Assembly (NCBI GenBank): GCA_020354555.1
Contig: CP070648.1
Location: 47,733-111,732 of the forward strand
DNA: 64,000 bases
Source of the DNA: Armatimonadota bacterium
GTDB lineage: Bacteria; Armatimonadota; Hebobacteria; GCA-020354555; CP070648
Reading direction: 5' to 3'
In this document: piece by piece, positions 1-64,000 of the stretch
Layout of the letters: the number at the start of each line of letters is the position of its first letter
How positions within the stretch are numbered: the first letter of the stretch is position 1
Notes under the pieces: model-generated
Database searches by the model: none
What the model saw: only the letters and a program-made list of their open reading frames with translations
What the model was told of the DNA's origin: nothing
Translations under genes and position numbers: made by a program

Positions 1-2
1 AC

Positions 3-1850
3 GGGCATGTGGCCGCGCGCGGGGGCGCTGAGTTCCGCATGGGACGTGAGGCGCAGTCCGAGTTCGGCGAGCGCAGCGCGCCGGAGCAGGCGGACGGCAT
101 CACCATGGGCACGAGCATCACCGCGCTCGTGCGCAAGGCGTCGCATCCCGTCGAGTTCGTTCCCCCGCCGGGCACGCCGAAGTACGAGGGCGGCACGGAC
201 TGCCTGTACTCCCACGCGTCGTGGAATCATCGCGCCGAGTTCTGCTTCATGTGGGTGACGGAGACCGGCGGCAACCTTGACACCATCCGCGATGACCACG
301 AGATCTACGAGGAGCTGCTGCGGCAGTTCTACAGCGTCTGGGATCACATCAAGAACGGGCCGCACGCTGACGAGGCGCGGAACTGGGAGCTGGTGTGGGT
401 CAGCCCGAAGGCGGGCAAGCGCGAGAGCCGCCGGTTCGTGGGCGACTACATTCTGACGCAGACCGATATCGAGGAGGCGCGGCTGTTCGAGGACCGCGTG
501 GCCTATGGGGGGTATGCGCTCGACATTCACGACCCAGTTCGCACGCGCGCGAGGATCATCTTCCACTGCATCCCGCCGCTATTCAGCATTCCCTACCGGT
601 GCCTGTATTCGCGCACCATCGGGAACCTGATGCTGGCGGGGCGGCTGATGTCGGTGACGCATCTCGCGCTGGGGGCGGTGCGGCTGATGAAGACGCTGGC
701 GACTGCGGGGCAGGCGGCGGGGGCGGCGGCGCATCTGTGTCGGAAGTACGATTGCCTGCCGCGCGATCTGTATCCGGAGCGGGTGGGCGAGCTTCAGCAG
801 CTTCTGCTGCGGCGCGACGCGACGATCCTCGGCCTGCGCAATGAGGATCCGGACGACCTGGCGCGGTCGGCGAAGGTGACCGCGACGAGCGAGGCGGTGT
901 TTGAGTGCGCGGAGGCCGGCGATTTCCTGCCGTTGGATTGCGCGCGCGGGGTGGTGCTGTGGAATTGGCCGGAGAAGCTGGAGCGCATCGAGCTCTACGC
1001 GCGCAACGAGTCGGACGAAGCGCAGCGGCTGGAGTCGTCGGTGTCCGCATTCGCGCCGGAGCGCAAGTGGAAAGCGCCGGAGGAGCACATCCCCTACTCC
1101 GACCCTGGGCCGGGCAATCGCATGGAATGGGGGAATGACAACACGATTGCGAAGTTCGCGGCGGTGGGTAGTGCTTCGGCTGAGATTGGGCCGCGCAGCG
1201 AGGGGTGGGCCGCGTTCGAGTTCTCGCCGCCGCTGGAGTTGCCGCCCAGGGATGAGACGAGCGACGAGGGCCGATGCGCGCTGGTCATCGCGCCGGCGGA
1301 TGGCGTCAGCCTCGCGGCGAATCGGTGGGCGACGGACTTCGCGCAGCGCTGCGAGGCGCGGGAGGGTGACGCCGCCTTCACGACGATGCCGGAGCCGCTC
1401 GCGATACGCATTCAGCCCCGCCCGGTGCACGGCGAGGCGATGAACGTCATTAATGGTTACAACCGGCGCTTCTGCACCAATCCCGTAGACATGTGGATGT
1501 CGGCGCCGGGCGCGCCGCTGCCGCAGAGCGTGGTGCTGGAATGGCCGGAGCCGGTCAGACTCGGGCGCGTGCACCTGACGTTCGACACGCTCAATAGGTC
1601 ATACCTCGGCATGCCGTTCAACTGCGGCGGGCGGGTGTCGGAGATGTGCGCGCGGGATTACTCGCTGGAGGCGGAGGTCGACGGCGAATGGCGCACGCTT
1701 GTTGAGGAGCGCGGCAACTACCGCCGTTTCCGCGTCCACGAATTCGCGCCGGTGACCGCGTCCCGCCTTCGTCTCACCATCCGCGCCGCGAACGGTGACG
1801 GCTGGGGCGCGCGCGTGTATGAGATCAGGGCGTACGAGACTCCGGGCTAG
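3..1850 (+). CDS. FAD-dependent oxidoreductase, 3' part (5' end outside window)
   Basis: The reading frame is open to the left edge, so the start and the N-terminal FAD-binding Rossmann segment lie upstream. The visible part of about 615 residues begins with EFRMGREAQSEFGE and continues with YLYSRTIGNLMLAGR-like text (RCLYSRTIGNLMLAGR) and TAGQAAGAAAHLCRKY, which is the flavin-binding C-terminal signature of the large FAD-dependent oxidoreductase family (Pfam FAD_oxidored) that is abundant in Planctomycetes, Armatimonadota and Verrucomicrobia. The last 150 residues form a separate beta-rich module resembling a discoidin/F5-8 type C domain (ends RLTIRAANGDGWGARVYEIRAYE). Members of this family are often encoded with sugar dehydrogenases and hydrolases. 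The substrate is unknown. The stop is TAG at 1848-1850. The family call is firm; the role is not. Confidence 0.85.
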   Translation, partial: GHVAARGGAEFRMGREAQSEFGERSAPEQADGITMGTSITALVRKASHPVEFVPPPGTPKYEGGTDCLYSHASWNHRAEFCFMWVTETGGNLDTIRDDHEIYEELLRQFYSVWDHIKNGPHADEARNWELVWVSPKAGKRESRRFVGDYILTQTDIEEARLFEDRVAYGGYALDIHDPVRTRARIIFHCIPPLFSIPYRCLYSRTIGNLMLAGRLMSVTHLALGAVRLMKTLATAGQAAGAAAHLCRKYDCLPRDLYPERVGELQQLLLRRDATILGLRNEDPDDLARSAKVTATSEAVFECAEAGDFLPLDCARGVVLWNWPEKLERIELYARNESDEAQRLESSVSAFAPERKWKAPEEHIPYSDPGPGNRMEWGNDNTIAKFAAVGSASAEIGPRSEGWAAFEFSPPLELPPRDETSDEGRCALVIAPADGVSLAANRWATDFAQRCEAREGDAAFTTMPEPLAIRIQPRPVHGEAMNVINGYNRRFCTNPVDMWMSAPGAPLPQSVVLEWPEPVRLGRVHLTFDTLNRSYLGMPFNCGGRVSEMCARDYSLEAEVDGEWRTLVEERGNYRRFRVHEFAPVTASRLRLTIRAANGDGWGARVYEIRAYETPG

Positions 1851-1928
1851 TCGCGGAGCGCCTGTCACTCAGGCGTCAGATGCCGACGGAGGCGGCACTC
1901 CCGATTCCACCTCCGGTGAATGCCGCAT

Positions 1929-4709
1929 TCATCCTCGCTCCAGTGCGCCGCGGTTGCGGGCAAACCATTTGGATACTTCCATCGCGGCGACGCCGCCGAG
2001 TGACACGAAGAAGATGCACACCGCGCAGTTCAAGTGGATCGGTCGCGTGCCGAAGATGGCCTGAAGCGGCGGCCAGTAGATGACCAGGGCCTGCGCGCCG
2101 ATCGCGGCGAACACCGACACCAGCAGGAACGGGTTCGTCCGCAGGGGGATCGCGAACACCGACCGCGCCAGGCTGCGGCAGCTGAAGGCGTGCCACATCT
2201 GGAACATGACCATGTTCGTCATCGCGACGGTCCTCGCGTCGGCGAGGGTCAGGCCGATCAGTTGGGCATAGCGAAACGTGGTCAGCGTGCCGAGGCTGAA
2301 GGCGGCGCCAACGACTGCGGTGTGCTGGGCGACGACCCAGTTGAAGAAGCCCGCGCGCAGGCCGCGCGGCCGGTGCTGCAGGAGATGCGCCTCCCCCGGT
2401 TCGACCGCCAGCGCGATGTGCTGGATGCCGTTGGTGACGAGGTTGATCCACAGGATCTGCGCGGCGGTGTACGGCAGCGGCCAACCCAGCGCGATGACGG
2501 CGAGAATCGCGACGACCTCCGCCGCCCCGCTGCTGATGAGGAAGAAGCTCACCTTGCGGATGTTCTCGAAGATGTAGCGCCCCTGCTTGACGGCTTCGTA
2601 GATGGTGGCGAAGCTGTCGTCGAGCAGCACCATGTCGGCGGCCTGCTTGGCGACTTCGGTGCCGACCTTGCCCATCGCGACACCGAGGTCCGCCTGGCGC
2701 AGAGCGGGCGCGTCGTTGACGCCGTCACCCGTTACCGCAACGATGTAACCGCGCTTGCGCAACTCCTGGACGATGCGCAGCTTGTGCAGCGGCGTGACGC
2801 GCGCGTACACGGCGACATCATCGACGTGCGCGGCGAGTTCCTCGTCGGACATCGCCTCGACCTCGCGGCCGGTGAGGATGCGCGGGTCGTCTTCCGGCGA
2901 GACCTCGGCTTCGAGGGGCTGCAAGATGCCGAGTGCCATCGCGACGGCGCGCGCGGTGGCGACGTGATCGCCGGTGACCATGACGACGCGGATGCCCGAC
3001 TCCTGGCAGCCGCGCACGGCCTCCGCCGCCTCAGGGCGCGGCGGATCCATGAGGCCGATGAGGCCGAGCAGTGTGAGGTCGGTGACGGCGTCTTCCGTGA
3101 CCCCGGGCTCGTGCCACGGCCGATGCGCGACGGCGATGACGCGCTGGCCGGCGTCGGCCATGCGGTGCGCTTCGGCGAGCCAGCGCTGCGCGTCGAGTGG
3201 CTCCTCCCCTTCCCCGTACGGCACCCACTGCTTGGCGCAGCGCTCGATGATGACCTCCGGGCTGCCCTTGGCGAAAAGCATCCAGCCGCCCCACCTCTCG
3301 TGCACGGTTGCCATAAACTTGCGCTCGGAACTGAAGGGCACTTCGGCCTCGGGCGGGTGGGCCTGCTTTTCCTCGAACAGGCGCGGCGCGCGGACCGCGA
3401 CCATATCGAGCAGGGCGGCTTCGGTGGGGGCCCCGTCGAGGTGCGCGAGGCCGTGCTCGTCAATCATGCGCTCGGCGTTGTTGCAGAACAGCGCGGCGCG
3501 CAGCAGATCGCATAGGGCGCCCTCGCAGGCCGACTCGGAGCCGGGCGGCGTTTCCTCGACGAGCACCGGCTCGGACTCGCCGGCGCTGACCTGATCGGCG
3601 CCCGCTTCGAGCGTCCACGGCCCCCAGGCGACCATGCGCACGGCCATGTGATTGAGCGTCAGCGTGCCCGTCTTGTCCGAGCAAATGACCTGGGTCGAGC
3701 CGAGGGTCTCGACGGCGGGCAGCTTGCGGACGACGGCGTTGCGCGCGGCCATGCGGCTGACGCCGACAGCGAGCGTGATGGTGACCACGACGGGCAGCCC
3801 CTCAGGGATGGCGGACACCGCGAGCGCGACGGCGGTGAGGAACATCTCGGATACGGGAATCCCCCGCAGAGCGCCGAGGGCGGTGGCAACGACGACGAGG
3901 CCGAGAGTCGCGAGGGCGAGGACGCGGCTGAAGCGGCGGATGCGACGCTGGAGCGGTGTTTCGACGCGCTCGATGCCGGTGACGGTTTCGGCGATCTTGC
4001 CGAGTTCGGTGCTCGGGCCGGTGCGGACGACGACGGCCTCGCCGCGGCCCTGGAGGACGAGGGAGCCGGCGAAGAGCATGTTGCGCTGGTCGGCGGGCGG
4101 CACGTCGGGGTCGGGCAATGGATCGGAGGTCTTCTCGACCGGCAGCGATTCGCCGGTGAGCAGGGATTCGTCTGCGAGCAGTTCGTTGGCGCGGAGGAGC
4201 CGGGCGTCAGCATCCACGCCCGCGCCGGCCTGCACGAGCACGAGGTCGCCGGGGACGAGCTCTTCGCTGGGGACGCGGCGCGTACGCCCAGCACGGCGCA
4301 CGCGCGCGGTGGGGCTGGTGAGGCTGCTCAGGGCGTCAATGGCGCGGTTGGCGCGGAACTCCTGAACGAACCCGATGATGCCATTGAGCACGACGACGAA
4401 GAGGATGACGCCGGTGTCGGTGTAGTGGCGCAGTGCGAGCGTGACCGCCCCGGCCACGAGCAAGACATAGATGATCGGATCCCTGACCTGATCGAGGAGC
4501 AGGCGCCACGCGGGCAGGGCGCGGCCGCGGGCGATGCGATTGGGGCCGTACTGCTCGAGACGCTCGCGGGCCTCCGCGTCATCGAGGCCGTCGGGCCCGA
4601 CGCCCACGAGCAGCAGCATGTCGTCGGTTGTGGCCGTGAGAGTCCGCTCGCGGGGGATCTCCTCGGCCATTGCCGCTGCCTGTTCGGTTGACGTCGTTGC
4701 TGGGGTCAT
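1929..4709 (-). CDS. P-type cation-transporting ATPase (P2A/P2-like)
   Basis: 926 residues, the usual length for a P2-type ATPase that pumps cations across the cytoplasmic membrane. Visible in order: N-terminal cation-ATPase domain (about 30-100), actuator motif LLTGESLPVE (TGES at 185-188), M4 motif IPEGLP (301-306), phosphorylation motif CSDKTGTLT (Asp345), nucleotide-binding KGSP (481), hinge TGDGVNDAPAL (660-670), and a C-terminal membrane domain with M6 motif NLVTNG (756-761). PEGLP is typical of Ca2+ pumps, but M6 has Asn where SERCA has a Ca-binding Asp (NLVTDG), so the transported ion is uncertain. The ATG at 4709 has no clear ribosome site; a second in-frame ATG (MAEEIP, residue 14) is an alternative. 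It lies 64 bp downstream of the VOC gene on the same strand. Confidence 0.93.
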   Translation of the reverse strand: MTPATTSTEQAAAMAEEIPRERTLTATTDDMLLLVGVGPDGLDDAEARERLEQYGPNRIARGRALPAWRLLLDQVRDPIIYVLLVAGAVTLALRHYTDTGVILFVVVLNGIIGFVQEFRANRAIDALSSLTSPTARVRRAGRTRRVPSEELVPGDLVLVQAGAGVDADARLLRANELLADESLLTGESLPVEKTSDPLPDPDVPPADQRNMLFAGSLVLQGRGEAVVVRTGPSTELGKIAETVTGIERVETPLQRRIRRFSRVLALATLGLVVVATALGALRGIPVSEMFLTAVALAVSAIPEGLPVVVTITLAVGVSRMAARNAVVRKLPAVETLGSTQVICSDKTGTLTLNHMAVRMVAWGPWTLEAGADQVSAGESEPVLVEETPPGSESACEGALCDLLRAALFCNNAERMIDEHGLAHLDGAPTEAALLDMVAVRAPRLFEEKQAHPPEAEVPFSSERKFMATVHERWGGWMLFAKGSPEVIIERCAKQWVPYGEGEEPLDAQRWLAEAHRMADAGQRVIAVAHRPWHEPGVTEDAVTDLTLLGLIGLMDPPRPEAAEAVRGCQESGIRVVMVTGDHVATARAVAMALGILQPLEAEVSPEDDPRILTGREVEAMSDEELAAHVDDVAVYARVTPLHKLRIVQELRKRGYIVAVTGDGVNDAPALRQADLGVAMGKVGTEVAKQAADMVLLDDSFATIYEAVKQGRYIFENIRKVSFFLISSGAAEVVAILAVIALGWPLPYTAAQILWINLVTNGIQHIALAVEPGEAHLLQHRPRGLRAGFFNWVVAQHTAVVGAAFSLGTLTTFRYAQLIGLTLADARTVAMTNMVMFQMWHAFSCRSLARSVFAIPLRTNPFLLVSVFAAIGAQALVIYWPPLQAIFGTRPIHLNCAVCIFFVSLGGVAAMEVSKWFARNRGALERG

Positions 4710-4773
4710 TATGGTGTGGCGTCGGCGCAGAGCGGCCGGCGGCGGCAGCGTGGTCGCTGGCGCCGAAGCGCGA

Positions 4774-5142
4774 TTACGCAGCGTTCGGGTCGTCTGCCCA
4801 CAAACCGACGGGGTTGCCCTCGGGATCGACGCAGAGGGCGAAATGGCCCATGCGAGGCACGGCCGTCTTGGGCACGACCACCTGTCCGCCGAGCTGTATC
4901 ACTTTCTCCGCATAGTCGGCGACGGACTCGACGCTGACATAGTTGATGATGCTGTGGTGGGGCGTACGCTTCTTCATGAGGGCACCGTTAATGCCTTCGC
5001 CTTCGGGGGCGGCGTTGATCATCATGAAGTCGTCCATGCCCGGGGCGGCCTGTATCTTCCAGCCGAAGAGGCCGGAGTAGAAGTCCTTGAGCCGGTTCAT
5101 GTCCTGCGCCGGGATCTCGAAGTGAACGATAGTATTGGGCAT
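4774..5142 (-). CDS. VOC (glyoxalase/bleomycin resistance) family protein
   Basis: 122 residues beginning MPNTIVHFEIPAQDM. The pattern FEIPAQDMNRLKDFYSGLFGWK, a central GINGALMKK, and the end ALCVDPEGNPVGLWADD fit a single vicinal-oxygen-chelate module of the PhnB/glyoxalase-like type. The start at 5142 is chosen because AGGAGA lies six bases upstream; a 30-residue Arg-rich N-terminal extension in the same frame is not supported. Such proteins bind a divalent metal and act on small molecules or bind drugs. The substrate cannot be deduced here. It may be cotranscribed with the ATPase 64 bp downstream. Confidence 0.85.
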   Translation of the reverse strand: MPNTIVHFEIPAQDMNRLKDFYSGLFGWKIQAAPGMDDFMMINAAPEGEGINGALMKKRTPHHSIINYVSVESVADYAEKVIQLGGQVVVPKTAVPRMGHFALCVDPEGNPVGLWADDPNAA

Positions 5143-5260
5143 CTGCGTTCTCCTGGAATCGTGTTGCCTGGCGATAGGAGAAGCAGTTCGGGCGCGGGTG
5201 CGGTCATCCTCCGCGCGCCGTGGGCGATGCAAGTGACAATGCGGCTGGCGGACAGGGACA

Positions 5261-5282
5261 GGGCCGGCATTGCTGCCGGCCC
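5261..5282 (-). terminator. GC-rich hairpin after the Gfo/Idh gene
   Basis: A perfect 8-bp stem GGGCCGGC / GCCGGCCC with a 6-base loop lies 127 bp downstream of the minus-strand Gfo/Idh/MocA stop. There is no T-tract, so it is only a candidate stop or RNA-stabilising hairpin. Confidence 0.3.
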
Positions 5283-5408
5283 TGAGGCGCAGAAACAGCG
5301 TGTGACGCGGGAAGGCGTCAGCCCGGACTGCTCACGCACCAGAGCGCGTCGGCGGGAACGCCGCGTGGCGTCGCGCGCGCAACCGGGACTGGTCAGGAAT
5401 TATCCGGC

Positions 5409-6413
5409 TTAGACCTTGACCTTGACCGCGCGGCCCAGCTTGCCGGAATCCCAGGCCGCCTCGGTGAGCTGGATCACGCGCAGGCCGCCGACGGCGTCGG
5501 ACTGTACCTCGGCTTTGCCGCGGATGGCCTCAATGAAGTTGCGGTCGGCGTTGCCGGTGCCTTTGGCTTTGCCGGTGACGTCCTGGAGCTTGCCGTCCTT
5601 CTGCAGTAGGATCTTGCCGCCGCGCAGGTAGAGCGCGCCCTTGTCGCCCCAGATCGAGAAGTCCTCCCACCAGCCCGGGGCATGGCCGACGACCGAGATG
5701 TTCGCCAGCGCGCCGCCCTGGAACTCGACCGATATGGCGGAGAGAATGTCCACGCGCGCGCCCATGTTGTCAATGTACGCGAAGACCTCCTTAGGCACGA
5801 GGCCGGTGGTCCATAGGATGATGTCTATGAGGTGGCTGCCCGAGTCGTTGAGCTGGCCGCCGCCGGCCAGCGCCGGGTCGCCGCGCCAGCCGTAGCCGGG
5901 ATACCAGCTCTGGGCCTGCATGGCGGAGACGAAGTGAACCTTGCCCAGCACGCCTTTCTGCACGGCCTGGCGGACGTAGCGGTAGCCGCCGTCGTAGTGA
6001 CGCTGGTAAGAGACGACGACCACGAGTTTCTTCTTCTTGGCGGTTTGAATGATCTGCTTGGCGTCATCCACGCGGCAGACCATGGGCTTCTCCAGCAGCA
6101 CGTGGAGGCCGCGGTTGAGCGCCTCCATCGCCTGCTCGAAGTGAACGGTGTGCGGGGTCGCGATCTCCACCGCATCCAACTCCACTTCATCGAGCATCTG
6201 CTTGTAGTCCGAGTAGGTCGGCAGTTCGGCGGCTTCCGGCGCGCGCTCGACGAAACGCTTGAGGCTGTCCTCGCTCGTATCGTTGAGCGCGACGACCTCG
6301 CATCTCGGCACCTCCAAGAGGCGCTTGAAATGCCCGACAGCAATTCCCCCACACCCAATGAACCCGACGCGAATCTTGCCCGCCGGCTTGCGGGCCTTGG
6401 TGCTCTTTGCCAC
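5409..6413 (-). CDS. Gfo/Idh/MocA family NAD(P)-dependent oxidoreductase
   Basis: 334 residues. The N-terminal Rossmann fold carries VGFIGCGGIAVGHFKRL (glycine-rich dinucleotide loop, residues 16-25), followed by EIATPHTVHFEQA and the family hallmark LLEKPM (about residues 105-110). The C-terminal half is the alpha/beta substrate-binding domain (SGSHLIDIILWTTG). Relatives oxidise or epimerise sugars and inositols; the substrate here is unknown. The start is GTG at 6413, with AAGGAG about ten bases upstream. The gene stands alone: 266 bp separate it from the VOC gene and 368 bp from ricT. Confidence 0.92.
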   Translation of the reverse strand: MAKSTKARKPAGKIRVGFIGCGGIAVGHFKRLLEVPRCEVVALNDTSEDSLKRFVERAPEAAELPTYSDYKQMLDEVELDAVEIATPHTVHFEQAMEALNRGLHVLLEKPMVCRVDDAKQIIQTAKKKKLVVVVSYQRHYDGGYRYVRQAVQKGVLGKVHFVSAMQAQSWYPGYGWRGDPALAGGGQLNDSGSHLIDIILWTTGLVPKEVFAYIDNMGARVDILSAISVEFQGGALANISVVGHAPGWWEDFSIWGDKGALYLRGGKILLQKDGKLQDVTGKAKGTGNADRNFIEAIRGKAEVQSDAVGGLRVIQLTEAAWDSGKLGRAVKVKV

Positions 6414-6781
6414 TGGCGCTCGCTCCTTCTACGCGCCTCCCCGGCGCGATTTGAAAGACACAGTTTCGACGCGCCCGCGCGGACGCCTCCACCGGCAGCA
6501 GAAAAACCCGGTACGCCGTTCCCCGGCACGAGCGGGCTCACGCCGTCCGAAATCCGGGCAACATCAGGAAGCGGAGATGGCCGGTGCGTTTGCCCGAGCG
6601 ACCGGACCGCGCCCGCGCGGCCAGGAACCCCGGCCTTGCTGCTACCGCTGGGTCAACATTACGATGGCGGATCCCGCGTCTCGCGCGGTCAGGCGCGCGC
6701 ACGCCCAGACAAGCGCACGGGGCGTGACTTCGCCTGAAGTCGCGAGGCGTAGCGACACATCGAAACATAATTGACGGAGCA
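6414..6781. other. Intergenic stretch without a recognised gene
   Basis: 368 bp between the Gfo/Idh gene and ricT. I find no coding potential I trust. On the minus strand a weak CCGG/CCGG stem followed by five T (6502-6526) could end ricT transcription. The segment 6620-6660 contains AGCAG and GGCC elements recalling SRP RNA, but in the wrong order. Confidence 0.4.
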
Positions 6782-7711
6782 CTAGCCTTGGTTTCCCTTG
6801 GGCTTGCGGGAGCGGCGCCGACGCGGCCGACGCCGCCGCGAGCGCGGGCGCGCCTCGCCTTGCGCGTTGGGCTTGGATGACGCCTCAGGCCTCGGCTTCG
6901 GCTCCGGCTCGGGCTCAGGAGGAGCGCACTCCGCGGGATCCACCTCAACGCGTGTGCCGTCGTCGAGCACGAGAGTGATGGTGCGTTTGATGACGTTGAC
7001 TTCGGCGACCTTGCCGCGGCCCTTGGGGATCTCGATTTCGCTGCCGACGCGCGGCAGTTCAGCCTTCGCCTGCTTGTAGCACTCGTACTCGAAGTTGAGG
7101 CAGCACATGAGGCGGCCGCAGCAGCCGGAGATCTTGAGCGGGTTGAGGGCCAGGTTCTGCTCCTTGGCCATCCTGATCGCCACGGGTTGCAGACTGGAGA
7201 GGAAAGACGCGCAGCACAGGGGGCGCCCGCACGGGCCGAAACCGCCGAACAGGCGGGCCTCGTCGCGCACGCCGACCTGATGCAACTCGACGCGGGTCTT
7301 GAATTCGCGGGCGAGATCGCGCACGAGCCGCCGGAAGTCCACACGTCCGTCGGCGCTGAAGTAGAAGACGATCCGCGTGCGGTCGAACGTGTAGTGGGCC
7401 TCGATCAGCTTCATCGGCAAACCGTGCTGCTGTATCTTCTGCGCGCAGACCTCGACGGCTTGGTGCTCCCGCTCGCGGTTTTCCTCCTCGCGCTGGAGGT
7501 CTTCTTCCGTGGCCTTACGTTTGATCGCCCGCAGCGGCTGCGTGATCTCCTGCTCGGGAATATCACGCGCTTCCGCGACGACCTGGCCCAACTCCAGTCC
7601 GCGCTGAGTGGGCGCGATCACGGCATCGCCTTCATGCAACTCGATGCCGCCGGGATCGAAATGGTAGATCTGCCCGGCGGAACGGCATGTCACACCGACA
7701 ACGGTTGGCAT
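6782..7711 (-). CDS. ricT: RicT/YaaT-like PSP1-domain protein
   Basis: 309 residues. The PSP1 C-terminal domain is clear: YFSADGRVDFRRLVRDLA, then GGFGPCGRPLCCASFL (Cys161, 166, 167) and ISGCCGRLMCCLNFEYECY (Cys197, 198, 203, 204, 211). In Bacillus, RicT (YaaT) forms an Fe-S-containing complex with RicA and RicF that affects RNase Y-dependent mRNA maturation, sporulation and competence; the cysteine cluster here is compatible with Fe-S binding. After about residue 245 there is a Pro/Glu-rich linker and a very basic Arg-rich tail (RSRRRRPRRRRSRK) that could bind nucleic acid. ATG at 7711 has GAGG eight bases upstream. It sits 25 bp after mfd on the same strand, so the two are probably cotranscribed. 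Confidence 0.9.
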   Translation of the reverse strand: MPTVVGVTCRSAGQIYHFDPGGIELHEGDAVIAPTQRGLELGQVVAEARDIPEQEITQPLRAIKRKATEEDLQREEENREREHQAVEVCAQKIQQHGLPMKLIEAHYTFDRTRIVFYFSADGRVDFRRLVRDLAREFKTRVELHQVGVRDEARLFGGFGPCGRPLCCASFLSSLQPVAIRMAKEQNLALNPLKISGCCGRLMCCLNFEYECYKQAKAELPRVGSEIEIPKGRGKVAEVNVIKRTITLVLDDGTRVEVDPAECAPPEPEPEPKPRPEASSKPNAQGEARPRSRRRRPRRRRSRKPKGNQG

Positions 7712-7736
7712 ATATCAATCCTCGCGGAACTGTGAC

Positions 7737-10700
7737 TCAGGCGTCAGCCCCTGTTTGCTCCCTTTCGACGCGGGAGAGCATTCTTCCCGCGTGGAGGACG
7801 ATTTCGCTGCTCAGGGCAAGCAATTGCTGCGGCGACAGGCCGAGGGTGAGTAACTCGATGCGGTCGTGGCTGGCCACCGGGCTGGCCTGGCGGAACTCGC
7901 GGTCGCGCACGGCGGAGAACTGCCCCTGGAGCTTGCGCTGGGCGACCGAGGTCAGGCGCCGGTCGGGGGCGAACCGGATGGTCACCTGACGCCGCTCGCT
8001 CGTGATGCCGGCCACGCCGACGGCGAGGCAGTCCAGTTTCAACTGGATGAGCCGGAATAGGCCGTCCACTTGCGGCGGCAGCGGCGCACCGAAGCGGTCC
8101 GCCAGTTCCTCGCGCAGGTCTTCCATCTGCGCTGCGTTGCGCACCGCGGCCATGCGGCGGTAGAAGTCAATGCGCTGGTTGAGGCTCGGCACGTAATCCT
8201 CGGGCAGATAGGCGTCCACGGGCAGGTCGAGCGAGACCTGGCGCGCCGTCGGCACCGGCTCGCCCTTTACTTCTTGCACCGCCTCCGCGAGCATCTGGGT
8301 GTAGAGCTCGAAGCCGACGGAGAGCATGAAGCCGTGCTGCTCCGGCCCGAGCAAGTTGCCGGCGCCGCGGATTTCGAGGTCGCGCAGGGCGATGCGGAAG
8401 CCGGAGCCGAGATGCGAGAACTCCTTGATCGCGGCGATGCGTTTCTGCGCGCGCTCGGTGAGCCGTTTGTGCGGGGTCCACATGAGATACGCGTAGGCCT
8501 GGCGGTTGGAGCGCCCGACGCGCCCGCGCAGCTGGTACAACTGCGCCAGACCGAACAAGTCGGCCCGGTCAACCACCAGCGTATTGACGTTGGGGATGTC
8601 GAGCCCGCTTTCGATGATCGTCGTGCACACCAGGATGTCGTGTTTGCCGGCGTAGAAGTCGAGCATGACGCGTTCGAGATCGGCCTCGCGCAGCTGACCG
8701 TGGCCGATGGCGATGCGCGCGTGGGGCACGAGTTGGCGGACGTGCTCGGCGACATGGCCGATGGATTCGACGCGGTTATGGACGAAATAGACCTGGCCGC
8801 CGCGCTCGAGTTCACGCAGCAGGGCCTCGCGGACGACCTCGTCGTCGCGCGATAGGGCGCGGGTGCGGATGGGCAGGCGTCCTTCGGGCGGCTCGTTGAT
8901 GACGCTCATATCGCGGATGCCGGAGAGCGACATGTGGAGCGTGCGCGGAATCGGCGTGGCGGTGAGCGTGAGCACGTCCACGATCGTGCGCAGCTGCTTG
9001 AGCTTCTCCTTGTGGCGCACCCCGAAGCGCTGCTCCTCGTCGACCACGACGAGGCCGAGGTCCTTGAACTCAACGTCGCGCGACAGCAGCCGGTGGGTGC
9101 CGATGACGATGTCCACGGTGCCGTCCGCCAGCCCCTCGACCACTCGCTTCTGCTCGACGCGCGAGCGGAAGCGGCTGAGCATCTCGACGCGCAGCGGATA
9201 GGGCGCCAGGCGCTCGCTGAAGGTCGAGAAGTGCTGCTGCGCGAGAACCGTCGTCGGCACCAGCACGGCCGCCTGCTTGCCGTCCATGACCGCCTTGAAG
9301 CAGGCGCGAATGGCGACTTCGGTCTTGCCGTACCCGACGTCACCGCACACCAGGCGATCCGTGGGCTTGGGGCGCTCCATGTCGCTCTTGACGTCCGCGA
9401 TCGCCGCGAGCTGGTCCGCGGTCTCCTCGTACGGGAAGCCCACCTCCATCTCTTGCTGCCACGGCGCGTCGGGGCTGAAGGCGTGCCCCGGCTGGGATTG
9501 GCGCGCCGCGTACAGCGCGACGAGTTCGCGGGCGAGTTCCCGCGCCGAGCGCTTCGCGCGTCGTTTGGCGCGCTCCCAGTCGGCCCCGCCGAGGCGGTGT
9601 ACCGCCGGAAGCTGGTCCTCGCTGCCGATGTACTTCTGTACGCGATCGAGTTGGTCAATCGGCACATAGAGCCGGTCCTCGCCGGCATAGTGCACGGACA
9701 TGTACTCGCGTTCGGCGGTGTCAACCACCCGGCGCACCAGCCCTTCGTAGACGCCGATGCCGTGGTTGATATGCACGACGTAATCGCCGGGCGCGAGCTC
9801 GGTGAGCGAGCTGATCGGCGCCCCCTCGAGGTGGCGGCGGCGCAGCGAGCGGCGAATCTTCTGCCAGCCGAAGACCTCCTGATCGGTGAGGCAGACCAGG
9901 CCCGCCTCGGGCAGCGCGAAGCCCTCGGAGATCTTGCGCGGCGTGATGAGAACCTGGCCCGGCTCTACGGCGCCGGCCTCGTCGCGGACGATGCCGCTGA
10001 CGCCCGCCTCGGCCAGCAACTCGGCCAGACGCTCCCCTTGCAGGGTGGAGATGATGACACGCTGATGGTCGCGCTGCCAGCCGCGCAGCACATCCGCCAA
10101 CTCGGCCGGGCGCGCGCCAAAGCGCGGCACGGGTGACGGGTCAAGTGAAACCTTCGTCTGCGGCGAGCCCGGCCAGAAGCCGTTGTCGTCCGGTTCGAGG
10201 AGCGAGAAGCTGAGCGTCGGGCGATCTCGCAGGCGCTGCTTGCCTTCGCTCGACGGGAGATAGAGTGGATCCGGCAGAGGCAGGAGAGATCCATCCTGGA
10301 GTCGCAGGCGGTACGCTTGCGCCAGTTCATGCTCGAAGCGCTCGTAGTGCTCGGCAATGAGGGACGGCTCGTCTATGACGACCGCGGCGCCCGCCGGCAG
10401 GTAATCGAGCGCGGTGAAAGCGCCCTCGTGGAGGAACGGCAAGTAGTACTCGACGCCCTGGAAATACGTGCCCTGGCTCATGCGCTCGAGGTCGTGCTCG
10501 ACCTTGTCGCGCAGCCGGCGGGCGGCATCGGGCCGGCCTTGCTGCTCCAGAATTGCGAGTTGCTCGCGGAGCGCAACCGTCATCATCTGCTCGGCGCGAG
10601 CCGGATCACCCGCGCCGCCGAGACTCGCCTCCAGCACCAACTCCTGGGCGGGCAGCAGGTCGAACTCCGGTATCTCCCCGGTGGAGCGCTGGGTTTCGAC

Positions 10701-11357
10701 GTCGAGGTTGCACAATCGCTCGACCTCGTCGCCGAACAGCTCCAGGCGCAGGGGCTGCAGGGTCGTGGAGGGATAGATGTCAACGATGTCGCCGCGGATG
10801 CTGAACTGGGCGGGGTGTTCGACCATTTCCTCGCGGGCATAGCCGAGGCCGGTGAGGCGCGCGGCGAGGTCGGTCAGGTCGAGCGGCTGCCCCTTGCGCA
10901 GGACGAGATGGGCCCGCGCCAGCACGGCGGGCGGCACGGTCTGGTGGAGCACGGCGGGCGCGGTCGCCACGACGGTCACGGGCTCTCCGCGCAGCAGGCG
11001 GTGGAGGGAGTTGAGCCGGTCGCGGATGATGTCGAAGTCCGGTGAGAATTCCTCGTAGAGGAGAATCTCGAGCGACGGCAGGAAGGAGACCCGTTCGGCG
11101 GGCTCAGGGGAGACGTGTTGATCCGGCGCCGAGCCGGTGAACGAGACGATGTCATCGTAGAGCTGCTCCGCCTGCTCGTTGTTGTACGTGATGATGAGCA
11201 GGGGGCGTTCGGCCCTGGCCGCCAGGCCCGCGATAATGCAGCCCTTGGCGGCCCCGGTCAGGCCCTCTACGTGCCCGCGATATCCGTCTCGGCGAAGGTT
11301 CTGGGCAAAGTCGCTGAATTCCGGCCACTGCCCGAGGGCGGGCAGTAGTGCATGCAT
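7737..11357 (-). CDS. mfd: Transcription-repair coupling factor
   Basis: 1206 residues from the ATG at 11357 (MHALLPALGQWPEF). Domains in order: UvrB-like N-terminal region, RNA polymerase interaction domain (GDYVVHINHGIGVYEG), RecG-like motor with Walker A GDVGYGKTEVAIRA, VVDEEQRFG box and TATPIPRTLHMS, second helicase lobe (GRVGRSNRQAYAYL), and C-terminal TRCF domain. Mfd removes stalled RNA polymerase from damaged DNA and recruits UvrA. The frame is open for 91 more codons upstream, but that segment is low-complexity and includes the promoter, so 11357 is the start. The -10 element lies six bases before this ATG, pointing to a leaderless mRNA. Followed by ricT after 25 bp. Confidence 0.96.
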   Translation of the reverse strand: MHALLPALGQWPEFSDFAQNLRRDGYRGHVEGLTGAAKGCIIAGLAARAERPLLIITYNNEQAEQLYDDIVSFTGSAPDQHVSPEPAERVSFLPSLEILLYEEFSPDFDIIRDRLNSLHRLLRGEPVTVVATAPAVLHQTVPPAVLARAHLVLRKGQPLDLTDLAARLTGLGYAREEMVEHPAQFSIRGDIVDIYPSTTLQPLRLELFGDEVERLCNLDVETQRSTGEIPEFDLLPAQELVLEASLGGAGDPARAEQMMTVALREQLAILEQQGRPDAARRLRDKVEHDLERMSQGTYFQGVEYYLPFLHEGAFTALDYLPAGAAVVIDEPSLIAEHYERFEHELAQAYRLRLQDGSLLPLPDPLYLPSSEGKQRLRDRPTLSFSLLEPDDNGFWPGSPQTKVSLDPSPVPRFGARPAELADVLRGWQRDHQRVIISTLQGERLAELLAEAGVSGIVRDEAGAVEPGQVLITPRKISEGFALPEAGLVCLTDQEVFGWQKIRRSLRRRHLEGAPISSLTELAPGDYVVHINHGIGVYEGLVRRVVDTAEREYMSVHYAGEDRLYVPIDQLDRVQKYIGSEDQLPAVHRLGGADWERAKRRAKRSARELARELVALYAARQSQPGHAFSPDAPWQQEMEVGFPYEETADQLAAIADVKSDMERPKPTDRLVCGDVGYGKTEVAIRACFKAVMDGKQAAVLVPTTVLAQQHFSTFSERLAPYPLRVEMLSRFRSRVEQKRVVEGLADGTVDIVIGTHRLLSRDVEFKDLGLVVVDEEQRFGVRHKEKLKQLRTIVDVLTLTATPIPRTLHMSLSGIRDMSVINEPPEGRLPIRTRALSRDDEVVREALLRELERGGQVYFVHNRVESIGHVAEHVRQLVPHARIAIGHGQLREADLERVMLDFYAGKHDILVCTTIIESGLDIPNVNTLVVDRADLFGLAQLYQLRGRVGRSNRQAYAYLMWTPHKRLTERAQKRIAAIKEFSHLGSGFRIALRDLEIRGAGNLLGPEQHGFMLSVGFELYTQMLAEAVQEVKGEPVPTARQVSLDLPVDAYLPEDYVPSLNQRIDFYRRMAAVRNAAQMEDLREELADRFGAPLPPQVDGLFRLIQLKLDCLAVGVAGITSERRQVTIRFAPDRRLTSVAQRKLQGQFSAVRDREFRQASPVASHDRIELLTLGLSPQQLLALSSEIVLHAGRMLSRVEREQTGADA

Positions 11358-11363
11358 GTACTT

Positions 11364-11392
11364 AGTATAGCACCGCGCGGCGGACGACGCAA
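11364..11392 (-). promoter_or_regulatory. mfd promoter, apparently leaderless
   Basis: On the minus strand, -35 TTGCGT (11387-11392) and -10 TATACT (11364-11369) are separated by exactly 17 bp. Only six bases lie between the -10 box and the ATG at 11357, so transcription should start at or next to the A of the start codon. No Shine-Dalgarno sequence precedes the gene. Confidence 0.65.
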
Positions 11393-11568
11393 CGCAAGCG
11401 GGACTGAACTGTAGAGGAAGCGGGGCCGCGGCCCCGCCTTCGCTCGCCCGGATTGAGTGGGGCGCGGCTACCGGCGACAGCTGAGCGCGGATGTGCGCGC
11501 AGCGTGGGGCCATCCGTCCGAAGGCAGTCCAGACCGCGGCGCGGAGGCGCACCGGCCCACTATGGAGT

Positions 11569-11605
11569 GCGGGAGTTTTAGTCGCCTGTGGCGACTCACT
11601 CCCGC
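11569..11605. repeat. Large two-part hairpin upstream of mfd
   Basis: Nested inverted repeats: outer GCGGGAGT / ACTCCCGC and inner AGTCGCC / GGCGACT. It lies in the 444-bp gap between purN and mfd, next to a copy of a dispersed repeat at 11628. It looks like an intergenic palindromic element rather than a terminator, because no T-tract follows. Confidence 0.5.
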
Positions 11606-11627
11606 TTTGAAACGCGCCTGATGACCA

Positions 11628-11656
11628 CAAGAGCGGCGATGAATCGCCGGACTCCA
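11628..11656. repeat. Dispersed repeat, family E (copy 1)
   Basis: A 29-base element with the palindromic core GGCGATGAATCGCC. A second copy at 26595-26623 differs at only two positions. Both copies sit in non-coding gaps. Confidence 0.6.
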
Positions 11657-11801
11657 GAGTCGGCTGCGGCGAGTGAACCCTTCGTGCGTTGCGGCCTCAC
11701 ATGTACGGTTCGGACCCGAATCTGCACAATCTGCGCAACCCGCGAAAGCTGGGCAAATCCGCGGATCGTCTACTGTTCGAGGGCGACCCGGTGAGCCGCC
11801 C

Positions 11802-12440
11802 CTACGCCGCAGGCGGGAGCACGCGCACGCGGTTGCCTTTGATCTCAAGCCGCCCCTCGGCGAAGAGCTGGATTGCCTCGGAGTACGCCTGATGCTCCTG
11901 CTCGAGCACGCGCGCGGAGAGGGTCTCCGCGGCGTCGTCGTCGAGCACCGGCGCGGTGCGCTGGACGATGATCGGGCCCGCGTCAACTTCCTTCGTGACG
12001 AAGTGCACGGTGCAGCCGGTGACCTTCACGCCGTAGTCGAGCGCCGCCTGGTGCACGCGCAGGCCGTGCATGCCCTTGCCGCAGAACGAGGGAACGAGGC
12101 TGGGGTGGATGTTCATGATGCGGCCGTCGAAGGCGTCCACGAACTCGTCGCTCGTGATGCGGAGGTACCCCGCCAGCGCCACCAGCTCCTCGCCGCGATC
12201 GCGCAGCTCTTGGATGATCGCTCGATTGAAGGCGTTGCGGTCGGGGAATGAGCGAGGATCAATAGACACCGCCGGCACACCGGACTGGCGCGCTCGCTCG
12301 AGGGCGTAGGCGTCCTCGACATCGCTGATAACGACGACGACCTCGGCGTCGAGACGGCCGTCGGCGGCGCGGTCCATGATTGCCTGAAGATTCGTGCCGC
12401 CGCCCGACGCGAGAACGCCGACCTTGACCTTGCGTGCCAT
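11802..12440 (-). CDS. purN: Phosphoribosylglycinamide formyltransferase
   Basis: 212 residues, the normal PurN length. It transfers a formyl group from 10-formyl-tetrahydrofolate to GAR, the third step of purine synthesis. Visible: VGVLASGGGTNLQAIMD phosphate-binding loop, LAGYLRITS, the active-site block IMNIHPSLVPSFCGKGMHG (Asn, His), and VTGCTVHFVTKEVDAGPII with the catalytic Asp. The usual FPG of SL(L/V)P(S/A)F(P/K)G reads FCG here. The ATG at 12440 is preceded by GGAGGTGA at optimal spacing. Divergent from comF. No other pur genes lie nearby. Confidence 0.96.
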   Translation of the reverse strand: MARKVKVGVLASGGGTNLQAIMDRAADGRLDAEVVVVISDVEDAYALERARQSGVPAVSIDPRSFPDRNAFNRAIIQELRDRGEELVALAGYLRITSDEFVDAFDGRIMNIHPSLVPSFCGKGMHGLRVHQAALDYGVKVTGCTVHFVTKEVDAGPIIVQRTAPVLDDDAAETLSARVLEQEHQAYSEAIQLFAEGRLEIKGNRVRVLPPAA

Positions 12441-12488
12441 CGGGAAGTCACCTCCGTTGAGGGGGAGTGGTTGACCCGCTGCGAGCGC

Positions 12489-12517
12489 ATTATAGCGCGC
12501 GCCGCCGGAGGGTGCAA
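12489..12517 (-). promoter_or_regulatory. purN promoter
   Basis: Minus strand -10 TATAAT (12489-12494) and -35 TTGCAC (12512-12517), spacing 17 bp. The predicted leader is about 42 nt and carries the GGAGGTGA ribosome site. The -10 is a perfect match; the -35 is weak. Confidence 0.6.
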
Positions 12518-12616
12518 ACGAGGAACGGGGGCGTGAGTGGAGAAGGAGCAGGCGACGTTATCCGCGGGCGAGCGGACAGGGGATGGCAGAAGCGGGGCGT
12601 TGCATCGGCCGCGACA

Positions 12617-12660
12617 CGGCGCGGGCGAAAGCCCTCGCCGCGCTCGGGATGACATGCGGC
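12617..12660. repeat. Dispersed repeat fragment, family B (GATGACA type)
   Basis: The segment with GCCCTCGCCGCGCTCGGGATGACATG upstream of comF resembles the TCGCTGCGCTCAGAATGACA-type repeats at 30232, 38132 and 58798. Confidence 0.4.
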
Positions 12661-12698
12661 ATGAGTGGGTTGCGCACGGCAGCACAGGGGCCTCGTCC

Positions 12699-13550
12699 AT
12701 GCACTGGCTGACCAAGGGCTTTCTGGATCTGCTGTTTCCGCCGCGGTGCCTGGTGTGCCGGCGGTTCGGCGGCGCGGCGCTGTGCGCGGAGTGCGCTGCT
12801 GAGGTGACGCCGATCGCGCCGCCGATGTGCCACCGCTGCGGGATGCCGTTCGACCCGCAGGCGCGCGGCGGCCCGCTGTGCGCGTCGTGCCGGCAGACGC
12901 AGCGACTGCCGTACGTCATCGGCCGCTCGGTGGCCCGGTATGAGGGCCCCGCGCGGGAGGCGGTGCACCGGCTGAAGTATGACGGCAAGCGCGTGCTCGC
13001 GCGCGTGCTGGGCGAGATGATGGCGGCGGCGATGCTGGACGGCAAGGCGCAGGACAGCGCAGCCACTTCGTTGGACACGACTTCAGAGACCGGCGACCCG
13101 CCCGCCGCCGCGGCGAGCGCGCCTCCAGCGATCCCTTTCGACAAGCTCTCGCTGATCCTGCCCGTCCCGCTGCATCCGGTGCGCGCGAGCGAGCGGGGAT
13201 TCAACCAGGCGGAGCTTCTCTGCGCGCCCCTCGCCGAACGTGCGGGCGTGCCGATCGCCGTCCACTGTCTGGAGCGCGTGAAGCTGAACGCGCCTCAAGT
13301 CGCGGTGCCGGCGAAGATGCGGCGCGCGAATGTGCGAGGGGCGTTTGCGGTAACCGATCCCGCGGCCGTCGCCGACAGGACGGTGCTCGTATTCGACGAC
13401 GTGTGGACGACCGGCGCGACACTGCTGGAATGCGCGCGCGTGCTGCGGCGGGCCGGGGCCTCGGCCGTGCACCTGCTGAGCCTGTGCCGGGCGGTTCTGC
13501 ATGAGCGGCAATCGCCGGCGACCGGTCGGATGACAACGGGTCACGATTGA
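12699..13550 (+). CDS. comF: ComF family phosphoribosyltransferase-like protein
   Basis: 283 residues. The N-terminal zinc ribbon has paired cysteines (CLVC, CAEC, CHRC, CASC) followed by a PRTase domain with PVPLHPVRASERGFNQAELL and the PRPP loop VLVFDDVWTTGATL. ComF proteins support DNA uptake during natural transformation (ComFC) in Firmicutes and have relatives (GntX) used in carbon metabolism. An Ala/Pro/Ser-rich insert of about 40 residues separates the two halves. The start at 12699 has AGGGG about nine bases upstream; ATG 12651 is possible but would add repeat-derived sequence. The neighbouring pilT genes fit a transformation or type IV pilus setting, but that link is inference. Confidence 0.88.
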   Translation: MHWLTKGFLDLLFPPRCLVCRRFGGAALCAECAAEVTPIAPPMCHRCGMPFDPQARGGPLCASCRQTQRLPYVIGRSVARYEGPAREAVHRLKYDGKRVLARVLGEMMAAAMLDGKAQDSAATSLDTTSETGDPPAAAASAPPAIPFDKLSLILPVPLHPVRASERGFNQAELLCAPLAERAGVPIAVHCLERVKLNAPQVAVPAKMRRANVRGAFAVTDPAAVADRTVLVFDDVWTTGATLLECARVLRRAGASAVHLLSLCRAVLHERQSPATGRMTTGHD

Positions 13551-13575
13551 CCCGCGCACCGGCTGGAGGTATAAT
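13547..13575 (+). promoter_or_regulatory. Near-consensus promoter overlapping the comF stop codon
   Basis: -35 TTGACC (13547-13552) and perfect -10 TATAAT (13570-13575), spacing 17 bp. The -35 overlaps the comF TGA. A palindrome ACGGGGCCCCGT (13590-13601) lies in the predicted leader, before the coding start at 13615. It should drive the unknown secreted protein and probably pilT genes. Confidence 0.75.
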
Positions 13576-13614
13576 CACGTTGAGAGACCACGGGGCCCCG
13601 TTAAACCATCGGTC

Positions 13615-14511
13615 TTGACCGACAGCACCCCTGTGATTAACCTGACTTACAGCCGCACTCCACGCAGCGCAGGGCGTCCCGCTGCCCGCTGGTACCGCCT
13701 ACTATTCGCGGCGCTCCCGGTGCTGCTCGCCGCCCACATCGGGCTGGCACAGACCAGAGCGGAGCAGGCCGAGCCAGCGCAAGCGCCCCCAGCCAGCCCG
13801 AACACGTCCCAGGAGGCGACCGCGCCAGCCCCGTTCCGCGCGGTAGCGCTGGTCGATTCCGACGGCGGCATGGAGGCGGTCAGCATGTTGTTTCCGTGGG
13901 CGCAGGACCACCAGGAAGTGACTTCGATCGTGGAGCATATGAGTCAACTGGGGGGCTGGGACGTTGTGGATTTGAAGATCGAGGACGACCGGTTCGTTTC
14001 GGCCTGGGACTTGGCGATGGAGAAGGACCCGCAGGGGGAATTGCAGACATACGTCGAGTTCAGCGCGGCGGGCGTGGTGAACCACGAGGAGCGCTGGATT
14101 CCGCTGGATCCGTTCATCGTGGCGCTCAAGGATTACAGTCCGATGCGGCTCGCGCTCGCGGTGGGCGAGCAAGTTGTCGTGGAGGGACCGGGAGATTTCG
14201 AGGATAACACGGTAAGAATAGAGTGTAATCGTCAGCTCGGCTCGATTCTATACGACATCACCGTCAAGGATCCCGATCTGACCTCAACCGGGGTGCCCGC
14301 TCATCCGGCGGCACCAGTGGTGCCGGCGCCGCAGGTTGTGCCGCAGCGGCGCGCGCCGCTGCTGGCGGGGCTGCTGGTCGGGCTCGCACTGGCGGTGGCG
14401 ACGGGTGTGGCGCTGACGCTGAGGCGGAAGGGCCTGTGGCCGTGGGCGGCGAACAAAGGCGGCGACAAGCCTTGCACCAGCGACCCGGCACCGAACGCAC
14501 AATCGGACTAA
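13615..14511 (+). CDS. Unknown secreted protein with C-terminal membrane anchor
   Basis: 298 residues from a TTG at 13615; the start is uncertain and a GTG at 13633 is an alternative, neither with a good ribosome site. A signal peptide is evident (RLLFAALPVLLAAHIGLAQ), followed by an Ala/Pro/Gln-rich stretch, a compact domain (about 75-215; VVDLKIEDDRFVSAWDLAME, LDPFIVALKDYSPM) and one transmembrane segment near the C-terminus (LLAGLLVGLALAVATGVALTL) with a short cytoplasmic tail. I do not recognise the family. It ends 15 bp before pilT1 and has its own strong promoter, so a role in pilus or envelope function is plausible but unproven. Confidence 0.75.
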   Translation: MTDSTPVINLTYSRTPRSAGRPAARWYRLLFAALPVLLAAHIGLAQTRAEQAEPAQAPPASPNTSQEATAPAPFRAVALVDSDGGMEAVSMLFPWAQDHQEVTSIVEHMSQLGGWDVVDLKIEDDRFVSAWDLAMEKDPQGELQTYVEFSAAGVVNHEERWIPLDPFIVALKDYSPMRLALAVGEQVVVEGPGDFEDNTVRIECNRQLGSILYDITVKDPDLTSTGVPAHPAAPVVPAPQVVPQRRAPLLAGLLVGLALAVATGVALTLRRKGLWPWAANKGGDKPCTSDPAPNAQSD

Positions 14512-14526
14512 GAAGGGGAGACGAAA

Positions 14527-15630
14527 GTGGCAGTTGAGCTTGAAGAACTATGCAGATTCGCGGTCGAGAGCAAGGCATCGGACCTGTTCATCAAGGCCGG
14601 GGCGCCTGCGGCGCTGCGGGTGCACGGGCGGATCGTGCCCACTGACTTGCCCGTGCTGCTGCCGGAGGACACGGAGCGCATGGCGCACTCGATCATGACG
14701 GAAGAGCAGGTCGCGCGCTTCCGCGAGTACCACGAACTCGACCTGGCATTCACCCTGGGGGACCTGGCGCGCTTCCGGTGCAACGTGTATCAGCAGCGCA
14801 ATACGATGGCCCTGGTGCTGCGCATCGTGCCCCTCGAGATCTACACGCTCGAAGAGCTGGGGATGCCGAAGATCGTGAGCGAGATGGCGATGAACCGGCA
14901 GGGGTGCATTCTGGTCACGGGGCCGACCGGCTGCGGCAAGTCGACCACGCTGGCGGCGATGATTGACGTGATCAACCGCACCCGCCGCTGCAACATCATC
15001 ACCGTCGAGGATCCCATCGAGTTCGTGCACCAGGACCGCCTTGCGGTGGCGAGCCAGCGCGAGGTAGGGATCGACACCGAGTCGTTTTACGACGCGATGA
15101 AGTACGTGGTGCGCGAGAGCCCGGACGTGATCCTCATCGGCGAGATGCGCGACGCGGAGACGATGCGCGTGGCGCTGACCGCCGCTGAGACCGGTCACCT
15201 GGTGTTCTCCACCGTGCACACGACGAGCGCGGGGGACACGGTCGAGCGCATCGTCAATATCTTCCCGCCGCACGAGAAGAACCAGATCTGCCTGCGCTTG
15301 TCCACGACGCTGGTGGGCATCATTTCGCAGAAGCTCTCGCCGCGGAGCGATGGCACCGGGCGCGTCGCGTCGGTCGAGGTGCTGGTCAACACGCCGACGG
15401 TGGCGAAGCTGATCGAGGAAGGACGAACGTCGCAGATCTATAACGCGATCAACGAGGGCGGCTATTGGGGCATGCAGACGATGAACCAGGCGCTGCTCAA
15501 GTATCTGCGCGCGGGCATCATTACGGAGGAAGACGCGGAGGCCTATGCGGGCAACCGCACGGAGCTAAAGCAGATGATGCGGCGGGGGGCGCAGGCCGCG
15601 GCGGGCGCAGCGGAGCAGCCTTCGGGGTAG
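14527..15630 (+). CDS. pilT: Type IV pilus retraction ATPase, paralogue 1
   Basis: 367 residues. PilT is a cytoplasmic hexameric AAA+-like ATPase that powers pilus disassembly. Visible: Walker A GPTGCGKSTT (132-141), Asp box VEDPIEF, Walker B LIGEMRD, His box AETGHLVFSTVHT. The retraction motif that is AIRNLIRE in typical PilT reads TVAKLIEEG here, so function may differ (a PilU-like or regulatory paralogue). GTG start at 14527 with AAGGGGAG upstream. First of three adjacent pilT genes; no pilB, pilC or pilin gene is in the window. Confidence 0.93.
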   Translation: MAVELEELCRFAVESKASDLFIKAGAPAALRVHGRIVPTDLPVLLPEDTERMAHSIMTEEQVARFREYHELDLAFTLGDLARFRCNVYQQRNTMALVLRIVPLEIYTLEELGMPKIVSEMAMNRQGCILVTGPTGCGKSTTLAAMIDVINRTRRCNIITVEDPIEFVHQDRLAVASQREVGIDTESFYDAMKYVVRESPDVILIGEMRDAETMRVALTAAETGHLVFSTVHTTSAGDTVERIVNIFPPHEKNQICLRLSTTLVGIISQKLSPRSDGTGRVASVEVLVNTPTVAKLIEEGRTSQIYNAINEGGYWGMQTMNQALLKYLRAGIITEEDAEAYAGNRTELKQMMRRGAQAAAGAAEQPSG

Positions 15631-15785
15631 CCGAGCCGCGGCGCACGGTGGCGCGGCTCGCGACGCAAGCATAGAGCGTTCGGTACCAGCGGAGCGCCGC
15701 GCCGAACTCTTCCGGACCATGTTCTCTGGGTGCGCACCCGAACCGACGAGTCACGCCGGCAATACAGGGGCCTCGATAAGACACG

Positions 15786-16868
15786 ATGCACATTGACGAA
15801 CTGCTGAAGCTAGTCGTGGAGCGGCAGGGGTCGGACTTGCACATACGGGCGGGGGAGCCGCCCGTCATTCGAGTTCACGGCGATCTGCAGCGCACCGACT
15901 ACCCGCGCCTGAATTCGGCGGATGTGAAACAGATCGTTTATGACATCCTGAGCGACGAGCGGCGCCATCGCTTCGAGCGCAACATGGAGCTCGACCTCGC
16001 ATACGCGATTCCCGGGCTGGCCAGGTTTCGGGTGAACGTGTTCCGCCAGCGGCGCAACGTAGGAGCGGTATTCCGACTCATCCCGATCCGCGTTCAGACC
16101 ATAGACGAACTGGGGCTGCCGCAAGTTCTGAAGCGAGTGGCGCTGTTGCCGCGCGGCCTGGTGCTTGTCACCGGCCCCACCGGCAGCGGCAAGTCGACGA
16201 CTCTCGCCGCGATGATTGACCACATCAACGAGAACCGCAATGTCCACATCGTGACCATTGAAGACCCGATCGCGTTCATGCACAGCGACAAGCAGGCAGC
16301 GGTCAACCAGCGCGAGGTGGAGATAGACACGCATACCTTCGCCGACGCCCTGCGGCACGTCATGCGGCAGAACCCGGACGTGATTCTGGTGGGCGAGATG
16401 CGTGACCTGGAGACGATGCAGCTCGCGATCACCGCGGCGGAGACCGGGCACCTGGTGTTCGCGACGGTGCACACGACGGACGCGGCGCAGACCATGGACC
16501 GCATCGTGGACGTGTTCGAGCCGGCGCGCCAGGAACAGATCCGCATGCAGCTCTCGGTGGTGATCCAGGCGGTGATCTCGATGACCCTGCTGCACCGGCA
16601 GGACCGCCCGGGCCGCGTGGCGGCATTCGAGATCATGCTCGCGACGCCCGCCATTCGCAACCTGATTCGCGAGCGCAAGACTCACCAGATTTACTCGATG
16701 ATCCAGACCGGTCACGAGTTGGGCATGCAGACGCTGGACGCGCACCTGCTGGAGCATTGCCGCAGCGGCATCGTCGCGTTCGAGGATGCGCTGGCGAAAG
16801 CGTCGAACCCCGCCGAGTTCCGGCAGCGCGCGCGCCTGACGACGGAAGCCGCCACCGGGGCGATGTAG
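15786..16868 (+). CDS. pilT: Type IV pilus retraction ATPase, paralogue 2 (canonical)
   Basis: 360 residues. Walker A GPTGSGKSTT (130-139), Asp box IEDPIAF, Walker B LVGEMRD, His box AETGHLVFATVHT. The full AIRNLIRE motif essential for retraction in known PilT proteins is intact (ATPAIRNLIRERKTHQI). Of the three copies this is closest to canonical PilT. 155 bp separate it from paralogue 1, and only a weak ribosome site is visible, so it may have its own promoter. Fifteen bases separate it from paralogue 3. Confidence 0.95.
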   Translation: MHIDELLKLVVERQGSDLHIRAGEPPVIRVHGDLQRTDYPRLNSADVKQIVYDILSDERRHRFERNMELDLAYAIPGLARFRVNVFRQRRNVGAVFRLIPIRVQTIDELGLPQVLKRVALLPRGLVLVTGPTGSGKSTTLAAMIDHINENRNVHIVTIEDPIAFMHSDKQAAVNQREVEIDTHTFADALRHVMRQNPDVILVGEMRDLETMQLAITAAETGHLVFATVHTTDAAQTMDRIVDVFEPARQEQIRMQLSVVIQAVISMTLLHRQDRPGRVAAFEIMLATPAIRNLIRERKTHQIYSMIQTGHELGMQTLDAHLLEHCRSGIVAFEDALAKASNPAEFRQRARLTTEAATGAM

Positions 16869-16883
16869 GGGCGAACGGAGACG

Positions 16884-17948
16884 ATGGCGATCCAGATCGA
16901 CGAATTGCTCACGGAATGTGTCAAGCGTGACGGTTCGGACCTCCACATCAAGGCGGACAGCCCGCCCCTGCTGCGCATCTACGGCGACCTGTACAGCATG
17001 GACCTCCCGCCGCTGACCTCCACTGAATCGCGCGAGCTGGCGTACAGCGTCTTGAGCGAGGAGCAGATTGCGCTGTTCGAGCGTGACTGGGAGATGGACC
17101 TCGGCTACGACATCGAGGGTGTGGGGCGCTTCCGGGTCAACACGTTCGTGCAGCGCGGCAACGTCGGGGCGGTGTTCCGCTCGATTCCGCTGCGCATCTC
17201 GACCATGGAAGAGCTGGGGCTGCCGGCCGTGTGCAAGTACTTCGCCGAGCGTCCGCGCGGCCTCGTCTTGGTGACCGGTCCCGCAGGCTGCGGCAAGTCA
17301 ACGACGCAAGCCGCCATGCTCGACTACATCAACAAGACCTATCCCTGCCACATCGTGACGGTGGAGGATCCGGTTGAGTTCATCCACGAGGACGAGCGCG
17401 CCCTGATCAACCAGAGGGAGCTGGGGACTGACACGCAGTCGTTCGCGAATGCCCTCAAGTTCGTGCTGCGTCAGGACCCCGACGTCATCCTCATCGGCGA
17501 GATGCGCGATCTGGAAACGGTGCAGCTTGCGATCACGGCGGCTGAAACGGGGCACCTAGTGTTCGGGACGCTGCACACCACGGACGCGGTGCAGACGGTG
17601 GACCGCGCGATTGACATCTTCCCCACCCACCAGCAGCAGCAGATCCGTATGCAGCTTTCGGTGAACTTGCTCGGGGTGGTGTCGCAGATCTTGGTCAAGC
17701 GCGCCGACAGCAGGGGCCGCGTCGCTGCGTTCGAAACGCTGGTGGCCATCCCGGCGGTGCGCAGCTCCATCCGCGAGCGCAAGACCCACCAGGTCGCGTC
17801 GGTGATCCAGACCGGCGTCAAGCAGGGCATGATGACGCTCGACCAATCGCTGGCGGGGCTCGTCAAGGCAGGCATGGTCACCTACGACGAGGCCGGCAAC
17901 AAAGCGAAAGAGCCCCAGGAGTTCGCCAACCTCTGCGCCAGCGACTAG
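16884..17948 (+). CDS. pilT: Type IV pilus retraction ATPase, paralogue 3
   Basis: 354 residues. Walker A reads GPAGCGKSTT (132-141; Ala replaces the usual Thr), Asp box VEDPVEF, Walker B LIGEMRD, His box AETGHLVFGTLHT. The retraction motif is altered to AVRSSIRERKTHQV. ATG at 16884 with GGAG a few bases upstream, 15 bp after paralogue 2, so the two are almost certainly cotranscribed. Likely an accessory motor partner, as PilU is for PilT; that is inference from family knowledge. Confidence 0.93.
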   Translation: MAIQIDELLTECVKRDGSDLHIKADSPPLLRIYGDLYSMDLPPLTSTESRELAYSVLSEEQIALFERDWEMDLGYDIEGVGRFRVNTFVQRGNVGAVFRSIPLRISTMEELGLPAVCKYFAERPRGLVLVTGPAGCGKSTTQAAMLDYINKTYPCHIVTVEDPVEFIHEDERALINQRELGTDTQSFANALKFVLRQDPDVILIGEMRDLETVQLAITAAETGHLVFGTLHTTDAVQTVDRAIDIFPTHQQQQIRMQLSVNLLGVVSQILVKRADSRGRVAAFETLVAIPAVRSSIRERKTHQVASVIQTGVKQGMMTLDQSLAGLVKAGMVTYDEAGNKAKEPQEFANLCASD

Positions 17949-17962
17949 CGCGCGTGATGGAT

Positions 17963-18000
17963 GCGGACGAGCCGATGTGCGGCGATTCGGCGTCATCCGC
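17963..18000. terminator. Hairpin between convergent pilT3 and pth
   Basis: Interrupted stem: GCGGA / TCCGC outer and GCCGA / TCGGC inner, in the 74-bp gap between two convergent genes. Position fits a bidirectional terminator; there is no strong T-tract. Confidence 0.35.
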
Positions 18001-18022
18001 AGCCTCGGTGTTTCGACCACAC

Positions 18023-18649
18023 TCAGTTGAAGCGGTTCATCGCTTCGGTAATGCCGACGGAGACCCATGCCTCGACCGCGTCCGCTGCGCGCGCGATGGC
18101 GGCGGCGATCACCTCTTGTTCCTCGCGCGCGAAGCGACTGAGCACATAGCTCACTTGATCCATGTGCGGCGGCGGCTCGCCGACGCCGATGCGCAGGCGG
18201 GGAAACTCCTCGTTGCCCAGCGCCTCAATGACCGATATGAGGCCATTGTGCCCGCCCGCGCTGCCCGAACGGCGCAGGCGGATCTTCCCCAGCGGCAGGT
18301 GGACGTCGTCGCACACCACGAGGAGCCGCGATAGCGGCACCTTGTAGTAGTCCGCCGCCCCACGAACCGCTGCCCCACTGCGGTTCATGTAGGTGTGCGG
18401 TTGGATCAGGATGACGCGCTGGTCGGCCAGTCGCGCCTCGGCCTGAGCGCAGCGGAACTTGCCGCGGCGCAGGCGCGTCTGCGCGCGCGCGGCGAGCAAC
18501 TCGACCACTTCGAAGCCGACATTGTGCCGCGTCGCGAGGTAGCGTCCCCCGGGATTGCCGAGGCCGACGACGAGCAGCGGGCTTGAGGCGGACGCTTCCG
18601 CTTGTTGCGCCACAGCATCGCGCTTGCGCCGGAGCAGGCTGAATCGCAT
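18023..18649 (-). CDS. pth: Peptidyl-tRNA hydrolase
   Basis: 208 residues from the ATG at 18649 (MRFSLLRRKRDA). Pth recycles tRNA from peptidyl-tRNA released during abortive translation. Visible: VVGLGNPGGRYLATRHNVGFEV with the catalytic His, QPHTYMNRSG, VVCDDVHLPLGKIRLRRSGS-AGGHNGL, and FPRLRIGVGEPP. The first 20 or so residues precede the conserved core and the ribosome site is poor (AAGGG close to the ATG), so the start is not certain; a TTG 14 codons upstream is also in frame. Convergent with pilT3. Confidence 0.94.
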   Translation of the reverse strand: MRFSLLRRKRDAVAQQAEASASSPLLVVGLGNPGGRYLATRHNVGFEVVELLAARAQTRLRRGKFRCAQAEARLADQRVILIQPHTYMNRSGAAVRGAADYYKVPLSRLLVVCDDVHLPLGKIRLRRSGSAGGHNGLISVIEALGNEEFPRLRIGVGEPPPHMDQVSYVLSRFAREEQEVIAAAIARAADAVEAWVSVGITEAMNRFN

Positions 18650-18850
18650 GGCCCTTGAGTTCAATAAACGCGGCGAATGAACCTGCCGCAAGGGAGCTTG
18701 CGCCGTCGCTCCAGTTTGCTTGGGCGATCCGGTCGGGCATGTCGGAAGTCGCCGCTCAACGTCCGTGCCCCGCTCGGCACGTGAGCGCGGGCGGCGTGCA
18801 CAGCCGAGGGGCCCTGGCTGACGAGGCAGCGGTGTGCCGGATGATCGCCG

Positions 18851-18873
18851 GCAGGCGGGACGCCTGCGCCGCC
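18851..18873. repeat. Dispersed repeat, family D (copy 1)
   Basis: GCAGGCGGGACGCCTGCGCC-type palindrome followed by GCC. Related copies at 30447-30469 and 38056-38079. A second palindrome, GCACAGCATGCTGTGC, follows at about 18886-18902. Confidence 0.55.
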
Positions 18874-18938
18874 AGCACGATAGGGCACAGCATGCTGTGC
18901 CTCTACGGCTACGGCCCGGAGGCGCACGATGTGACAGG

Positions 18939-20525
18939 TCACGTTTCGCTCAGCGCCAGCAGGTAGTACGCGTTGTGGGGCAGCCATGGTTCTGTCGAGT
19001 GGTAGTCGTTGCCCTGGAGATCGAAGCGGGGGGCGTCGCGCTCGACGCTCTCGCGGACGTAGCCGTTACATACCGCCCCGGGGACGGCACCGCGCTCGCG
19101 CTCACGGATCGCATTGTAGCGGTGGTGGTACTGCGGCGGGTTGAACCGCCCGGCGCCCTCCAACATGCAGACGGCGAACGGGTTGCAGCCCAGCACCCAG
19201 TTGATCTGCGCCCACGCCAGTTCTTCTGCCAGCCGAGCCTGATCGCGCACGGCGGCATCGGGCGACCGGTTGAGGAGCTTCGCCGCGAGCAGGAGCGCCC
19301 AGGCCTGTGACAGATACATTGAGTTCTGCCCAACGTACCAGGCCTTGGGTTCCACATAGGGGTAGAACACGTTGTGGGCGTCCCATTGCATGATGCGGAA
19401 GGGATTATCGCTCAGGCCAGCGCTGAATTCGAGATACTTCGTGAGCGCCACCTGTATGTCGGGAGCCAACTGATCCTGGGGCAGGCGCAGCGCAAACTCA
19501 GCAAGCGCAGCCGGGACGAAGCCCTGGTCAACGATGTGGGGATCGTGCAAGCTGCCGTCCGGACGCTGTCGGCTGAGCACGGCGCGAACCAGCCGCCGCG
19601 CCTGTTCGACCCTGGCGTCTCGTTGTTCGGGCCATTCCAGATGGGCGAGCGCGGCGGCGGCCTGCTGGATGACCGGCAGATCCGCTCCCGCCGCGGCATC
19701 GTCGAGACGCCGCGCGCATTCCAGCCACCTGGATTCCCCGGGGCGCAGGTTCTGCAGTGTGGCGAAGGCGAGCAGCGCCACTCCCGGGTGATGCCCGAGC
19801 GAGGGCTCGCCGCGAATCGGCCGGTCGTCGTCGGTGCCCGGACGATTGTCGGTCTCGTCCTCCGGAGCCCCCCACCAGCCGTACCCGGAGAACACGTCGC
19901 CGCGCAAGAGCCCGGTCTTCTCATCCTGCATCTTGGCCAGCCACGCCCCGCCCCACGCGGCCTCATCGAGCGGCGGCGGCGCCTGCTTCAACGGCCACGG
20001 GCGGAGCAACTCGTGGCGGCCGGCCTTCGCAAGCGCGACGACCGACAGCGGCGTGTAGCCGTTGTACTTGTTGTAATCGCCGGCATCATGCCAGCCCCCG
20101 ACAGCATCGATGTGCGAACCGTCGGGAAGGCGCGCGTCATCCATGTGGCAGGGCCGGTGCCATCCCGGCACTTCGGTGCCGCAGCGCTGGTAGTAGTAGA
20201 ACGCCGCCGCAAGCGCAAGCGATTCACGAGCGGTTCGACGCGGGGTGACGGCCACCGGGGCATAGCGAGCTTCGCGCTCCGCGATGGCGATTCGCAGCTC
20301 ATATTCGCCGTCGCGGTCGAAGCCGCTGAAGTCGCTTCGCCAGTAATGCCCGTCCCACAGCGCGCCGCCTCCGACGTGGTCCAGATCCGCTTCGTAACAC
20401 AGAGTGCCGCGAGCGTCCACGATTCCCAGTCGGCCTCGCGCCCCGTCGAGGTCCTCGCCCGCTCGAACCACGACGGACTTCGGCGCACCGACGTCGAACC
20501 CGACCTGATTGATCAGAACCTCCAT
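18939..20525 (-). CDS. Glycoside hydrolase family 9 protein
   Basis: 528 residues. An N-terminal Ig-like CelD_N module (EVLINQVGFDVGAPKSVVVRA, residues 1-90) precedes an (alpha/alpha)6 catalytic barrel. GGWHDAGDYNKY carries the Asp pair of the GH9 base; INWVLGCNPFAVCM...HHRYNAI and STEPWLPHNAYYLL carry the other conserved elements, including the likely acid Glu. GH9 enzymes cleave beta-1,4-glucans or related oligosaccharides by inversion. No signal peptide is seen, so it may act on imported oligosaccharides in the cytoplasm. Start at ATG 20525; a GTG at 20543 with GGAGG four bases upstream is an equal alternative. Confidence 0.92.
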   Translation of the reverse strand: MEVLINQVGFDVGAPKSVVVRAGEDLDGARGRLGIVDARGTLCYEADLDHVGGGALWDGHYWRSDFSGFDRDGEYELRIAIAEREARYAPVAVTPRRTARESLALAAAFYYYQRCGTEVPGWHRPCHMDDARLPDGSHIDAVGGWHDAGDYNKYNGYTPLSVVALAKAGRHELLRPWPLKQAPPPLDEAAWGGAWLAKMQDEKTGLLRGDVFSGYGWWGAPEDETDNRPGTDDDRPIRGEPSLGHHPGVALLAFATLQNLRPGESRWLECARRLDDAAAGADLPVIQQAAAALAHLEWPEQRDARVEQARRLVRAVLSRQRPDGSLHDPHIVDQGFVPAALAEFALRLPQDQLAPDIQVALTKYLEFSAGLSDNPFRIMQWDAHNVFYPYVEPKAWYVGQNSMYLSQAWALLLAAKLLNRSPDAAVRDQARLAEELAWAQINWVLGCNPFAVCMLEGAGRFNPPQYHHRYNAIRERERGAVPGAVCNGYVRESVERDAPRFDLQGNDYHSTEPWLPHNAYYLLALSET

Positions 20526-20754
20526 CGCTGCGTGTGCCTCCACGGAACCTCCGTTACCAGACGCGCATCAACAATGGCGCGCGTGCCATGCAAGGGTCAG
20601 GGATACGATCCCGAACGCGGGAGCGCGGGATGACCAGGCGTCCCACGCGCGTCGGGCGCGAGGTTGGAGATGCGAGCAGGCCCCGCTGTCTCATGGGGCC
20701 GCACCTCGCGCCAGCGGCAGCCTGGCCGACAGCCACGGTACGAACGCGTTCCCC

Positions 20755-21951
20755 CTATCGCGGCTCGGACGAGGGGAGCGCCGTCGGAGGCGCGGAGGGA
20801 GATACGATGGCGCTCGCGGCCACCTGCCCGGACGTGACGGTGATACGCGCCGATACGGCACTCTCCGCCGGGCGCCACTTCGCGACGACAGCGCCATGTT
20901 CGGTGCGATGACCGCCGATGATATCGCCGGAATCCACGACCAATTCGACTGGCGTGCCATCGGGGACGAGTTCCCCGTCGGGATCGCGCAGCACGGCCTT
21001 GACTTCCATAACCCCGGGGGCATCGTGGGGATCCTTGCTTGGACGCCACGTCAGCGCGATGACATCCGTCGGGTTGACGTACGCGACCGCGCGCGACACG
21101 GTGGTCCGCCGACCGCCGAGCGACGCGACGATGGTGATCACATTCTGTTCCTGCACCAAGCGCGCGCGACTGCGAAAGACGCCGTTAGCGCCGACGCGCA
21201 CGGGCTCGCCGTTGACGGTGACGGTGGCTGCCTCTTCCGTGCGCCCGCGCACCGGGGCGAGTGCCACCGAGGTACTCGAATCCGGGGCGGGCTCGGTAAC
21301 GGTCAGCAGCGGCCCGATGACGTCGGCTTTTCCGCGCCAGCGCTCGGCTTCCGCCTCGGACATGTTGTGCACTTCGAAGCCGCGCTTGCCGACCACCGCG
21401 CACTTGCCCGATCGTCCGGACTCGACGGACTGGGCGACGCCGTCACCGATGATCTCGACTTGCCCGTCGTAGACTTCGAGGCGAGTCGTACCGTCGTGCA
21501 GCACTTCAAGGCCGAACACGGTGCCGCGGACGGCGGCGACGATGGTGGGTGTCTCGACTTCGAACTTGGAGCCAGGCTGCAAGGCGCCCCGGATGCGAAT
21601 CCAGATCTCGCCGAGATTGAGGCGGAAATGGGTGCTCCGGGTTTTCCTGACCTTATTGGCGCGGCACCGTTCGACGACGAGTTCACTGTTGGGGCCGAGT
21701 TCGATGCGTGATCCGTCAGCCCAGTGGAGTCCGATCAGCCCCTGGGGCCCGGTGCGAACGAGATCGCCCGAGCGCACCAGCATCCCAACCGTCGCGTCCC
21801 GGGCGTCGCCGCCGCGCAGCACCTGCACCGGCCCCGCACGCTCGTCAACCACCGCCAGCATCTCGACGATGGCGAGGGTCTGCGCGCAGACCAGCAGCAG
21901 GATCACAGCGAGCACGGCGGCAACAATAAGGATGACAGCGGATCTGTACAT
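20755..21951 (-). CDS. FecR-domain membrane-anchored protein
   Basis: 398 residues. One N-terminal transmembrane segment (VILIVAAVLAVILLLVCAQTLA) is followed by a FecR domain (VRSGDLVRTGPQGLIGLHWADGSRIELGPNSELVVE, GEIWIRIRGALQPGSKFEVETPTIVAAVRGTVF) and a C-terminal half of Ig-like beta modules. FecR domains outside anti-sigma factors are found on secreted proteins that may sense or bind envelope ligands. The next gene, 79 bp upstream on the same strand, encodes a CHASE2 kinase; FecR and CHASE2 genes are neighbours in many bacteria, so a sensory partnership is likely but inferred. Confidence 0.88.
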   Translation of the reverse strand: MYRSAVILIVAAVLAVILLLVCAQTLAIVEMLAVVDERAGPVQVLRGGDARDATVGMLVRSGDLVRTGPQGLIGLHWADGSRIELGPNSELVVERCRANKVRKTRSTHFRLNLGEIWIRIRGALQPGSKFEVETPTIVAAVRGTVFGLEVLHDGTTRLEVYDGQVEIIGDGVAQSVESGRSGKCAVVGKRGFEVHNMSEAEAERWRGKADVIGPLLTVTEPAPDSSTSVALAPVRGRTEEAATVTVNGEPVRVGANGVFRSRARLVQEQNVITIVASLGGRRTTVSRAVAYVNPTDVIALTWRPSKDPHDAPGVMEVKAVLRDPDGELVPDGTPVELVVDSGDIIGGHRTEHGAVVAKWRPAESAVSARITVTSGQVAASAIVSPSAPPTALPSSEPR

Positions 21952-22030
21952 GAGGCTCGCTTCGCGCCTCCTGTGCGCCGGGCGCCTCCGGCCTTCTTTC
22001 TACCCCTTCAGCGGGCGTGGGAAACGCTTG

Positions 22031-24898
22031 TCAGGCGCCTCCCGCGGCGTCGTTTTCACCCGGCCTCTGAATCGGCAGGGCAAAGGAGAAAACCGAGCCC
22101 TTGCCGGGCCCTTCGCTTTCGGCCCAGATGCGCCCGCGGTGGGCCTCAACCAGGCCTTTGGTCAGGTAGAGGCCGAGGCCGGTGCCGCGGATGCGCTTGG
22201 AAGCATCGCTTTCCAGGCGATGATAGCGTTGGAAGAGCTGTCCTCGCTGCGCCTCGGTCATCCCCAGCCCGTGGTCGGCCACGGAGATCAGCACCTCCCC
22301 GTCCTCGCGCCTGCCGCTGATGCGCACGACGCCGCCATCGGGCGAGTACTTGATCGCATTAGAGATGATATTCGTCAGCACCTGCTCGATACGATCGCCA
22401 TCGGCCTCGATGGTGGGGAGGTCTGCCGGGAAGTCCACTTCGAAGGTGTGCGCCTCCGCCGAAGCCGAGTGCAGCTTGACGAGCTTGTCCGCGATCGCCG
22501 TGATGCTGACCTGTCCCCAGTTCATGGGCAGTTCCCGGCCCGCCTCGATGCGCGACGCGTCGAGCAGTTCGTTGATCATCGTCAGCAGGCGGTGGCACTC
22601 CGACTCGATGATCTCCAGGAACTCGCTTCTCGTCGCGGCGTCGAAATGCCCCTCCACGTCTGAGCGCAGCGTCTGGGCGAAGCCCTGCACCGAGGTCAGC
22701 GGCGTGCGCAGCTCGTGCGAAACGAGCGACACGAACTCCGTCTTCATGTCCGACATTTCCTGGAGCAGCGTCACGTCGCTGAGCACGGTAACCACGCCGA
22801 CCGGCCGACCCTGGTCGTCGGATATGAGCGCGGCGTTCGCCGTCAGCACCAGTCGCTTCGGCTCTTCGATGACGACCTGGCCGGTCACCAGTTCCCCGTC
22901 GGCATCGTGGGCGCTCTCGGCGACCGCCGGCAAACCGCCAACGTCGAAGTGCTCCGCCAGCGGGTCGCCTTCGACCTCCCTGCCGCTGACGCGAAACATC
23001 CGCTCCGCCGCGGGGTTGACGTAGAGCACGCGGTCGTCCGTGTCGGTCATGATCACCGCGTCCGCCATGTTCTCGAGCAGCGCCTCGACGCGATCCTTCT
23101 CCAGCGCGAGCTGCGAGTAGGCCTTGACGAGTTCGCGGTTGGCGATTTCGACCTTGCCCTCCAGCTTCTCATACAGCTCGACGTTTTCCAGGGCGACTGC
23201 CGCCTCCTGGGACAGGGCGTTGAGCAACTCGAGATCGCGTTCGCCGAACGCCTCCTCGCCGGGGCGGCGCACGACCTGGACGACGCCGACGACCTGATCC
23301 TGCCGGCGCAGGGGTATAAAGGCCACCGGCCCGACGGCGAAGTCCGCGGCCTGCGCGACTTCGCGAGCGAGCGCCGCATCGGCCGTCGCGTCGGTTGTGA
23401 GGAGCGGCACGCCCTCCTGCCCGACTCGCCCCAGGGTCCCGCCGCCTACCCGCACGCGCGCGTCGCGGCCGCCGTCCGCGAGAACAAGCTCCTCCCCGTC
23501 GAGGTCCATGAGGTACACGTCGGTTTGGCGCGCGCCCACGAGCTGGGTGATCTCCTCGCGCACGGCATCGAGGACCGGCTGGCGCGAGGTGCTGGCCGCG
23601 ATCATGCGCGTCGCCAGCGCGAGGGTGCCGAGGCTCGATTCGGTGCGGATCTTCTCGCGGTCGCTCACGCGGTAGCCGTCCGCGGCGACGACCAGGCCCA
23701 CGGCGAGAGCCGTCAGCGCCGGCGTGACGACGTTGATCCACAGCCCCGCGCGTTGAAACAGGTAAACGCTCACCACCACGATCAACACGGCGACCGCCCC
23801 AGCGCCAATGAGCGCGCCGAACGGCCGCAAGCGCGGCAGGGCCAGTCCCAGTGCGAGGGCGATTCCCAGCGCGAGCAGCGCGTTGCCCGCCGCGCCGAGA
23901 GGCCTGATGAAATCGCTTTCCAGGATCGTCCGCATGACGTGGGCGTTGATCTCCACGCCCGGGCAGGCCGGCGCGAGCGGAGTCGGGCGCGTATCGGACA
24001 GGCCGGTGGCGGTGAACCCGACGAGGACGATGCGGTTGCGGAAGCGCTCCGGGGACACCTGGCCGGCGAGCACTTCGTCATACGCGACCCAGGGGAAGAC
24101 CTTGTAGCCGCCGGCGTAGGAGATTAGCATCTCCCCGGCGCGCGTCAGGGGAATCGAGGTATCGCCCAGGCGCACGGAGCAGCGGCGGCCCGTGGTGCCG
24201 ATGCGCACGTCCGGCGCGGGCTCGATGCGGCGAATGACTTCGAGCGCCAGCGACGGGATCGGCTCGCCGCCGTGATCCATGACCAGCGGCGCGCTGCGCA
24301 CGACGCCGTCGCGCTCCGGGAAGACGTTAACCGCGCCCGCGCCCGCCGCCGCGGAGCCGAGCTCGGGAGGCGGCTGCCGCAGCTCAGCCATGCGCAGCCC
24401 GTACGGCCCGAGTTCGACCGGGTGCTCTCCCTGGAGGAAGCACATCGCCAGGAAGACGTTCCCCGCGTCGCGCAGCGCGTCGGCGAATTCAGGCGTTTCC
24501 GCGACGGGTCGTGAGGTGGCAGGAGTCGGGCCGGGAGCCGTCGCGGCGCGCCCGAGCGGCGCGGAGCCGTCCCGTCCCGCGAGGTCGCGCGCCGTGCCGC
24601 CGAAGAAGAGGATGTCGAAAACGATTGCCCTGGGTTCCGCGCCCGCGATGCGGCGAACCAGGTCGGCGTGGCGCGACATTGGCCACGGCCAGGGGCCGAG
24701 CCGGTCGAGACAGCTGTCGTCAATCATGACGACGATGATGTCGCGCGGCGGCACGCCGGGGGCGCGGGCGGCCAACTGATGGTCGTACGCCCGCCACTCC
24801 AGCCCGCTCAGCGCGCCGCGCGCCGAGAGCACGGCCGCCAGTATGCCGAGGCCCAGCGCCCAGGCCAATCCTGACCGGTATCGTGATGCGCGGAACAC
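22031..24898 (-). CDS. CHASE2-GAF-PAS sensor histidine kinase
   Basis: 955 residues. Order: N-terminal membrane segment; large extracytoplasmic CHASE2 domain (about 30-330; DIIVVMIDDSCLDRLGPWPW, AIVFDILFFGG); a cluster of membrane helices (about 335-410); GAF domain (about 425-590); coiled linker; PAS domain (about 605-720; ENMADAVIMTDTDDRVLYVN); HisKA with LVSHELRTP (phosphoacceptor His728); HATPase with NIISNAIKYSPDGG and GTGLGLYLTKGL. GTG start at 24898 with no strong ribosome site. No response regulator gene is adjacent; downstream is the FecR-domain protein and upstream the CBS protein. The signal is unknown. Confidence 0.93.
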   Translation of the reverse strand: MFRASRYRSGLAWALGLGILAAVLSARGALSGLEWRAYDHQLAARAPGVPPRDIIVVMIDDSCLDRLGPWPWPMSRHADLVRRIAGAEPRAIVFDILFFGGTARDLAGRDGSAPLGRAATAPGPTPATSRPVAETPEFADALRDAGNVFLAMCFLQGEHPVELGPYGLRMAELRQPPPELGSAAAGAGAVNVFPERDGVVRSAPLVMDHGGEPIPSLALEVIRRIEPAPDVRIGTTGRRCSVRLGDTSIPLTRAGEMLISYAGGYKVFPWVAYDEVLAGQVSPERFRNRIVLVGFTATGLSDTRPTPLAPACPGVEINAHVMRTILESDFIRPLGAAGNALLALGIALALGLALPRLRPFGALIGAGAVAVLIVVVSVYLFQRAGLWINVVTPALTALAVGLVVAADGYRVSDREKIRTESSLGTLALATRMIAASTSRQPVLDAVREEITQLVGARQTDVYLMDLDGEELVLADGGRDARVRVGGGTLGRVGQEGVPLLTTDATADAALAREVAQAADFAVGPVAFIPLRRQDQVVGVVQVVRRPGEEAFGERDLELLNALSQEAAVALENVELYEKLEGKVEIANRELVKAYSQLALEKDRVEALLENMADAVIMTDTDDRVLYVNPAAERMFRVSGREVEGDPLAEHFDVGGLPAVAESAHDADGELVTGQVVIEEPKRLVLTANAALISDDQGRPVGVVTVLSDVTLLQEMSDMKTEFVSLVSHELRTPLTSVQGFAQTLRSDVEGHFDAATRSEFLEIIESECHRLLTMINELLDASRIEAGRELPMNWGQVSITAIADKLVKLHSASAEAHTFEVDFPADLPTIEADGDRIEQVLTNIISNAIKYSPDGGVVRISGRREDGEVLISVADHGLGMTEAQRGQLFQRYHRLESDASKRIRGTGLGLYLTKGLVEAHRGRIWAESEGPGKGSVFSFALPIQRPGENDAAGGA

Positions 24899-24983
24899 GG
24901 TTTACCCCGCGGATTCCTCGCGCGCTCTGATCCCTGCTCGCTGCTCGCTACCAGGTGCTGCCCGCCGCCGGCTTGCCGCTCCC

Positions 24984-25442
24984 CTACTCGCTCTCCGCCA
25001 GGGTTCTCACGATGTCGCCGCGGGTGACGACGCCGGCGATGCGGCCGGCCTCAATGATCACGATGCGGTTGACGTTGCGCTCGGTCATGAGGGTCGCGAG
25101 TTCCTCGACGGAGGCGTCGGGCGGCGCGGTGACGACCTTCTCGGTCATGATATCCGCCGCGGCGACGGCGAGCATCTTCTGGATTTCCTGCTCGTAGTGG
25201 GCGGGGTTCTCGAGGAAAATCACCCCTTCGAGGAAGGGGATGTAACGCGGGAAGCGCGGGCGCGCGGCGCGCACGACGAGGTCGGCCTCGCTGATGATGC
25301 CGCGCAGCTTGCCGTCTTCGTCCACGACGGGAACGCCGGAGATGTTGTGCTCGGAGAGGAGCTTGGCGATTTCCGAGACGGGGGTCTCCGGCGTGACGGT
25401 GATCACGTCTCTCGTCATCAGGTCGCGTGCTTCGACGGGCAT
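24984..25442 (-). CDS. CBS-domain pair protein
   Basis: 152 residues made of two CBS motifs: ARDLMTRDVITVTPETPVSEIAKL...ISGVPVVDEDGKLRGIISEADLV and DIMTEKVVTAPPDASVEELATLM...VNRIVIIEAGRIAGVVTRGDIV, with a helical insert between them. Stand-alone CBS pairs bind adenine nucleotides or SAM and regulate partner proteins. ATG at 25442 with GAGGTGACCT directly upstream. It precedes the CHASE2 kinase gene by 85 bp on the same strand and may belong to that unit. Confidence 0.93.
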   Translation of the reverse strand: MPVEARDLMTRDVITVTPETPVSEIAKLLSEHNISGVPVVDEDGKLRGIISEADLVVRAARPRFPRYIPFLEGVIFLENPAHYEQEIQKMLAVAAADIMTEKVVTAPPDASVEELATLMTERNVNRIVIIEAGRIAGVVTRGDIVRTLAESE

Positions 25443-25939
25443 AGGTCACCTCGCTCGAGCGTTCGTGCGCGTGCGGTCTGTGCTGCTGGCGGAGGTGTTC
25501 GCCGCGAGGCGGCGCTTGCCCTGCGGGCAGAGCAGGACAGGCGGATGAACCGCGGGAGCCGTAGGGGCGGCCCTGAGCGGCCGCCCGTGCCTTCCGGATA
25601 TTCACCGCGGAGAACGCCGAGTCCGCAGAGAGATCCCCTTGCTCTCGGGCGCGGTGTCAGTGGGAGCAGGCCTGTCGTAAGCGGCAGGCCAACCGGGACA
25701 ATCGCGCCAGCGCAATGGGTGGTGGTTCCCGGTTCCACCTCCCGTTTCACTCAGCAGGACCCGGCCGTCATCGTACGCCCGCACCTGGGCTCCCGACGGA
25801 TGGCCTCCCTGCGACGGTGCGCCGGAACTGCGCCGAGGGCTGGGAATTGTCCTCAGATCCCCACAGGGGACGCCGGCTTGAACCACGAATGCTCTATTTA
25901 TCCTATGCCAACACGCAGGCCCTTGGCGGGGAAACGCAC
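25443..25939. other. Non-coding gap with repeats
   Basis: 497 bp between the CBS gene and a small membrane protein gene. It contains repeat family A and otherwise unremarkable GC-rich text. Near the right end, TTGAAC (25878-25883) and TCCTAT (25901-25906), spacing 17, sit in an AT-richer patch and may be a weak promoter for the gene at 25940. Confidence 0.4.
25575..25610. repeat. Dispersed repeat, family A (copy 1)
   Basis: A GAGCGGCCGCCCGTGC element ending GGATATTCACCGCGG. A related copy is at 26476-26511. The segment just before it (25561-25585), read on the minus strand, nearly matches the repeat at 37766-37800 (GGGCGGCCGCTSAGGGCCGC type). Confidence 0.6.
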
Positions 25940-26284
25940 ATGATAAAACGTCAGAGCGGCAGCAAGTCCTTCACGGACGGCCTGAGAGCCATCTCGCCGT
26001 TCCTGGTGCTGTGTGTGGTGTACTATGTTCTCGCCGTCCTGATGAAAGTCTCCTTTAAGATCTGGATTCCGGTGGCGCTTGCCGCGGCTATTGCCGAGGC
26101 GGTTTTCGTCCTCGGCCGGCTCTACACGCCCTTCCTGGTTGACAAGAAGGGCAGATGTACAGGAAGCCGCGACCGTGGAACGGCTAACGACATGGAGAAG
26201 TGCCGCCATTATTCCCCAGGCAGCCGATCGGGTGGCTGCGGCCATCGCCAGGAGAATGGCGGGTGTCATCTGCGTAGGGCATAG
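25940..26284 (+). CDS. Small membrane protein of unknown function, probably frameshifted
   Basis: The ATG at 25940 opens a 114-residue frame with two hydrophobic helices (PFLVLCVVYYVLAVLMKVSF and IWIPVALAAAIAEAVFVLG). After LVDKKG (about 26145) the frame becomes Cys/Arg/Gly-rich and unlike a protein, whereas the frame one base further on continues as an Ala-rich amphipathic sequence (EAATVERLTTWRSAAIIP...AAAIARRMAG) to a TGA at 26318. This suggests a natural or sequencing +1 frameshift, with the intended product about 125 residues. The family is not recognised; base composition is lower in GC than its neighbours. Confidence 0.5.
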   Translation: MIKRQSGSKSFTDGLRAISPFLVLCVVYYVLAVLMKVSFKIWIPVALAAAIAEAVFVLGRLYTPFLVDKKGRCTGSRDRGTANDMEKCRHYSPGSRSGGCGHRQENGGCHLRRA

Positions 26285-26475
26285 CTGCGCAATTCACACG
26301 GAATTGCGCGGCTGGTGAGAGTCACAGGCGCGTGCCCATCCGCGTCCCGTTTGAAGAGCTGCACTGCCCCGGCTGCATCACGACCACTGAGTTTCGCCCC
26401 CATCCCGAAACCTCAAACAGGCGACCTGCCCCCATCGCGACCGGTGCGTCCGTCCGAGTTACGGCAACAGCCTCT

Positions 26476-26511
26476 CAGCGGCCACCCGTGCGGTTTGGAT
26501 ATTCACCGCGG
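26476..26511. repeat. Dispersed repeat, family A (copy 2)
   Basis: CAGCGGCCACCCGTGC... ending GGATATTCACCGCGG; about 30 of 36 positions match 25575-25610. Confidence 0.6.
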
Positions 26512-26594
26512 CCTCGGCGAGGCCGCGCCCAAGAGCGGCAGGCATGGGTCGGCGGCCGATATCTCCCGCGCGGCTGGAAACCGCAGCACCCGCG

Positions 26595-26623
26595 CAAGAG
26601 CGGCGATCAATCGCCGCACTCCA
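26595..26623. repeat. Dispersed repeat, family E (copy 2)
   Basis: A 29-base element with core GGCGATCAATCGCC, matching 11628-11656 at 27 of 29 positions. Confidence 0.6.
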
Positions 26624-26801
26624 AAATGCCAGCGAGTCAGGCAGCAATGGTGCGCACCATCAGGGCCTACCCCCAATCCCCCACGGCGGCGCAGACACGA
26701 TGCGGGTAATGGTAAGCTCTCAGGGGAGCGCGCCCCGAGTCACCGGAGGAGAAGAGCGTGCAACAGGAGCGCGGCGACCGCGCGGGGAAACAACGAGGTC
26801 T

Positions 26802-27809
26802 ATGAAGGCAGCGGTATTCCGGGATAAAGAGGACGTGCGCATCGAGGAGGTGGCGACGCCGGAGCCGGGGCGCGGCGAGGCGCTGGTGCGCAACATGGCC
26901 TGCGGCATCTGCGGCAGCGATAAGGGCCTGTGGATGAACCCCGGACCGAAGCCGGGCATCCACGGGCACGAGGCGGCGGGGATCGTCGAGAAGATCGGCG
27001 CGGAGGTCGGCGATGTCAGGCCGGGCGACCGGGTCACGGTGATGGCGGTGAAGGGCTGCGGCGAGTGCGTGGACTGCCGGCGCGGGGAGTTCGTGTGCTG
27101 CGAGGAAGGGCCGCAGGGCCTCACGGGCGGGTTCGCCGAGTACCAGGCGGTGCCCGCCGAGCTGGCGCTGCCGCTGCCGGACGGGCTGCCGTTCGAGGCG
27201 GGGTGCCTGCTGACGGACGCGCTGGGAACGCCGGCGCGGGCGGTGCGGCGGTCGGGCATCGAGGCGGGGGAAATGGCGGCGGTGTACGGCTGCGGTCCGA
27301 TCGGACTCAACGCGGTGCAGATGCTGAAGGCGTACGGCGCGCTGGTGATCGCGCTCGATCCGATCGCGTATCGCGTCGAGGCGGCGCGGGAGCTGGGGGC
27401 GGATTTCGGGATTGACCTGAGCCGCGACTCGGCGGTGAACGCGATTCGAGCGATCACACGGGTGGGTGCGGATTACGTGTTCGAGTGCTCGGGGCACGGG
27501 GGGAAGGAAGCGCTGGCGTCGGTGCGGCGCGCGGGGAAGGTCGCCTTCGTCGGCGAATGCCCAAAGCTGGAGATCAGCCCGTCGGAGGATCTGATTCGGC
27601 GGCACGTCGAGGTGTTCGGCACGTGGTACCTGACGCGGACGGATTATATACAGAACGTGCGGCTGGTGGAGAGCGGCGCGGTGGATCCGATGCGGATCGT
27701 GACGCACATCCTGCCGTTCGAGGAAATCGGGCGCGGGTTCGACGTGTTCTGCAATCATAGGGAGCAAGCGTTGAAGGTGGTGCTGCGGTTTGGTGGAGAG
27801 GGAATCTAG
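26802..27809 (+). CDS. Zinc-dependent medium-chain alcohol dehydrogenase
   Basis: 335 residues from the ATG at 26802, with GAGGT just upstream. GroES-like N-terminal domain: catalytic zinc ligands Cys37 (CGICGSDKG) and His56-Glu57 (IHGHEAAG), and structural zinc cysteines 86, 89, 92 and 100. The Rossmann domain follows with VYGCGPIGLNAVQMLKAYG. Such enzymes oxidise polyols or sugars (sorbitol or threonine dehydrogenase-like) with NAD(P). The substrate is not identifiable; the carbohydrate-related genes downstream fit a sugar role. Confidence 0.92.
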   Translation: MKAAVFRDKEDVRIEEVATPEPGRGEALVRNMACGICGSDKGLWMNPGPKPGIHGHEAAGIVEKIGAEVGDVRPGDRVTVMAVKGCGECVDCRRGEFVCCEEGPQGLTGGFAEYQAVPAELALPLPDGLPFEAGCLLTDALGTPARAVRRSGIEAGEMAAVYGCGPIGLNAVQMLKAYGALVIALDPIAYRVEAARELGADFGIDLSRDSAVNAIRAITRVGADYVFECSGHGGKEALASVRRAGKVAFVGECPKLEISPSEDLIRRHVEVFGTWYLTRTDYIQNVRLVESGAVDPMRIVTHILPFEEIGRGFDVFCNHREQALKVVLRFGGEGI

Positions 27810-27848
27810 CCGCGAAGGATGCCGAGGCGAGAGCAAGGCGATGGGTTC

Positions 27849-27880
27849 CACCCTCACCCGGCCTCTCCCTGAGAGAGGGG
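27849..27880. repeat. Dispersed repeat, family C (copy 1)
   Basis: CACCCTCACCCGGCCTCTCC followed by a CCCTGAGAGAGGG palindrome; the same CCCTCACC...CTCTCCCTGA-AGGGAGAGG type recurs at 31931-31985. Confidence 0.5.
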
Positions 27881-27968
27881 TAAGAATCCTGTCGCGGAAG
27901 GCGTAGAAGGACATGGACGCGATGCGGCGGGCGCAGGCACGCTCGCCCTACATTGAAAGGATGGAGCG

Positions 27969-30092
27969 ATGGCGGAGAAGGCAACGGCGGAAGCAGGGAC
28001 TTATGGGCAACTGATGCGGGAGTTCGTCGCGCAGAAGGACGGGCTGCCGAGCAGCGACGTGCGGGAGGTCGTGGTTGATGCGGCGGATCGCGTGTGGGTG
28101 CTGACCCGGCGCGGCGCGGCGAGCTTCGACGGCAAGAAATGGAGCGCACACAAGCTCCCGCAGGAGATCGTTGACCCACAGGGCCTCGGCGGGCCGGAGG
28201 CACAGGGCCTGGCGGCGGTCGGGGAGACCATTTGGATCGGCGGCGCGGCGGGGCTGTGCCGGTGGAACGGGAAGGCGTTCGAGCCGGTGACGGACGGCCC
28301 CGCGAACCCGGTGTCCTTGCTGCGCGGGTATCAGGGCAAGCTGTTCGCCGCGAGTGCCGATCACATCGGCATCCACGACGGCAGCGCGTGGCAGATGGTC
28401 AAATACCCGCAACCGTTCGGCGTGACCGACATGCTGCTGGACGGCGACGGCGTGCTGTGGGTGGCGACGGACGCGGGCCTGTGGCGCTGGGACGGGTCGT
28501 CGTGGGATGGCTTCGCGCCGGGGCGCGCGCACGCAGGGCCGCCGGCGATGGGCGTCAGCGCGCTGGCGCTCGACGCGCGCGGGACGCTGTGGGTCGGCAC
28601 CAACGCGGGCATCGGGCTGTTCGACCGGGAGGGCTGGTGGGAGCACGTCAAAGGCAAAGATGGGCTGCCCTACGAGCAGGTGACGTGCATCAAGATCGCC
28701 CCCGACGGCGCGGTGTGGACCGGCTTTCCGATCGGCTGTGCGCGGCTGCGCGAGGGAGAGTGGGACTACTTCGCCAACCTGCGCTGGCTGCCGCACGACG
28801 AGGTGCGCGGGATCGCGCTGCGCGCCGACGGGTCGGCGTGGGTGGCGACGCATCAGGGGTTGAGCCGCATCTACGAAGAGCCGATGACGCTCGCGCGCAA
28901 GGCGGCGTACTTCGAGGAGCGGATTCAGAAGCGGCATTACCGCATGGGCTTCGTGGCGGACATCGATCTCGGCGCGCCGGGGGATGTCGAGGACTTCACG
29001 TACGAGGCGACCGACAACGACGGCCTGTGGACCGCGCTGTACGTCGGGGCGGAGTGCTACCGCTACGCGGTCACCGGCGAGCAGGAGGCGCGCGACCTCG
29101 CGCGGACGTCGGTGTACGCGATGGTTGATCTCGAGCAGAAGACGACGATTCCCGGCTTCCCGGCGCGGGCGATCGTGAAGAAGGGCGAGCCGAACACGCG
29201 CAAGTCCGGCGGGGAGTGGCATGATTCCGCAGACGGCGAGTGGGAGTGGAAAGCGGACACGAGTTCGGATGAGATTGACGGGCACTTCTACGCGTACGCG
29301 TTGTACTACGACCTGGTCGCCGACGACGCGGAGAAGGAGGACATGCGCGGGGTGTGCCGGCGGATCATGGATCACATCATCGACCACGGGTACCTGCTGG
29401 TGGATCTCGACGGCAAGCAAACGACGTGGGGCGTGTGGTCGCCGGAGCTGCTCAACGGGCCGTGGGAGGCGCAGCGCGGGCTCAACTCGCTGGAGATCCT
29501 GTCGTTCCTCAAGACGACGTATCACGTGACCGGCGACGAGAAGTACCAGGAGCATTACCTCGGGCTGGCGCTCGACCATCACTTCGCGTTGAACACGCTG
29601 TATCAGAAGGTCATGTACCCGAGCAGCGTCAACCATTCCGATGACGAGCTGGCGATCGTGGTGTACGATCCGCTGCTGCGCTACGAGACCGACCCGGCAC
29701 TGCGGGCGATCTACGTCGCGAGCCTGGAGCGGACGTGGCAGTGCGAGCGGCCGGAGTACTCGCCGTTCCAGAACTACATCTACGGCGCGGTGACGGGGAA
29801 GTTCTGCGATGTCGAGGAGTCGCTGAAGACGCTACGCGACATACCGTGGGACACGGTGCAGTATCGGATGAAGAACTCGCACCGCGCGGACCTGGTGGCG
29901 GACGTGCGGATGGGGCGATTCGGGGAGGCGCAGGCGACGACGGTAATCAAGCCGCACGAGCGCGCGATGCTGAAGTGGAACGGCAACCCGTATCGCATGG
30001 ACGACGGCCGCGGCGGGACGGGCGAGGACGACGGGGCGTTCTTCCTGCTGCCGTATTGGATGGGGCGGTACTACGGATATGTGAAGGAGTAA
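27969..30092 (+). CDS. Two-component-type beta-propeller fused to six-hairpin glycosidase-like domain
   Basis: 707 residues. The N-terminal 310 residues are repeated propeller blades with the Reg_prop pattern (DGVLWVATDAGLWRWDG, ARGTLWVGTNAGIGLFD, DGSAWVATHQGLSRIY), normally found on hybrid sensor kinases. The C-terminal 390 residues are alpha-helical with WGVWSPELLNGPWEAQRGLNS, HVTGDEKYQEHY and SPFQNYIYGAVTG, like (alpha/alpha)6 six-hairpin glycosidases. No signal peptide or transmembrane segment is visible. ATG at 27969 with AAAGGA seven bases upstream. A propeller joined directly to this fold without a kinase is unusual; substrate unknown. Confidence 0.82.
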   Translation: MAEKATAEAGTYGQLMREFVAQKDGLPSSDVREVVVDAADRVWVLTRRGAASFDGKKWSAHKLPQEIVDPQGLGGPEAQGLAAVGETIWIGGAAGLCRWNGKAFEPVTDGPANPVSLLRGYQGKLFAASADHIGIHDGSAWQMVKYPQPFGVTDMLLDGDGVLWVATDAGLWRWDGSSWDGFAPGRAHAGPPAMGVSALALDARGTLWVGTNAGIGLFDREGWWEHVKGKDGLPYEQVTCIKIAPDGAVWTGFPIGCARLREGEWDYFANLRWLPHDEVRGIALRADGSAWVATHQGLSRIYEEPMTLARKAAYFEERIQKRHYRMGFVADIDLGAPGDVEDFTYEATDNDGLWTALYVGAECYRYAVTGEQEARDLARTSVYAMVDLEQKTTIPGFPARAIVKKGEPNTRKSGGEWHDSADGEWEWKADTSSDEIDGHFYAYALYYDLVADDAEKEDMRGVCRRIMDHIIDHGYLLVDLDGKQTTWGVWSPELLNGPWEAQRGLNSLEILSFLKTTYHVTGDEKYQEHYLGLALDHHFALNTLYQKVMYPSSVNHSDDELAIVVYDPLLRYETDPALRAIYVASLERTWQCERPEYSPFQNYIYGAVTGKFCDVEESLKTLRDIPWDTVQYRMKNSHRADLVADVRMGRFGEAQATTVIKPHERAMLKWNGNPYRMDDGRGGTGEDDGAFFLLPYWMGRYYGYVKE

Positions 30093-30231
30093 GGACTCGC
30101 GCAATCCGAGCTTGCCCCGAACGCAAACCAAGGGAGACCGCGGCCAAGTGCGCGGCGGAGGCGGTGCAGCCTCCGCGCCGGAGGCGCACGGTCACCGTGA
30201 GAGCAGATCCCGACCGGGGATTCTCGCGCAG

Positions 30232-30310
30232 ACCGAGATTCTTCACTGCGCGGCTTTGCTTACGCTCGCCGCTTCGTTCAGAATGACATCTTGCGGTGGC
30301 TGTGTGCGGA
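30232..30310. repeat. Dispersed repeat, family B (copy 1)
   Basis: Begins GAGATTCTTCACTGCGCGGC and contains TCAGAATGACATCTTGCG (30278-30295), an 18-mer identical to 38171-38188. Similar RAATGACA repeats are known as abundant intergenic elements in several environmental bacterial genomes. Confidence 0.65.
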
Positions 30311-30446
30311 GCACAGCCGAGGCATCCTGACCCATCCTCTGCGCCACGGGCACGCAAGTCCCTGGGAGGGAGAGGGGTTGCGGCGGGCATAGGCATGCCC
30401 GCCCTACACGCCGCGCGGGCTGAGGGCTACGGGGCTTCAAGCCATC

Positions 30447-30469
30447 GCAAGCGGGACGCTTGCGCCACC
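30447..30469. repeat. Dispersed repeat, family D (copy 2)
   Basis: GCAAGCGGGACGCTTGCGCC followed by ACC; differs from 18851-18873 by a compensating change in the palindrome, which keeps the stem. Confidence 0.55.
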
Positions 30470-30523
30470 GGATGTGGTCGCGAGGCCCGCGCGGGCTGAA
30501 GGCCGCGCGTCGCAATGAGACCG

Positions 30524-30784
30524 CTACTTCTTCTCGCCCTCGCGGAAGAGTTCGCGCGTGGTATGGGCCTCGGGCTTGACCTGGAGGCGATTGCGGACGA
30601 GGGTGACGCCCTCGATTTTGCCCGCGATCTCGGCGGCGGTATCCTTCAGTGCGGCGGTCGGCGCGGTGCCGTCGAGGAACACGACGCCGTTGACGAACTT
30701 GATCTTCAGGTCAAGGCCGGCGGTGTCTTCGTTTTCGTGGAGCGCCTTGCGCACCTCGTGCTCTGCATGTCCGTGTTCCGGCAT
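30524..30784 (-). CDS. BON-domain protein
   Basis: 86 residues starting MPEHGHAEHEVRKALHEN, ATG at 30784 with GGAGAAAG upstream. One BON module: LDLKIKFVNGVVFLDGTAPT, AAEIAGKIEGVTLVRNRLQV. BON domains are about 60-residue modules of envelope and osmotic-stress proteins thought to bind phospholipid. This copy has no signal peptide and is probably cytoplasmic. It lies 82 bp downstream of a secreted protein gene on the same strand. Confidence 0.88.
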   Translation of the reverse strand: MPEHGHAEHEVRKALHENEDTAGLDLKIKFVNGVVFLDGTAPTAALKDTAAEIAGKIEGVTLVRNRLQVKPEAHTTRELFREGEKK

Positions 30785-30866
30785 GTCTTTCTCCGATGGC
30801 GTCCGGTGATGCCGGCGCCGAGGGCAATCGGACAAGTCGTCGCTCCCGCGGCGCGACGGTCACGCC

Positions 30867-31748
30867 CTATTGCAGGATCATCTCGATGTCGCCGGCGATG
30901 CTCATGTTGACCTCGGGCTGGTCGGCCGCGGGCGTCATCTTCATGACCTGATCCATGTGCATCTTGCTGTACGGCGTGCGGCCGGCGTTGTAGTCGAACA
31001 GCTCGTACCCGCTGAAGCTCTGCTTGATGCTCTCCAACTTCGCGTCGGCGCCGCCGCGCATCTGAGCGGTGCCCTTGAGCGCGATGCGCGCGACATCGGC
31101 GTCCTTGTACTTCTCGGTGCCGATGAACTTGTAGGTGAAGTTGACGGTCAGCTCCATCTTCTCGCCCATCACAGCCATCGGGATCTTCAGGGAGTTCGAC
31201 CAACTATCGCCCGGGGAGACCGGCCCCTCCGGAAAAACGACGCTCGCCTCCTGCATCGTCGCGGGGTCGAAGCCGCCGAACATGTCGCCGAGGCCGCTGA
31301 GGTCAACCTCCAGCACCTGGCCGCGAGTGTTCGTCTTTGACTTGATCGGCTTGCCCAGCGCGTCCATGCCGGGCATGCCCTGGGGCAGATCCATGGGCTG
31401 GCCGTTGACCATGAGGGTCATCTGGCCCTGCTCCATGACCATCTGCGCTTCCATGCCCATCATGGTAGTGTTGACTTCCATGCGGTCGAGCGTCATCTCT
31501 TGCGACGCGACGCCGTCCTGGGTGACTGCGGTAGTCTTAATCCGCATGCGACCGTCGAGGCTCAGGTCAATCGGCATTTCGCCCTGATTGGCGGTACGCA
31601 TCGAGCCCTCAAAGGCGCCCTTCATCACGTAGTTGTCCACGGCGCCCGCAGTGTACTTGTAACGCAGCACCAGGCCTTGCGCCTGCGCCGCTGCGCCGAC
31701 GAGCACGATCGCCAGCAGAACCGCAATTACCGCACTCCTTGTTCTCAT
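30867..31748 (-). CDS. Secreted protein of unknown function (DUF6263-like)
   Basis: 293 residues with a clear signal peptide (MRTRSAVIAVLLAIVLVGAAAQAQ, cleavage after AQAQ). The mature part is beta-rich and Met-rich (LRYKYTAGAVDNYVMKG, FPEGPVSPGDSWSNSLKIP, NFTYKFIGTEKYKDADVARI). The pattern VSPGDSW...VNFTYKFIG recalls DUF6263-type periplasmic or surface proteins; function unknown. ATG at 31748 with GGGAGGAAGG upstream, and a promoter at 31777-31805. Confidence 0.82.
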   Translation of the reverse strand: MRTRSAVIAVLLAIVLVGAAAQAQGLVLRYKYTAGAVDNYVMKGAFEGSMRTANQGEMPIDLSLDGRMRIKTTAVTQDGVASQEMTLDRMEVNTTMMGMEAQMVMEQGQMTLMVNGQPMDLPQGMPGMDALGKPIKSKTNTRGQVLEVDLSGLGDMFGGFDPATMQEASVVFPEGPVSPGDSWSNSLKIPMAVMGEKMELTVNFTYKFIGTEKYKDADVARIALKGTAQMRGGADAKLESIKQSFSGYELFDYNAGRTPYSKMHMDQVMKMTPAADQPEVNMSIAGDIEMILQ

Positions 31749-31776
31749 AGCCTTCCTCCCTCGCATTCTGCTGGAA

Positions 31777-31805
31777 ACGGTAACACCGCCAGGGGAAAAC
31801 GTCAA
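31777..31805 (-). promoter_or_regulatory. Promoter of the secreted DUF6263-like gene
   Basis: -35 TTGACG (31800-31805) and -10 TACCGT (31777-31782) on the minus strand, spacing 17 bp, about 28 bases before the ATG at 31748. The -10 fits only the TAnnnT core. Confidence 0.5.
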
Positions 31806-31930
31806 TATAGGTGGTGTGAGAGGTGCAGCCTCGAATCTCTGTGACGTCGCGCAGATGACCTACTCTCCCTGCTAGGGACTTGTGCGCATGTGGCGTAGAG
31901 GACACAGGTGAGCGTAGAAGGCGTCGCCAT

Positions 31931-31985
31931 GCACCCTCACCTGGCTCGCCGCAGGCTCGCCGCCCTCTCCCTGACAGGGAGAGGC
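31931..31985. repeat. Dispersed repeat, family C (copy 2)
   Basis: CACCCTCACCTGGCTCGCCG... with the palindrome CTCTCCCTGACAGGGAGAG. Same type as 27849-27880. Confidence 0.5.
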
Positions 31986-32044
31986 ATGGAGCAGCCTGCG
32001 CCCACACCATGGAAAATGGGGCACACCGGAGGGCCGACGGTCGC

Positions 32045-35000
32045 TCAGTTGCCCGCTCCGAGGTACGGTTGCACCTCGACGAAGTTGAGCATGGTCTCCT
32101 GGCCGATGGGGCCGCCCGGTTCGGTCTCGGTTGACCAATCGGAAATCGTGATCCTGGCCTGAAGTCCCTTCGCGCGGAAGACGCGCCAGTGGTAGTTCAT
32201 CCACGCGCGATGCTCGGCGTTGAACGGCCCGAGGTGATGGCTGTAGCAGTTCGGGAAGACGTGCTGGAACGACTTGTCGTCGAGAAGGTTGACGCCGTTG
32301 AGCGTGATGGAGACGGCGTGCCGCTGCTGCACGGACTTGCCCTGTGTCAGGTCGCCGTGGTCGGCACTGTACATCTTGAGCGAGTAGAGGCATCCGGGCT
32401 GCAGGTGCTTGATGGTCTGGGAGATAACGTTGGGCCGCTCGGAGCTGCGCTTCATCAACAGGAACTGATCGCCCTCGCTGGTCTCGGGGTAACGGCCCGC
32501 GAGCCAACCGTAGCCCTGCATGCTGGCGACGGAGACGCTGCCCGGTTCGGCTGCGGTCACCATCCAGCCCGCGAGCCCGTCGGCGAAATCGGGGTTGTCC
32601 AGGTGCGGCAGGAGGTACGGGGCATCCGAGAGCAGGCCGGTCTTCCCCTCGATGCAGTAGTGCCGATAGAGCTGCGCGGCCCAGCGGACGTTCTCCTCGT
32701 CGGAGTAGCTCGACAGGTACTCCATGACGCCGTAGAGGCCGTCGAACGCCGGATCGTTGGCGAGCATGTTGAACTGCAGGTCCATCCAGACCTTGTAGTC
32801 AATGCCGGGGTCGGTATTGAGGCTCTCGGGCGGCGCGGATAAGTAGCCGAAGCAGACGATCATGTGCTTCTCGCAGCCGGGCTGGGCCTCGCGCCAGGCG
32901 AGCATTTCGTCCCTCAGAGTCCGGGCCAGATATGCCCGCGCTTCGGCCTCGGTCGGCTGCTCGGGGAGGTAACGCTCCCAGGCGAAACGCGACCCCGCGT
33001 CCATCACGACCTGGATGAACTCGCGGCTGGCGGTGCCCTCGTACATGCTGCCGCACCAGGGGTAGAAGGCCTTGCCCGTCAAGCGCGGATTGCGGACGAT
33101 GCGCCGGAGCGCCTCGGTCCATGCCTCGTACTTCTCGCTGTCGCCCCCGAAGAACTCGTCCGCGATGACGCCGTCGGCAAGCGGATCCTGCATCCCCATG
33201 TTGGCGCTCCAGTACGCTTCGGCTTCATCGGCGGTGACCGTTGCGTCGCGGGCGAGCCCGGGCACGCCGGATGAGACGATCCAGCGCTTGCCGGCGCTCT
33301 TCCACTGCTCCATGTACGGGCGATATGCCTCAGAGGCGCCGGCGACTATGGTATTGCAGTGCGGCAGGACGTACTGCTGGAGGAAGTCCCAGTCATACGG
33401 GCCGTACTCGCTGACGTGGGGATCCGCCTGGAATTGGCAATACACGAGTTCGGGCACTGCGCGGACGGTCAGCGATTTGAGCCGCGCCTCGCCGTCACAG
33501 GTGACGCGTAGGTTGTGCTCGCCGGCGGGAAGAAACCGCATCGCCTCAACCACACCGTCCGTGGATGGCGCATGCACGATGACTTCGCCTGCGGCGTCGC
33601 CGTCGAGCGATATGATCGCCGAGCCGGACGCGGGCACAGTCGCATCCGAGGCGAAGAACACCCAGCCCTCGCGGGGGTTCGTGAACGCATAGCTTCGCGC
33701 GGGCCGCGCGCCCGGTTCGACGTGGAGCAATTCGGTGACGAAGTTGTTGAGCACCTTGAGATCCGCGCTTGCGCCGGCCCACCGGGTCGGCTCCGGCCAG
33801 GTGACCGATTCCGCGAGCGCGGTCCCGAGCGGGTTGCCGGCGGCGTCGCGGGCGATCGCGCGGACCTCGTAGTCTCCCGGTGGCAGATCACCGACCGCCA
33901 GCGACGCGGAGGCGATGTGCTGCTCCGCGAGGACCTGCGCGCCGGCGCTGTGCAGGGCGTTTTCGTCGCCCGGTGCCGTGAGTTCCACAGTCACGGTCGC
34001 CCCTGCGGCAAGTTCGCCCCAGGGCTTCGTGTCCACATCCATGACCAACTCTCGCTTGTGGTAGAGGACGATGACCTTCACCGCCTGAGCCACTTCCGTC
34101 ATCCTTTCGAAGGAGTATAGCAGCGCGCCGCTGGCGGCGTCGCGCAAGGTCCAGCGATAGGTGCGCATGCCGGAGCGATTGACCGGAAAATCCATTCCCA
34201 CGCGTGCGGCGGTGCGCCTGGCGAGCAGGATGTTCTCATCCCAGGAGAGTTGCGCAGCATCAACGTCGCCCAGGGCGAACCCGAGTCCCCGTGGGGCGGG
34301 CGAATGATTGGCGACCGTCATGAATGCGCCGCTCCGCCGGCCGACGCTCAGGGACCCGTGCCCGACTGCTTCGACCGCAAGCGGCCCGCCGGGGATGACG
34401 AGCTGGCCATATGCCTCGGGGTTTGCCCAGTCGCCGCCGGTGTCGGCCCAGCTATCACCCTCCTCGCCGCCGACGGTGCGCAAGCGCTCGAAGTTGACGC
34501 GCCAGCGCATGCCGACCTGGGGCGAACGCGTGATGCCGACGGCCGAGAACGGCACCGCCAGTTCAATCGCGTAATGGTCGCTGCCGCCGCGTGCCGCCGC
34601 CTGGATCGCGCCAGGATCGAGGCGTCCGCTCCCACGAAGCAAGAACTCCTTGGTGCCGATGGAATTCACCCTGATCTGGTAGATCTGAGCGATGCCGCCT
34701 GCGGGGTCGAAATTGAGCTCGATGCAATCGTCGCCCCAGATGTTGTCGCTCACAGCGCTGGCCTGCATCTGATCCGGCTGCGGCTCGGTGCAGTGAAAGG
34801 CGAGGTAGAGGTGGTCGAGATCGCTCAGCGCGCGCACCACGGTCGGCTGTGAGGCGGGCTGGCCGGTGTCCTGGATGACGAAATCACCCGTGACGCCGGC
34901 GCGGTACCAGGCATCGTCGGAGAGATCGCCGTCTATGACAGGCGCGTCGGCAACCGCCGCGGCGTGCAGCGTCCTCGCCTGTGGCGCGGCCGGCGACCAC

Positions 35001-35056
35001 TGCGCGAGGCACAGAAGGCCGGCGAATGCGAGCGGAATGATGTGAAGCGGCTTCAT
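32045..35056 (-). CDS. Large secreted protein with CBM9-like N-terminal domain
   Basis: 1003 residues. Signal peptide MKPLHIIPLAFAGLLCLAQW, then a carbohydrate-binding family 9/DOMON-like module (about 30-230; PVIDGDLSDDAWYRAG, IWGDDCIELNFDPAGG, FSAVGITRSPQVGMRWRVNFERL). Beta-sandwich segments follow (about 240-500), then an alpha/beta region (about 510-850; YCQFQADPHVSEYGPYDWDF, WRWIVSSGVPG-like, VWMDLQFNMLANDPAFDGLYGVMEYLSSY) suggestive of a TIM barrel, and a C-terminal beta-sandwich. Probably an extracellular polysaccharide-binding or -degrading enzyme of unassigned family. ATG at 35056 is preceded by GGAGGTG. Confidence 0.82.
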   Translation of the reverse strand: MKPLHIIPLAFAGLLCLAQWSPAAPQARTLHAAAVADAPVIDGDLSDDAWYRAGVTGDFVIQDTGQPASQPTVVRALSDLDHLYLAFHCTEPQPDQMQASAVSDNIWGDDCIELNFDPAGGIAQIYQIRVNSIGTKEFLLRGSGRLDPGAIQAAARGGSDHYAIELAVPFSAVGITRSPQVGMRWRVNFERLRTVGGEEGDSWADTGGDWANPEAYGQLVIPGGPLAVEAVGHGSLSVGRRSGAFMTVANHSPAPRGLGFALGDVDAAQLSWDENILLARRTAARVGMDFPVNRSGMRTYRWTLRDAASGALLYSFERMTEVAQAVKVIVLYHKRELVMDVDTKPWGELAAGATVTVELTAPGDENALHSAGAQVLAEQHIASASLAVGDLPPGDYEVRAIARDAAGNPLGTALAESVTWPEPTRWAGASADLKVLNNFVTELLHVEPGARPARSYAFTNPREGWVFFASDATVPASGSAIISLDGDAAGEVIVHAPSTDGVVEAMRFLPAGEHNLRVTCDGEARLKSLTVRAVPELVYCQFQADPHVSEYGPYDWDFLQQYVLPHCNTIVAGASEAYRPYMEQWKSAGKRWIVSSGVPGLARDATVTADEAEAYWSANMGMQDPLADGVIADEFFGGDSEKYEAWTEALRRIVRNPRLTGKAFYPWCGSMYEGTASREFIQVVMDAGSRFAWERYLPEQPTEAEARAYLARTLRDEMLAWREAQPGCEKHMIVCFGYLSAPPESLNTDPGIDYKVWMDLQFNMLANDPAFDGLYGVMEYLSSYSDEENVRWAAQLYRHYCIEGKTGLLSDAPYLLPHLDNPDFADGLAGWMVTAAEPGSVSVASMQGYGWLAGRYPETSEGDQFLLMKRSSERPNVISQTIKHLQPGCLYSLKMYSADHGDLTQGKSVQQRHAVSITLNGVNLLDDKSFQHVFPNCYSHHLGPFNAEHRAWMNYHWRVFRAKGLQARITISDWSTETEPGGPIGQETMLNFVEVQPYLGAGN

Positions 35057-35178
35057 GCCATGCACCTCCAGGCGTGCAGCGTGTGGGCGGCGCCCCGACT
35101 TCTGCGACCAGACCACCGTGTGCCTCCGGACTCTCCGTTGATGCTTGCTGCGCCGGCGGGCGGTGACGGCCCTTTGCG

Positions 35179-35394
35179 TCAGCTCGAGTCATCGCCCTCG
35201 ATGATGTGGATCAGCCGCACCTCGCCGTACGGCGGCTCGCCGCGCACGACGCGCTGCAAGCGCTTGCGCAGCGCGTCAATCTCATCCTCGCGCAGGGCGC
35301 GGTACACCGCGACCGGAAGGTCGCGCGTCATCCAGTAGCGCACCTCGGCGACGAGCGTGTCGACTACCGGATCGGCGGACTCTTCTCGCTCCAT
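35179..35394 (-). CDS. Small hypothetical protein
   Basis: 71 residues, charged, mostly helical (VVDTLVAEVRYWMTRDLPVA, EDEIDALRKRLQRVV), ending IIEGDDSS. ATG at 35394 with GAGGGG upstream. It lies 122 bp before the large CBM9-like gene on the same strand. I do not recognise a family. The ribosome site and codon use support translation. Confidence 0.6.
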   Translation of the reverse strand: MEREESADPVVDTLVAEVRYWMTRDLPVAVYRALREDEIDALRKRLQRVVRGEPPYGEVRLIHIIEGDDSS

Positions 35395-35594
35395 GAGTCG
35401 GTCCCCTCAATGCGCGACGCGATGGTGATCCGGACAACGGGTCTGGGCTGATGTTCGGCGCAGGTTTCCCGCGGCCCTGCACGCGGGTAGTGCCGAGCGC
35501 GTATCACTTCGCGACGGCGTGATCTCCGTGCGAGACAGGCACGGCGCCGGCGGCGGCGAAATGGAAACACAGCATAGATTACGAGGGCAGAGGC

Positions 35595-36539
35595 ATGGAC
35601 AGGCGACAATTCATCAGGACGATTGGCACGGCGATACTCGGCGGGGCGGCGGGGGCGACATGGGCGGAGGATCTGGTCGAGAGGAGCACAACCGGAATGA
35701 GGACGCGAAATCTGGGGCGCACGGGGCACAGGAGTTCGCTCGTTACATTCGCGGGATATGCCGTCCACGGTGTGAGCCAGGCCGAAGCGAACCGGGCGGT
35801 CGCCGAGGCGATTGACGCGGGCGTGAATCACTTCGATGTCGCGCCGAGCTATGGCGATGCGGAGAAGCACCTCGGGCCCGCGCTGGAGGGGAAAAGAGAT
35901 CGCGTGTTCCTCGGCTGCAAGACGCTGGAGCGACAGAAAGCTGGCGCGGCGAAGGAGTTGCGGGCGTCACTGAAGACGCTGCGCACGGATCACTTTGACC
36001 TCTACCAGGTGCACGGGCTGGACAAGCCGGAGGACCTGGATACCGTGCTCGGGCCGGGCGGGGCGATGGAAGCGTTCCTCGAGGCGCGTGACGCGGGACT
36101 GATCCGGTTCATCGGCATCACGGGCCACAGGCCCGCGGTGCATCTGGACGCGGTGAGGCGCTTCCCGTTCGACACGGTCATGGTGCCGGTCAATTTCGTG
36201 CTGGAGCATCACCATCAGTTCACGGTGGAACTGCTGGCGGAACTGGCGCGGCGCCGCATTGGCGTGATTGCGATCAAGGCGCTGGCGGCGCGGCCGTGGG
36301 CCAAGGACGAGCAGCGAGAGTACCCGGGGTGCTGGTATCGGCCGATCGACGATGACCGCGAGGTCGAGCTGGCGCTGCGGTTCACGTTGTCGCAGCAGGT
36401 GGCGACGGCGGTTCCCCCGGCCGACGTACGGCTGGTGCGGAAAGCAATCGCAGCCGGCAAGCGGTACCGACGCCTGGATCAGGCCGGCGAGGCAAAGCTG
36501 GCTGCCCTGGCGGAGGAACTGAAGCCGATATTCGGGTAG
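35595..36539 (+). CDS. Aldo/keto reductase with Tat signal
   Basis: 314 residues. The N-terminus MDRRQFIRTIGTAILGGAAG is a twin-arginine export signal, so the folded, cofactor-loaded protein is sent across the membrane. The barrel follows with the catalytic tetrad: Asp in HFDVAPSYG with its Tyr, Lys in VFLGCKT, His in LYQVHGL. Late motifs MVPVNFVLEHH and GVIAIKALAARPW match the Fe-S-lacking periplasmic AKR group. The substrate is unknown. ATG at 35595 with GAGGC close upstream. Confidence 0.9.
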   Translation: MDRRQFIRTIGTAILGGAAGATWAEDLVERSTTGMRTRNLGRTGHRSSLVTFAGYAVHGVSQAEANRAVAEAIDAGVNHFDVAPSYGDAEKHLGPALEGKRDRVFLGCKTLERQKAGAAKELRASLKTLRTDHFDLYQVHGLDKPEDLDTVLGPGGAMEAFLEARDAGLIRFIGITGHRPAVHLDAVRRFPFDTVMVPVNFVLEHHHQFTVELLAELARRRIGVIAIKALAARPWAKDEQREYPGCWYRPIDDDREVELALRFTLSQQVATAVPPADVRLVRKAIAAGKRYRRLDQAGEAKLAALAEELKPIFG

Positions 36540-36613
36540 AGACACACGAGTCGCGAGAAAGCTTGCCGATGACGGACGCAAACGACGCTCGTTGCCGGAG
36601 CGGAGTCTAGTGG

Positions 36614-37081
36614 TTACCGAGAGGTGTCCGGCGGGAAACCGGGCTCATAGACGCGGACGCGGCCCTCTCGGGATACTTCGAGCAGCACCGCGTGGTATCG
36701 CGAGACCTCGATCGATGTCCAGTTCCTCTGTGAAGCGCCCGGCGGCGTGAATCGGATTTCTGTGTCCCTACCGAAGTAGTCACGGAGGGTCCGCAGAATT
36801 CGCGAAGCGCGCGGGCGCTCCTTGGCGAGTTCGTCTATGCTTGCCTCCGACGATTCGTGCGCGAGAGAGTAGTCGCGGGCCTCAGCCGCGAGATCGACCA
36901 ACTGGTGCACTATTCGCGCGCGATTGAGAATCCGCTCGTGCTCGGCTTTGTGAGTGCGCCAGTACCACCATTCATCCACCATGCTGGAGCCAAGAACCAG
37001 AGCTGCCAATGCGCCTATCACCGCGAGAGTGATCAGGGCGGTGCGACTCAGTGAGCCAGCCCGAGCATCGATAGGAGCCAT
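36614..37081 (-). CDS. Single-pass membrane protein, unknown
   Basis: 155 residues with one N-terminal transmembrane helix (TALITLAVIGALAALVLGSSM) and a charged extracytoplasmic domain (WWYWRTHKAEHERILNRAR, RDTEIRFTPPGASQRNWTSI, AVLLEVSREGRVRVYEPGF). ATG at 37081 with a distant GAGG; a GTG ten codons upstream is possible. No family recognised. It lies 93 bp downstream of another small membrane protein gene. Confidence 0.65.
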   Translation of the reverse strand: MAPIDARAGSLSRTALITLAVIGALAALVLGSSMVDEWWYWRTHKAEHERILNRARIVHQLVDLAAEARDYSLAHESSEASIDELAKERPRASRILRTLRDYFGRDTEIRFTPPGASQRNWTSIEVSRYHAVLLEVSREGRVRVYEPGFPPDTSR

Positions 37082-37174
37082 CAGTGTTCGGTACCTCACG
37101 CCCAAGTCCACACGAGCAGTCGCTGGGGTGACATGCCAGCGTCAGTGGCAAAGGGCGTTTCGGGTTGATGCGTA

Positions 37175-37504
37175 TCACGCTGGGCCGAACGCCCAGCGCA
37201 GGAGCCGGATCGCCAGGACGGCGAGCAACGCCAACCCGGCCAGATACGAGACGAACGTGAGCGCGACGGTTGCGATGAGGAGCCACCGCGGTAGGTCCAC
37301 AGCAACTGCGCCGTAGCCCACCGTTGATGCCGTCACGGCGACGGCCGCGAAGGCAGCCGCCGGCTTACCCGTCGTGAGCGCCGCGAGCACTCCCAGTCCT
37401 GCGAGGGCGGCGACTATCCCCGCGAGCAGTGACAGAAGCGTTCTCGTTGCCCTGATCAGCGCGCAGTCTTGTCGCGCCGGCTGTGAACTCCCCTCATTCT
37501 TCAT
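37175..37504 (-). CDS. Small polytopic membrane protein, unknown
   Basis: 109 residues with three hydrophobic segments (LLSLLAGIVAALAGLGVLAAL, AAAFAAVAVTASTVGYGAVAV, WLLIATVALTFVSYLAGLAL). ATG at 37504 with AAGGGGG seven bases upstream. No family recognised. Likely cotranscribed with the gene at 36614-37081. Confidence 0.65.
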   Translation of the reverse strand: MKNEGSSQPARQDCALIRATRTLLSLLAGIVAALAGLGVLAALTTGKPAAAFAAVAVTASTVGYGAVAVDLPRWLLIATVALTFVSYLAGLALLAVLAIRLLRWAFGPA

Positions 37505-37765
37505 GAGACGCCCCCTTGAGCACTTCGCGTGCATGCCGTGCATGGGTCTATTCGCGGTGCCGTTGACCGAGCACATTCTAAGGCGCACGCGGTGGGCTGT
37601 CAATTGAGGAGAGGGCAGTGTGACTTGGGAAAGCGGGCATGTGGCGCTACCTGTGCGGGCGCGGTTTCTCCTGAAGTCGCGGGAATTCGCGCGGTCGGGA
37701 CTTGTCCGCCGGAGGCGGAGACCGCGCGACTAGGGAACGGCGGGCATCGGCCCGCCCGCCCTACT

Positions 37766-37800
37766 GCGGGCGGGCGGCCGCTGAGGGCCGCCCCTACGGG
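37766..37800. repeat. Dispersed palindromic repeat, family A2 (copy 1)
   Basis: GCGGGCGGCCGCTGAGGGCC... ending GCCCCTACGGG, able to form a GGGCGGCC/GGCCGCCC hairpin. The reverse complement of about 25561-25585 is nearly identical. Confidence 0.65.
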
Positions 37801-37843
37801 ATGGCTTGCGTCTGCCCCAAGGGTTGTGGGGATTGTGAAACAT

Positions 37844-37873
37844 GCGGGCGGCCACGAGGGCCGCCCCTATGGG
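37844..37873. repeat. Dispersed palindromic repeat, family A2 (copy 2)
   Basis: GCGGGCGGCCACGAGGGCCG... ending CCCCTATGGG, 44 bp after copy 1 in the same orientation. Confidence 0.65.
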
Positions 37874-38055
37874 AGCCAATCATTGGCCATCCATATCATC
37901 TGCGGATGAATCCGTCTTCGCGCGGCCGATCCGGGCGGGCGATCCATGAGCGCCCGCAATTGCACACGCGGGGGAGGCTGGGCCACATGCGCCCCGGTTG
38001 GCCGGGGCGCGCCCAGAGGGTTCGCGGCCTCTGGTGAGGCCGCGCCCGAGGTTTC

Positions 38056-38079
38056 GCAACCGAGGACGGTTGCGCCACC
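38056..38079. repeat. Dispersed repeat, family D (copy 3)
   Basis: GCAACCGAGGACGGTTGCGC followed by CACC; same architecture as 18851 and 30447. Confidence 0.5.
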
Positions 38080-38131
38080 AGGAGGCGGCGCGCCCGAGGA
38101 GCGGCGGGCTTGGTATGGTGCGCACCCCCGG

Positions 38132-38200
38132 CGAGATTCTTCGCTTCGCCCCGACCAGTCGAGGCTGCGCTCAGAATGACATCTTGCGATGGCGGCATGC
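38132..38200. repeat. Dispersed repeat, family B (copy 2), overlapping a gene end
   Basis: Begins GAGATTCTTCGCTTCGCC and contains the 18-mer TCAGAATGACATCTTGCG (38171-38188). Read on the minus strand, the first three of those bases are the TGA stop of the beta-helix gene. Confidence 0.65.
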
Positions 38201-40270
38201 GCAAACAAGACCCATCGCGGTCAGGGGCGGGGATGCGGGAGGGCGGCGCGGGCCGACCCGGGACAGATCGATCGGCTCGAATCCGAGCGACCAGGCCGGA
38301 GAGTCGGGCGCCAGCGTGAAGTCGTCCGCTGCGGGGTCGGCCAACTTCGGATCGGCGACCAGGCTGTGCTCGTCCATGCCGCGCTTGCGCCATTCCTCCA
38401 GCGAAGCGCCCGCGAAAGTGATCGATCGTCCGCCGGCGTCGAAGTACAGGTTGCGGTCGAAGGCGAAGTTGCCGTTGCCCCAGGACCCGTGCAGCAGAGG
38501 GCCTTCCGCGTAATACACGATGTTGCGCTCGAAGGTGAAGGAACGATGGTCTTCCTCGCGCGTGCGCTGAAGCTGGCCGTCCTGGGCGAGAGCGAAGATG
38601 TTATTGCGGATGACGTTGTCGCGCCCGTAATGCTGATGGAAGCCGCCGGTCTTGGTGCGATAGACGACGTTGTTCTCGACCAGAATCCCCGTTGAGCCCT
38701 CGTCGAGGTAGATGCCCCAGCCGCCATAGGTGGCGGACCAGGAATCGTGGATCAGGTTATGCCGCAGCACCGTGCCGGGTGAGATGCCGAGGGTGTAGAT
38801 GCCGCCGAGGTCGCTGAGCAATCCGCGCCCAACGTGATGAATGTGGTTGTACTCGATTCGGTTATTGACGGCGTCGCTCGGCCCATAGCCCCAGGTCCAG
38901 CCGACGGAGACGCCGGTGTAATAGAGATCGTGGATGTGGTTGTGGACGACCTGGTTATGCCCGCTGTTGCCGATCCAGACGCCGACGGCGCTGTGAAAGA
39001 TGCGCCCGCCGTCGGCGATCTCGTTGTCGGCGACGACGGTGCGGGTGGTGCCGTGCCCGACCTTGACGCCGCCGGCGCCGAGGTCGAACATGGCGCAGCG
39101 GGTTATCGCATTGCGCTCGGAGCCGCCGGCGAGCTCGACCGCGTAGGTGCCGAGGTGCGCCACCGTGCAATCACGCACGGCGCATCGGCGGGCGCCGTGC
39201 AGATAGACCGCTCCGGGGACGTTCACTGCCGCCTGGCTTGCGCCGGCGCTCTCCGGCGGTAGGGTCCACTCGGTGTGCATGAAGGCGAGGCCCTGCAGGC
39301 GGACGTGCTCGACCCACTGGCCGATTTCCGGATCGCCCTCGAAGCGGATCAACTGCGTCAGGCGCGGCGCGACGATGGAAGTCCGTTGCGGGCGTTCGCC
39401 GGGCATCGGAATGTAGTAGAGCGTGCCGCTCGCGCGCTCGAGGTACCATTGGCCGGGCGTATCGAGCGCCTCGAAGACGTTCTCGACATAGTACGGCGCG
39501 CCGTCCGGCCCGAAGCCCTCGGTCAGGCGAAACACGCTGGGGCGAGCAAACGTGACGGTGCGGGAACCCTCGTCCACACTCGCGATGGGAAGATGCGAGT
39601 CCACCCAGAGATGCAGCGCCACCACCTCGACGTCGCCGAGGTCCCGCCACTGTCCAAGGTTCTGCTCGGCGAACAAGGCCTGGGTGTGGCCCTTGTTCCA
39701 CGGCGCGTCGGGCGCGACGCCCACGAGGCCGGCGAAGCGATACAGGCCATGCTTTGGCAGGCGAGTTCGCGGGCGGCGCTGGTCGTTGACGAAGAGCTGC
39801 CGGAAATACCACTCGCCGCCGGCCACCTGCGGCAAGTGGGCAGCCCAGGCCTGTCGGCCGTTGACCTCGGTCGGCCGCCAGTCCGTGAGGGCCGCGCCGC
39901 CGCTGAGCACCGGAGTCTCGGAGCCGTAAGCGGCATAGGTAACGGGACACTCTCTCGTGCCTGAGTCCTCCGGGGTCATCACAAGCGGTTCGGCCAGGAA
40001 GTAACAGCCGCCGCGGATCCAGACGCGAACCGGCTGCTTCAGCCCTCCGTCGCGGCGCTTCAGTTCCCGGATGGCGTCCCGGGCGCGAGCGATCGTGGCG
40101 AAAGGGCCGTCTTCGCCGCGCTCGTCCGCGTCGGGCAGCGTGCCCGACCACGCGTCATTGCCGTGGGGTGCGACGTAGAGAACGACGGGCGAACGAGCGT
40201 CATTCGAAGCGCGTGCGGCGTTCGTAGGCATGGCAATCAATACTCCAATCACAGCGGTCCGTAGTATCAC
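38171..40270 (-). CDS. Secreted right-handed parallel beta-helix protein
   Basis: 699 residues. A signal peptide is present ([20 protein letters not shown]), then [20 protein letters not shown] and [15 protein letters not shown], the usual opening of pectate-lyase-like beta-helix proteins. Repeated Asn-rich rungs follow at about 380-600 ([53 protein letters not shown]). Such proteins bind or cleave polysaccharides at the cell surface. The GTG at 40270 has no good ribosome site. The last eight residues (CRHRKMSF) and the stop codon are encoded by a dispersed repeat. Confidence 0.88.
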
Positions 40271-40367
40271 TGGTCGCAGTCACCGTTACGGCGTATTCAG
40301 CTATAGCGCGCGCCGGAGGCTCGAGCGCGCTCCGCGCGACGCGTGGACTCGTCGCGAGCAATCGGCG

Positions 40368-41480
40368 CTAGACGCACACCCAGCCGTGGCGCGGCATGTA
40401 GTGCTTGCCCGCGACGCACGGCTCGCCCTGCCACTCCAGCGAGAGGCGCAGCGCTTCGCGCATTTCGTCCGGCACGTGTGCGAGATAGACTTGCGGGATG
40501 CCGGTGCGGTTCGAGGTGTAGATGACGAACCTGCCGTCCGGGCTGATCGCCGGCTCGGGGTGACCGCCCCACGAGTCGCCGTCGGCCGCGCCGGCGTCAC
40601 ACAGGAAACTGAAGCTGCGCGTCGGCACGTGGACGAGCATCAGGCCTTCGTCGGGCCAGTTGGTGTCGGCGACGATCCATTCGCCGTCGAGAGAAGCTCC
40701 GGAATGCCAGAAGTAGGGCCCGGCGACAATCGGCTCGGGCCGCGGGTCGCCCTCGGCGATGGACATGATGGCGCGGCCCGGCGGCAGCAGGCATCCCTGC
40801 ATGCGCCCGGTCTTGCCCAGCCAGGCGCAATGGGCGAAGCGCTGCATGGGGAACTCGCGCGGCTCGCCGCCGTCGGCGTTGATGACCCACAGGCGATGCT
40901 TGCCTTTGATGGTGCCGCCGAAGCTTACGACGTCGTGACCGGGATCGCACGACACGTGATTGAGGCGCGGGGCGGCGCACAGCAGTTCCGCGCCGGAGCC
41001 GTCAACGGCGAGGCGGAACAAGCCGGTCTCCTCACCCACCCGCATGGTGCAGAAGAGATATCGCCCGTCGCCGGTCTGGCCGGCGCACCCGACTCCGCCG
41101 GGCTGCGCGCCTTCGGCCTCGACGTGGAGCACTTCGTCGAGCGCGAAGGAGTCCATGGCGACGCGCTTAAGCGTCGTGCCGTGCATGTAGTACACGTGGC
41201 GTCCGTCGCGGGAGAGGGCGATGCCGTAGATGCCGTCGTCGTCGGTGAGCTGGGTCATGTTCGTGCCGTCAACGTCCACGCGGTAGATGTCCGCGGGCGC
41301 GCCCGGCCGCAGCTCGCGCTGCCGCGAGATGATGACCGTCCCGCAGTCCGGCGTGAAGTGATTGTGCTCGAAGTACATGTTCCAGGATCCCCTGGGGTAC
41401 GAGGTGAGCTGCACGACGGTCACGCCGCCGCGCGGGTCGGTGCGGAACACGCGCTCCGAGTTGCAGGTCTGTCCGCGCAA
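40368..41480 (-). CDS. Oligogalacturonate lyase-like (PL22) beta-propeller protein
   Basis: 370 residues. TolB/WD40-like blades: NHFTPDCGTVIISRQ, DGTNMTQLTDDDGIYGIALSRDG, GGHPEPAISPDGRFVIYTSNRTG. His residues at HNHFTPD, HSGASLDG and GGHPEP sit where PL22 enzymes place Mn2+ ligands. PL22 enzymes degrade unsaturated digalacturonate to 5-keto-4-deoxyuronate in the cytoplasm; no signal peptide here. The start is a TTG at 41480, supported by a strong AGGAGG five bases upstream. Its neighbours (a beta-helix protein and other secreted proteins) fit pectin use. Confidence 0.85.
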   Translation of the reverse strand: MRGQTCNSERVFRTDPRGGVTVVQLTSYPRGSWNMYFEHNHFTPDCGTVIISRQRELRPGAPADIYRVDVDGTNMTQLTDDDGIYGIALSRDGRHVYYMHGTTLKRVAMDSFALDEVLHVEAEGAQPGGVGCAGQTGDGRYLFCTMRVGEETGLFRLAVDGSGAELLCAAPRLNHVSCDPGHDVVSFGGTIKGKHRLWVINADGGEPREFPMQRFAHCAWLGKTGRMQGCLLPPGRAIMSIAEGDPRPEPIVAGPYFWHSGASLDGEWIVADTNWPDEGLMLVHVPTRSFSFLCDAGAADGDSWGGHPEPAISPDGRFVIYTSNRTGIPQVYLAHVPDEMREALRLSLEWQGEPCVAGKHYMPRHGWVCV

Positions 41481-41604
41481 AGCAACCTCCTATCCATTGA
41501 GTCCCGGCTGCCAGAGAAGCAGCCGGGACTGTTGTCGAGCCGGGTGTTCGTGAGCAAGATCCTGCGGCCCGCGCGCCCTCCGGCAACACCTGAACCCCAT
41601 TCGT

Positions 41605-43380
41605 TCACCGTTCGGCGAGCCAGTCGAGGATCGCAAGGAAGACTCGGCGTTCGGCGCCCTCCAAGTCTTTGGAGTAGCCGTAGTAGGAGCCGGAGAAGGC
41701 GACTCTTCCCTTGCCGTGCGTACCGACGACGTAGACCGGATCGCCGAATGTGTTGCGGATGACGACGGCGCCTCGTGGACCGGGCTTGAAGATCATGTGG
41801 TCGAGGAACTCCGGCGTAAACGTGACGCCGGTGGCGAGGCCGCCGAGGGCGTCGTGCGCCGCGACGATCTCCAGGTCGGTCTCGACGACGTGGCGCTCGG
41901 CCTCGACGTTGTTCGTCGGCTTGTCGCGCGCCGCGATCTCGGACACGGGACTGGCCATGAACCAGGCGGTATCGTGAACCAGGAACAGCCCGCCGCCTTG
42001 TTCGACGTAATCGCGCAGCGCCTGCACGAAGCGATGCTCCGGCGGCAGCGCCACGTTGAAGTTCTGCAGCACGATGACATCGAGTTGACGAAGATACTCG
42101 AGTGCCATGCCGCGCAGTTCGTGCACTTCGAACTTGCCGGCCTGCTCGACGAGGTCATGCATGCGCGGCTTCATGCCGTAGAGGGCGAGCTGGAGCTTGT
42201 CCGTGTTGCGGTCGAGTTCGGTGACGCCGAAGGTATCGGGGGTCTCGCGCTCCTCGTGCTGCAGGTCATAGCGCCCGGCGGCGATCTCGCGATTGGCGCG
42301 GGTGAACCACTCCCAATAGGCAGCGTGATCGGGCTTGTCGTACCTCGGGCCTTCGTAGAACACCCAGTAGCCGTCGGAGACGTCGGAGATCATCACCGCG
42401 TTCTTGCCAGAGAACTCGGGGTCGGCGCCGGCGACGACAGGATCGATGCCGCCCATATAGAGCAACGGGATATCGCGCTGCTCGACGAACCGGATGCCGG
42501 CCTGCAATTCCTCACGATTCGCCGCGAGAGAGTCCTCGTGAGGCACGAGGGCCGAGGGCCGGCCGTACGTGCAGGCGTCGGCGAGGATGAGGGGCGCCTG
42601 CACGGTGGCCCATTCCGGGTAGATCGCCTCCGTGATGAAGAGCGTCCCAGGAGCAGGATAGACGATGAACTGGAACCGCGGATTGACGGCGTCCACCTGT
42701 TCGCGCAGGGCACGGCACCGCGCCCGCCAGGACTGGATCTGGAAGTCGCGGAACGCATCGTGCAGGCCCTGTTCCGTGAGCCAGGGATACCGTTCCGCGG
42801 GGGCGAGGTCGGGTAACTCGATGCCATTGGCGTCGGCGAACTCGCGGAAGATCTTGTCGTCGTACGAGAGGTCGTAGCAGTTGCCCCGCTTACCCGCCGC
42901 GTAGTTCTCGTAGTCCAGGAAGACGCCGACGACGGACGGCACTTCGACGCTCACCTTGGCGTGCCCGACGATCTTCTCGGTCATCCACTCCCACAGCTCG
43001 TCCGCATTGGGGCTGTAGAGATCCTGTTCGTCGCCAGTGGCCCAAACGAGCTTGGTGCCGGTCTTGGCGGCGAGCGTTCCGCGCATCCACGCCATGTAGT
43101 AGATGTCGTGCTTCTGCGCCCACTCGGCGACGCGGCGGACCCGGGTCATGTCCTCGCCGCCGATGCGCGGGCAGACGACGTTGAAGCCGGCGTCGGCGAT
43201 TTCGCGGACATGGTCCTCGGTCATGACCCATCCGTTGGCGGCCATGAGAACCTTGTCCACCAGCACGCGGAGCTTGTCCGAGCGGCCGAGATCCTCGCGC
43301 GCCGCAGCGGAGACCAGCCCGGTCAAGAGGCTGCCTGCCACCGCCAAAGCGGCCAGCAGACACATGACGCGAACGCTCAT
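41605..43380 (-). CDS. Secreted TIM-barrel / ThuA-like two-domain protein
   Basis: 591 residues. Signal peptide MSVRVMCLLAALAVAGSLL...VSAAA. The N-terminal part (about 30-370) looks like a TIM-barrel glycosidase relative (HVREIADAGFNVVCPRIGGED, HDIYYMAWMRGT, VVGVFLDYENYAAG). The C-terminal 200 residues resemble a ThuA/GATase1-like fold (VIVLQNFNVALPPEHRFVQA, DYVEQGGGLFLVHDTAWFM, GKGRVAFSGSYYGYS). Not assigned to a known enzyme. ATG at 43380 with AAGGAGG upstream. Divergent from gyrB. Confidence 0.8.
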   Translation of the reverse strand: MSVRVMCLLAALAVAGSLLTGLVSAAAREDLGRSDKLRVLVDKVLMAANGWVMTEDHVREIADAGFNVVCPRIGGEDMTRVRRVAEWAQKHDIYYMAWMRGTLAAKTGTKLVWATGDEQDLYSPNADELWEWMTEKIVGHAKVSVEVPSVVGVFLDYENYAAGKRGNCYDLSYDDKIFREFADANGIELPDLAPAERYPWLTEQGLHDAFRDFQIQSWRARCRALREQVDAVNPRFQFIVYPAPGTLFITEAIYPEWATVQAPLILADACTYGRPSALVPHEDSLAANREELQAGIRFVEQRDIPLLYMGGIDPVVAGADPEFSGKNAVMISDVSDGYWVFYEGPRYDKPDHAAYWEWFTRANREIAAGRYDLQHEERETPDTFGVTELDRNTDKLQLALYGMKPRMHDLVEQAGKFEVHELRGMALEYLRQLDVIVLQNFNVALPPEHRFVQALRDYVEQGGGLFLVHDTAWFMASPVSEIAARDKPTNNVEAERHVVETDLEIVAAHDALGGLATGVTFTPEFLDHMIFKPGPRGAVVIRNTFGDPVYVVGTHGKGRVAFSGSYYGYSKDLEGAERRVFLAILDWLAER

Positions 43381-43647
43381 CAATTCCGCCCTCCTTCGCA
43401 GATGCCGAGGGGCCGCCCCGGCGCCGACATGGTCGGATTCGCGGTGGCGACGGCTGCCTGGATGAGTCTTCGCCGAGCCGACGGCGGCTCCCTGCGGGGG
43501 CCGAACGCCAGTGCCGGAATGGCCTGTGAGCGGGGTGTCTGTCGGGGTCAAGGCGCCCTTGTGGGTGCTTCGGCGGCGGCGCGCCAAGGGGTCGGAAAGC
43601 AGGCCGGTCGAGGGCGCTTTTCGGTGCGGTTTCCGCAGCGCTGAGCC

Positions 43648-45811
<2,164 letters not shown>

Positions 45812-45979
45812 GCGGCGATGAGGCTGCCGCGCCATGGTGAGGTCCCACCCGTATGCGGCGTTCCCGGTTACCGCGACGGGGACGCGGCGGCGCGAACGGT
45901 CGAAGCTCCTGCGATTCCTTCGTCTCGAAGCGTCCTGGTCGAACGCACCAACCCTTAAGCACCAATCGGAGCACGAATC

Positions 45980-48742
45980 ATGCCTGAAGCCTTAGCGCAG
46001 CCGGACCTGATCCCGATCGAAGACGAGATGCGCGACTCGTTCATGCAGTGGGCGGTAAGCGTCATCGTGAGCCGCGCGCTGCCCGACGTGCGGGACGGCC
46101 TCAAGCCGTCGCAGCGTCGCATCCTCTACGCCATGCACGAACTCAACCTCGGGCCGAGTTCGGCCTACCGCAAGTGCGCCAAGGTGTGCGGCGACACCCA
46201 GGGCAACTATCACCCGCACGGCCAGGAGGTGATCTATCCCACGCTGGCGCGGATGGCGCAGGATTGGAACCTGCGCTACCCGGTGGTTGACGGGTTGGGC
46301 AACTTCGGGTCGGTGGACGGCGACCCGCCGGGCGCGATGCGTTACACGGAGTGCCGCCTGTCGCGCTACGGTGTGGACATGCTGGCCGACATCGACCAGC
46401 GCACGGTTGACTTCATGCCCAACTTCGACCAGAGCAGGCAGGAACCGTTGGTGCTGCCGAGCCGGTTTCCCAACCTGCTGTGCAACGGGTCGGCAGGCAT
46501 CGCAGTGGGGATGGCGACGAATATCCCGCCCCACAACCTGGGCGAGGTAGTTGACGCGTGCGTGCTGCTGATTGACAACGAAAGCGCGACCCTGGATGAA
46601 GTGATGCAAGTGCTGCCCGGGCCGGATTTTCCGACCGCCGGGTTGATCCTGGGTATGCGGGGCATTCGCGAAGCATACGAGAGCGGGCGCGGCTCGATCA
46701 TGATGCAGGCGCGGGCGACCATCGAACCGCTGGAGCGAGGGCGCAACGCTATCATCGTCACCGAACTGCCCTACGGTGTGAACAAGGCGCAACTGGTGCA
46801 GCAGATCGCGGATCAGGTGCGCACCAAGCGTCTCAACGGGGTCGCGGCGCTGCGCGACGAGAGCGACCGCAAGGGCATGCGCATCGTCGTCGAACTCAAA
46901 CCCGATGCCAACCCCAATGTCGTACTCAACCACCTCTATAAGCACACGCGCATGCGCAGCGTGTTCCCGGTGAATACCGTCGCGCTGGTGGGGCAGACGC
47001 CGCGCACGCTGGGCATCGTCGGCCTGCTCCAGCAGTTCCTCGGGCATCGCCGCGAGGTCGTGACTCGCCGCGCGCAGTACCAACTGGAGCGCGCCGAGGA
47101 GCGGGCGCACATTCTCGAGGGATACCTGGTCGCCCTCAAGCATATAGACGAGGTGATCGAACTCATCAAGAAATCGCCCGACCCGCCGACGGCGCGCAGC
47201 CGGCTCATGGAGCGCTTCGGGCTCACCGAGGTGCAGGCCCAGGCCATCCTGCAACTCGTGCTGCAGCGGCTCACCAACCTCGAGCGCTCCAAGATCCAGG
47301 AGGAGTATCGGGAGGTCATCAAGCGCATCAACTACCTGCGCGACCTGCTCGAGAGCCCGCGCAAGATCATGCGGGTGGTCAAGGACGAACTCCTGGAGCT
47401 GAAGGAGAAGCTCGGCGACGAGCGGCGCACGCGCATCCACCCCGACGAGGCGGAGGACATCTCGATCGAAGACCTCATCGCCGAGGAGGACGTCGTCATC
47501 ACCGTCACACGCGACGGTTACATCAAGCGGCTGCCGGTGGACACGTACCGCACCCAGGGGCGCGGCGGCAAGGGCGTGGTTGGCCTCACGGCCAAGGAAG
47601 AGGACACGGTGGAGCATCTGTTCATCGCCTCCACGCATCAGTACGTCCTGTTCTTCACCAACCGCGGCAAGGTCTATCGCGTGCGCGCGCATGAGATTCC
47701 GGCGGCGAGCCGCCAGGCGCGCGGCACGGCGATCATCAACCTCATCCCGATCGAGCCTGGAGATGTGGTCACTGCCACTCGGTCGGTGAAGGACTTCGCC
47801 GCCGACCGGTACCTCTTCATGGGTACGCGCCAAGGGATGATCAAGAAAACGAGTCTCAAGGAGTACGACACGCGGCTCAAGGGCGGGATCATCGCCATCA
47901 ACCTACACCAGGGCGATTCGCTGGAATGGGTGAAGGTGACGGACGGCGAGCAAGATATGATCATCGCCACGCGGCAGGGGATGGCGATACGCTTCCCCGA
48001 GAAGCAGGCGCGCCCGATGGGGCGGGCCGCAGCCGGCGTGCGGGGCATTCGTCTGCGCCCGAGGGATGAGGTGGTCGGGATGGAGGTGTGTCGTAAGGAC
48101 TACGACCTGCTCGTCGCCACCGGGAACGGTTACGGGAAACGCACGCTGCTCGACGAGTACCGCAAGCAGGCGCGCGGAGGGGTGGGGATCAAGACCCTCC
48201 AGGTGACGCGGAAGAACGGCCCGCTGGTGGACATGAAGGTGGTGGAGCCGGATGACGAGGTGCTGCTGATCACCGCGGAGGGCCACATCATTCGGCAGCC
48301 GGTAGGGACGATCCGCCGCACGGGGCGCTCGGCGCAGGGGGTGCGGCTGATCCGCCTCGACTCAGGCGATCGCGTGGCGGGCCTCGCGCGGGTGGTGAAG
48401 AAGGAAGACGAGGACGCGCGAGCGACGGACTCTGCGTTCGAGTCAATCGAGGAAGCGGCATCGGCCACTGAGTCTGACGCAGGACGGGCGCCCGAGCGAA
48501 CGGAGGCGCGCCCGGCGCCTGCGGCGCGCGCGCGCGGTAAGGCGGCGACTCGCAAGACGCCGGCACCCAAGAAGCCCGCCGCGGCCAAATCAAAGAAACC
48601 GGCTGCGCGCAAGCCGACCCCGAAGAAGGCGACGGCGCGCACCAAGGCAGCGCCGAAGCGCACCGCAAAGCCTGCGGGCAAGAAGGCAGCGAAGCCGGCC
48701 GGTCGCGCCGGCAAAGCTCGGAGCAGCAGGAAGCGCCGCTGA
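45980..48742 (+). CDS. gyrA: DNA gyrase subunit A with a histone H1-like basic tail
   Basis: 920 residues. Breakage-rejoining subunit: catalytic Tyr122 in AMRYTECRLSRYG, HPHG at 78-81, GyrA box QGRGGKG at 526-532 opening the six-blade C-terminal DNA-wrapping domain, which marks it as gyrase rather than topoisomerase IV. Residues 83 and 87 (E. coli numbering coincides) are Glu and Pro instead of Ser and Asp. After an acidic linker (about 810-850) the last 70 residues (851-920) are Lys/Arg/Ala/Pro repeats with 28 basic and no acidic residues, absent from E. coli GyrA, whose tail is acidic. ATG at 45980 with GGAG eight bases upstream. Confidence 0.97.
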   Translation: MPEALAQPDLIPIEDEMRDSFMQWAVSVIVSRALPDVRDGLKPSQRRILYAMHELNLGPSSAYRKCAKVCGDTQGNYHPHGQEVIYPTLARMAQDWNLRYPVVDGLGNFGSVDGDPPGAMRYTECRLSRYGVDMLADIDQRTVDFMPNFDQSRQEPLVLPSRFPNLLCNGSAGIAVGMATNIPPHNLGEVVDACVLLIDNESATLDEVMQVLPGPDFPTAGLILGMRGIREAYESGRGSIMMQARATIEPLERGRNAIIVTELPYGVNKAQLVQQIADQVRTKRLNGVAALRDESDRKGMRIVVELKPDANPNVVLNHLYKHTRMRSVFPVNTVALVGQTPRTLGIVGLLQQFLGHRREVVTRRAQYQLERAEERAHILEGYLVALKHIDEVIELIKKSPDPPTARSRLMERFGLTEVQAQAILQLVLQRLTNLERSKIQEEYREVIKRINYLRDLLESPRKIMRVVKDELLELKEKLGDERRTRIHPDEAEDISIEDLIAEEDVVITVTRDGYIKRLPVDTYRTQGRGGKGVVGLTAKEEDTVEHLFIASTHQYVLFFTNRGKVYRVRAHEIPAASRQARGTAIINLIPIEPGDVVTATRSVKDFAADRYLFMGTRQGMIKKTSLKEYDTRLKGGIIAINLHQGDSLEWVKVTDGEQDMIIATRQGMAIRFPEKQARPMGRAAAGVRGIRLRPRDEVVGMEVCRKDYDLLVATGNGYGKRTLLDEYRKQARGGVGIKTLQVTRKNGPLVDMKVVEPDDEVLLITAEGHIIRQPVGTIRRTGRSAQGVRLIRLDSGDRVAGLARVVKKEDEDARATDSAFESIEEAASATESDAGRAPERTEARPAPAARARGKAATRKTPAPKKPAAAKSKKPAARKPTPKKATARTKAAPKRTAKPAGKKAAKPAGRAGKARSSRKRR

Positions 48743-48890
48743 AGGGGCGGGGCAGCGCATTCCCAGCCGACGCACCGTTGACGCCGCTCGGCCGCGGCTG
48801 AGCTTCCGCGGCGCTCCGCTCGTCCAAGCCAGGCCGCCAGCAGGCCCGCGCCCCGGAGGTGTCGAACCCAGGGGCGAGGTCCTCGCCCTC

Positions 48891-50210
48891 ATGATCCGTC
48901 TCCCACAAGCCGAGCTTAAGCTTGCGCCGCGTGCCGCTTCACGCCTCGCGCTGTATGCCTTCGCTGCACTCCTCGTTGTCATCAACCTCGTCGCTTTCCG
49001 CCACGCCATCGGTTGGGACGTATTCTACAACACGGACAGCGAGGTGATGCTCGGCGTTGCCGCAAAGGCGGGATGGCGCGAGGCGCTGGGTTGGATCACA
49101 GGGCCGTGGGTCGGCGCTCCGCTTTGCCTTTACTACCGCCCGACTTCGAGCTGGCTGATGTGGGCGGAGTGGGCGCTCTTCGGCTGGAATGCCGCCGGGT
49201 ATCAATGGGTGGGCATGGGCCTCCATATTGCGTCCGTGCTGCTTTTCTGGCGCATCGCGGCGCGGCTGTTGGGCAGCGAATTGCTGGCGGCCGTGGCGGC
49301 GCTGGTTTTCACCGCGCGGCCACGCAATGTGCGAACGCTCGCGGTCCTGACGGCTCAGCCGGACCTGGTGGCGGCGGTATTCATGTTCCTGTCGCTGCTC
49401 CTGCTGTGCGTCGGCCTGGGCGCAGCATGCCGCGCCCCTACAGCCGGTTCGGCTGGGAGTGCCAGACAATGGCGGCAGGCGGCGGTCATCGGCGCTTCGC
49501 TGATGGCCGCTTTGTTGTCGCTCGGCGGAAAGGAAATGGCGCTGAGCCTGCCGCTGCTTGCGAGCCTGATCATCGTCTTCGACCGGCGGTCAAGCAGGCG
49601 AGAAAAGTTGATGCTGCTCGGGGCGTACTGGGCCGCATTCGCCGCGTTCATGCTGCTGCGGACGTTCGCCATGTCGGGGCTCGGGTACATTCCGAAGGGA
49701 TGGCGCGACCCGATGCAGGCGATGACGACGTTCGGGCGCTCGGCGGGGTTGTACTTCGCCTACCCCTTTGCGGCGTCGGTGCTGACCAGGGAATGGTGGC
49801 CGTTGGCGATGTTCGCACTGATCGGGGGGTATGCCGCGGCTGCCTGGCGGCGTCCGCCGCTGCGCCAGGAGCGCACGGTTCTCTACGTCGCTGTGCCCGC
49901 GTTGATCGGTGCGGCGCTCGGCGCTGCGGCGCTGTGTTATGAGACGTGGGCCGGGATCCTGACGTGGTATCCGTGGCGGCTGTTGGGACTGATGCTGCTG
50001 TACGCGGCCGGAGCGGCGCTGATCATCGCGCGTGATCGTCGAGCGGCGCTGTTCGTCCTCTTGTGGGGGCTGTTCGCGTTCGTACCGGCGGCGTACCGCG
50101 TGTTCGACTGGTCGGGTAAGTTCTTCTACATCCCACACACGTTCTGGGCGCTGGCGGCGGCGCTGGCGGTTGATGCTGTGATCCCACTGGCGCGACGGCC
50201 GGCCCGCTAA
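48891..50210 (+). CDS. Polytopic membrane protein, GT-C glycosyltransferase-like
   Basis: 439 residues with about ten hydrophobic helices. The first luminal loop has IGWDVFYNTDSEVMLG and CLYYRPTSSWLMWAEWALFG, resembling dolichyl-phosphate-mannose-type or TMTC-like GT-C proteins (acidic motif after TM1, then YYRP). The helix after it carries RPRNVRTLAVLTAQPDLV. Transfer of a sugar from a polyprenyl-phosphate donor to an envelope acceptor is plausible; assignment is only fold-level. ATG at 48891 with a poor ribosome site. Confidence 0.7.
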   Translation: MIRLPQAELKLAPRAASRLALYAFAALLVVINLVAFRHAIGWDVFYNTDSEVMLGVAAKAGWREALGWITGPWVGAPLCLYYRPTSSWLMWAEWALFGWNAAGYQWVGMGLHIASVLLFWRIAARLLGSELLAAVAALVFTARPRNVRTLAVLTAQPDLVAAVFMFLSLLLLCVGLGAACRAPTAGSAGSARQWRQAAVIGASLMAALLSLGGKEMALSLPLLASLIIVFDRRSSRREKLMLLGAYWAAFAAFMLLRTFAMSGLGYIPKGWRDPMQAMTTFGRSAGLYFAYPFAASVLTREWWPLAMFALIGGYAAAAWRRPPLRQERTVLYVAVPALIGAALGAAALCYETWAGILTWYPWRLLGLMLLYAAGAALIIARDRRAALFVLLWGLFAFVPAAYRVFDWSGKFFYIPHTFWALAAALAVDAVIPLARRPAR

Positions 50211-50435
50211 GCACTACCACGACGGTGCGGGGGGCTACGGCAACAGATTCATGCGCGGACAACGCGGCTTGGGCATCGCGCAGGCTGCGGCACCAGTGAG
50301 TAGATGTTGGCGCTGCGGCCGGAGCGAACGGCCCTATAGAGATTGCTCACTGCGTTCGGAAGAGCAAGGACATCGTGGGCACGAGGCCTGCCTCAGCGAT
50401 GCCGTCCGTCCTCGTCGTTCAGACCCGTGAACGTG

Positions 50436-51398
50436 CTACTGTTGCTCAACAGTGTACTGTGTGCTCCGGATGTGGTCTATCACGAGGGTGCCCGGCGGGA
50501 ATTGCAGCTCAAGATCCTCGGGCGAGAGCTTCGTATCGGCATCGAAGGACAGGACGCGCATGTCGCCTTGGATGGTACTCCCATCTTCGTGCTCGACGCG
50601 TCGAGTCATGTGAGTTGGGATCCACGCATCGCCCGCTTTCGCCACGGTCTCGATCCGAAGCTCCATGGTGTTCTTGCCGGCGCTGCGGTAGGTGACGATC
50701 CTGGGGAGGAAGCCGTGGACGTCGTCGATCCAGTAGTATAAGTCCCGCTTGTTGCCGTCTTCGAATAGAAAACCGAATCCCCTCACGCCAAATTGCCGCT
50801 CGGGGCCTGCTCGCAACGTGCGGCCCGATTCGGCCGCCGTACGCAGCTGCTTCCAGTTGATGACAATGGGACCGGACCCACGGATGGCGGACAGAGGGTG
50901 CCTTCCGTCGAATCCCCTCCGGTCCGTGTTGTTCCCAGCCGCGGGCAATATCTGAGCCGTAAGTATCTCCTCTGCCGACGAGGCGGAATCTCCGCGCACC
51001 GCCGCGAGCCGTATCTCCCGCCCATCAGTCCACGTGCGAATGCGCGGCATGGTAGCCTCGTAGTCGTAGTCTGCGGTCGCCGGCGCGAACGACGTGCTCA
51101 GGTCCTCGAAGTAGGCCGTCTGGGGCGCGACGTACTTCATGAGGAATCTCCGCGTCGTCTTATCCTCGGCAGTGACCTGTTTGTACTCCACTTCAGCAAT
51201 GAGGTGCTGTATCGCGTCATAGTTACGCTGCATGCCCTCCGCTCTGGTCGCGGCTTCCGCCTCGGCGTACCCGACGATGTCCTGTGGCCGTACGCGCGAA
51301 TGCGCCGCCAAGCCATGACTCACGAGACGCGGAGCGCCGAGTGTCGCTCCGCCAATAAGCGCCAGACCGACCGCCACATACATCGTCTTTGCCATCAT
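50436..51398 (-). CDS. Secreted protein of unknown function, LolA-like
   Basis: 320 residues. Signal peptide MAKTMYVAVGLALIGGATLG. The mature part (AEVEYKQVTAEDKTTRRFLM, APQTAYFEDLSTSFAPATADYD, DGREIRLAA, YYWIDDVHGFLPRIVTYRS, FDADTKLSPEDLELQFPPGT) recalls the half-barrel outer-membrane lipoprotein-sorting (LolA/DUF) family, without a specific match. ATG ATG at 51398 preceded by GGAGGGGG. Codon use is somewhat less GC-biased than in housekeeping neighbours, possibly because the gene was acquired. Confidence 0.72.
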   Translation of the reverse strand: MMAKTMYVAVGLALIGGATLGAPRLVSHGLAAHSRVRPQDIVGYAEAEAATRAEGMQRNYDAIQHLIAEVEYKQVTAEDKTTRRFLMKYVAPQTAYFEDLSTSFAPATADYDYEATMPRIRTWTDGREIRLAAVRGDSASSAEEILTAQILPAAGNNTDRRGFDGRHPLSAIRGSGPIVINWKQLRTAAESGRTLRAGPERQFGVRGFGFLFEDGNKRDLYYWIDDVHGFLPRIVTYRSAGKNTMELRIETVAKAGDAWIPTHMTRRVEHEDGSTIQGDMRVLSFDADTKLSPEDLELQFPPGTLVIDHIRSTQYTVEQQ

Positions 51399-51652
51399 CC
51401 CGACCCCCTCCATGACATCCACAGGCTGTGCACTAGGCCGATACCCGCTGGCGTGCCAGAGCCAACGCCGTGGGCCAACTGCCCATCACCTACTCTACGA
51501 GCATATTGTCTTCCCCAATCCGACTCTTTCTAAGCTTCCCCGAGCGGGCCCGACAACCTTCGGGAGGAAGCGCACAGGCATCGCGAGCAACTGTTCGCAG
51601 CAGTCCCGTATCGAGGAGGGGGTATGACCGTCGACGCCATACATAAGAGACC

Positions 51653-54292
51653 TCAGTCCTCGTACGGCCCGGCGACCGCAACCGCGGACTCGCGCGGATC
51701 GCTGCACCGCGCCGCGACCTCCATCACGTGCTCGGCGGTGACCGCCTCGACCAGGCTCCGATAGCGTGCGAGGTAATCGAGGCCCAGATCCCAGTAGGCG
51801 ACGTCGTGGATCGCATCGGCGACGCCCTCGTTGGTCTCCAGGCGCAAGGCGAGGCCGCCGATCTGGTTGGATTTGGCGTCGGCCAACTCGTCGGCGGGCG
51901 GGGGCTCGGAGCGCAAGCGGTTGATCTCCCGGCACACGCTTTCCAAGGCGCGCTCGACATGGGCCGGGCTGACGCCGGCGCGCAGCTTCCACAGCCCGCG
52001 GCCGAGGCACGCCTCGACGCTGCTCCCGGCGTAGTACGCCAGCCCTTGATCGTCGCGCACCGTCTTTCCCAGTCGCCCCATCAGTCCCAGGCGGCCGAGG
52101 ATATTATCGGCGAGATTGAGGGCGGTGAAATCGTCGTCCGTGCGGCTGATCGCGCGGTATCCCAGCGCGATGTCAACCTGGGATTTGTGCTTCATGGTGC
52201 GAATGCGCCGGGCGACGTTTGGGGGATCGCCGGGAGGGGCGATCTCGAAGTCGGCGACGCCCGGCACCGCCCAGTCGCCGAAGGAGCGTTCGACGAGCTC
52301 GAGCACCTCCCGCGCCCGTTTGTCGCCGACGACGGCGACGATCATTGTCTGCGGGCCGTAGCAGCGTCGGTGGAACTCGGCGAGGTCTTCGGCCGAGAGC
52401 CGCGACACGGTCTCGAGAGTCCCGCTGATGTGGCGACGATAGGGGTGCCCAGGCGCGTAGGCCAGCTCGTGGAGGTCATGCTCCGCCATGGCATGGGGGT
52501 CATCGAGTTCATCCTTGATGCCGGTTATGATCTCGTTCCGCGCCAACTCCACTTGGTCCGACGGGAAGGTAGGCGCGCGCAGGCAGTCGGAGAGAATCTC
52601 CAGCAGGAGAGGCAGATCCGCCTCGAGGCCCTTGGCTGCGAAGGAGACGCGCTCCGACGAGCACCAGCAGCCGATCTGGCCGCCCACGGATTCCACGACA
52701 TCCGCTATCTCGTCGCGGCTGCGGCCGCCGGCGCCGCGGCGCAGGGTCGTGGCGGTGAAGTTGGCGAGACCGGCGGTATCGTCGGTTTCCAGCGCGCCGC
52801 CGACCTTGAGGCTTCCTCGCACCACGATCGCGGGGCTATGCTTGCTCTCGTTGACCAGCAGTCTGGCGCCGTTGTCGAGGAAGGACTCCTGGACGCGCGG
52901 CAGGGCGGGGTCGCCGCCGGTGGCGAAAGCCGGACGGTCTATGACGCTGTAGAGCATCGCCACCTCCTTGCCGGGGGCACGCGTTTCCGGCGCGGGAGCA
53001 GTGGGCTCGAAAACGCCCACGGTGCGGTTGTCGGCACGCAGGTACTTCTCCGCTGCGGCACGCACGTCGTCCGGCGTGAGCGCGGCCACCGCATCCAGAA
53101 CCGCCGTGAGATAACGGTAGCCGACCGTGGACTCATAGTAGCCGAGCGCGCTTGCCTGGCTGGAGACGCCGCTGGCGCCGTAAGCGTACTGGGCGCGCAT
53201 CTGACGGATGGCTTTGGCCAGCTCGGCGGGCTCGGGCGCCTCGGCGCGCAGGCGCTCGACCTCCTCGAGGGCCCGGCATTCCGCGTCCTGAGGGCTGACG
53301 CCGTCGCGCACCATCATACGAAAGTGAAACAGCCCGGGGTCTATTCCCGGAGCGAGATAGCACCCGATTGATGACGCCAGCCCGCCTTCCACGAGGGCGC
53401 GATAGAGGCGAGAACTCCGTCCGAGATATACGCCGGAGCCGAACCCGACAGGCTTGGCCCCGCCCAGGATCGCGTCGCACGCGATGAGCGCGGGCAAGTC
53501 GGGATGGCCGATCTCGGGGACATGGTAGGCGAGTTGCACGCGAGCGGCGGCACCGGGCTTGCGCAGGGATACGCGCCGCTCACCGGACTGAGATGGCTCC
53601 TGCCCGCGCAGTGCAGGCGGTTCCGGCGCCGCGGCGATGGGGTCGAAGTAGCGATGCACCAGTTCCGCCGCCTCGGCGGCGGCGAAGTCGCCGGCGAGCA
53701 CGAGAATGCAGTTGCCGGGCGTGTAATACGTGCGGTAGTGGTGATACAAGTCATCGCGCGTTATGGACTCCAGATCGCTGCGCCAACCCAGCACATGCCA
53801 GCGATAGGGATGAACGCGGAAGGCGGCGGCCTGCACCTCCTCGTAGAGCAGGAAGCCGGGGTCGTTCTCGCTCATGGAGCGCTCGGAGAGGATCACCGTC
53901 CGCTCGGCGCCGACGTCGTCGGGGCTGAACCTGGCGTTGACCATGCGGTCGCTCTCGATGCGGGCGGCGAGTTCGAGATGCTCGCGCGGCAGGGTTTCGA
54001 GATAGACCGTGTGGTCTTCACTGGTGAAGCCGTTGAGATAGCCGCCGAGCCGGCTGACCTGGCGCATGATCTCGCCTTTGGCGAAGCCGTCGGTGCCCTT
54101 GAACAGCATGTGCTCGACCCAGTGACTCACGCCCGTGATCCCGGGCAGCTCGTTGCGCGAGCCGACGCCGTACCAGGCCCAGAACGTGACCACGGGAGCG
54201 GCGTGTATCTCCTTGATGAGCACGCGCAGTCCGTTATCCAGGACGATGCGCTGCACCTTATCTGCTATCGCCGTTGACGTTCGCTTTGGCAT
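51653..54292 (-). CDS. Tandem M16 family zinc metalloprotease
   Basis: 879 residues in two M16 (pitrilysin-like) halves fused in one chain, each with a core and a C-terminal M16 module. The N-terminal half is catalytic: inverted zinc motif HWVEH (His57, Glu60, His61) with the third ligand Glu137 76 residues on. The C-terminal half (from about 440; NGARLLVNESKHSPAIVVRG) lacks HxxEH and should be the inactive partner of the clam shell. Usual substrates are small peptides; location is probably cytoplasmic or periplasmic without a visible signal. It follows the PASTA gene by 90 bp on the same strand. Confidence 0.92.
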   Translation of the reverse strand: MPKRTSTAIADKVQRIVLDNGLRVLIKEIHAAPVVTFWAWYGVGSRNELPGITGVSHWVEHMLFKGTDGFAKGEIMRQVSRLGGYLNGFTSEDHTVYLETLPREHLELAARIESDRMVNARFSPDDVGAERTVILSERSMSENDPGFLLYEEVQAAAFRVHPYRWHVLGWRSDLESITRDDLYHHYRTYYTPGNCILVLAGDFAAAEAAELVHRYFDPIAAAPEPPALRGQEPSQSGERRVSLRKPGAAARVQLAYHVPEIGHPDLPALIACDAILGGAKPVGFGSGVYLGRSSRLYRALVEGGLASSIGCYLAPGIDPGLFHFRMMVRDGVSPQDAECRALEEVERLRAEAPEPAELAKAIRQMRAQYAYGASGVSSQASALGYYESTVGYRYLTAVLDAVAALTPDDVRAAAEKYLRADNRTVGVFEPTAPAPETRAPGKEVAMLYSVIDRPAFATGGDPALPRVQESFLDNGARLLVNESKHSPAIVVRGSLKVGGALETDDTAGLANFTATTLRRGAGGRSRDEIADVVESVGGQIGCWCSSERVSFAAKGLEADLPLLLEILSDCLRAPTFPSDQVELARNEIITGIKDELDDPHAMAEHDLHELAYAPGHPYRRHISGTLETVSRLSAEDLAEFHRRCYGPQTMIVAVVGDKRAREVLELVERSFGDWAVPGVADFEIAPPGDPPNVARRIRTMKHKSQVDIALGYRAISRTDDDFTALNLADNILGRLGLMGRLGKTVRDDQGLAYYAGSSVEACLGRGLWKLRAGVSPAHVERALESVCREINRLRSEPPPADELADAKSNQIGGLALRLETNEGVADAIHDVAYWDLGLDYLARYRSLVEAVTAEHVMEVAARCSDPRESAVAVAGPYED

Positions 54293-54382
54293 AGTTGGGG
54301 CTGGGTCTCCTCGATCAGGTTGTCACTTGCGAGGGCCGGCAGCGCTCTTCACACAGCCGTAGCTCGCCGTGAATACGTCGGC

Positions 54383-55201
54383 CTAGAACCGCTTTTCCTC
54401 GATGAGCTTGTCGTCCACATAGACGCGGGCGGTTGCCTCGCCCTGCCCCGTCACGACCTGGGTGATGGTCGCCCCCGGATCGTGGAGCGCGTTGTAGGGA
54501 ATGGTCATCCCGCGTTCATCTTCGACCTCGATGCGCACCTCGGCGGGCCGTTGTCCCGCTGGCAGGGTGACCTGCACGACGGCATAGTGGGGTTGCGCCG
54601 GAGTTTCGGGGGCCTCGCCGGCAGCTTCCTCGGGCAACACGCGCGGTTGTGGGCCGGCGCTGACGACGAGTTCGACGCCCTCGCCGCGCGGGATGCGGAC
54701 ATCCGGCGCAGGATGCTGCTGCATGACCAGCCCCGCAGGCACCGCTTCGTTGTAGCGGCGCCGGATGCGGGCGAGGCGCAGATCTGCAGCGGAGACTGCC
54801 TCGCTGGCGCGTGCGAGGTCCATTTCGCGCACATCAGGCATGGCGACGGAGGGCGGGCCGTCGCTCAGGACCAACTCCACGGTCCGGCCCTGACGCACAG
54901 TCCGACCCGCTTCGGGCGCGGCACTGATGACGGCGTCCGGGGGCAATTCCTCGTGATGGCGCCGGGCGGTGATCTGTCCCACCAGGCCCCGGCGCGCCAG
55001 GATCTGCTCCGCTGCGCGAACATTGATGCCAACAACATCGGGCACCCTGATCTCGCGCGGCGCCATCCCCAGCCATAAGTACAAGCCGCCGACTACCAGG
55101 GCGACCACGGCGGCGACCAAGCCCAGCAGCATCAGCACTCCCCACCACGGGGAGGGCGGAGGTATGGGGGGCTCTCGAGGCGGTTGCTGGGGGGACGTCA
55201 T
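54383..55201 (-). CDS. Orphan PASTA-domain membrane protein
   Basis: 272 residues. A Pro-rich cytoplasmic stub (PPREPPIPPPSPWW), one transmembrane helix (VLMLLGLVAAVVALVVGGLYLWL), then two PASTA modules (IRVPDVVGINVRAAEQILARR and VAMPDVREMDLARASEAVSA) and a C-terminal beta domain. PASTA modules bind muropeptides and usually belong to PknB-type kinases or class B PBPs; here no kinase or transpeptidase is attached. Its ATG overlaps the mltG stop (ATGA), implying translational coupling, which supports a cell-wall role. Confidence 0.88.
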   Translation of the reverse strand: MTSPQQPPREPPIPPPSPWWGVLMLLGLVAAVVALVVGGLYLWLGMAPREIRVPDVVGINVRAAEQILARRGLVGQITARRHHEELPPDAVISAAPEAGRTVRQGRTVELVLSDGPPSVAMPDVREMDLARASEAVSAADLRLARIRRRYNEAVPAGLVMQQHPAPDVRIPRGEGVELVVSAGPQPRVLPEEAAGEAPETPAQPHYAVVQVTLPAGQRPAEVRIEVEDERGMTIPYNALHDPGATITQVVTGQGEATARVYVDDKLIEEKRF

Positions 55202-56259
55202 TGGCTCTCCTGCGCCCGCCTTTCGGCGCGGGCGCGCGCGATAGCGCGCAGGTGCTCGGCGTAGGTGCGACTGAAGATGTGAGACCCGTCCGGGCGCGCG
55301 ACGTAGAACAGGTACGGCACGACTGCCGGGTGCAGTGCGGCCTCGATGCTCGCTCGACCCGGGCTGTTGATCGGGCCGGGGGGCAAGCCGGGATGCAGAT
55401 ATGTATTATAGGGTGACGGAAGCTTCAGATCGTCGTAGGTCAGGCGTTCCTTGCGACCGGCGCCCAAGGCGTACTGGACGGTGGCATCGCACTCAAGCTT
55501 CATGTCCAGCTTGAGCCGGTTCGTGAGCACGGCAGCGACGATCGGGCGGTCGGCGTCAAGCTTCGCCTCGCCCTCGACCATAGAGGCCAGGGTGATCAGC
55601 TCGTGCAGCGACGAGATGGGCGAGTCGGCAGCAGACCCAGGGTTTCCCCGGCCGACCTCGGCGGGGTGCCGCCCCTTCAGCACGTCCTGCCACACGACCT
55701 CGTCGAAACGAGCAAGCATCATCCCGACCAGGTCGCCGCTTGCCCCGGGATGCCGCGCCACCTTGTAGGTGTCGGGGAAGAGGTAACCCTCGAGGCCGCG
55801 TTCAGGGCGCGGGAAAGTGATGTTGAAGTCGCCCGGCGAATCCACCACGCTCAGGAACTCGTCCTGACTTCCCAGCCCCTTGGCCTCGACGAGTTCCGCG
55901 ACCTGGCGCAGGCACAGCCCCTCGGGGACGGTGACCCATTCCGATATCACCGACCCGCTCTGAATCGTGCGCAGTATCTCCACGGTGTTGATGTCGCGGC
56001 GCAGGGCGTAGTCGCCGGCGATTGCCCGCCGCCACCCGTCCCCCCAGGCCGCGGCGAGCCGGAACGCCGACGCGCTGCGGATCAGCCCGTGAGCCTTCAA
56101 CGCCGCCGCGACGTCGCGCGTGCCAGCTCCCTCCTCGACGGTGAAGCGTATGGTCTGCCGCCCGCCGCCGACGGGCACATAGAGCAATACGTAGAGCCAG
56201 CCTCCAAGGGAGGCCGCCAGGACGAGGACTGCGATAATCGCGTATCTAGCCGCCTTCAC
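55198..56259 (-). CDS. mltG: Endolytic murein transglycosylase
   Basis: 353 residues. N-terminal transmembrane anchor (YAIIAVLVLAASLGGWLYVLL), LysM-like segment, then the YceG/MltG catalytic domain: RGLEGYLFPDTY, ASMVEGEA with the likely catalytic Glu229, and PSPYNTYLHPGLPPGPINSPG. MltG cuts nascent glycan strands in the membrane and sets glycan length. GTG start at 56259 overlaps the ruvX end by 14 bp, and the mltG stop overlaps the PASTA start. Confidence 0.95.
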   Translation of the reverse strand: MKAARYAIIAVLVLAASLGGWLYVLLYVPVGGGRQTIRFTVEEGAGTRDVAAALKAHGLIRSASAFRLAAAWGDGWRRAIAGDYALRRDINTVEILRTIQSGSVISEWVTVPEGLCLRQVAELVEAKGLGSQDEFLSVVDSPGDFNITFPRPERGLEGYLFPDTYKVARHPGASGDLVGMMLARFDEVVWQDVLKGRHPAEVGRGNPGSAADSPISSLHELITLASMVEGEAKLDADRPIVAAVLTNRLKLDMKLECDATVQYALGAGRKERLTYDDLKLPSPYNTYLHPGLPPGPINSPGRASIEAALHPAVVPYLFYVARPDGSHIFSRTYAEHLRAIARARAERRAQESQ

Positions 56260-56683
56260 CGCGCTGGTGTCTTTCGGTCTCCAGGTAGTCTTGCAGCATT
56301 ACTGCCGCCGCCATCTTGTCGCGTACGAGCTTGCGCTTGGCCCGGCTCACGTCGGCATCCAGCAGCGTGCGTTCGGCGGTCACCGTCGTGTGGCGCTCGT
56401 CCCAGCGGATCACCGGCACGCCGGCCGCTTTTTCGATGAGTTGCGCGAACGCCAGCACCTTGTGGGCCTGCGCCGTGGGCTCGCCGCGGGAGCTGTACGG
56501 GACGCCGACGACGATCTCGCGGACACCGTAGGACCGCGCCATCTCGACGATGCGCCGAACGGCCGCTTTGTTGCTGTGGCGCTCGATCGTCTCGAGCGGT
56601 TGGGCCGTCAGCCCCAAGGGGTCGCTGACAGCCACGCCGATTCTGCGGTCTCCGACATCCAGTGCTATGATGCGGCTGGTCAT
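56246..56683 (-). CDS. ruvX: Holliday junction resolvase-like RuvX/YqgF
   Basis: 145 residues. RNase H-like fold: ALDVGDRRIGVAVSDPLGLTA (first catalytic Asp), REIVVGVPYSSRGEPT, VIRWDERHTTVTAE, and KRKLVRDKMAAAVMLQDYL with late acidic residue. Members process pre-16S rRNA and possibly junction DNA. Its ATG overlaps the stop of the upstream membrane gene (ATGA) and it overlaps mltG downstream, so the three are read from one message. Confidence 0.95.
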   Translation of the reverse strand: MTSRIIALDVGDRRIGVAVSDPLGLTAQPLETIERHSNKAAVRRIVEMARSYGVREIVVGVPYSSRGEPTAQAHKVLAFAQLIEKAAGVPVIRWDERHTTVTAERTLLDADVSRAKRKLVRDKMAAAVMLQDYLETERHQRGEGG

Positions 56684-58851
56684 GAGGTCGGACGATTCTC
56701 CTCAAGGGCGGCGTATGCTATCGCGCAAGCGATGGTGCCGAGGGCGCTGGCGCCGGCGACGATACCCGAGTCGTTGACGATGACGGCGACGAAGGCCCCG
56801 GCCGTGCTCCCGGCGAGGCCCGCCCACAGAGCGGGCCGAACTGCCAGGACGGCGGCGAGGCGCGCGGGAGGCCGCATTACCAGCCACAGCGTGGCGGCCA
56901 GCACCGCCAACGTCATTCCATTGTACGGCGCGATAGCGAAGATGTGAAGGTTAGCCGCGAATTTACGCGCCGCGATCTGCGCCGCCGCCGTGATGCCTGC
57001 GGTGCGCATCGCATGAGCGGAGTCGCCGAAGTGTGTCCATGTGCGAGCATCGCCGAGAAGATCGAGCGCCATGAGTGCGGTGCCCGCCGCCGCCGCCGCC
57101 GCGAGCCCGGCCACCCAGTGGCGGAGGCGGGGACGACCGCGCCGGACCGCCATCCATGTGATGGTAAACGCGAACGCAGCTGTGACGCCGCCTCCCCAGT
57201 TCGCGCCCCAGTACGGTGCGCCTATCGCCAGGCCGACCAGCATCAGCCACAGGCCGAGCATCCAGACGGTTCCGCGGCCACCGCCGCGCTGTTGTGCGAG
57301 AGCCGTTGACCCGATCGCCGCGCATGCAATAGCGGCACCCATGACGTCATTGCCGATGCCGTGGAAGCGACCGCCGAACATGGGGTTATAGCTGATAACG
57401 CAATTGCCCAGCAAGCGCGCGCCCGTTACGGCGTCAATGGCGATGACGCCTGCGGTGGCGGCGAGCAGCGCGCCGAGCGCGGTCATGGGAGGGCTGCGGT
57501 ACGATGCCAGCCAGGCGAACGCCGCCGCCAGCGCCGCCGCAATGACATACGGCTGAACGAGGCCCCCGGGATCCAGCACCGGCAGCAACAGCAGTGCCAG
57601 CGGCAGGCTCATGCCGAGGAGGAGAATCAAGCGCAGGCGCCGCCGCGCCGTCAGCGCGCGCTGCGGCCGGAAGGCGAGTGCTGCGCCGACGCCGATGAAT
57701 ATGAAGAACTGGCCGAGGGCGTAGACCGGCCCGAATCGCCACCGGAGTTGCACCAGGCGCACTCCACGGCGGCTGATGGCGCGCACGTCGCGCAGCGGTT
57801 GACCGCCGGCGCGCCAGCCCATGGGGCGGCCGCTCATGCCAGCGCCGCCGTCCTTGCCGCCTCGCGGCACATCAATGCCGAAGTGCTCGAGGACGGTGGG
57901 TGCGATATCCGTGTTGGAGACGAAGCCGGGGCGGCGCGTGCTCGCGCTGGTCAGCAAACCGGGCTTGAAACCCGGGCCGATGACCGCGATGGGGGCGTAG
58001 GCCATGCTCTTCGGCGACGCATACGGCGGGCACGTCGGGCTGAGGATGATGAGCAGTTGTCGGTTGGTATCCACGGCGCGGAGCACCCGTCGCAAGACCT
58101 CGGCGCGGCGGGGCAGTATTCTCAGCGCTTCGGGGTCCGGCATTGGCGGAGGCGGAGCGGTGAGGGGCCGAAGGAGCAAGTGATGGAAATCGACGACGAA
58201 CAGGTCGGATTCGCGCTGACACTCCTCAAGTTTCACCCATGGGTCAGCCGGCCACGAGCCGCCGACGCAGGCGATATGTCCGGATCGTTCCATTGCGATA
58301 GCGACGGCAGGTATGACCGTATGTCCAGATGCACCGACCGGCAATACGTGGATCAGTCCCGTCAGCAGGCCGTGTTCGCGGAGCGTCGTGCCGAGCAAGC
58401 CCGGCTCGGCCTGGGTGCGAGCGCGCTGATTCGCGGCGCGCAGGCGAGCGATGCCGCGGTCCCTCTCCCAACCAATGAGAGCAACCGCCCCGTCCACCGC
58501 GCCGCGTCCGGCTCCGATGGTGACGTAGGGATCGAACTGTCGAGGAGAGCCGAGCGGGCGGCTATTCATCACGCCGACGGCGGCGCGACGGAGCAGGCCT
58601 TGCAGCTCAGGCAGGTCAGCCGCGACCAGTTCCTCCCAGCTCACGCCGTGGAGAACGAGGATGATGGCTTTGCGGTCTGAATGCGGCGCGTTGGCGGCGG
58701 GCGCGGCTGCAGCCGTCGCAGCCGCGACGAAACCGGTGATGATGGCCGCAGCCGCGCAACGGAGAAGCGGGGACCCGGGGGAAACGCACCGACGGGGGCA
58801 AGATCCCTCGCTGCGCTTGCGATGACACCGGACTGGTTGCCGCCATGACAT
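56680..58851 (-). CDS. Membrane protein with extracytoplasmic alkaline-phosphatase-like domain
   Basis: 723 residues from the ATG at 58851. A signal anchor (CAAAAIITGFVAAATAAAA) precedes an alkaline-phosphatase-superfamily domain (about 65-370; IILVLHGVSWEELVAADLPE, VTIGAGRGAVDGAVALIGWE, SNTDIAPTVLEHFGIDVPRG), then nine or so transmembrane helices (about 400-715). The first metal-ligand Asp of the superfamily seems to be His here (LHGVSW), so activity is uncertain. The first 25 codons include a copy of the family B repeat. A GTG at 58941, nine bases after alaS, is the alternative start and would suggest coupling to alaS. Confidence 0.8.
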   Translation of the reverse strand: MSWRQPVRCHRKRSEGSCPRRCVSPGSPLLRCAAAAIITGFVAAATAAAAPAANAPHSDRKAIILVLHGVSWEELVAADLPELQGLLRRAAVGVMNSRPLGSPRQFDPYVTIGAGRGAVDGAVALIGWERDRGIARLRAANQRARTQAEPGLLGTTLREHGLLTGLIHVLPVGASGHTVIPAVAIAMERSGHIACVGGSWPADPWVKLEECQRESDLFVVDFHHLLLRPLTAPPPPMPDPEALRILPRRAEVLRRVLRAVDTNRQLLIILSPTCPPYASPKSMAYAPIAVIGPGFKPGLLTSASTRRPGFVSNTDIAPTVLEHFGIDVPRGGKDGGAGMSGRPMGWRAGGQPLRDVRAISRRGVRLVQLRWRFGPVYALGQFFIFIGVGAALAFRPQRALTARRRLRLILLLGMSLPLALLLLPVLDPGGLVQPYVIAAALAAAFAWLASYRSPPMTALGALLAATAGVIAIDAVTGARLLGNCVISYNPMFGGRFHGIGNDVMGAAIACAAIGSTALAQQRGGGRGTVWMLGLWLMLVGLAIGAPYWGANWGGGVTAAFAFTITWMAVRRGRPRLRHWVAGLAAAAAAGTALMALDLLGDARTWTHFGDSAHAMRTAGITAAAQIAARKFAANLHIFAIAPYNGMTLAVLAATLWLVMRPPARLAAVLAVRPALWAGLAGSTAGAFVAVIVNDSGIVAGASALGTIACAIAYAALEENRPTS
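58798..58830. repeat. Dispersed repeat, family B fragment, inside a coding region
   Basis: GGCAAGATCCCTCGCTGCGC followed by TTGCGATGACACC, the same style as the B repeats, located in the first codons of the phosphatase-like gene. A GATGACATCTTAC-like fragment is at 58845-58856. Confidence 0.45.
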
Positions 58852-58950
58852 CTTACGGGCGACGCTTAGGAAGAAGCGGCGAAACCGGGCCGGCCGGCCC
58901 GGTTCATCGCGCGTCAGTTCGTTCGCGTCCCCATGGGCCACGGGGATGTC

Positions 58951-61593
58951 CTATTCCTTGCCGGCGAGCTGCCGGCGTACGAGATCCGCGACGGTGCTCA
59001 GCGCCTCGTCGAGCTTGGACGGATCGCGTCCCCCGGCCTGGGCGAAATCGGGGCGCCCGCCGCCGCCGCCGCCCGCGGTCTTCGCCACGTCGCCCACGAG
59101 TCTGCCTGCGTGGACGCCGCGCTCGGTCAGGTCCTTGGAGACTTCGCCGACGAAGAGCACCTTGCCGTCCGCTTCAGTGCCGAGCACGACCACTCCGCCG
59201 CCCAGGCGCTCCAACACGACGTCCGCCAGGTTGCGCAGGGCCTCGGCGGACAGGTTGACGGTTCTTCCCGCGACAACGCGGGCGTCCTCGACGGCCTGCG
59301 CCTTGCCCACCAATTCGTCCGCGACCGCGGCCGCGCCGCGAGACTGGAGAGACTCGATGCGCCGTTGGGCGTCGCGCAGCTCGCGCTGGAGGGTTTCGAT
59401 GCGCGTCGGAACGTCCTCGCGCGCGGCGCGCAGGAGTTCCGCGCTGCGGGCGAGAGCGCCTTCCTCGCGGCGGACATGCTCGAGTGCGGCGAGGCCGGTG
59501 AGTGCCTCGACCCTGCGCAGGCCAGCGCCGATGCTGCTCTGAGCGACTAGCTTGAACGTGCCCACGGCGCCGGTGTTGGGCGCGTGCGTACCGGCACACA
59601 GTTCGGTACTGAAATCGCCGATCCCGACCATGCGCACCTCGTCGCCGTACTTCTCCCCGAAGAGCGCGATGGCGCCCGCCTTGCGCGCCTCTGCCATGGG
59701 CACCAGGGTGGCGGTCACGGGGCACAGATCCAGTACGCGCCGGTTGACGACGTCCTCGACTTGCCGGATCTCCTCCGGCGTCAGCGGAGCGAAATGCGCG
59801 AAGTCGAAGCGCAGGCGGTCCCGCTCGACGAGGGAACCGGACTGCACGGCATGCGGGCCGAGCACGGTGCGCAGGGCATGGTGGAGCAGATGCGTCGCGG
59901 TGTGTGCGCGCGTGATGGCGTGGCGCCGCTCCGCATCCACCGATGCGTGCACCTGCTCGCCGCGCACGAGTTCGCCTTGCTCGACCACGACGCGCAGGGC
60001 GTGGACGCCCTCGGCGGGGTGGTGCGCGTCCTCGACGCGCGCCCTCGTGGCTTCGGCGTCGAGCAAGCCGGTGTCGCCGACCTGTCCGCCCGCCTCGGCG
60101 TAGAACGGGCTGTAGTCGAGGATGACCTCCACCTTGTCGCCAGCGCGCGCGTTTTCGACCTCCTTGCCGTCCTTGATAAGATGAAGAATGGTGGCGGTGA
60201 CCGTGAGTTCTTCGTAGCCGCAGAACTCGGTCGTGCCGGCTGCGGCTCCATAACCTTCGGTGCCGCGATAAGCGAACGACTGCGCGGCGGCCGCGCGCGC
60301 GCGCTCGCGCTGGCCTTCCATGGCGTGGAGGAACTGCTGTTCCTCCACGGCCAAGCCGTGCTCGGCGGCGATTTCGACCGTGAGTTCGTAGGGGAAGCCG
60401 TAGGTGTCGTAGAGCTCGAACGCGGTCTCGCCGGGTATCGTCGCGGCGCCGGCGGACTTGACGCGCTCGATGACGCGTTCGAGGAGCAGGCTGCCTTGCT
60501 CGAGCGTTTCGTCGAAGCGGTGCTCCTCGGCCTGGACGAACTTGACGACGACATCCTGCCGGTCCGTGAGTTCCGGGTAGGCGTCGCCCATGTGACGGAC
60601 GACCACGGGGCAGATGCGACTCATGAATGGCGTGGGCAGGTTGAGGCGCCGGCCGAGGCGAGCAGAGCGGCGGATGAGCCGGCGCAGCACATATCCCCGC
60701 CCCTCATTGCTGGGCGTGACGCCGTCGGCGGCCATGAAGGTGACCGCGCGGGCGTGGTCGGAGATGATGCGGGCGGCTTCGTCGGCTTGCGGGTTGGCGC
60801 CGTAGCGGAACGACCCGTCGGCGGCGCGCGCCATTTCCGCGATGTAATACATGATGGGCCGGAACAGGTCGGTGTCGAAGATGGTCGAGCACCCCTGGAT
60901 GATCATGGCAAGGCGCTCCAGGCCCATGCCGGTGTCTATGTTCTGGGTCGGCAGGTCGGCGAGGCTGCCGTCCTCGACGCGGTTGTACTGCTGGAAGACG
61001 AGGTTCCACACCTCGTTCCAGCGGTTGCAGTCACAGGCCGGGCCGCAGTCGGGCTTGGCGCAGCCGAGTTGCTCCCCCGCGTCGTAGATGATCTCGGTAT
61101 CGGGGCCGCACGGGCCGAGGCCGCCGCCGGTGGGCCACCAGTTATCCTCGACGGGGACGATGCGCTCGTCGGGGAGGTTAATATCGCCGCGCCAGATCGC
61201 CCGCGCCTCGTCGTCCTTGGGGTAGATGGTGATCCACAGCCGATCGGCGGGGATGTCGAGGTCCTTGGTGACCAACTGCCAGGCCCAGGCGATGGCTTCG
61301 CGCTTGAAGTAATCGCCGAACGAGAAGTTGCCGAGCATCTCGAAGAAGGTCTCGTGGCGCGGGGTGCGGCCGACTTGCTCCAGGTCATCAATGCGCAGGC
61401 ACTTCTGGCAGGTGGCGACGCGGGGCGCGGGCGGGGGGACTTCGCCCCGGAACGCAGGCACGAACTGCTGCATGCCGGCGATGGTGAACAGAGTTGTCGG
61501 GTCGCTCGGGATGAGCGGCGCCGGCTGGACGATGCGGTGATCGCGTTCGGCAAAGAAACCCAGGAACTTCTTTCTCAACTCATCGGAAGTCAC
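58951..61593 (-). CDS. alaS: Alanyl-tRNA synthetase
   Basis: 880 residues, the usual length. Class II catalytic core (FFAERDHRIVQPAPLIPSDP, RHETFFEMLGNFSFGDYFKR), tRNA recognition domain, editing domain with the metal motif HTATHLLHHALR and CAGTHAPNTGAVG, and the C-terminal C-Ala domain with DHHA1 (GGGGRPDFAQAGG). It charges tRNA-Ala. The start is GTG at 61593, with GAGGTGA upstream; the frame remains open further but the sequence before it is not conserved. Gene order alaS-(X)-ruvX-mltG resembles Firmicutes. Confidence 0.97.
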   Translation of the reverse strand: MTSDELRKKFLGFFAERDHRIVQPAPLIPSDPTTLFTIAGMQQFVPAFRGEVPPPAPRVATCQKCLRIDDLEQVGRTPRHETFFEMLGNFSFGDYFKREAIAWAWQLVTKDLDIPADRLWITIYPKDDEARAIWRGDINLPDERIVPVEDNWWPTGGGLGPCGPDTEIIYDAGEQLGCAKPDCGPACDCNRWNEVWNLVFQQYNRVEDGSLADLPTQNIDTGMGLERLAMIIQGCSTIFDTDLFRPIMYYIAEMARAADGSFRYGANPQADEAARIISDHARAVTFMAADGVTPSNEGRGYVLRRLIRRSARLGRRLNLPTPFMSRICPVVVRHMGDAYPELTDRQDVVVKFVQAEEHRFDETLEQGSLLLERVIERVKSAGAATIPGETAFELYDTYGFPYELTVEIAAEHGLAVEEQQFLHAMEGQRERARAAAAQSFAYRGTEGYGAAAGTTEFCGYEELTVTATILHLIKDGKEVENARAGDKVEVILDYSPFYAEAGGQVGDTGLLDAEATRARVEDAHHPAEGVHALRVVVEQGELVRGEQVHASVDAERRHAITRAHTATHLLHHALRTVLGPHAVQSGSLVERDRLRFDFAHFAPLTPEEIRQVEDVVNRRVLDLCPVTATLVPMAEARKAGAIALFGEKYGDEVRMVGIGDFSTELCAGTHAPNTGAVGTFKLVAQSSIGAGLRRVEALTGLAALEHVRREEGALARSAELLRAAREDVPTRIETLQRELRDAQRRIESLQSRGAAAVADELVGKAQAVEDARVVAGRTVNLSAEALRNLADVVLERLGGGVVVLGTEADGKVLFVGEVSKDLTERGVHAGRLVGDVAKTAGGGGGGRPDFAQAGGRDPSKLDEALSTVADLVRRQLAGKE

Positions 61594-61712
61594 GGAATCA
61601 CCTCGGGGCCCGCGCTGTGATGGGCCGGGGGCCGCGCACCATGCGGCGGGATTGCGTCGCCACAGCGGCGCGCATGGCGTGCATGCCCCGCGACGGCTGT
61701 CACACCGGACTA

Positions 61713-61721
61713 TTATAGCAG
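61713..61721 (-). promoter_or_regulatory. alaS extended -10 promoter
   Basis: Minus strand TGCTATAAT: a perfect TATAAT with the extended TGn element. The -35 region is poor (TTTTCC at about 17 bp), which is usual for extended -10 promoters. Transcription start predicted near 61706. Confidence 0.65.
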
Positions 61722-62010
61722 AAAGCTTTCGCGCGGGAAAAGTGCGAGTCGCGGGGTGCACAGACCAGCCACGGCGCGGAGCCGACCGCAACGTCGGAGT
61801 GCAGGGGCGAGGCCGGCGAAGAGACTGTACCGCGTCCGCGGGTGCGGTGCTGGGATGCGATTACGGCGCCCTTGGGTGCAGTCGCATAAGAGCGATTACC
61901 GGACTGCCGCGGGCGGCCGCGGGAAAGCGCGGCAACTGTGGGGCGTCCGTGCGGGCGACTCAGCCGCCCAGATCGCATCGCGCGCAGAGACGCCGGGCAA
62001 GCGGCACGCG

Positions 62011-62052
62011 GCCGAGGCCGTGAACGGCGGGGGGAGCGCCGACGGCCTCGGC
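62011..62052 (-). terminator. Strong hairpin after the bacterioferritin-like gene
   Basis: GCCGAGGCCGT (62011-62021) and ACGGCCTCGGC (62042-62052) form an 11-bp perfect stem, with GGCG/CGCC inside the loop. It starts 23 bp past the stop of the ferritin-like gene. No T-tract, but position and strength suggest a terminator. Confidence 0.55.
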
Positions 62053-62075
62053 CTGCGATTCACACCGCGCGGCGG

Positions 62076-62492
62076 CTACTTGCCGAGCGCGGTCTTGAAG
62101 TTGTTCGCGTGGTCCTCTTCGTCGGCGAGGATGCCTTCCATCATGGTGCGAGAGGTGACGTCGCCCTCGGCATCGCACAGCTTGATGATGTCCTTGTACA
62201 TGGCGATCGCTTCCTCCTCGGCCTTGAGGTCGAGTTGGAGCATCTCCTTGAGATTGGCGCCCGCCTTGATCGGCTCCGGCTGCTTGGTCGGGGTGCCGCC
62301 GAGGTAATCAATGCGCTCGCCGAGCGCCTCCGCGTGCTTCATCTCGCTGACGGCGGTCTCCTTGAGCATGTCGGTGATCGGCAGGCTCTCGGCTCCGGTT
62401 GCGGTGTAGTGCTGGAGCATGTACTGGATAATCACCGCCAGCTCGCGTGCACGCGCCTTGTTCAGCTCGTCAACGACCTTCTTCTTCGGCAT
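62076..62492 (-). CDS. Bacterioferritin-like ferroxidase protein
   Basis: 138 residues, a four-helix bundle. Probable diiron ligands: Glu17, Glu50, His53, a Glu in AEEEAIAMY (92-94), Glu125/126 and His128 (ADEEDH), spaced as in bacterioferritin/Dps-like proteins. It would oxidise Fe(II) and store iron or protect against peroxide. No haem-ligand Met is identified. ATG at 62492 with AAGGG six bases upstream. A 7-3-7 inverted repeat lies about 100 bp upstream. Confidence 0.9.
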   Translation of the reverse strand: MPKKKVVDELNKARARELAVIIQYMLQHYTATGAESLPITDMLKETAVSEMKHAEALGERIDYLGGTPTKQPEPIKAGANLKEMLQLDLKAEEEAIAMYKDIIKLCDAEGDVTSRTMMEGILADEEDHANNFKTALGK

Positions 62493-62591
62493 TTTCCCTT
62501 GTCTCCTGTCCTCGGTGTGGTCGTGTACAGTGACCTGAGTGCCACTCGTGGCGGCCGGTTCCACGCTGCGGAGATGCGGCCCTGCCGCTTG

Positions 62592-62608
62592 CTTGTCAAC
62601 GTGACAAG
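62592..62608. promoter_or_regulatory. Inverted repeat CTTGTCA-N3-TGACAAG upstream of the ferritin-like gene
   Basis: A perfect 7-3-7 palindrome CTTGTCA ACG TGACAAG about 100 bp before the ferritin-like ATG. On the minus strand it contains TTGACA, so it may overlap a -35 element and act as an operator. The matching regulator is not known. Confidence 0.45.
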
Positions 62609-62721
62609 ACATTCCCGGCCGCACGGGGCGAGCGCGAGGCGGGATGTACGCTGAAACGCCCATCGGCCGCCCCCTCCGCGTCGAGCGACGGGGGGCGCAG
62701 ACCGGGGGGTGTGGGCATGTC

Positions 62722-62750
62722 TTGACATTGCAGGTGGCGGGTGCTAAGAT
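62722..62750 (+). promoter_or_regulatory. Consensus promoter of the duplicated-domain gene
   Basis: Perfect -35 TTGACA (62722-62727), 17-bp spacer, extended -10 TGCTAAGAT (TAAGAT at 62745-62750). The leader is about 130 nt and begins with a stem, GCGCCTT (62754-62760) / AAGGCGC (62777-62783). Confidence 0.75.
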
Positions 62751-62888
62751 AATGCGCCTTGGTTGCTTGCTGAGTGAAGGCGCGAGGGTCGTTGGCGCTT
62801 GTCGCGCGACGTCTTTGCCGCGAGGCGTGGGCGCGGGAAGCGCATGGGGCGTAGGAAGTAGGGACAGCGATCCCGGCTGTGTGGACGC

Positions 62889-63560
62889 ATGAGCGAATCG
62901 AACAAGGCCCCGTCAATCGCGGCGATTGAGCAGACCATCAAGCGGCTGCGGAACGTTTTGTCGGTCCGTGTCGCGGGAAATGGACAAGGGGACGTCGAGG
63001 AAGTACACGTCCTCATAGACAACAAGCGCAACCCCAAGCAGGTGGGGCGCGACATCGAGTCGGCCCTGATGAGCGAGTTGGGGGTGCGGGTGGATCATCG
63101 CAAGATCAGCATCGCGCAGGTGCGCGACAGCGAGGCGCGGGCACCGGAGCCGCGCTTGCAGCTTGCCAACATATCGATCACGACCGATCGGCGCCTGGTG
63201 CAGGCGCGGATCACGCTGAGCCGGGGGGAGGATTCGTTCGCCGGCTTGGCGTCGGCGCCAAGCTATGACTACGAGCAGCTGCGCCTGATCGCCGAGGCGA
63301 CGTTGCACGCGGTGACGGAGTACCTGCACAGCGCGGTCGAGGATGATGAATCCCGCCCGGCGCTGGCGGTGCAGCGGGTTCATGTTTCGAGCCCGGGCGA
63401 AATGGAAAAAGACGTTGTGATGGTGTCGGTAAGGCTGATTCACGGAAGGGGTGATGAGACACTGGCAGGGCTGGCGTTCGTTCGCCACGATTTGTGGAAG
63501 GCGGCGGCGTGCGCGACCCTGGACGCGATCAACCGAAGATTGCCCTGGTTTGTGGAATAA
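62889..63560 (+). CDS. Conserved hypothetical protein with internal duplication
   Basis: 223 residues. The N-terminal part reads VEEVHVLIDNKRNPKQVGRDIESALMSELG and VDHRKISIAQV, a pattern I associate with a conserved hypothetical protein of Firmicutes, Actinobacteria and Armatimonadota, without an established function. Two similar C-terminal units follow: about 91-147 (SITTDRRLVQARITLSRGED...AEATLHAV) and about 162-220 (HVSSPGEMEKDVVMVSVRLI...CATLDAI). Each carries V-V/RI-L, AGLA and A-ATL-A. No membrane segment. The ATG at 62889 has no strong ribosome site. Confidence 0.75.
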   Translation: MSESNKAPSIAAIEQTIKRLRNVLSVRVAGNGQGDVEEVHVLIDNKRNPKQVGRDIESALMSELGVRVDHRKISIAQVRDSEARAPEPRLQLANISITTDRRLVQARITLSRGEDSFAGLASAPSYDYEQLRLIAEATLHAVTEYLHSAVEDDESRPALAVQRVHVSSPGEMEKDVVMVSVRLIHGRGDETLAGLAFVRHDLWKAAACATLDAINRRLPWFVE

Positions 63561-63571
63561 TCACAGCGCAG

Positions 63572-63594
63572 TTGACATTGCAGCAATATTGCAG
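63572..63594 (+). promoter_or_regulatory. TTGACATTGCAG motif with direct repeat of ATTGCAG
   Basis: The 12-mer TTGACATTGCAG (63572-63583) is identical to 62722-62733. Here ATTGCAG is repeated 11 bp later (63588-63594), one helical turn apart. No good -10 follows at 17 bp, so it is more likely a regulator site than a standard promoter. Confidence 0.4.
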
Positions 63595-63605
63595 CCAGCA
63601 CCCGG

Positions 63606-63727
63606 CCCGGCGGTAACGCCGGGGCGGTGATGCCTTCCGTAGTGGGGGACCAGGAGCCAGTATGTCAGGGCGAAACCCCTGGAGCGGAGCGGTACCGCCT
63701 GTCTGCCGAGTAGCGGAGCCAGGCAGA
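63606..63727 (+). ncRNA. Candidate structured leader RNA
   Basis: Between the 223-residue protein gene and a microprotein: CCCGGCG-GTAA-CGCCGGG (63606-63623), a perfect 7-bp stem with a GNRA tetraloop; CAGGG/CCCTG (63666-63681); palindrome GCGGTACCGC (63690-63699); and TCTGCC/GGCAGA (63702-63727). It resembles no riboswitch class I can name. It ends just before a strong ribosome site. Confidence 0.45.
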
Positions 63728-63753
63728 GCACTGAACCTCCAGGAGGTGTCGCT

Positions 63754-63831
63754 GTGGGTAAGTGGATGTCCGTGCTGCTGGCTCTGTTGTCCCTGATGCT
63801 GGCCGGTGGCGCGAGAATCATGTGGCCGTAA
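63754..63831 (+). CDS. 25-residue hydrophobic microprotein
   Basis: GTG at 63754, preceded by a perfect AGGAGGTG with optimal spacing, opens a 25-codon frame ending TAA at 63829-63831. The product has a basic start (GKW), a hydrophobic core (SVLLALLSLMLAGG) and a RIMWP end: a single membrane-spanning or signal-like peptide. It is too short for usual gene callers. It follows a structured leader and lies 76 bp before the next membrane-protein gene. Function unknown; a leader peptide or small membrane regulator are both possible. Confidence 0.6.
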   Translation: MGKWMSVLLALLSLMLAGGARIMWP

Positions 63832-63907
63832 GCTGACCACTACTTGAACTCGCGTAAATGCGAAGGCCCTGTGCTCCCGGTCCCCCTACGGATGCACTCA
63901 CGACAGA

Positions 63908-64000
63908 CATGCGGAATCTGCCGCCGCCATTACGGGCATATCTCGTCGCGGTCCCCATCCTCGGGGGCGCGCTTCTGGTCTGGTTGAGCCTCGGGCTCGC
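63908..64000 (+). CDS. Membrane protein, N-terminal 31 codons (cut by window end)
   Basis: ATG at 63908 (MRNLPPPLRAYLVAVPILGG) opens a frame to the window edge with a first transmembrane helix (AVPILGGALLVWLSLGL). The NLPP-LRAYL-AV opening recalls the N-terminal membrane region of some HD-GYP or MASE-type signalling proteins, but with 31 residues this is a guess. No clear ribosome site; GACAGAC precedes the ATG. Confidence 0.5.

Follow-up and report, generated by a model that had tools for sequence, protein, structure and literature searches.

A candidate cis-acting RNA element that encloses a microprotein reading frame upstream of predicted HD-GYP genes in at least three bacterial phyla

INTRODUCTION

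Structured leaders that contain a short open reading frame (ORF) are already known as a general kind of control element. In the attenuator leaders, such as tnaC and more distantly secM, a structured RNA with a short ORF lies before the gene, and the TnaC peptide ends in Pro-stop. The c-di-GMP riboswitches GEMM-I and GEMM-II adjoin genes of the c-di-GMP type and have short conserved unpaired motifs. In toxin mRNAs of the hok type a small hydrophobic peptide is combined with a hidden ribosome site and long-range pairing, while at intrinsic terminators a U-tract comes directly after a helix.

Here we describe a locus with likenesses to each of these. It has a structured leader and a short ORF, whose peptide in its own class shares the Pro-stop end of TnaC, before a gene of the c-di-GMP type. 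Like the GEMM RNAs it has short conserved motifs, like hok a small hydrophobic peptide, a predicted hidden ribosome site and long-range pairing, and in half of the loci from phyla other than Armatimonadota its outer helix has a U-tract after it, which in Bacillota resembles a terminator. Yet the element and its microprotein have no match in Rfam, Pfam or NCBIfam, and our search of the open literature found no description of them. Searching Rfam 15, with its c-di-GMP and other riboswitches, gave no gathering-level match in the window or in the homologous elements, and at E ≤ 10 it gave unrelated families only. An earlier note on this DNA had stated that the leader matched no known riboswitch, and against Rfam 15 that holds.

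RESULTS

Organization of the locus

The window, by which we mean the whole stretch of 64,000 nucleotides that was analyzed, corresponds to C1:47733-111732 in a 4.88-Mb Armatimonadota assembly. On the + strand of its last kilobase a gene encoding 223 amino acids is followed by a leader of about 190 bases and an ORF of 25 codons, after which a membrane protein gene begins. The features are as follows.

62889–63560, + strand: upstream 'anchor' gene, 223 amino acids, uncharacterized; a near-constant neighbour of the element
63606–63623, + strand: GNRA (GUAA) hairpin CCCGGCG-GUAA-CGCCGGG, read in the sequence; 5′ of P1 and not in the conserved element
63636–63651, + strand: 5′ arm of the P1 helix (UCCGUA, a 2-nt bulge, GGGGGACC); from the minimum-energy fold, and covaries
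63668–63684, + strand: 5′ arm of the P2 helix, complementary to the ribosome-site region; from duplex energy and folds
63680–63754, + strand: sole match in the window of the Bacillota-only RNA model R2 (24.1 bits, E 0.0031)
63683–63691, + strand: AGCGGAGCG motif, AGCG(G/A)AGCG family-wide; from the cross-phylum alignment
63699–63726, + strand: P3 hairpin CUGUCUG / CAGGCAG with the conserved UAGCGG in its loop (63711–63716); cross-phylum covariation
63737–63753, + strand: ribosome-binding region, forming the 3′ arm of P2; GGAGG at 63742–63746
63754–63831, + strand: micro-ORF with GTG start, encoding the 25 amino acids MGKWMSVLLALLSLMLAGGARIMWP; frame kept, under purifying selection
63879–63892, + strand: 3′ arm of P1 (GGUCCCCCUACGGA), between the stop of the micro-ORF and the downstream start codon; from the fold and homologues
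63909–64000, + strand, running past the window: start of the downstream MASE9/HD-GYP membrane gene; MASE9 match

Much of this had been read in the letters by the earlier note, and its ribosome site (GGAGG, before the GTG at 63754), its hydrophobic peptide of 25 residues and its membrane protein gene (starting at 63909 and matching MASE9) all stand. The GNRA hairpin that it placed at the head of the leader is indeed present, but lies 5′ of P1 and outside the conserved element; in the sister genus (L071) a stem persists at this place with another loop, and for the remaining families of the class the alignment has none.

The neighbouring genes

The first 250 readable residues of the downstream gene match MASE9 (E 1.5e-10). 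Reading beyond 64000, as the earlier note had advised, the membrane gene continues to an assembly gap of 100 N about 0.75 kb past its start, into which the HD half falls. The assembly has other runs of about 100 N besides this one (L021:2395-2494, in the MASE9/HD-GYP gene), and these cut later genes. A homologue of the gene carries HD_5/HD domains (HD_5 E 1.2e-30). On its own MASE9 domain and the HD_5/HD domains of this homologue, we assign the gene as a predicted HD-GYP protein of the c-di-GMP phosphodiesterase type. In one member of the class (L077, G013:C53) the RNA and microprotein are directly followed by DUF5317 in place of MASE9/HD-GYP, and no MASE9 match was found elsewhere in that genome; the module thus does not strictly need the HD-GYP neighbour.

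The 223-residue upstream protein has no Pfam or NCBIfam match above cut-off. Within the phylum 68 of 291 genomes have a relative, and at least 573 relatives were found on GTDB contigs, spanning Armatimonadota, Bacillota, Actinomycetota (Coriobacteriia) and others; searched phages gave none. The order of leader, micro-ORF and MASE9/HD-GYP gene recurs 3′ of nearly every relative, the exceptions including Zixibacteria and one Armatimonadota family. An AlphaFold2 model of the protein is confident (pLDDT 92). Its C-terminal half resembles the regulatory domain of LeuA (Foldseek E 2.4e-5), with weaker matches to dsRNA-binding domains, and its N-terminal part is ferredoxin-like. On some Bacillota and Actinomycetota contigs (L178, L180, L200, L203) the cluster goes on with putative DUF5317 and SecA genes, as read from the translations. 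The actinobacterial contig L200 also has a raiA RNA (RF03072, 155.7 bits) at 1100–1399, about 2.6 kb upstream of the 223-residue gene.

Structure of the leader RNA

In the minimum-energy fold the leader and micro-ORF are together enclosed by the long-range helix P1, in which 63636–63641 and 63644–63651 pair with 63879–63892. The fold of 63625–63895 (−122.9 kcal/mol, z = −2.74) is equalled by 2 of 200 shuffles and that of 63561–63760 has z = −2.25, which bears out the further stems that had been proposed in the leader. Both folds contain P2 (63668–63684 with 63737–63753), whose duplex energy of −25.2 kcal/mol, against −12.8 when shuffled, was matched by none of 200 shuffles. Other versions of P2, as AGCGGUACC/GGUGUCGCU or as the short CCUGGAG/CUCCAGG, were dropped or extended, this pairing being stronger. 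P1 taken alone in the window is not significant in an ungapped scan (8 of 40 shuffles as good), because the helix here has a bulge, nor is the free duplex of the whole window flanks (68 of 300 shuffles as good); the case for the predicted P1 in the window rests on homologues.

Among those, no shuffle out of 40 gave an equally good P1 helix in 87 of 112 scanned loci, a figure that serves as a guide, the scan taking in a few loci that lack the element and some duplicate genomes. In an unguided alignment of 14 Armatimonadota, 88% of the cells of P1, P2 and P3 are paired, with 44 double-change cells compared with 14.4 shuffled and 4–14 in slid controls; P2 alone has zero double changes in this alignment. 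Across phyla 97.4% of P3 cells are paired, with 23 double-change cells compared with 6.6 shuffled, and in Bacillota P2 and P3 together are 99% paired, with 21 compared with 7.6. If the AGCG site may be chosen freely the null for P3 is permissive, with a median of 10.4 and a 95% point of 16.6 beside the observed median of 17.6, so the case for P3 rests on these covariation counts. Compensatory changes exceed both the shuffled and the slid controls, and we therefore take the element to be a cis-acting RNA with conserved secondary structure, as judged by comparison of sequences.

Pairing of the ribosome site scores 0.80 over 86 loci, compared with 0.62 when the upstream sequence is shuffled (p 1e-7). 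The register of P2 differs between clades, and in the own-class loci L073–L076 the duplex equivalent to P2 is not significant. In the cross-phylum alignment the AGCG(G/A)AGCG motif is invariant except at the single G/A position; together with the UAGCG motif of the P3 loop it is predicted to be unpaired, and both are conserved across phyla.

What follows P1 varies. Outside Armatimonadota 14 of 28 loci have UUUU after the helix, where 4.1 would be expected, and in Bacillota this U-tract looks like a terminator before the HD-GYP gene. Among Armatimonadota it occurs in 4 of 49 loci (2.3 expected) and it is absent from the window, which rules out termination as a general role of P1. The HD-GYP gene of some families starts hundreds of bases past the helix. 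That the element might control the downstream gene, as the earlier note proposed, fits the layout and the terminator-like U-tract of Bacillota.

The micro-ORF and its microprotein

The best 19-residue Kyte–Doolittle window of the peptide scores 1.88. All 8 of the 8 class homologues have a GTG start and exactly 25 residues. Within the class pN/pS is 0.24, third positions accounting for 306 of 495 pairwise differences, and across nine groups of micro-ORFs it ranges from 0.04 to 0.6, again with an excess at the third position. The conserved frame and the excess of synonymous change argue that the micro-ORF encodes a conserved microprotein. Across the family this has 24–46 residues and a common plan, with a positively charged start, one hydrophobic stretch of helix length and a motif of small residues, often GGA.

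One Armatimonadota family (L090-L092, L094, L096, L097, L102) has a long proline-rich tail, YPPPKPPPPPSASY; here pN/pS is 0.04, with hardly any amino acid change. In L106 and L107 a related leader region precedes an HD-GYP gene; the peptide encoded by its short ORF is not the same (MTNMINAITTAVNGCGRFAFFPPGD in L106) and may be a divergent form of the microprotein.

Homologous leaders covary and the frame of the micro-ORF is conserved, the two points on which the earlier note had staked its suggestion. It had offered a cis-acting RNA or a small membrane regulator; covariation, frame and synteny in three phyla support both, jointly and not as alternatives.

Distribution of the element

In DNA searches the sister genus is 81% identical over the entire leader, and in more distant families of the class the match begins at 63682 and stops where the micro-ORF ends. 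With only own-class sequences in it, an RNA model gave no match beyond that class, because P2 and the flanks differ elsewhere, and the wider family was reached through the peptide profile and the upstream gene. A profile of the own-class peptides matches its own genome at E 1.5e-14. Searched against the phylum it gave many weak matches, mostly within large ORFs, and the synteny was common to only three of those inspected (L058, L064, L065).

For the wider search the query was a profile of 28 microproteins, using the peptide only. Matches came from 17 of 26 genomes in the Thermosediminibacter class, from 33 of 250 in the Coriobacteriia class and from 66 of 300 in a Bacillota phylum, a genome nearly always having just one. 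Where the surroundings of such peptide-only matches were fetched, AGCG[GA]AG lay upstream in 60 of 67, the 223-residue gene was present in 64, an HD-GYP match in 62 and a strong P1 helix in 54. Of the five loci without the HD-GYP match, in four a membrane gene begins shortly before the contig runs out, and the fifth has just 119 bases of downstream sequence. The module is thus found in Armatimonadota, Bacillota and Actinomycetota (Coriobacteriia), at least three phyla.

The covariance model R2 was built from twelve Bacillota leaders and contains no Armatimonadota sequence. Against the 64-kb window, with E up to 10, it gives the single match listed above, at an E-value that is modest and roughly calibrated, and it matched 37 of 58 further loci at the positions of their leaders. 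A quicker whole-genome search with R2 passed over the own-genome copy, so the model has a limited reach across phyla.

A second copy of the element was not found in the own genome. Two other kinds of origin were considered and rejected. As to a repeat family, the DNA matches in the own genome to the SD/start region look like chance and lie inside unrelated sequence. A mobile element with terminal inverted repeats is contradicted by the single own-genome copy, by a position that is always behind the same gene, and by arms that compensate together.

DISCUSSION

A leader that would gate a membrane microprotein

The best explanation of these observations, which we hold as plausible and still tentative, is a cis RNA element, not described before, with a small membrane protein encoded in it and a possible link between sensing and HD-GYP activity. 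Most likely, we infer, the small membrane protein is translated under the gating of the leader RNA and acts with the HD-GYP enzyme. The ribosome site is predicted to be paired in most clades, so the leader should control synthesis of the microprotein, and the two conserved motifs, being predicted to be unpaired, suggest recognition of a small molecule or protein. Conservation of the amino acid sequence over phyla suggests that the microprotein has a job in the membrane, and its constant neighbour, the MASE9/HD-GYP enzyme, is the likeliest partner.

In such a mechanism a small molecule or protein signal would be sensed by the leader through its conserved unpaired motifs, and would open or close the ribosome site and so set the amount of microprotein. 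This would lie in the membrane and work with the membrane sensor domain of the co-encoded HD-GYP enzyme, so that the signal received by the RNA would be linked to c-di-GMP turnover. P1 would set the unit of leader and micro-ORF apart from the rest of the message. In Bacillota P1 and the U-tract could stop transcription before the HD-GYP gene unless the helix is opened, for example by a ribosome on the micro-ORF, and in Armatimonadota P1 may act as a processing or boundary element. A bolder version, in which the RNA belongs to a new class that senses a signal and controls a c-di-GMP enzyme by an indirect route, through an internal microprotein, with P1 coupling translation to transcription of the enzyme gene, seems to us improbable; if true, a single RNA would be sensor, mRNA and terminator.

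Alternative explanations

The rival that survives best, though itself unlikely, is that the micro-ORF encodes an arrest or leader peptide, a ribosome pausing near its end reshaping the RNA to switch the HD-GYP gene and the peptide having no job afterwards. Structure around the ORF suits attenuation, and the W-P-stop with which own-class peptides end resembles the Pro-stop of TnaC, many Armatimonadota peptides ending WPPP-stop. In E. coli the artificial sequence FQKYGIWPPP causes arrest (PMC10192921). However, the C-termini vary among phyla. The peptides of Bacillota and Coriobacteriia keep the hydrophobic core and have ends without proline (NFKM, HFQWG, FTKM), so the arrest motif is not common to the family, and Pro-stop or polyproline arrest as a family trait was rejected. 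At 25 residues, moreover, the ribosome would still have the hydrophobic part in its tunnel; where export monitors were searched for in a published study, >30 residues were asked for so that the localization signal would be exposed (PMC10987492). The 3′ arm of P1 lies from 1 to >60 nt past the stop of the micro-ORF across loci, too variable a distance for one ribosome footprint. An export monitor of the SecM/MifM type was also rejected, the peptide having only 25 residues and the next gene being MASE9/HD-GYP, where the criterion asks for >30 residues from signal to arrest site and a position upstream of secA, secDF or yidC (PMC10987492).

We give lower odds to the three remaining readings, of a riboswitch, of a type I toxin and of an exported signal peptide. 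A new riboswitch in the 5′ domain, with the operon under the control of its ligand and the microprotein secondary, would account for the conservation across phyla of AGCGRAGCG and the UAGCG loop, both predicted to be unpaired, and it suits the predicted sequestration of the ribosome site, the terminator-like end in Bacillota and the adjoining second-messenger enzyme gene. Yet a riboswitch needs neither a micro-ORF under amino acid selection inside the helix nor a helix that spans an ORF, and the element is unrelated to known Rfam aptamers, none of which suggests a ligand; we consider this reading decidedly unlikely.

A type I toxin-like peptide, silenced in the manner of hok by a folded mRNA with paired sides, would explain the small hydrophobic peptide, the sequestered ribosome site and the long-range pairing of the two sides, but is very improbable given one copy usually per genome at a fixed operon position and slow amino acid change over phyla. 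It is equally hard to believe that the peptide is exported and cleaved after the GGA-like motif to free a short pheromone, for while it looks like a signal peptide in having a charged start, a hydrophobic core and A/G-G-A ahead of a short tail, its tails range from about 4 to >20 residues and its constant neighbours are the 223-residue gene and HD-GYP, and not an exporter, peptidase or peptide receptor.

If a leader RNA does gate a membrane microprotein as we propose, then RNA structure and microprotein, conserved together in a fixed operon, would make up a widespread control unit that gene finders miss. The homologue set and covariation models, with the predictions made here, offer a route to testing the function of a bacterial membrane microprotein, and allow one to ask whether an RNA signal feeds c-di-GMP turnover.

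Comparison with known systems

Set beside the systems with which we began, the element differs from each. In contrast to tnaC and secM, a long-range helix encloses the whole ORF, the part common to all the peptides is the membrane core and not the tail, and the gene downstream is that of an HD-GYP enzyme, in three phyla. Unlike GEMM-I and GEMM-II, to which or to related Rfam models it has no match with E up to 10, it carries a micro-ORF and has another architecture. Where hok-type mRNAs are concerned, the element differs in being a single copy on the chromosome, in an operon that stays fixed across phyla, with no known antisense partner. Compared with intrinsic terminators, the loop closed by P1 is about 150–250 nt long and protein-coding, and the copy in the window has no U-tract. 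A structured leader with a short ORF is familiar, and what sets the present one apart is the helix that closes over the ORF, conservation as deep as this and a microprotein of membrane type; a helix around a whole reading frame is an unusual design in bacterial gene control.
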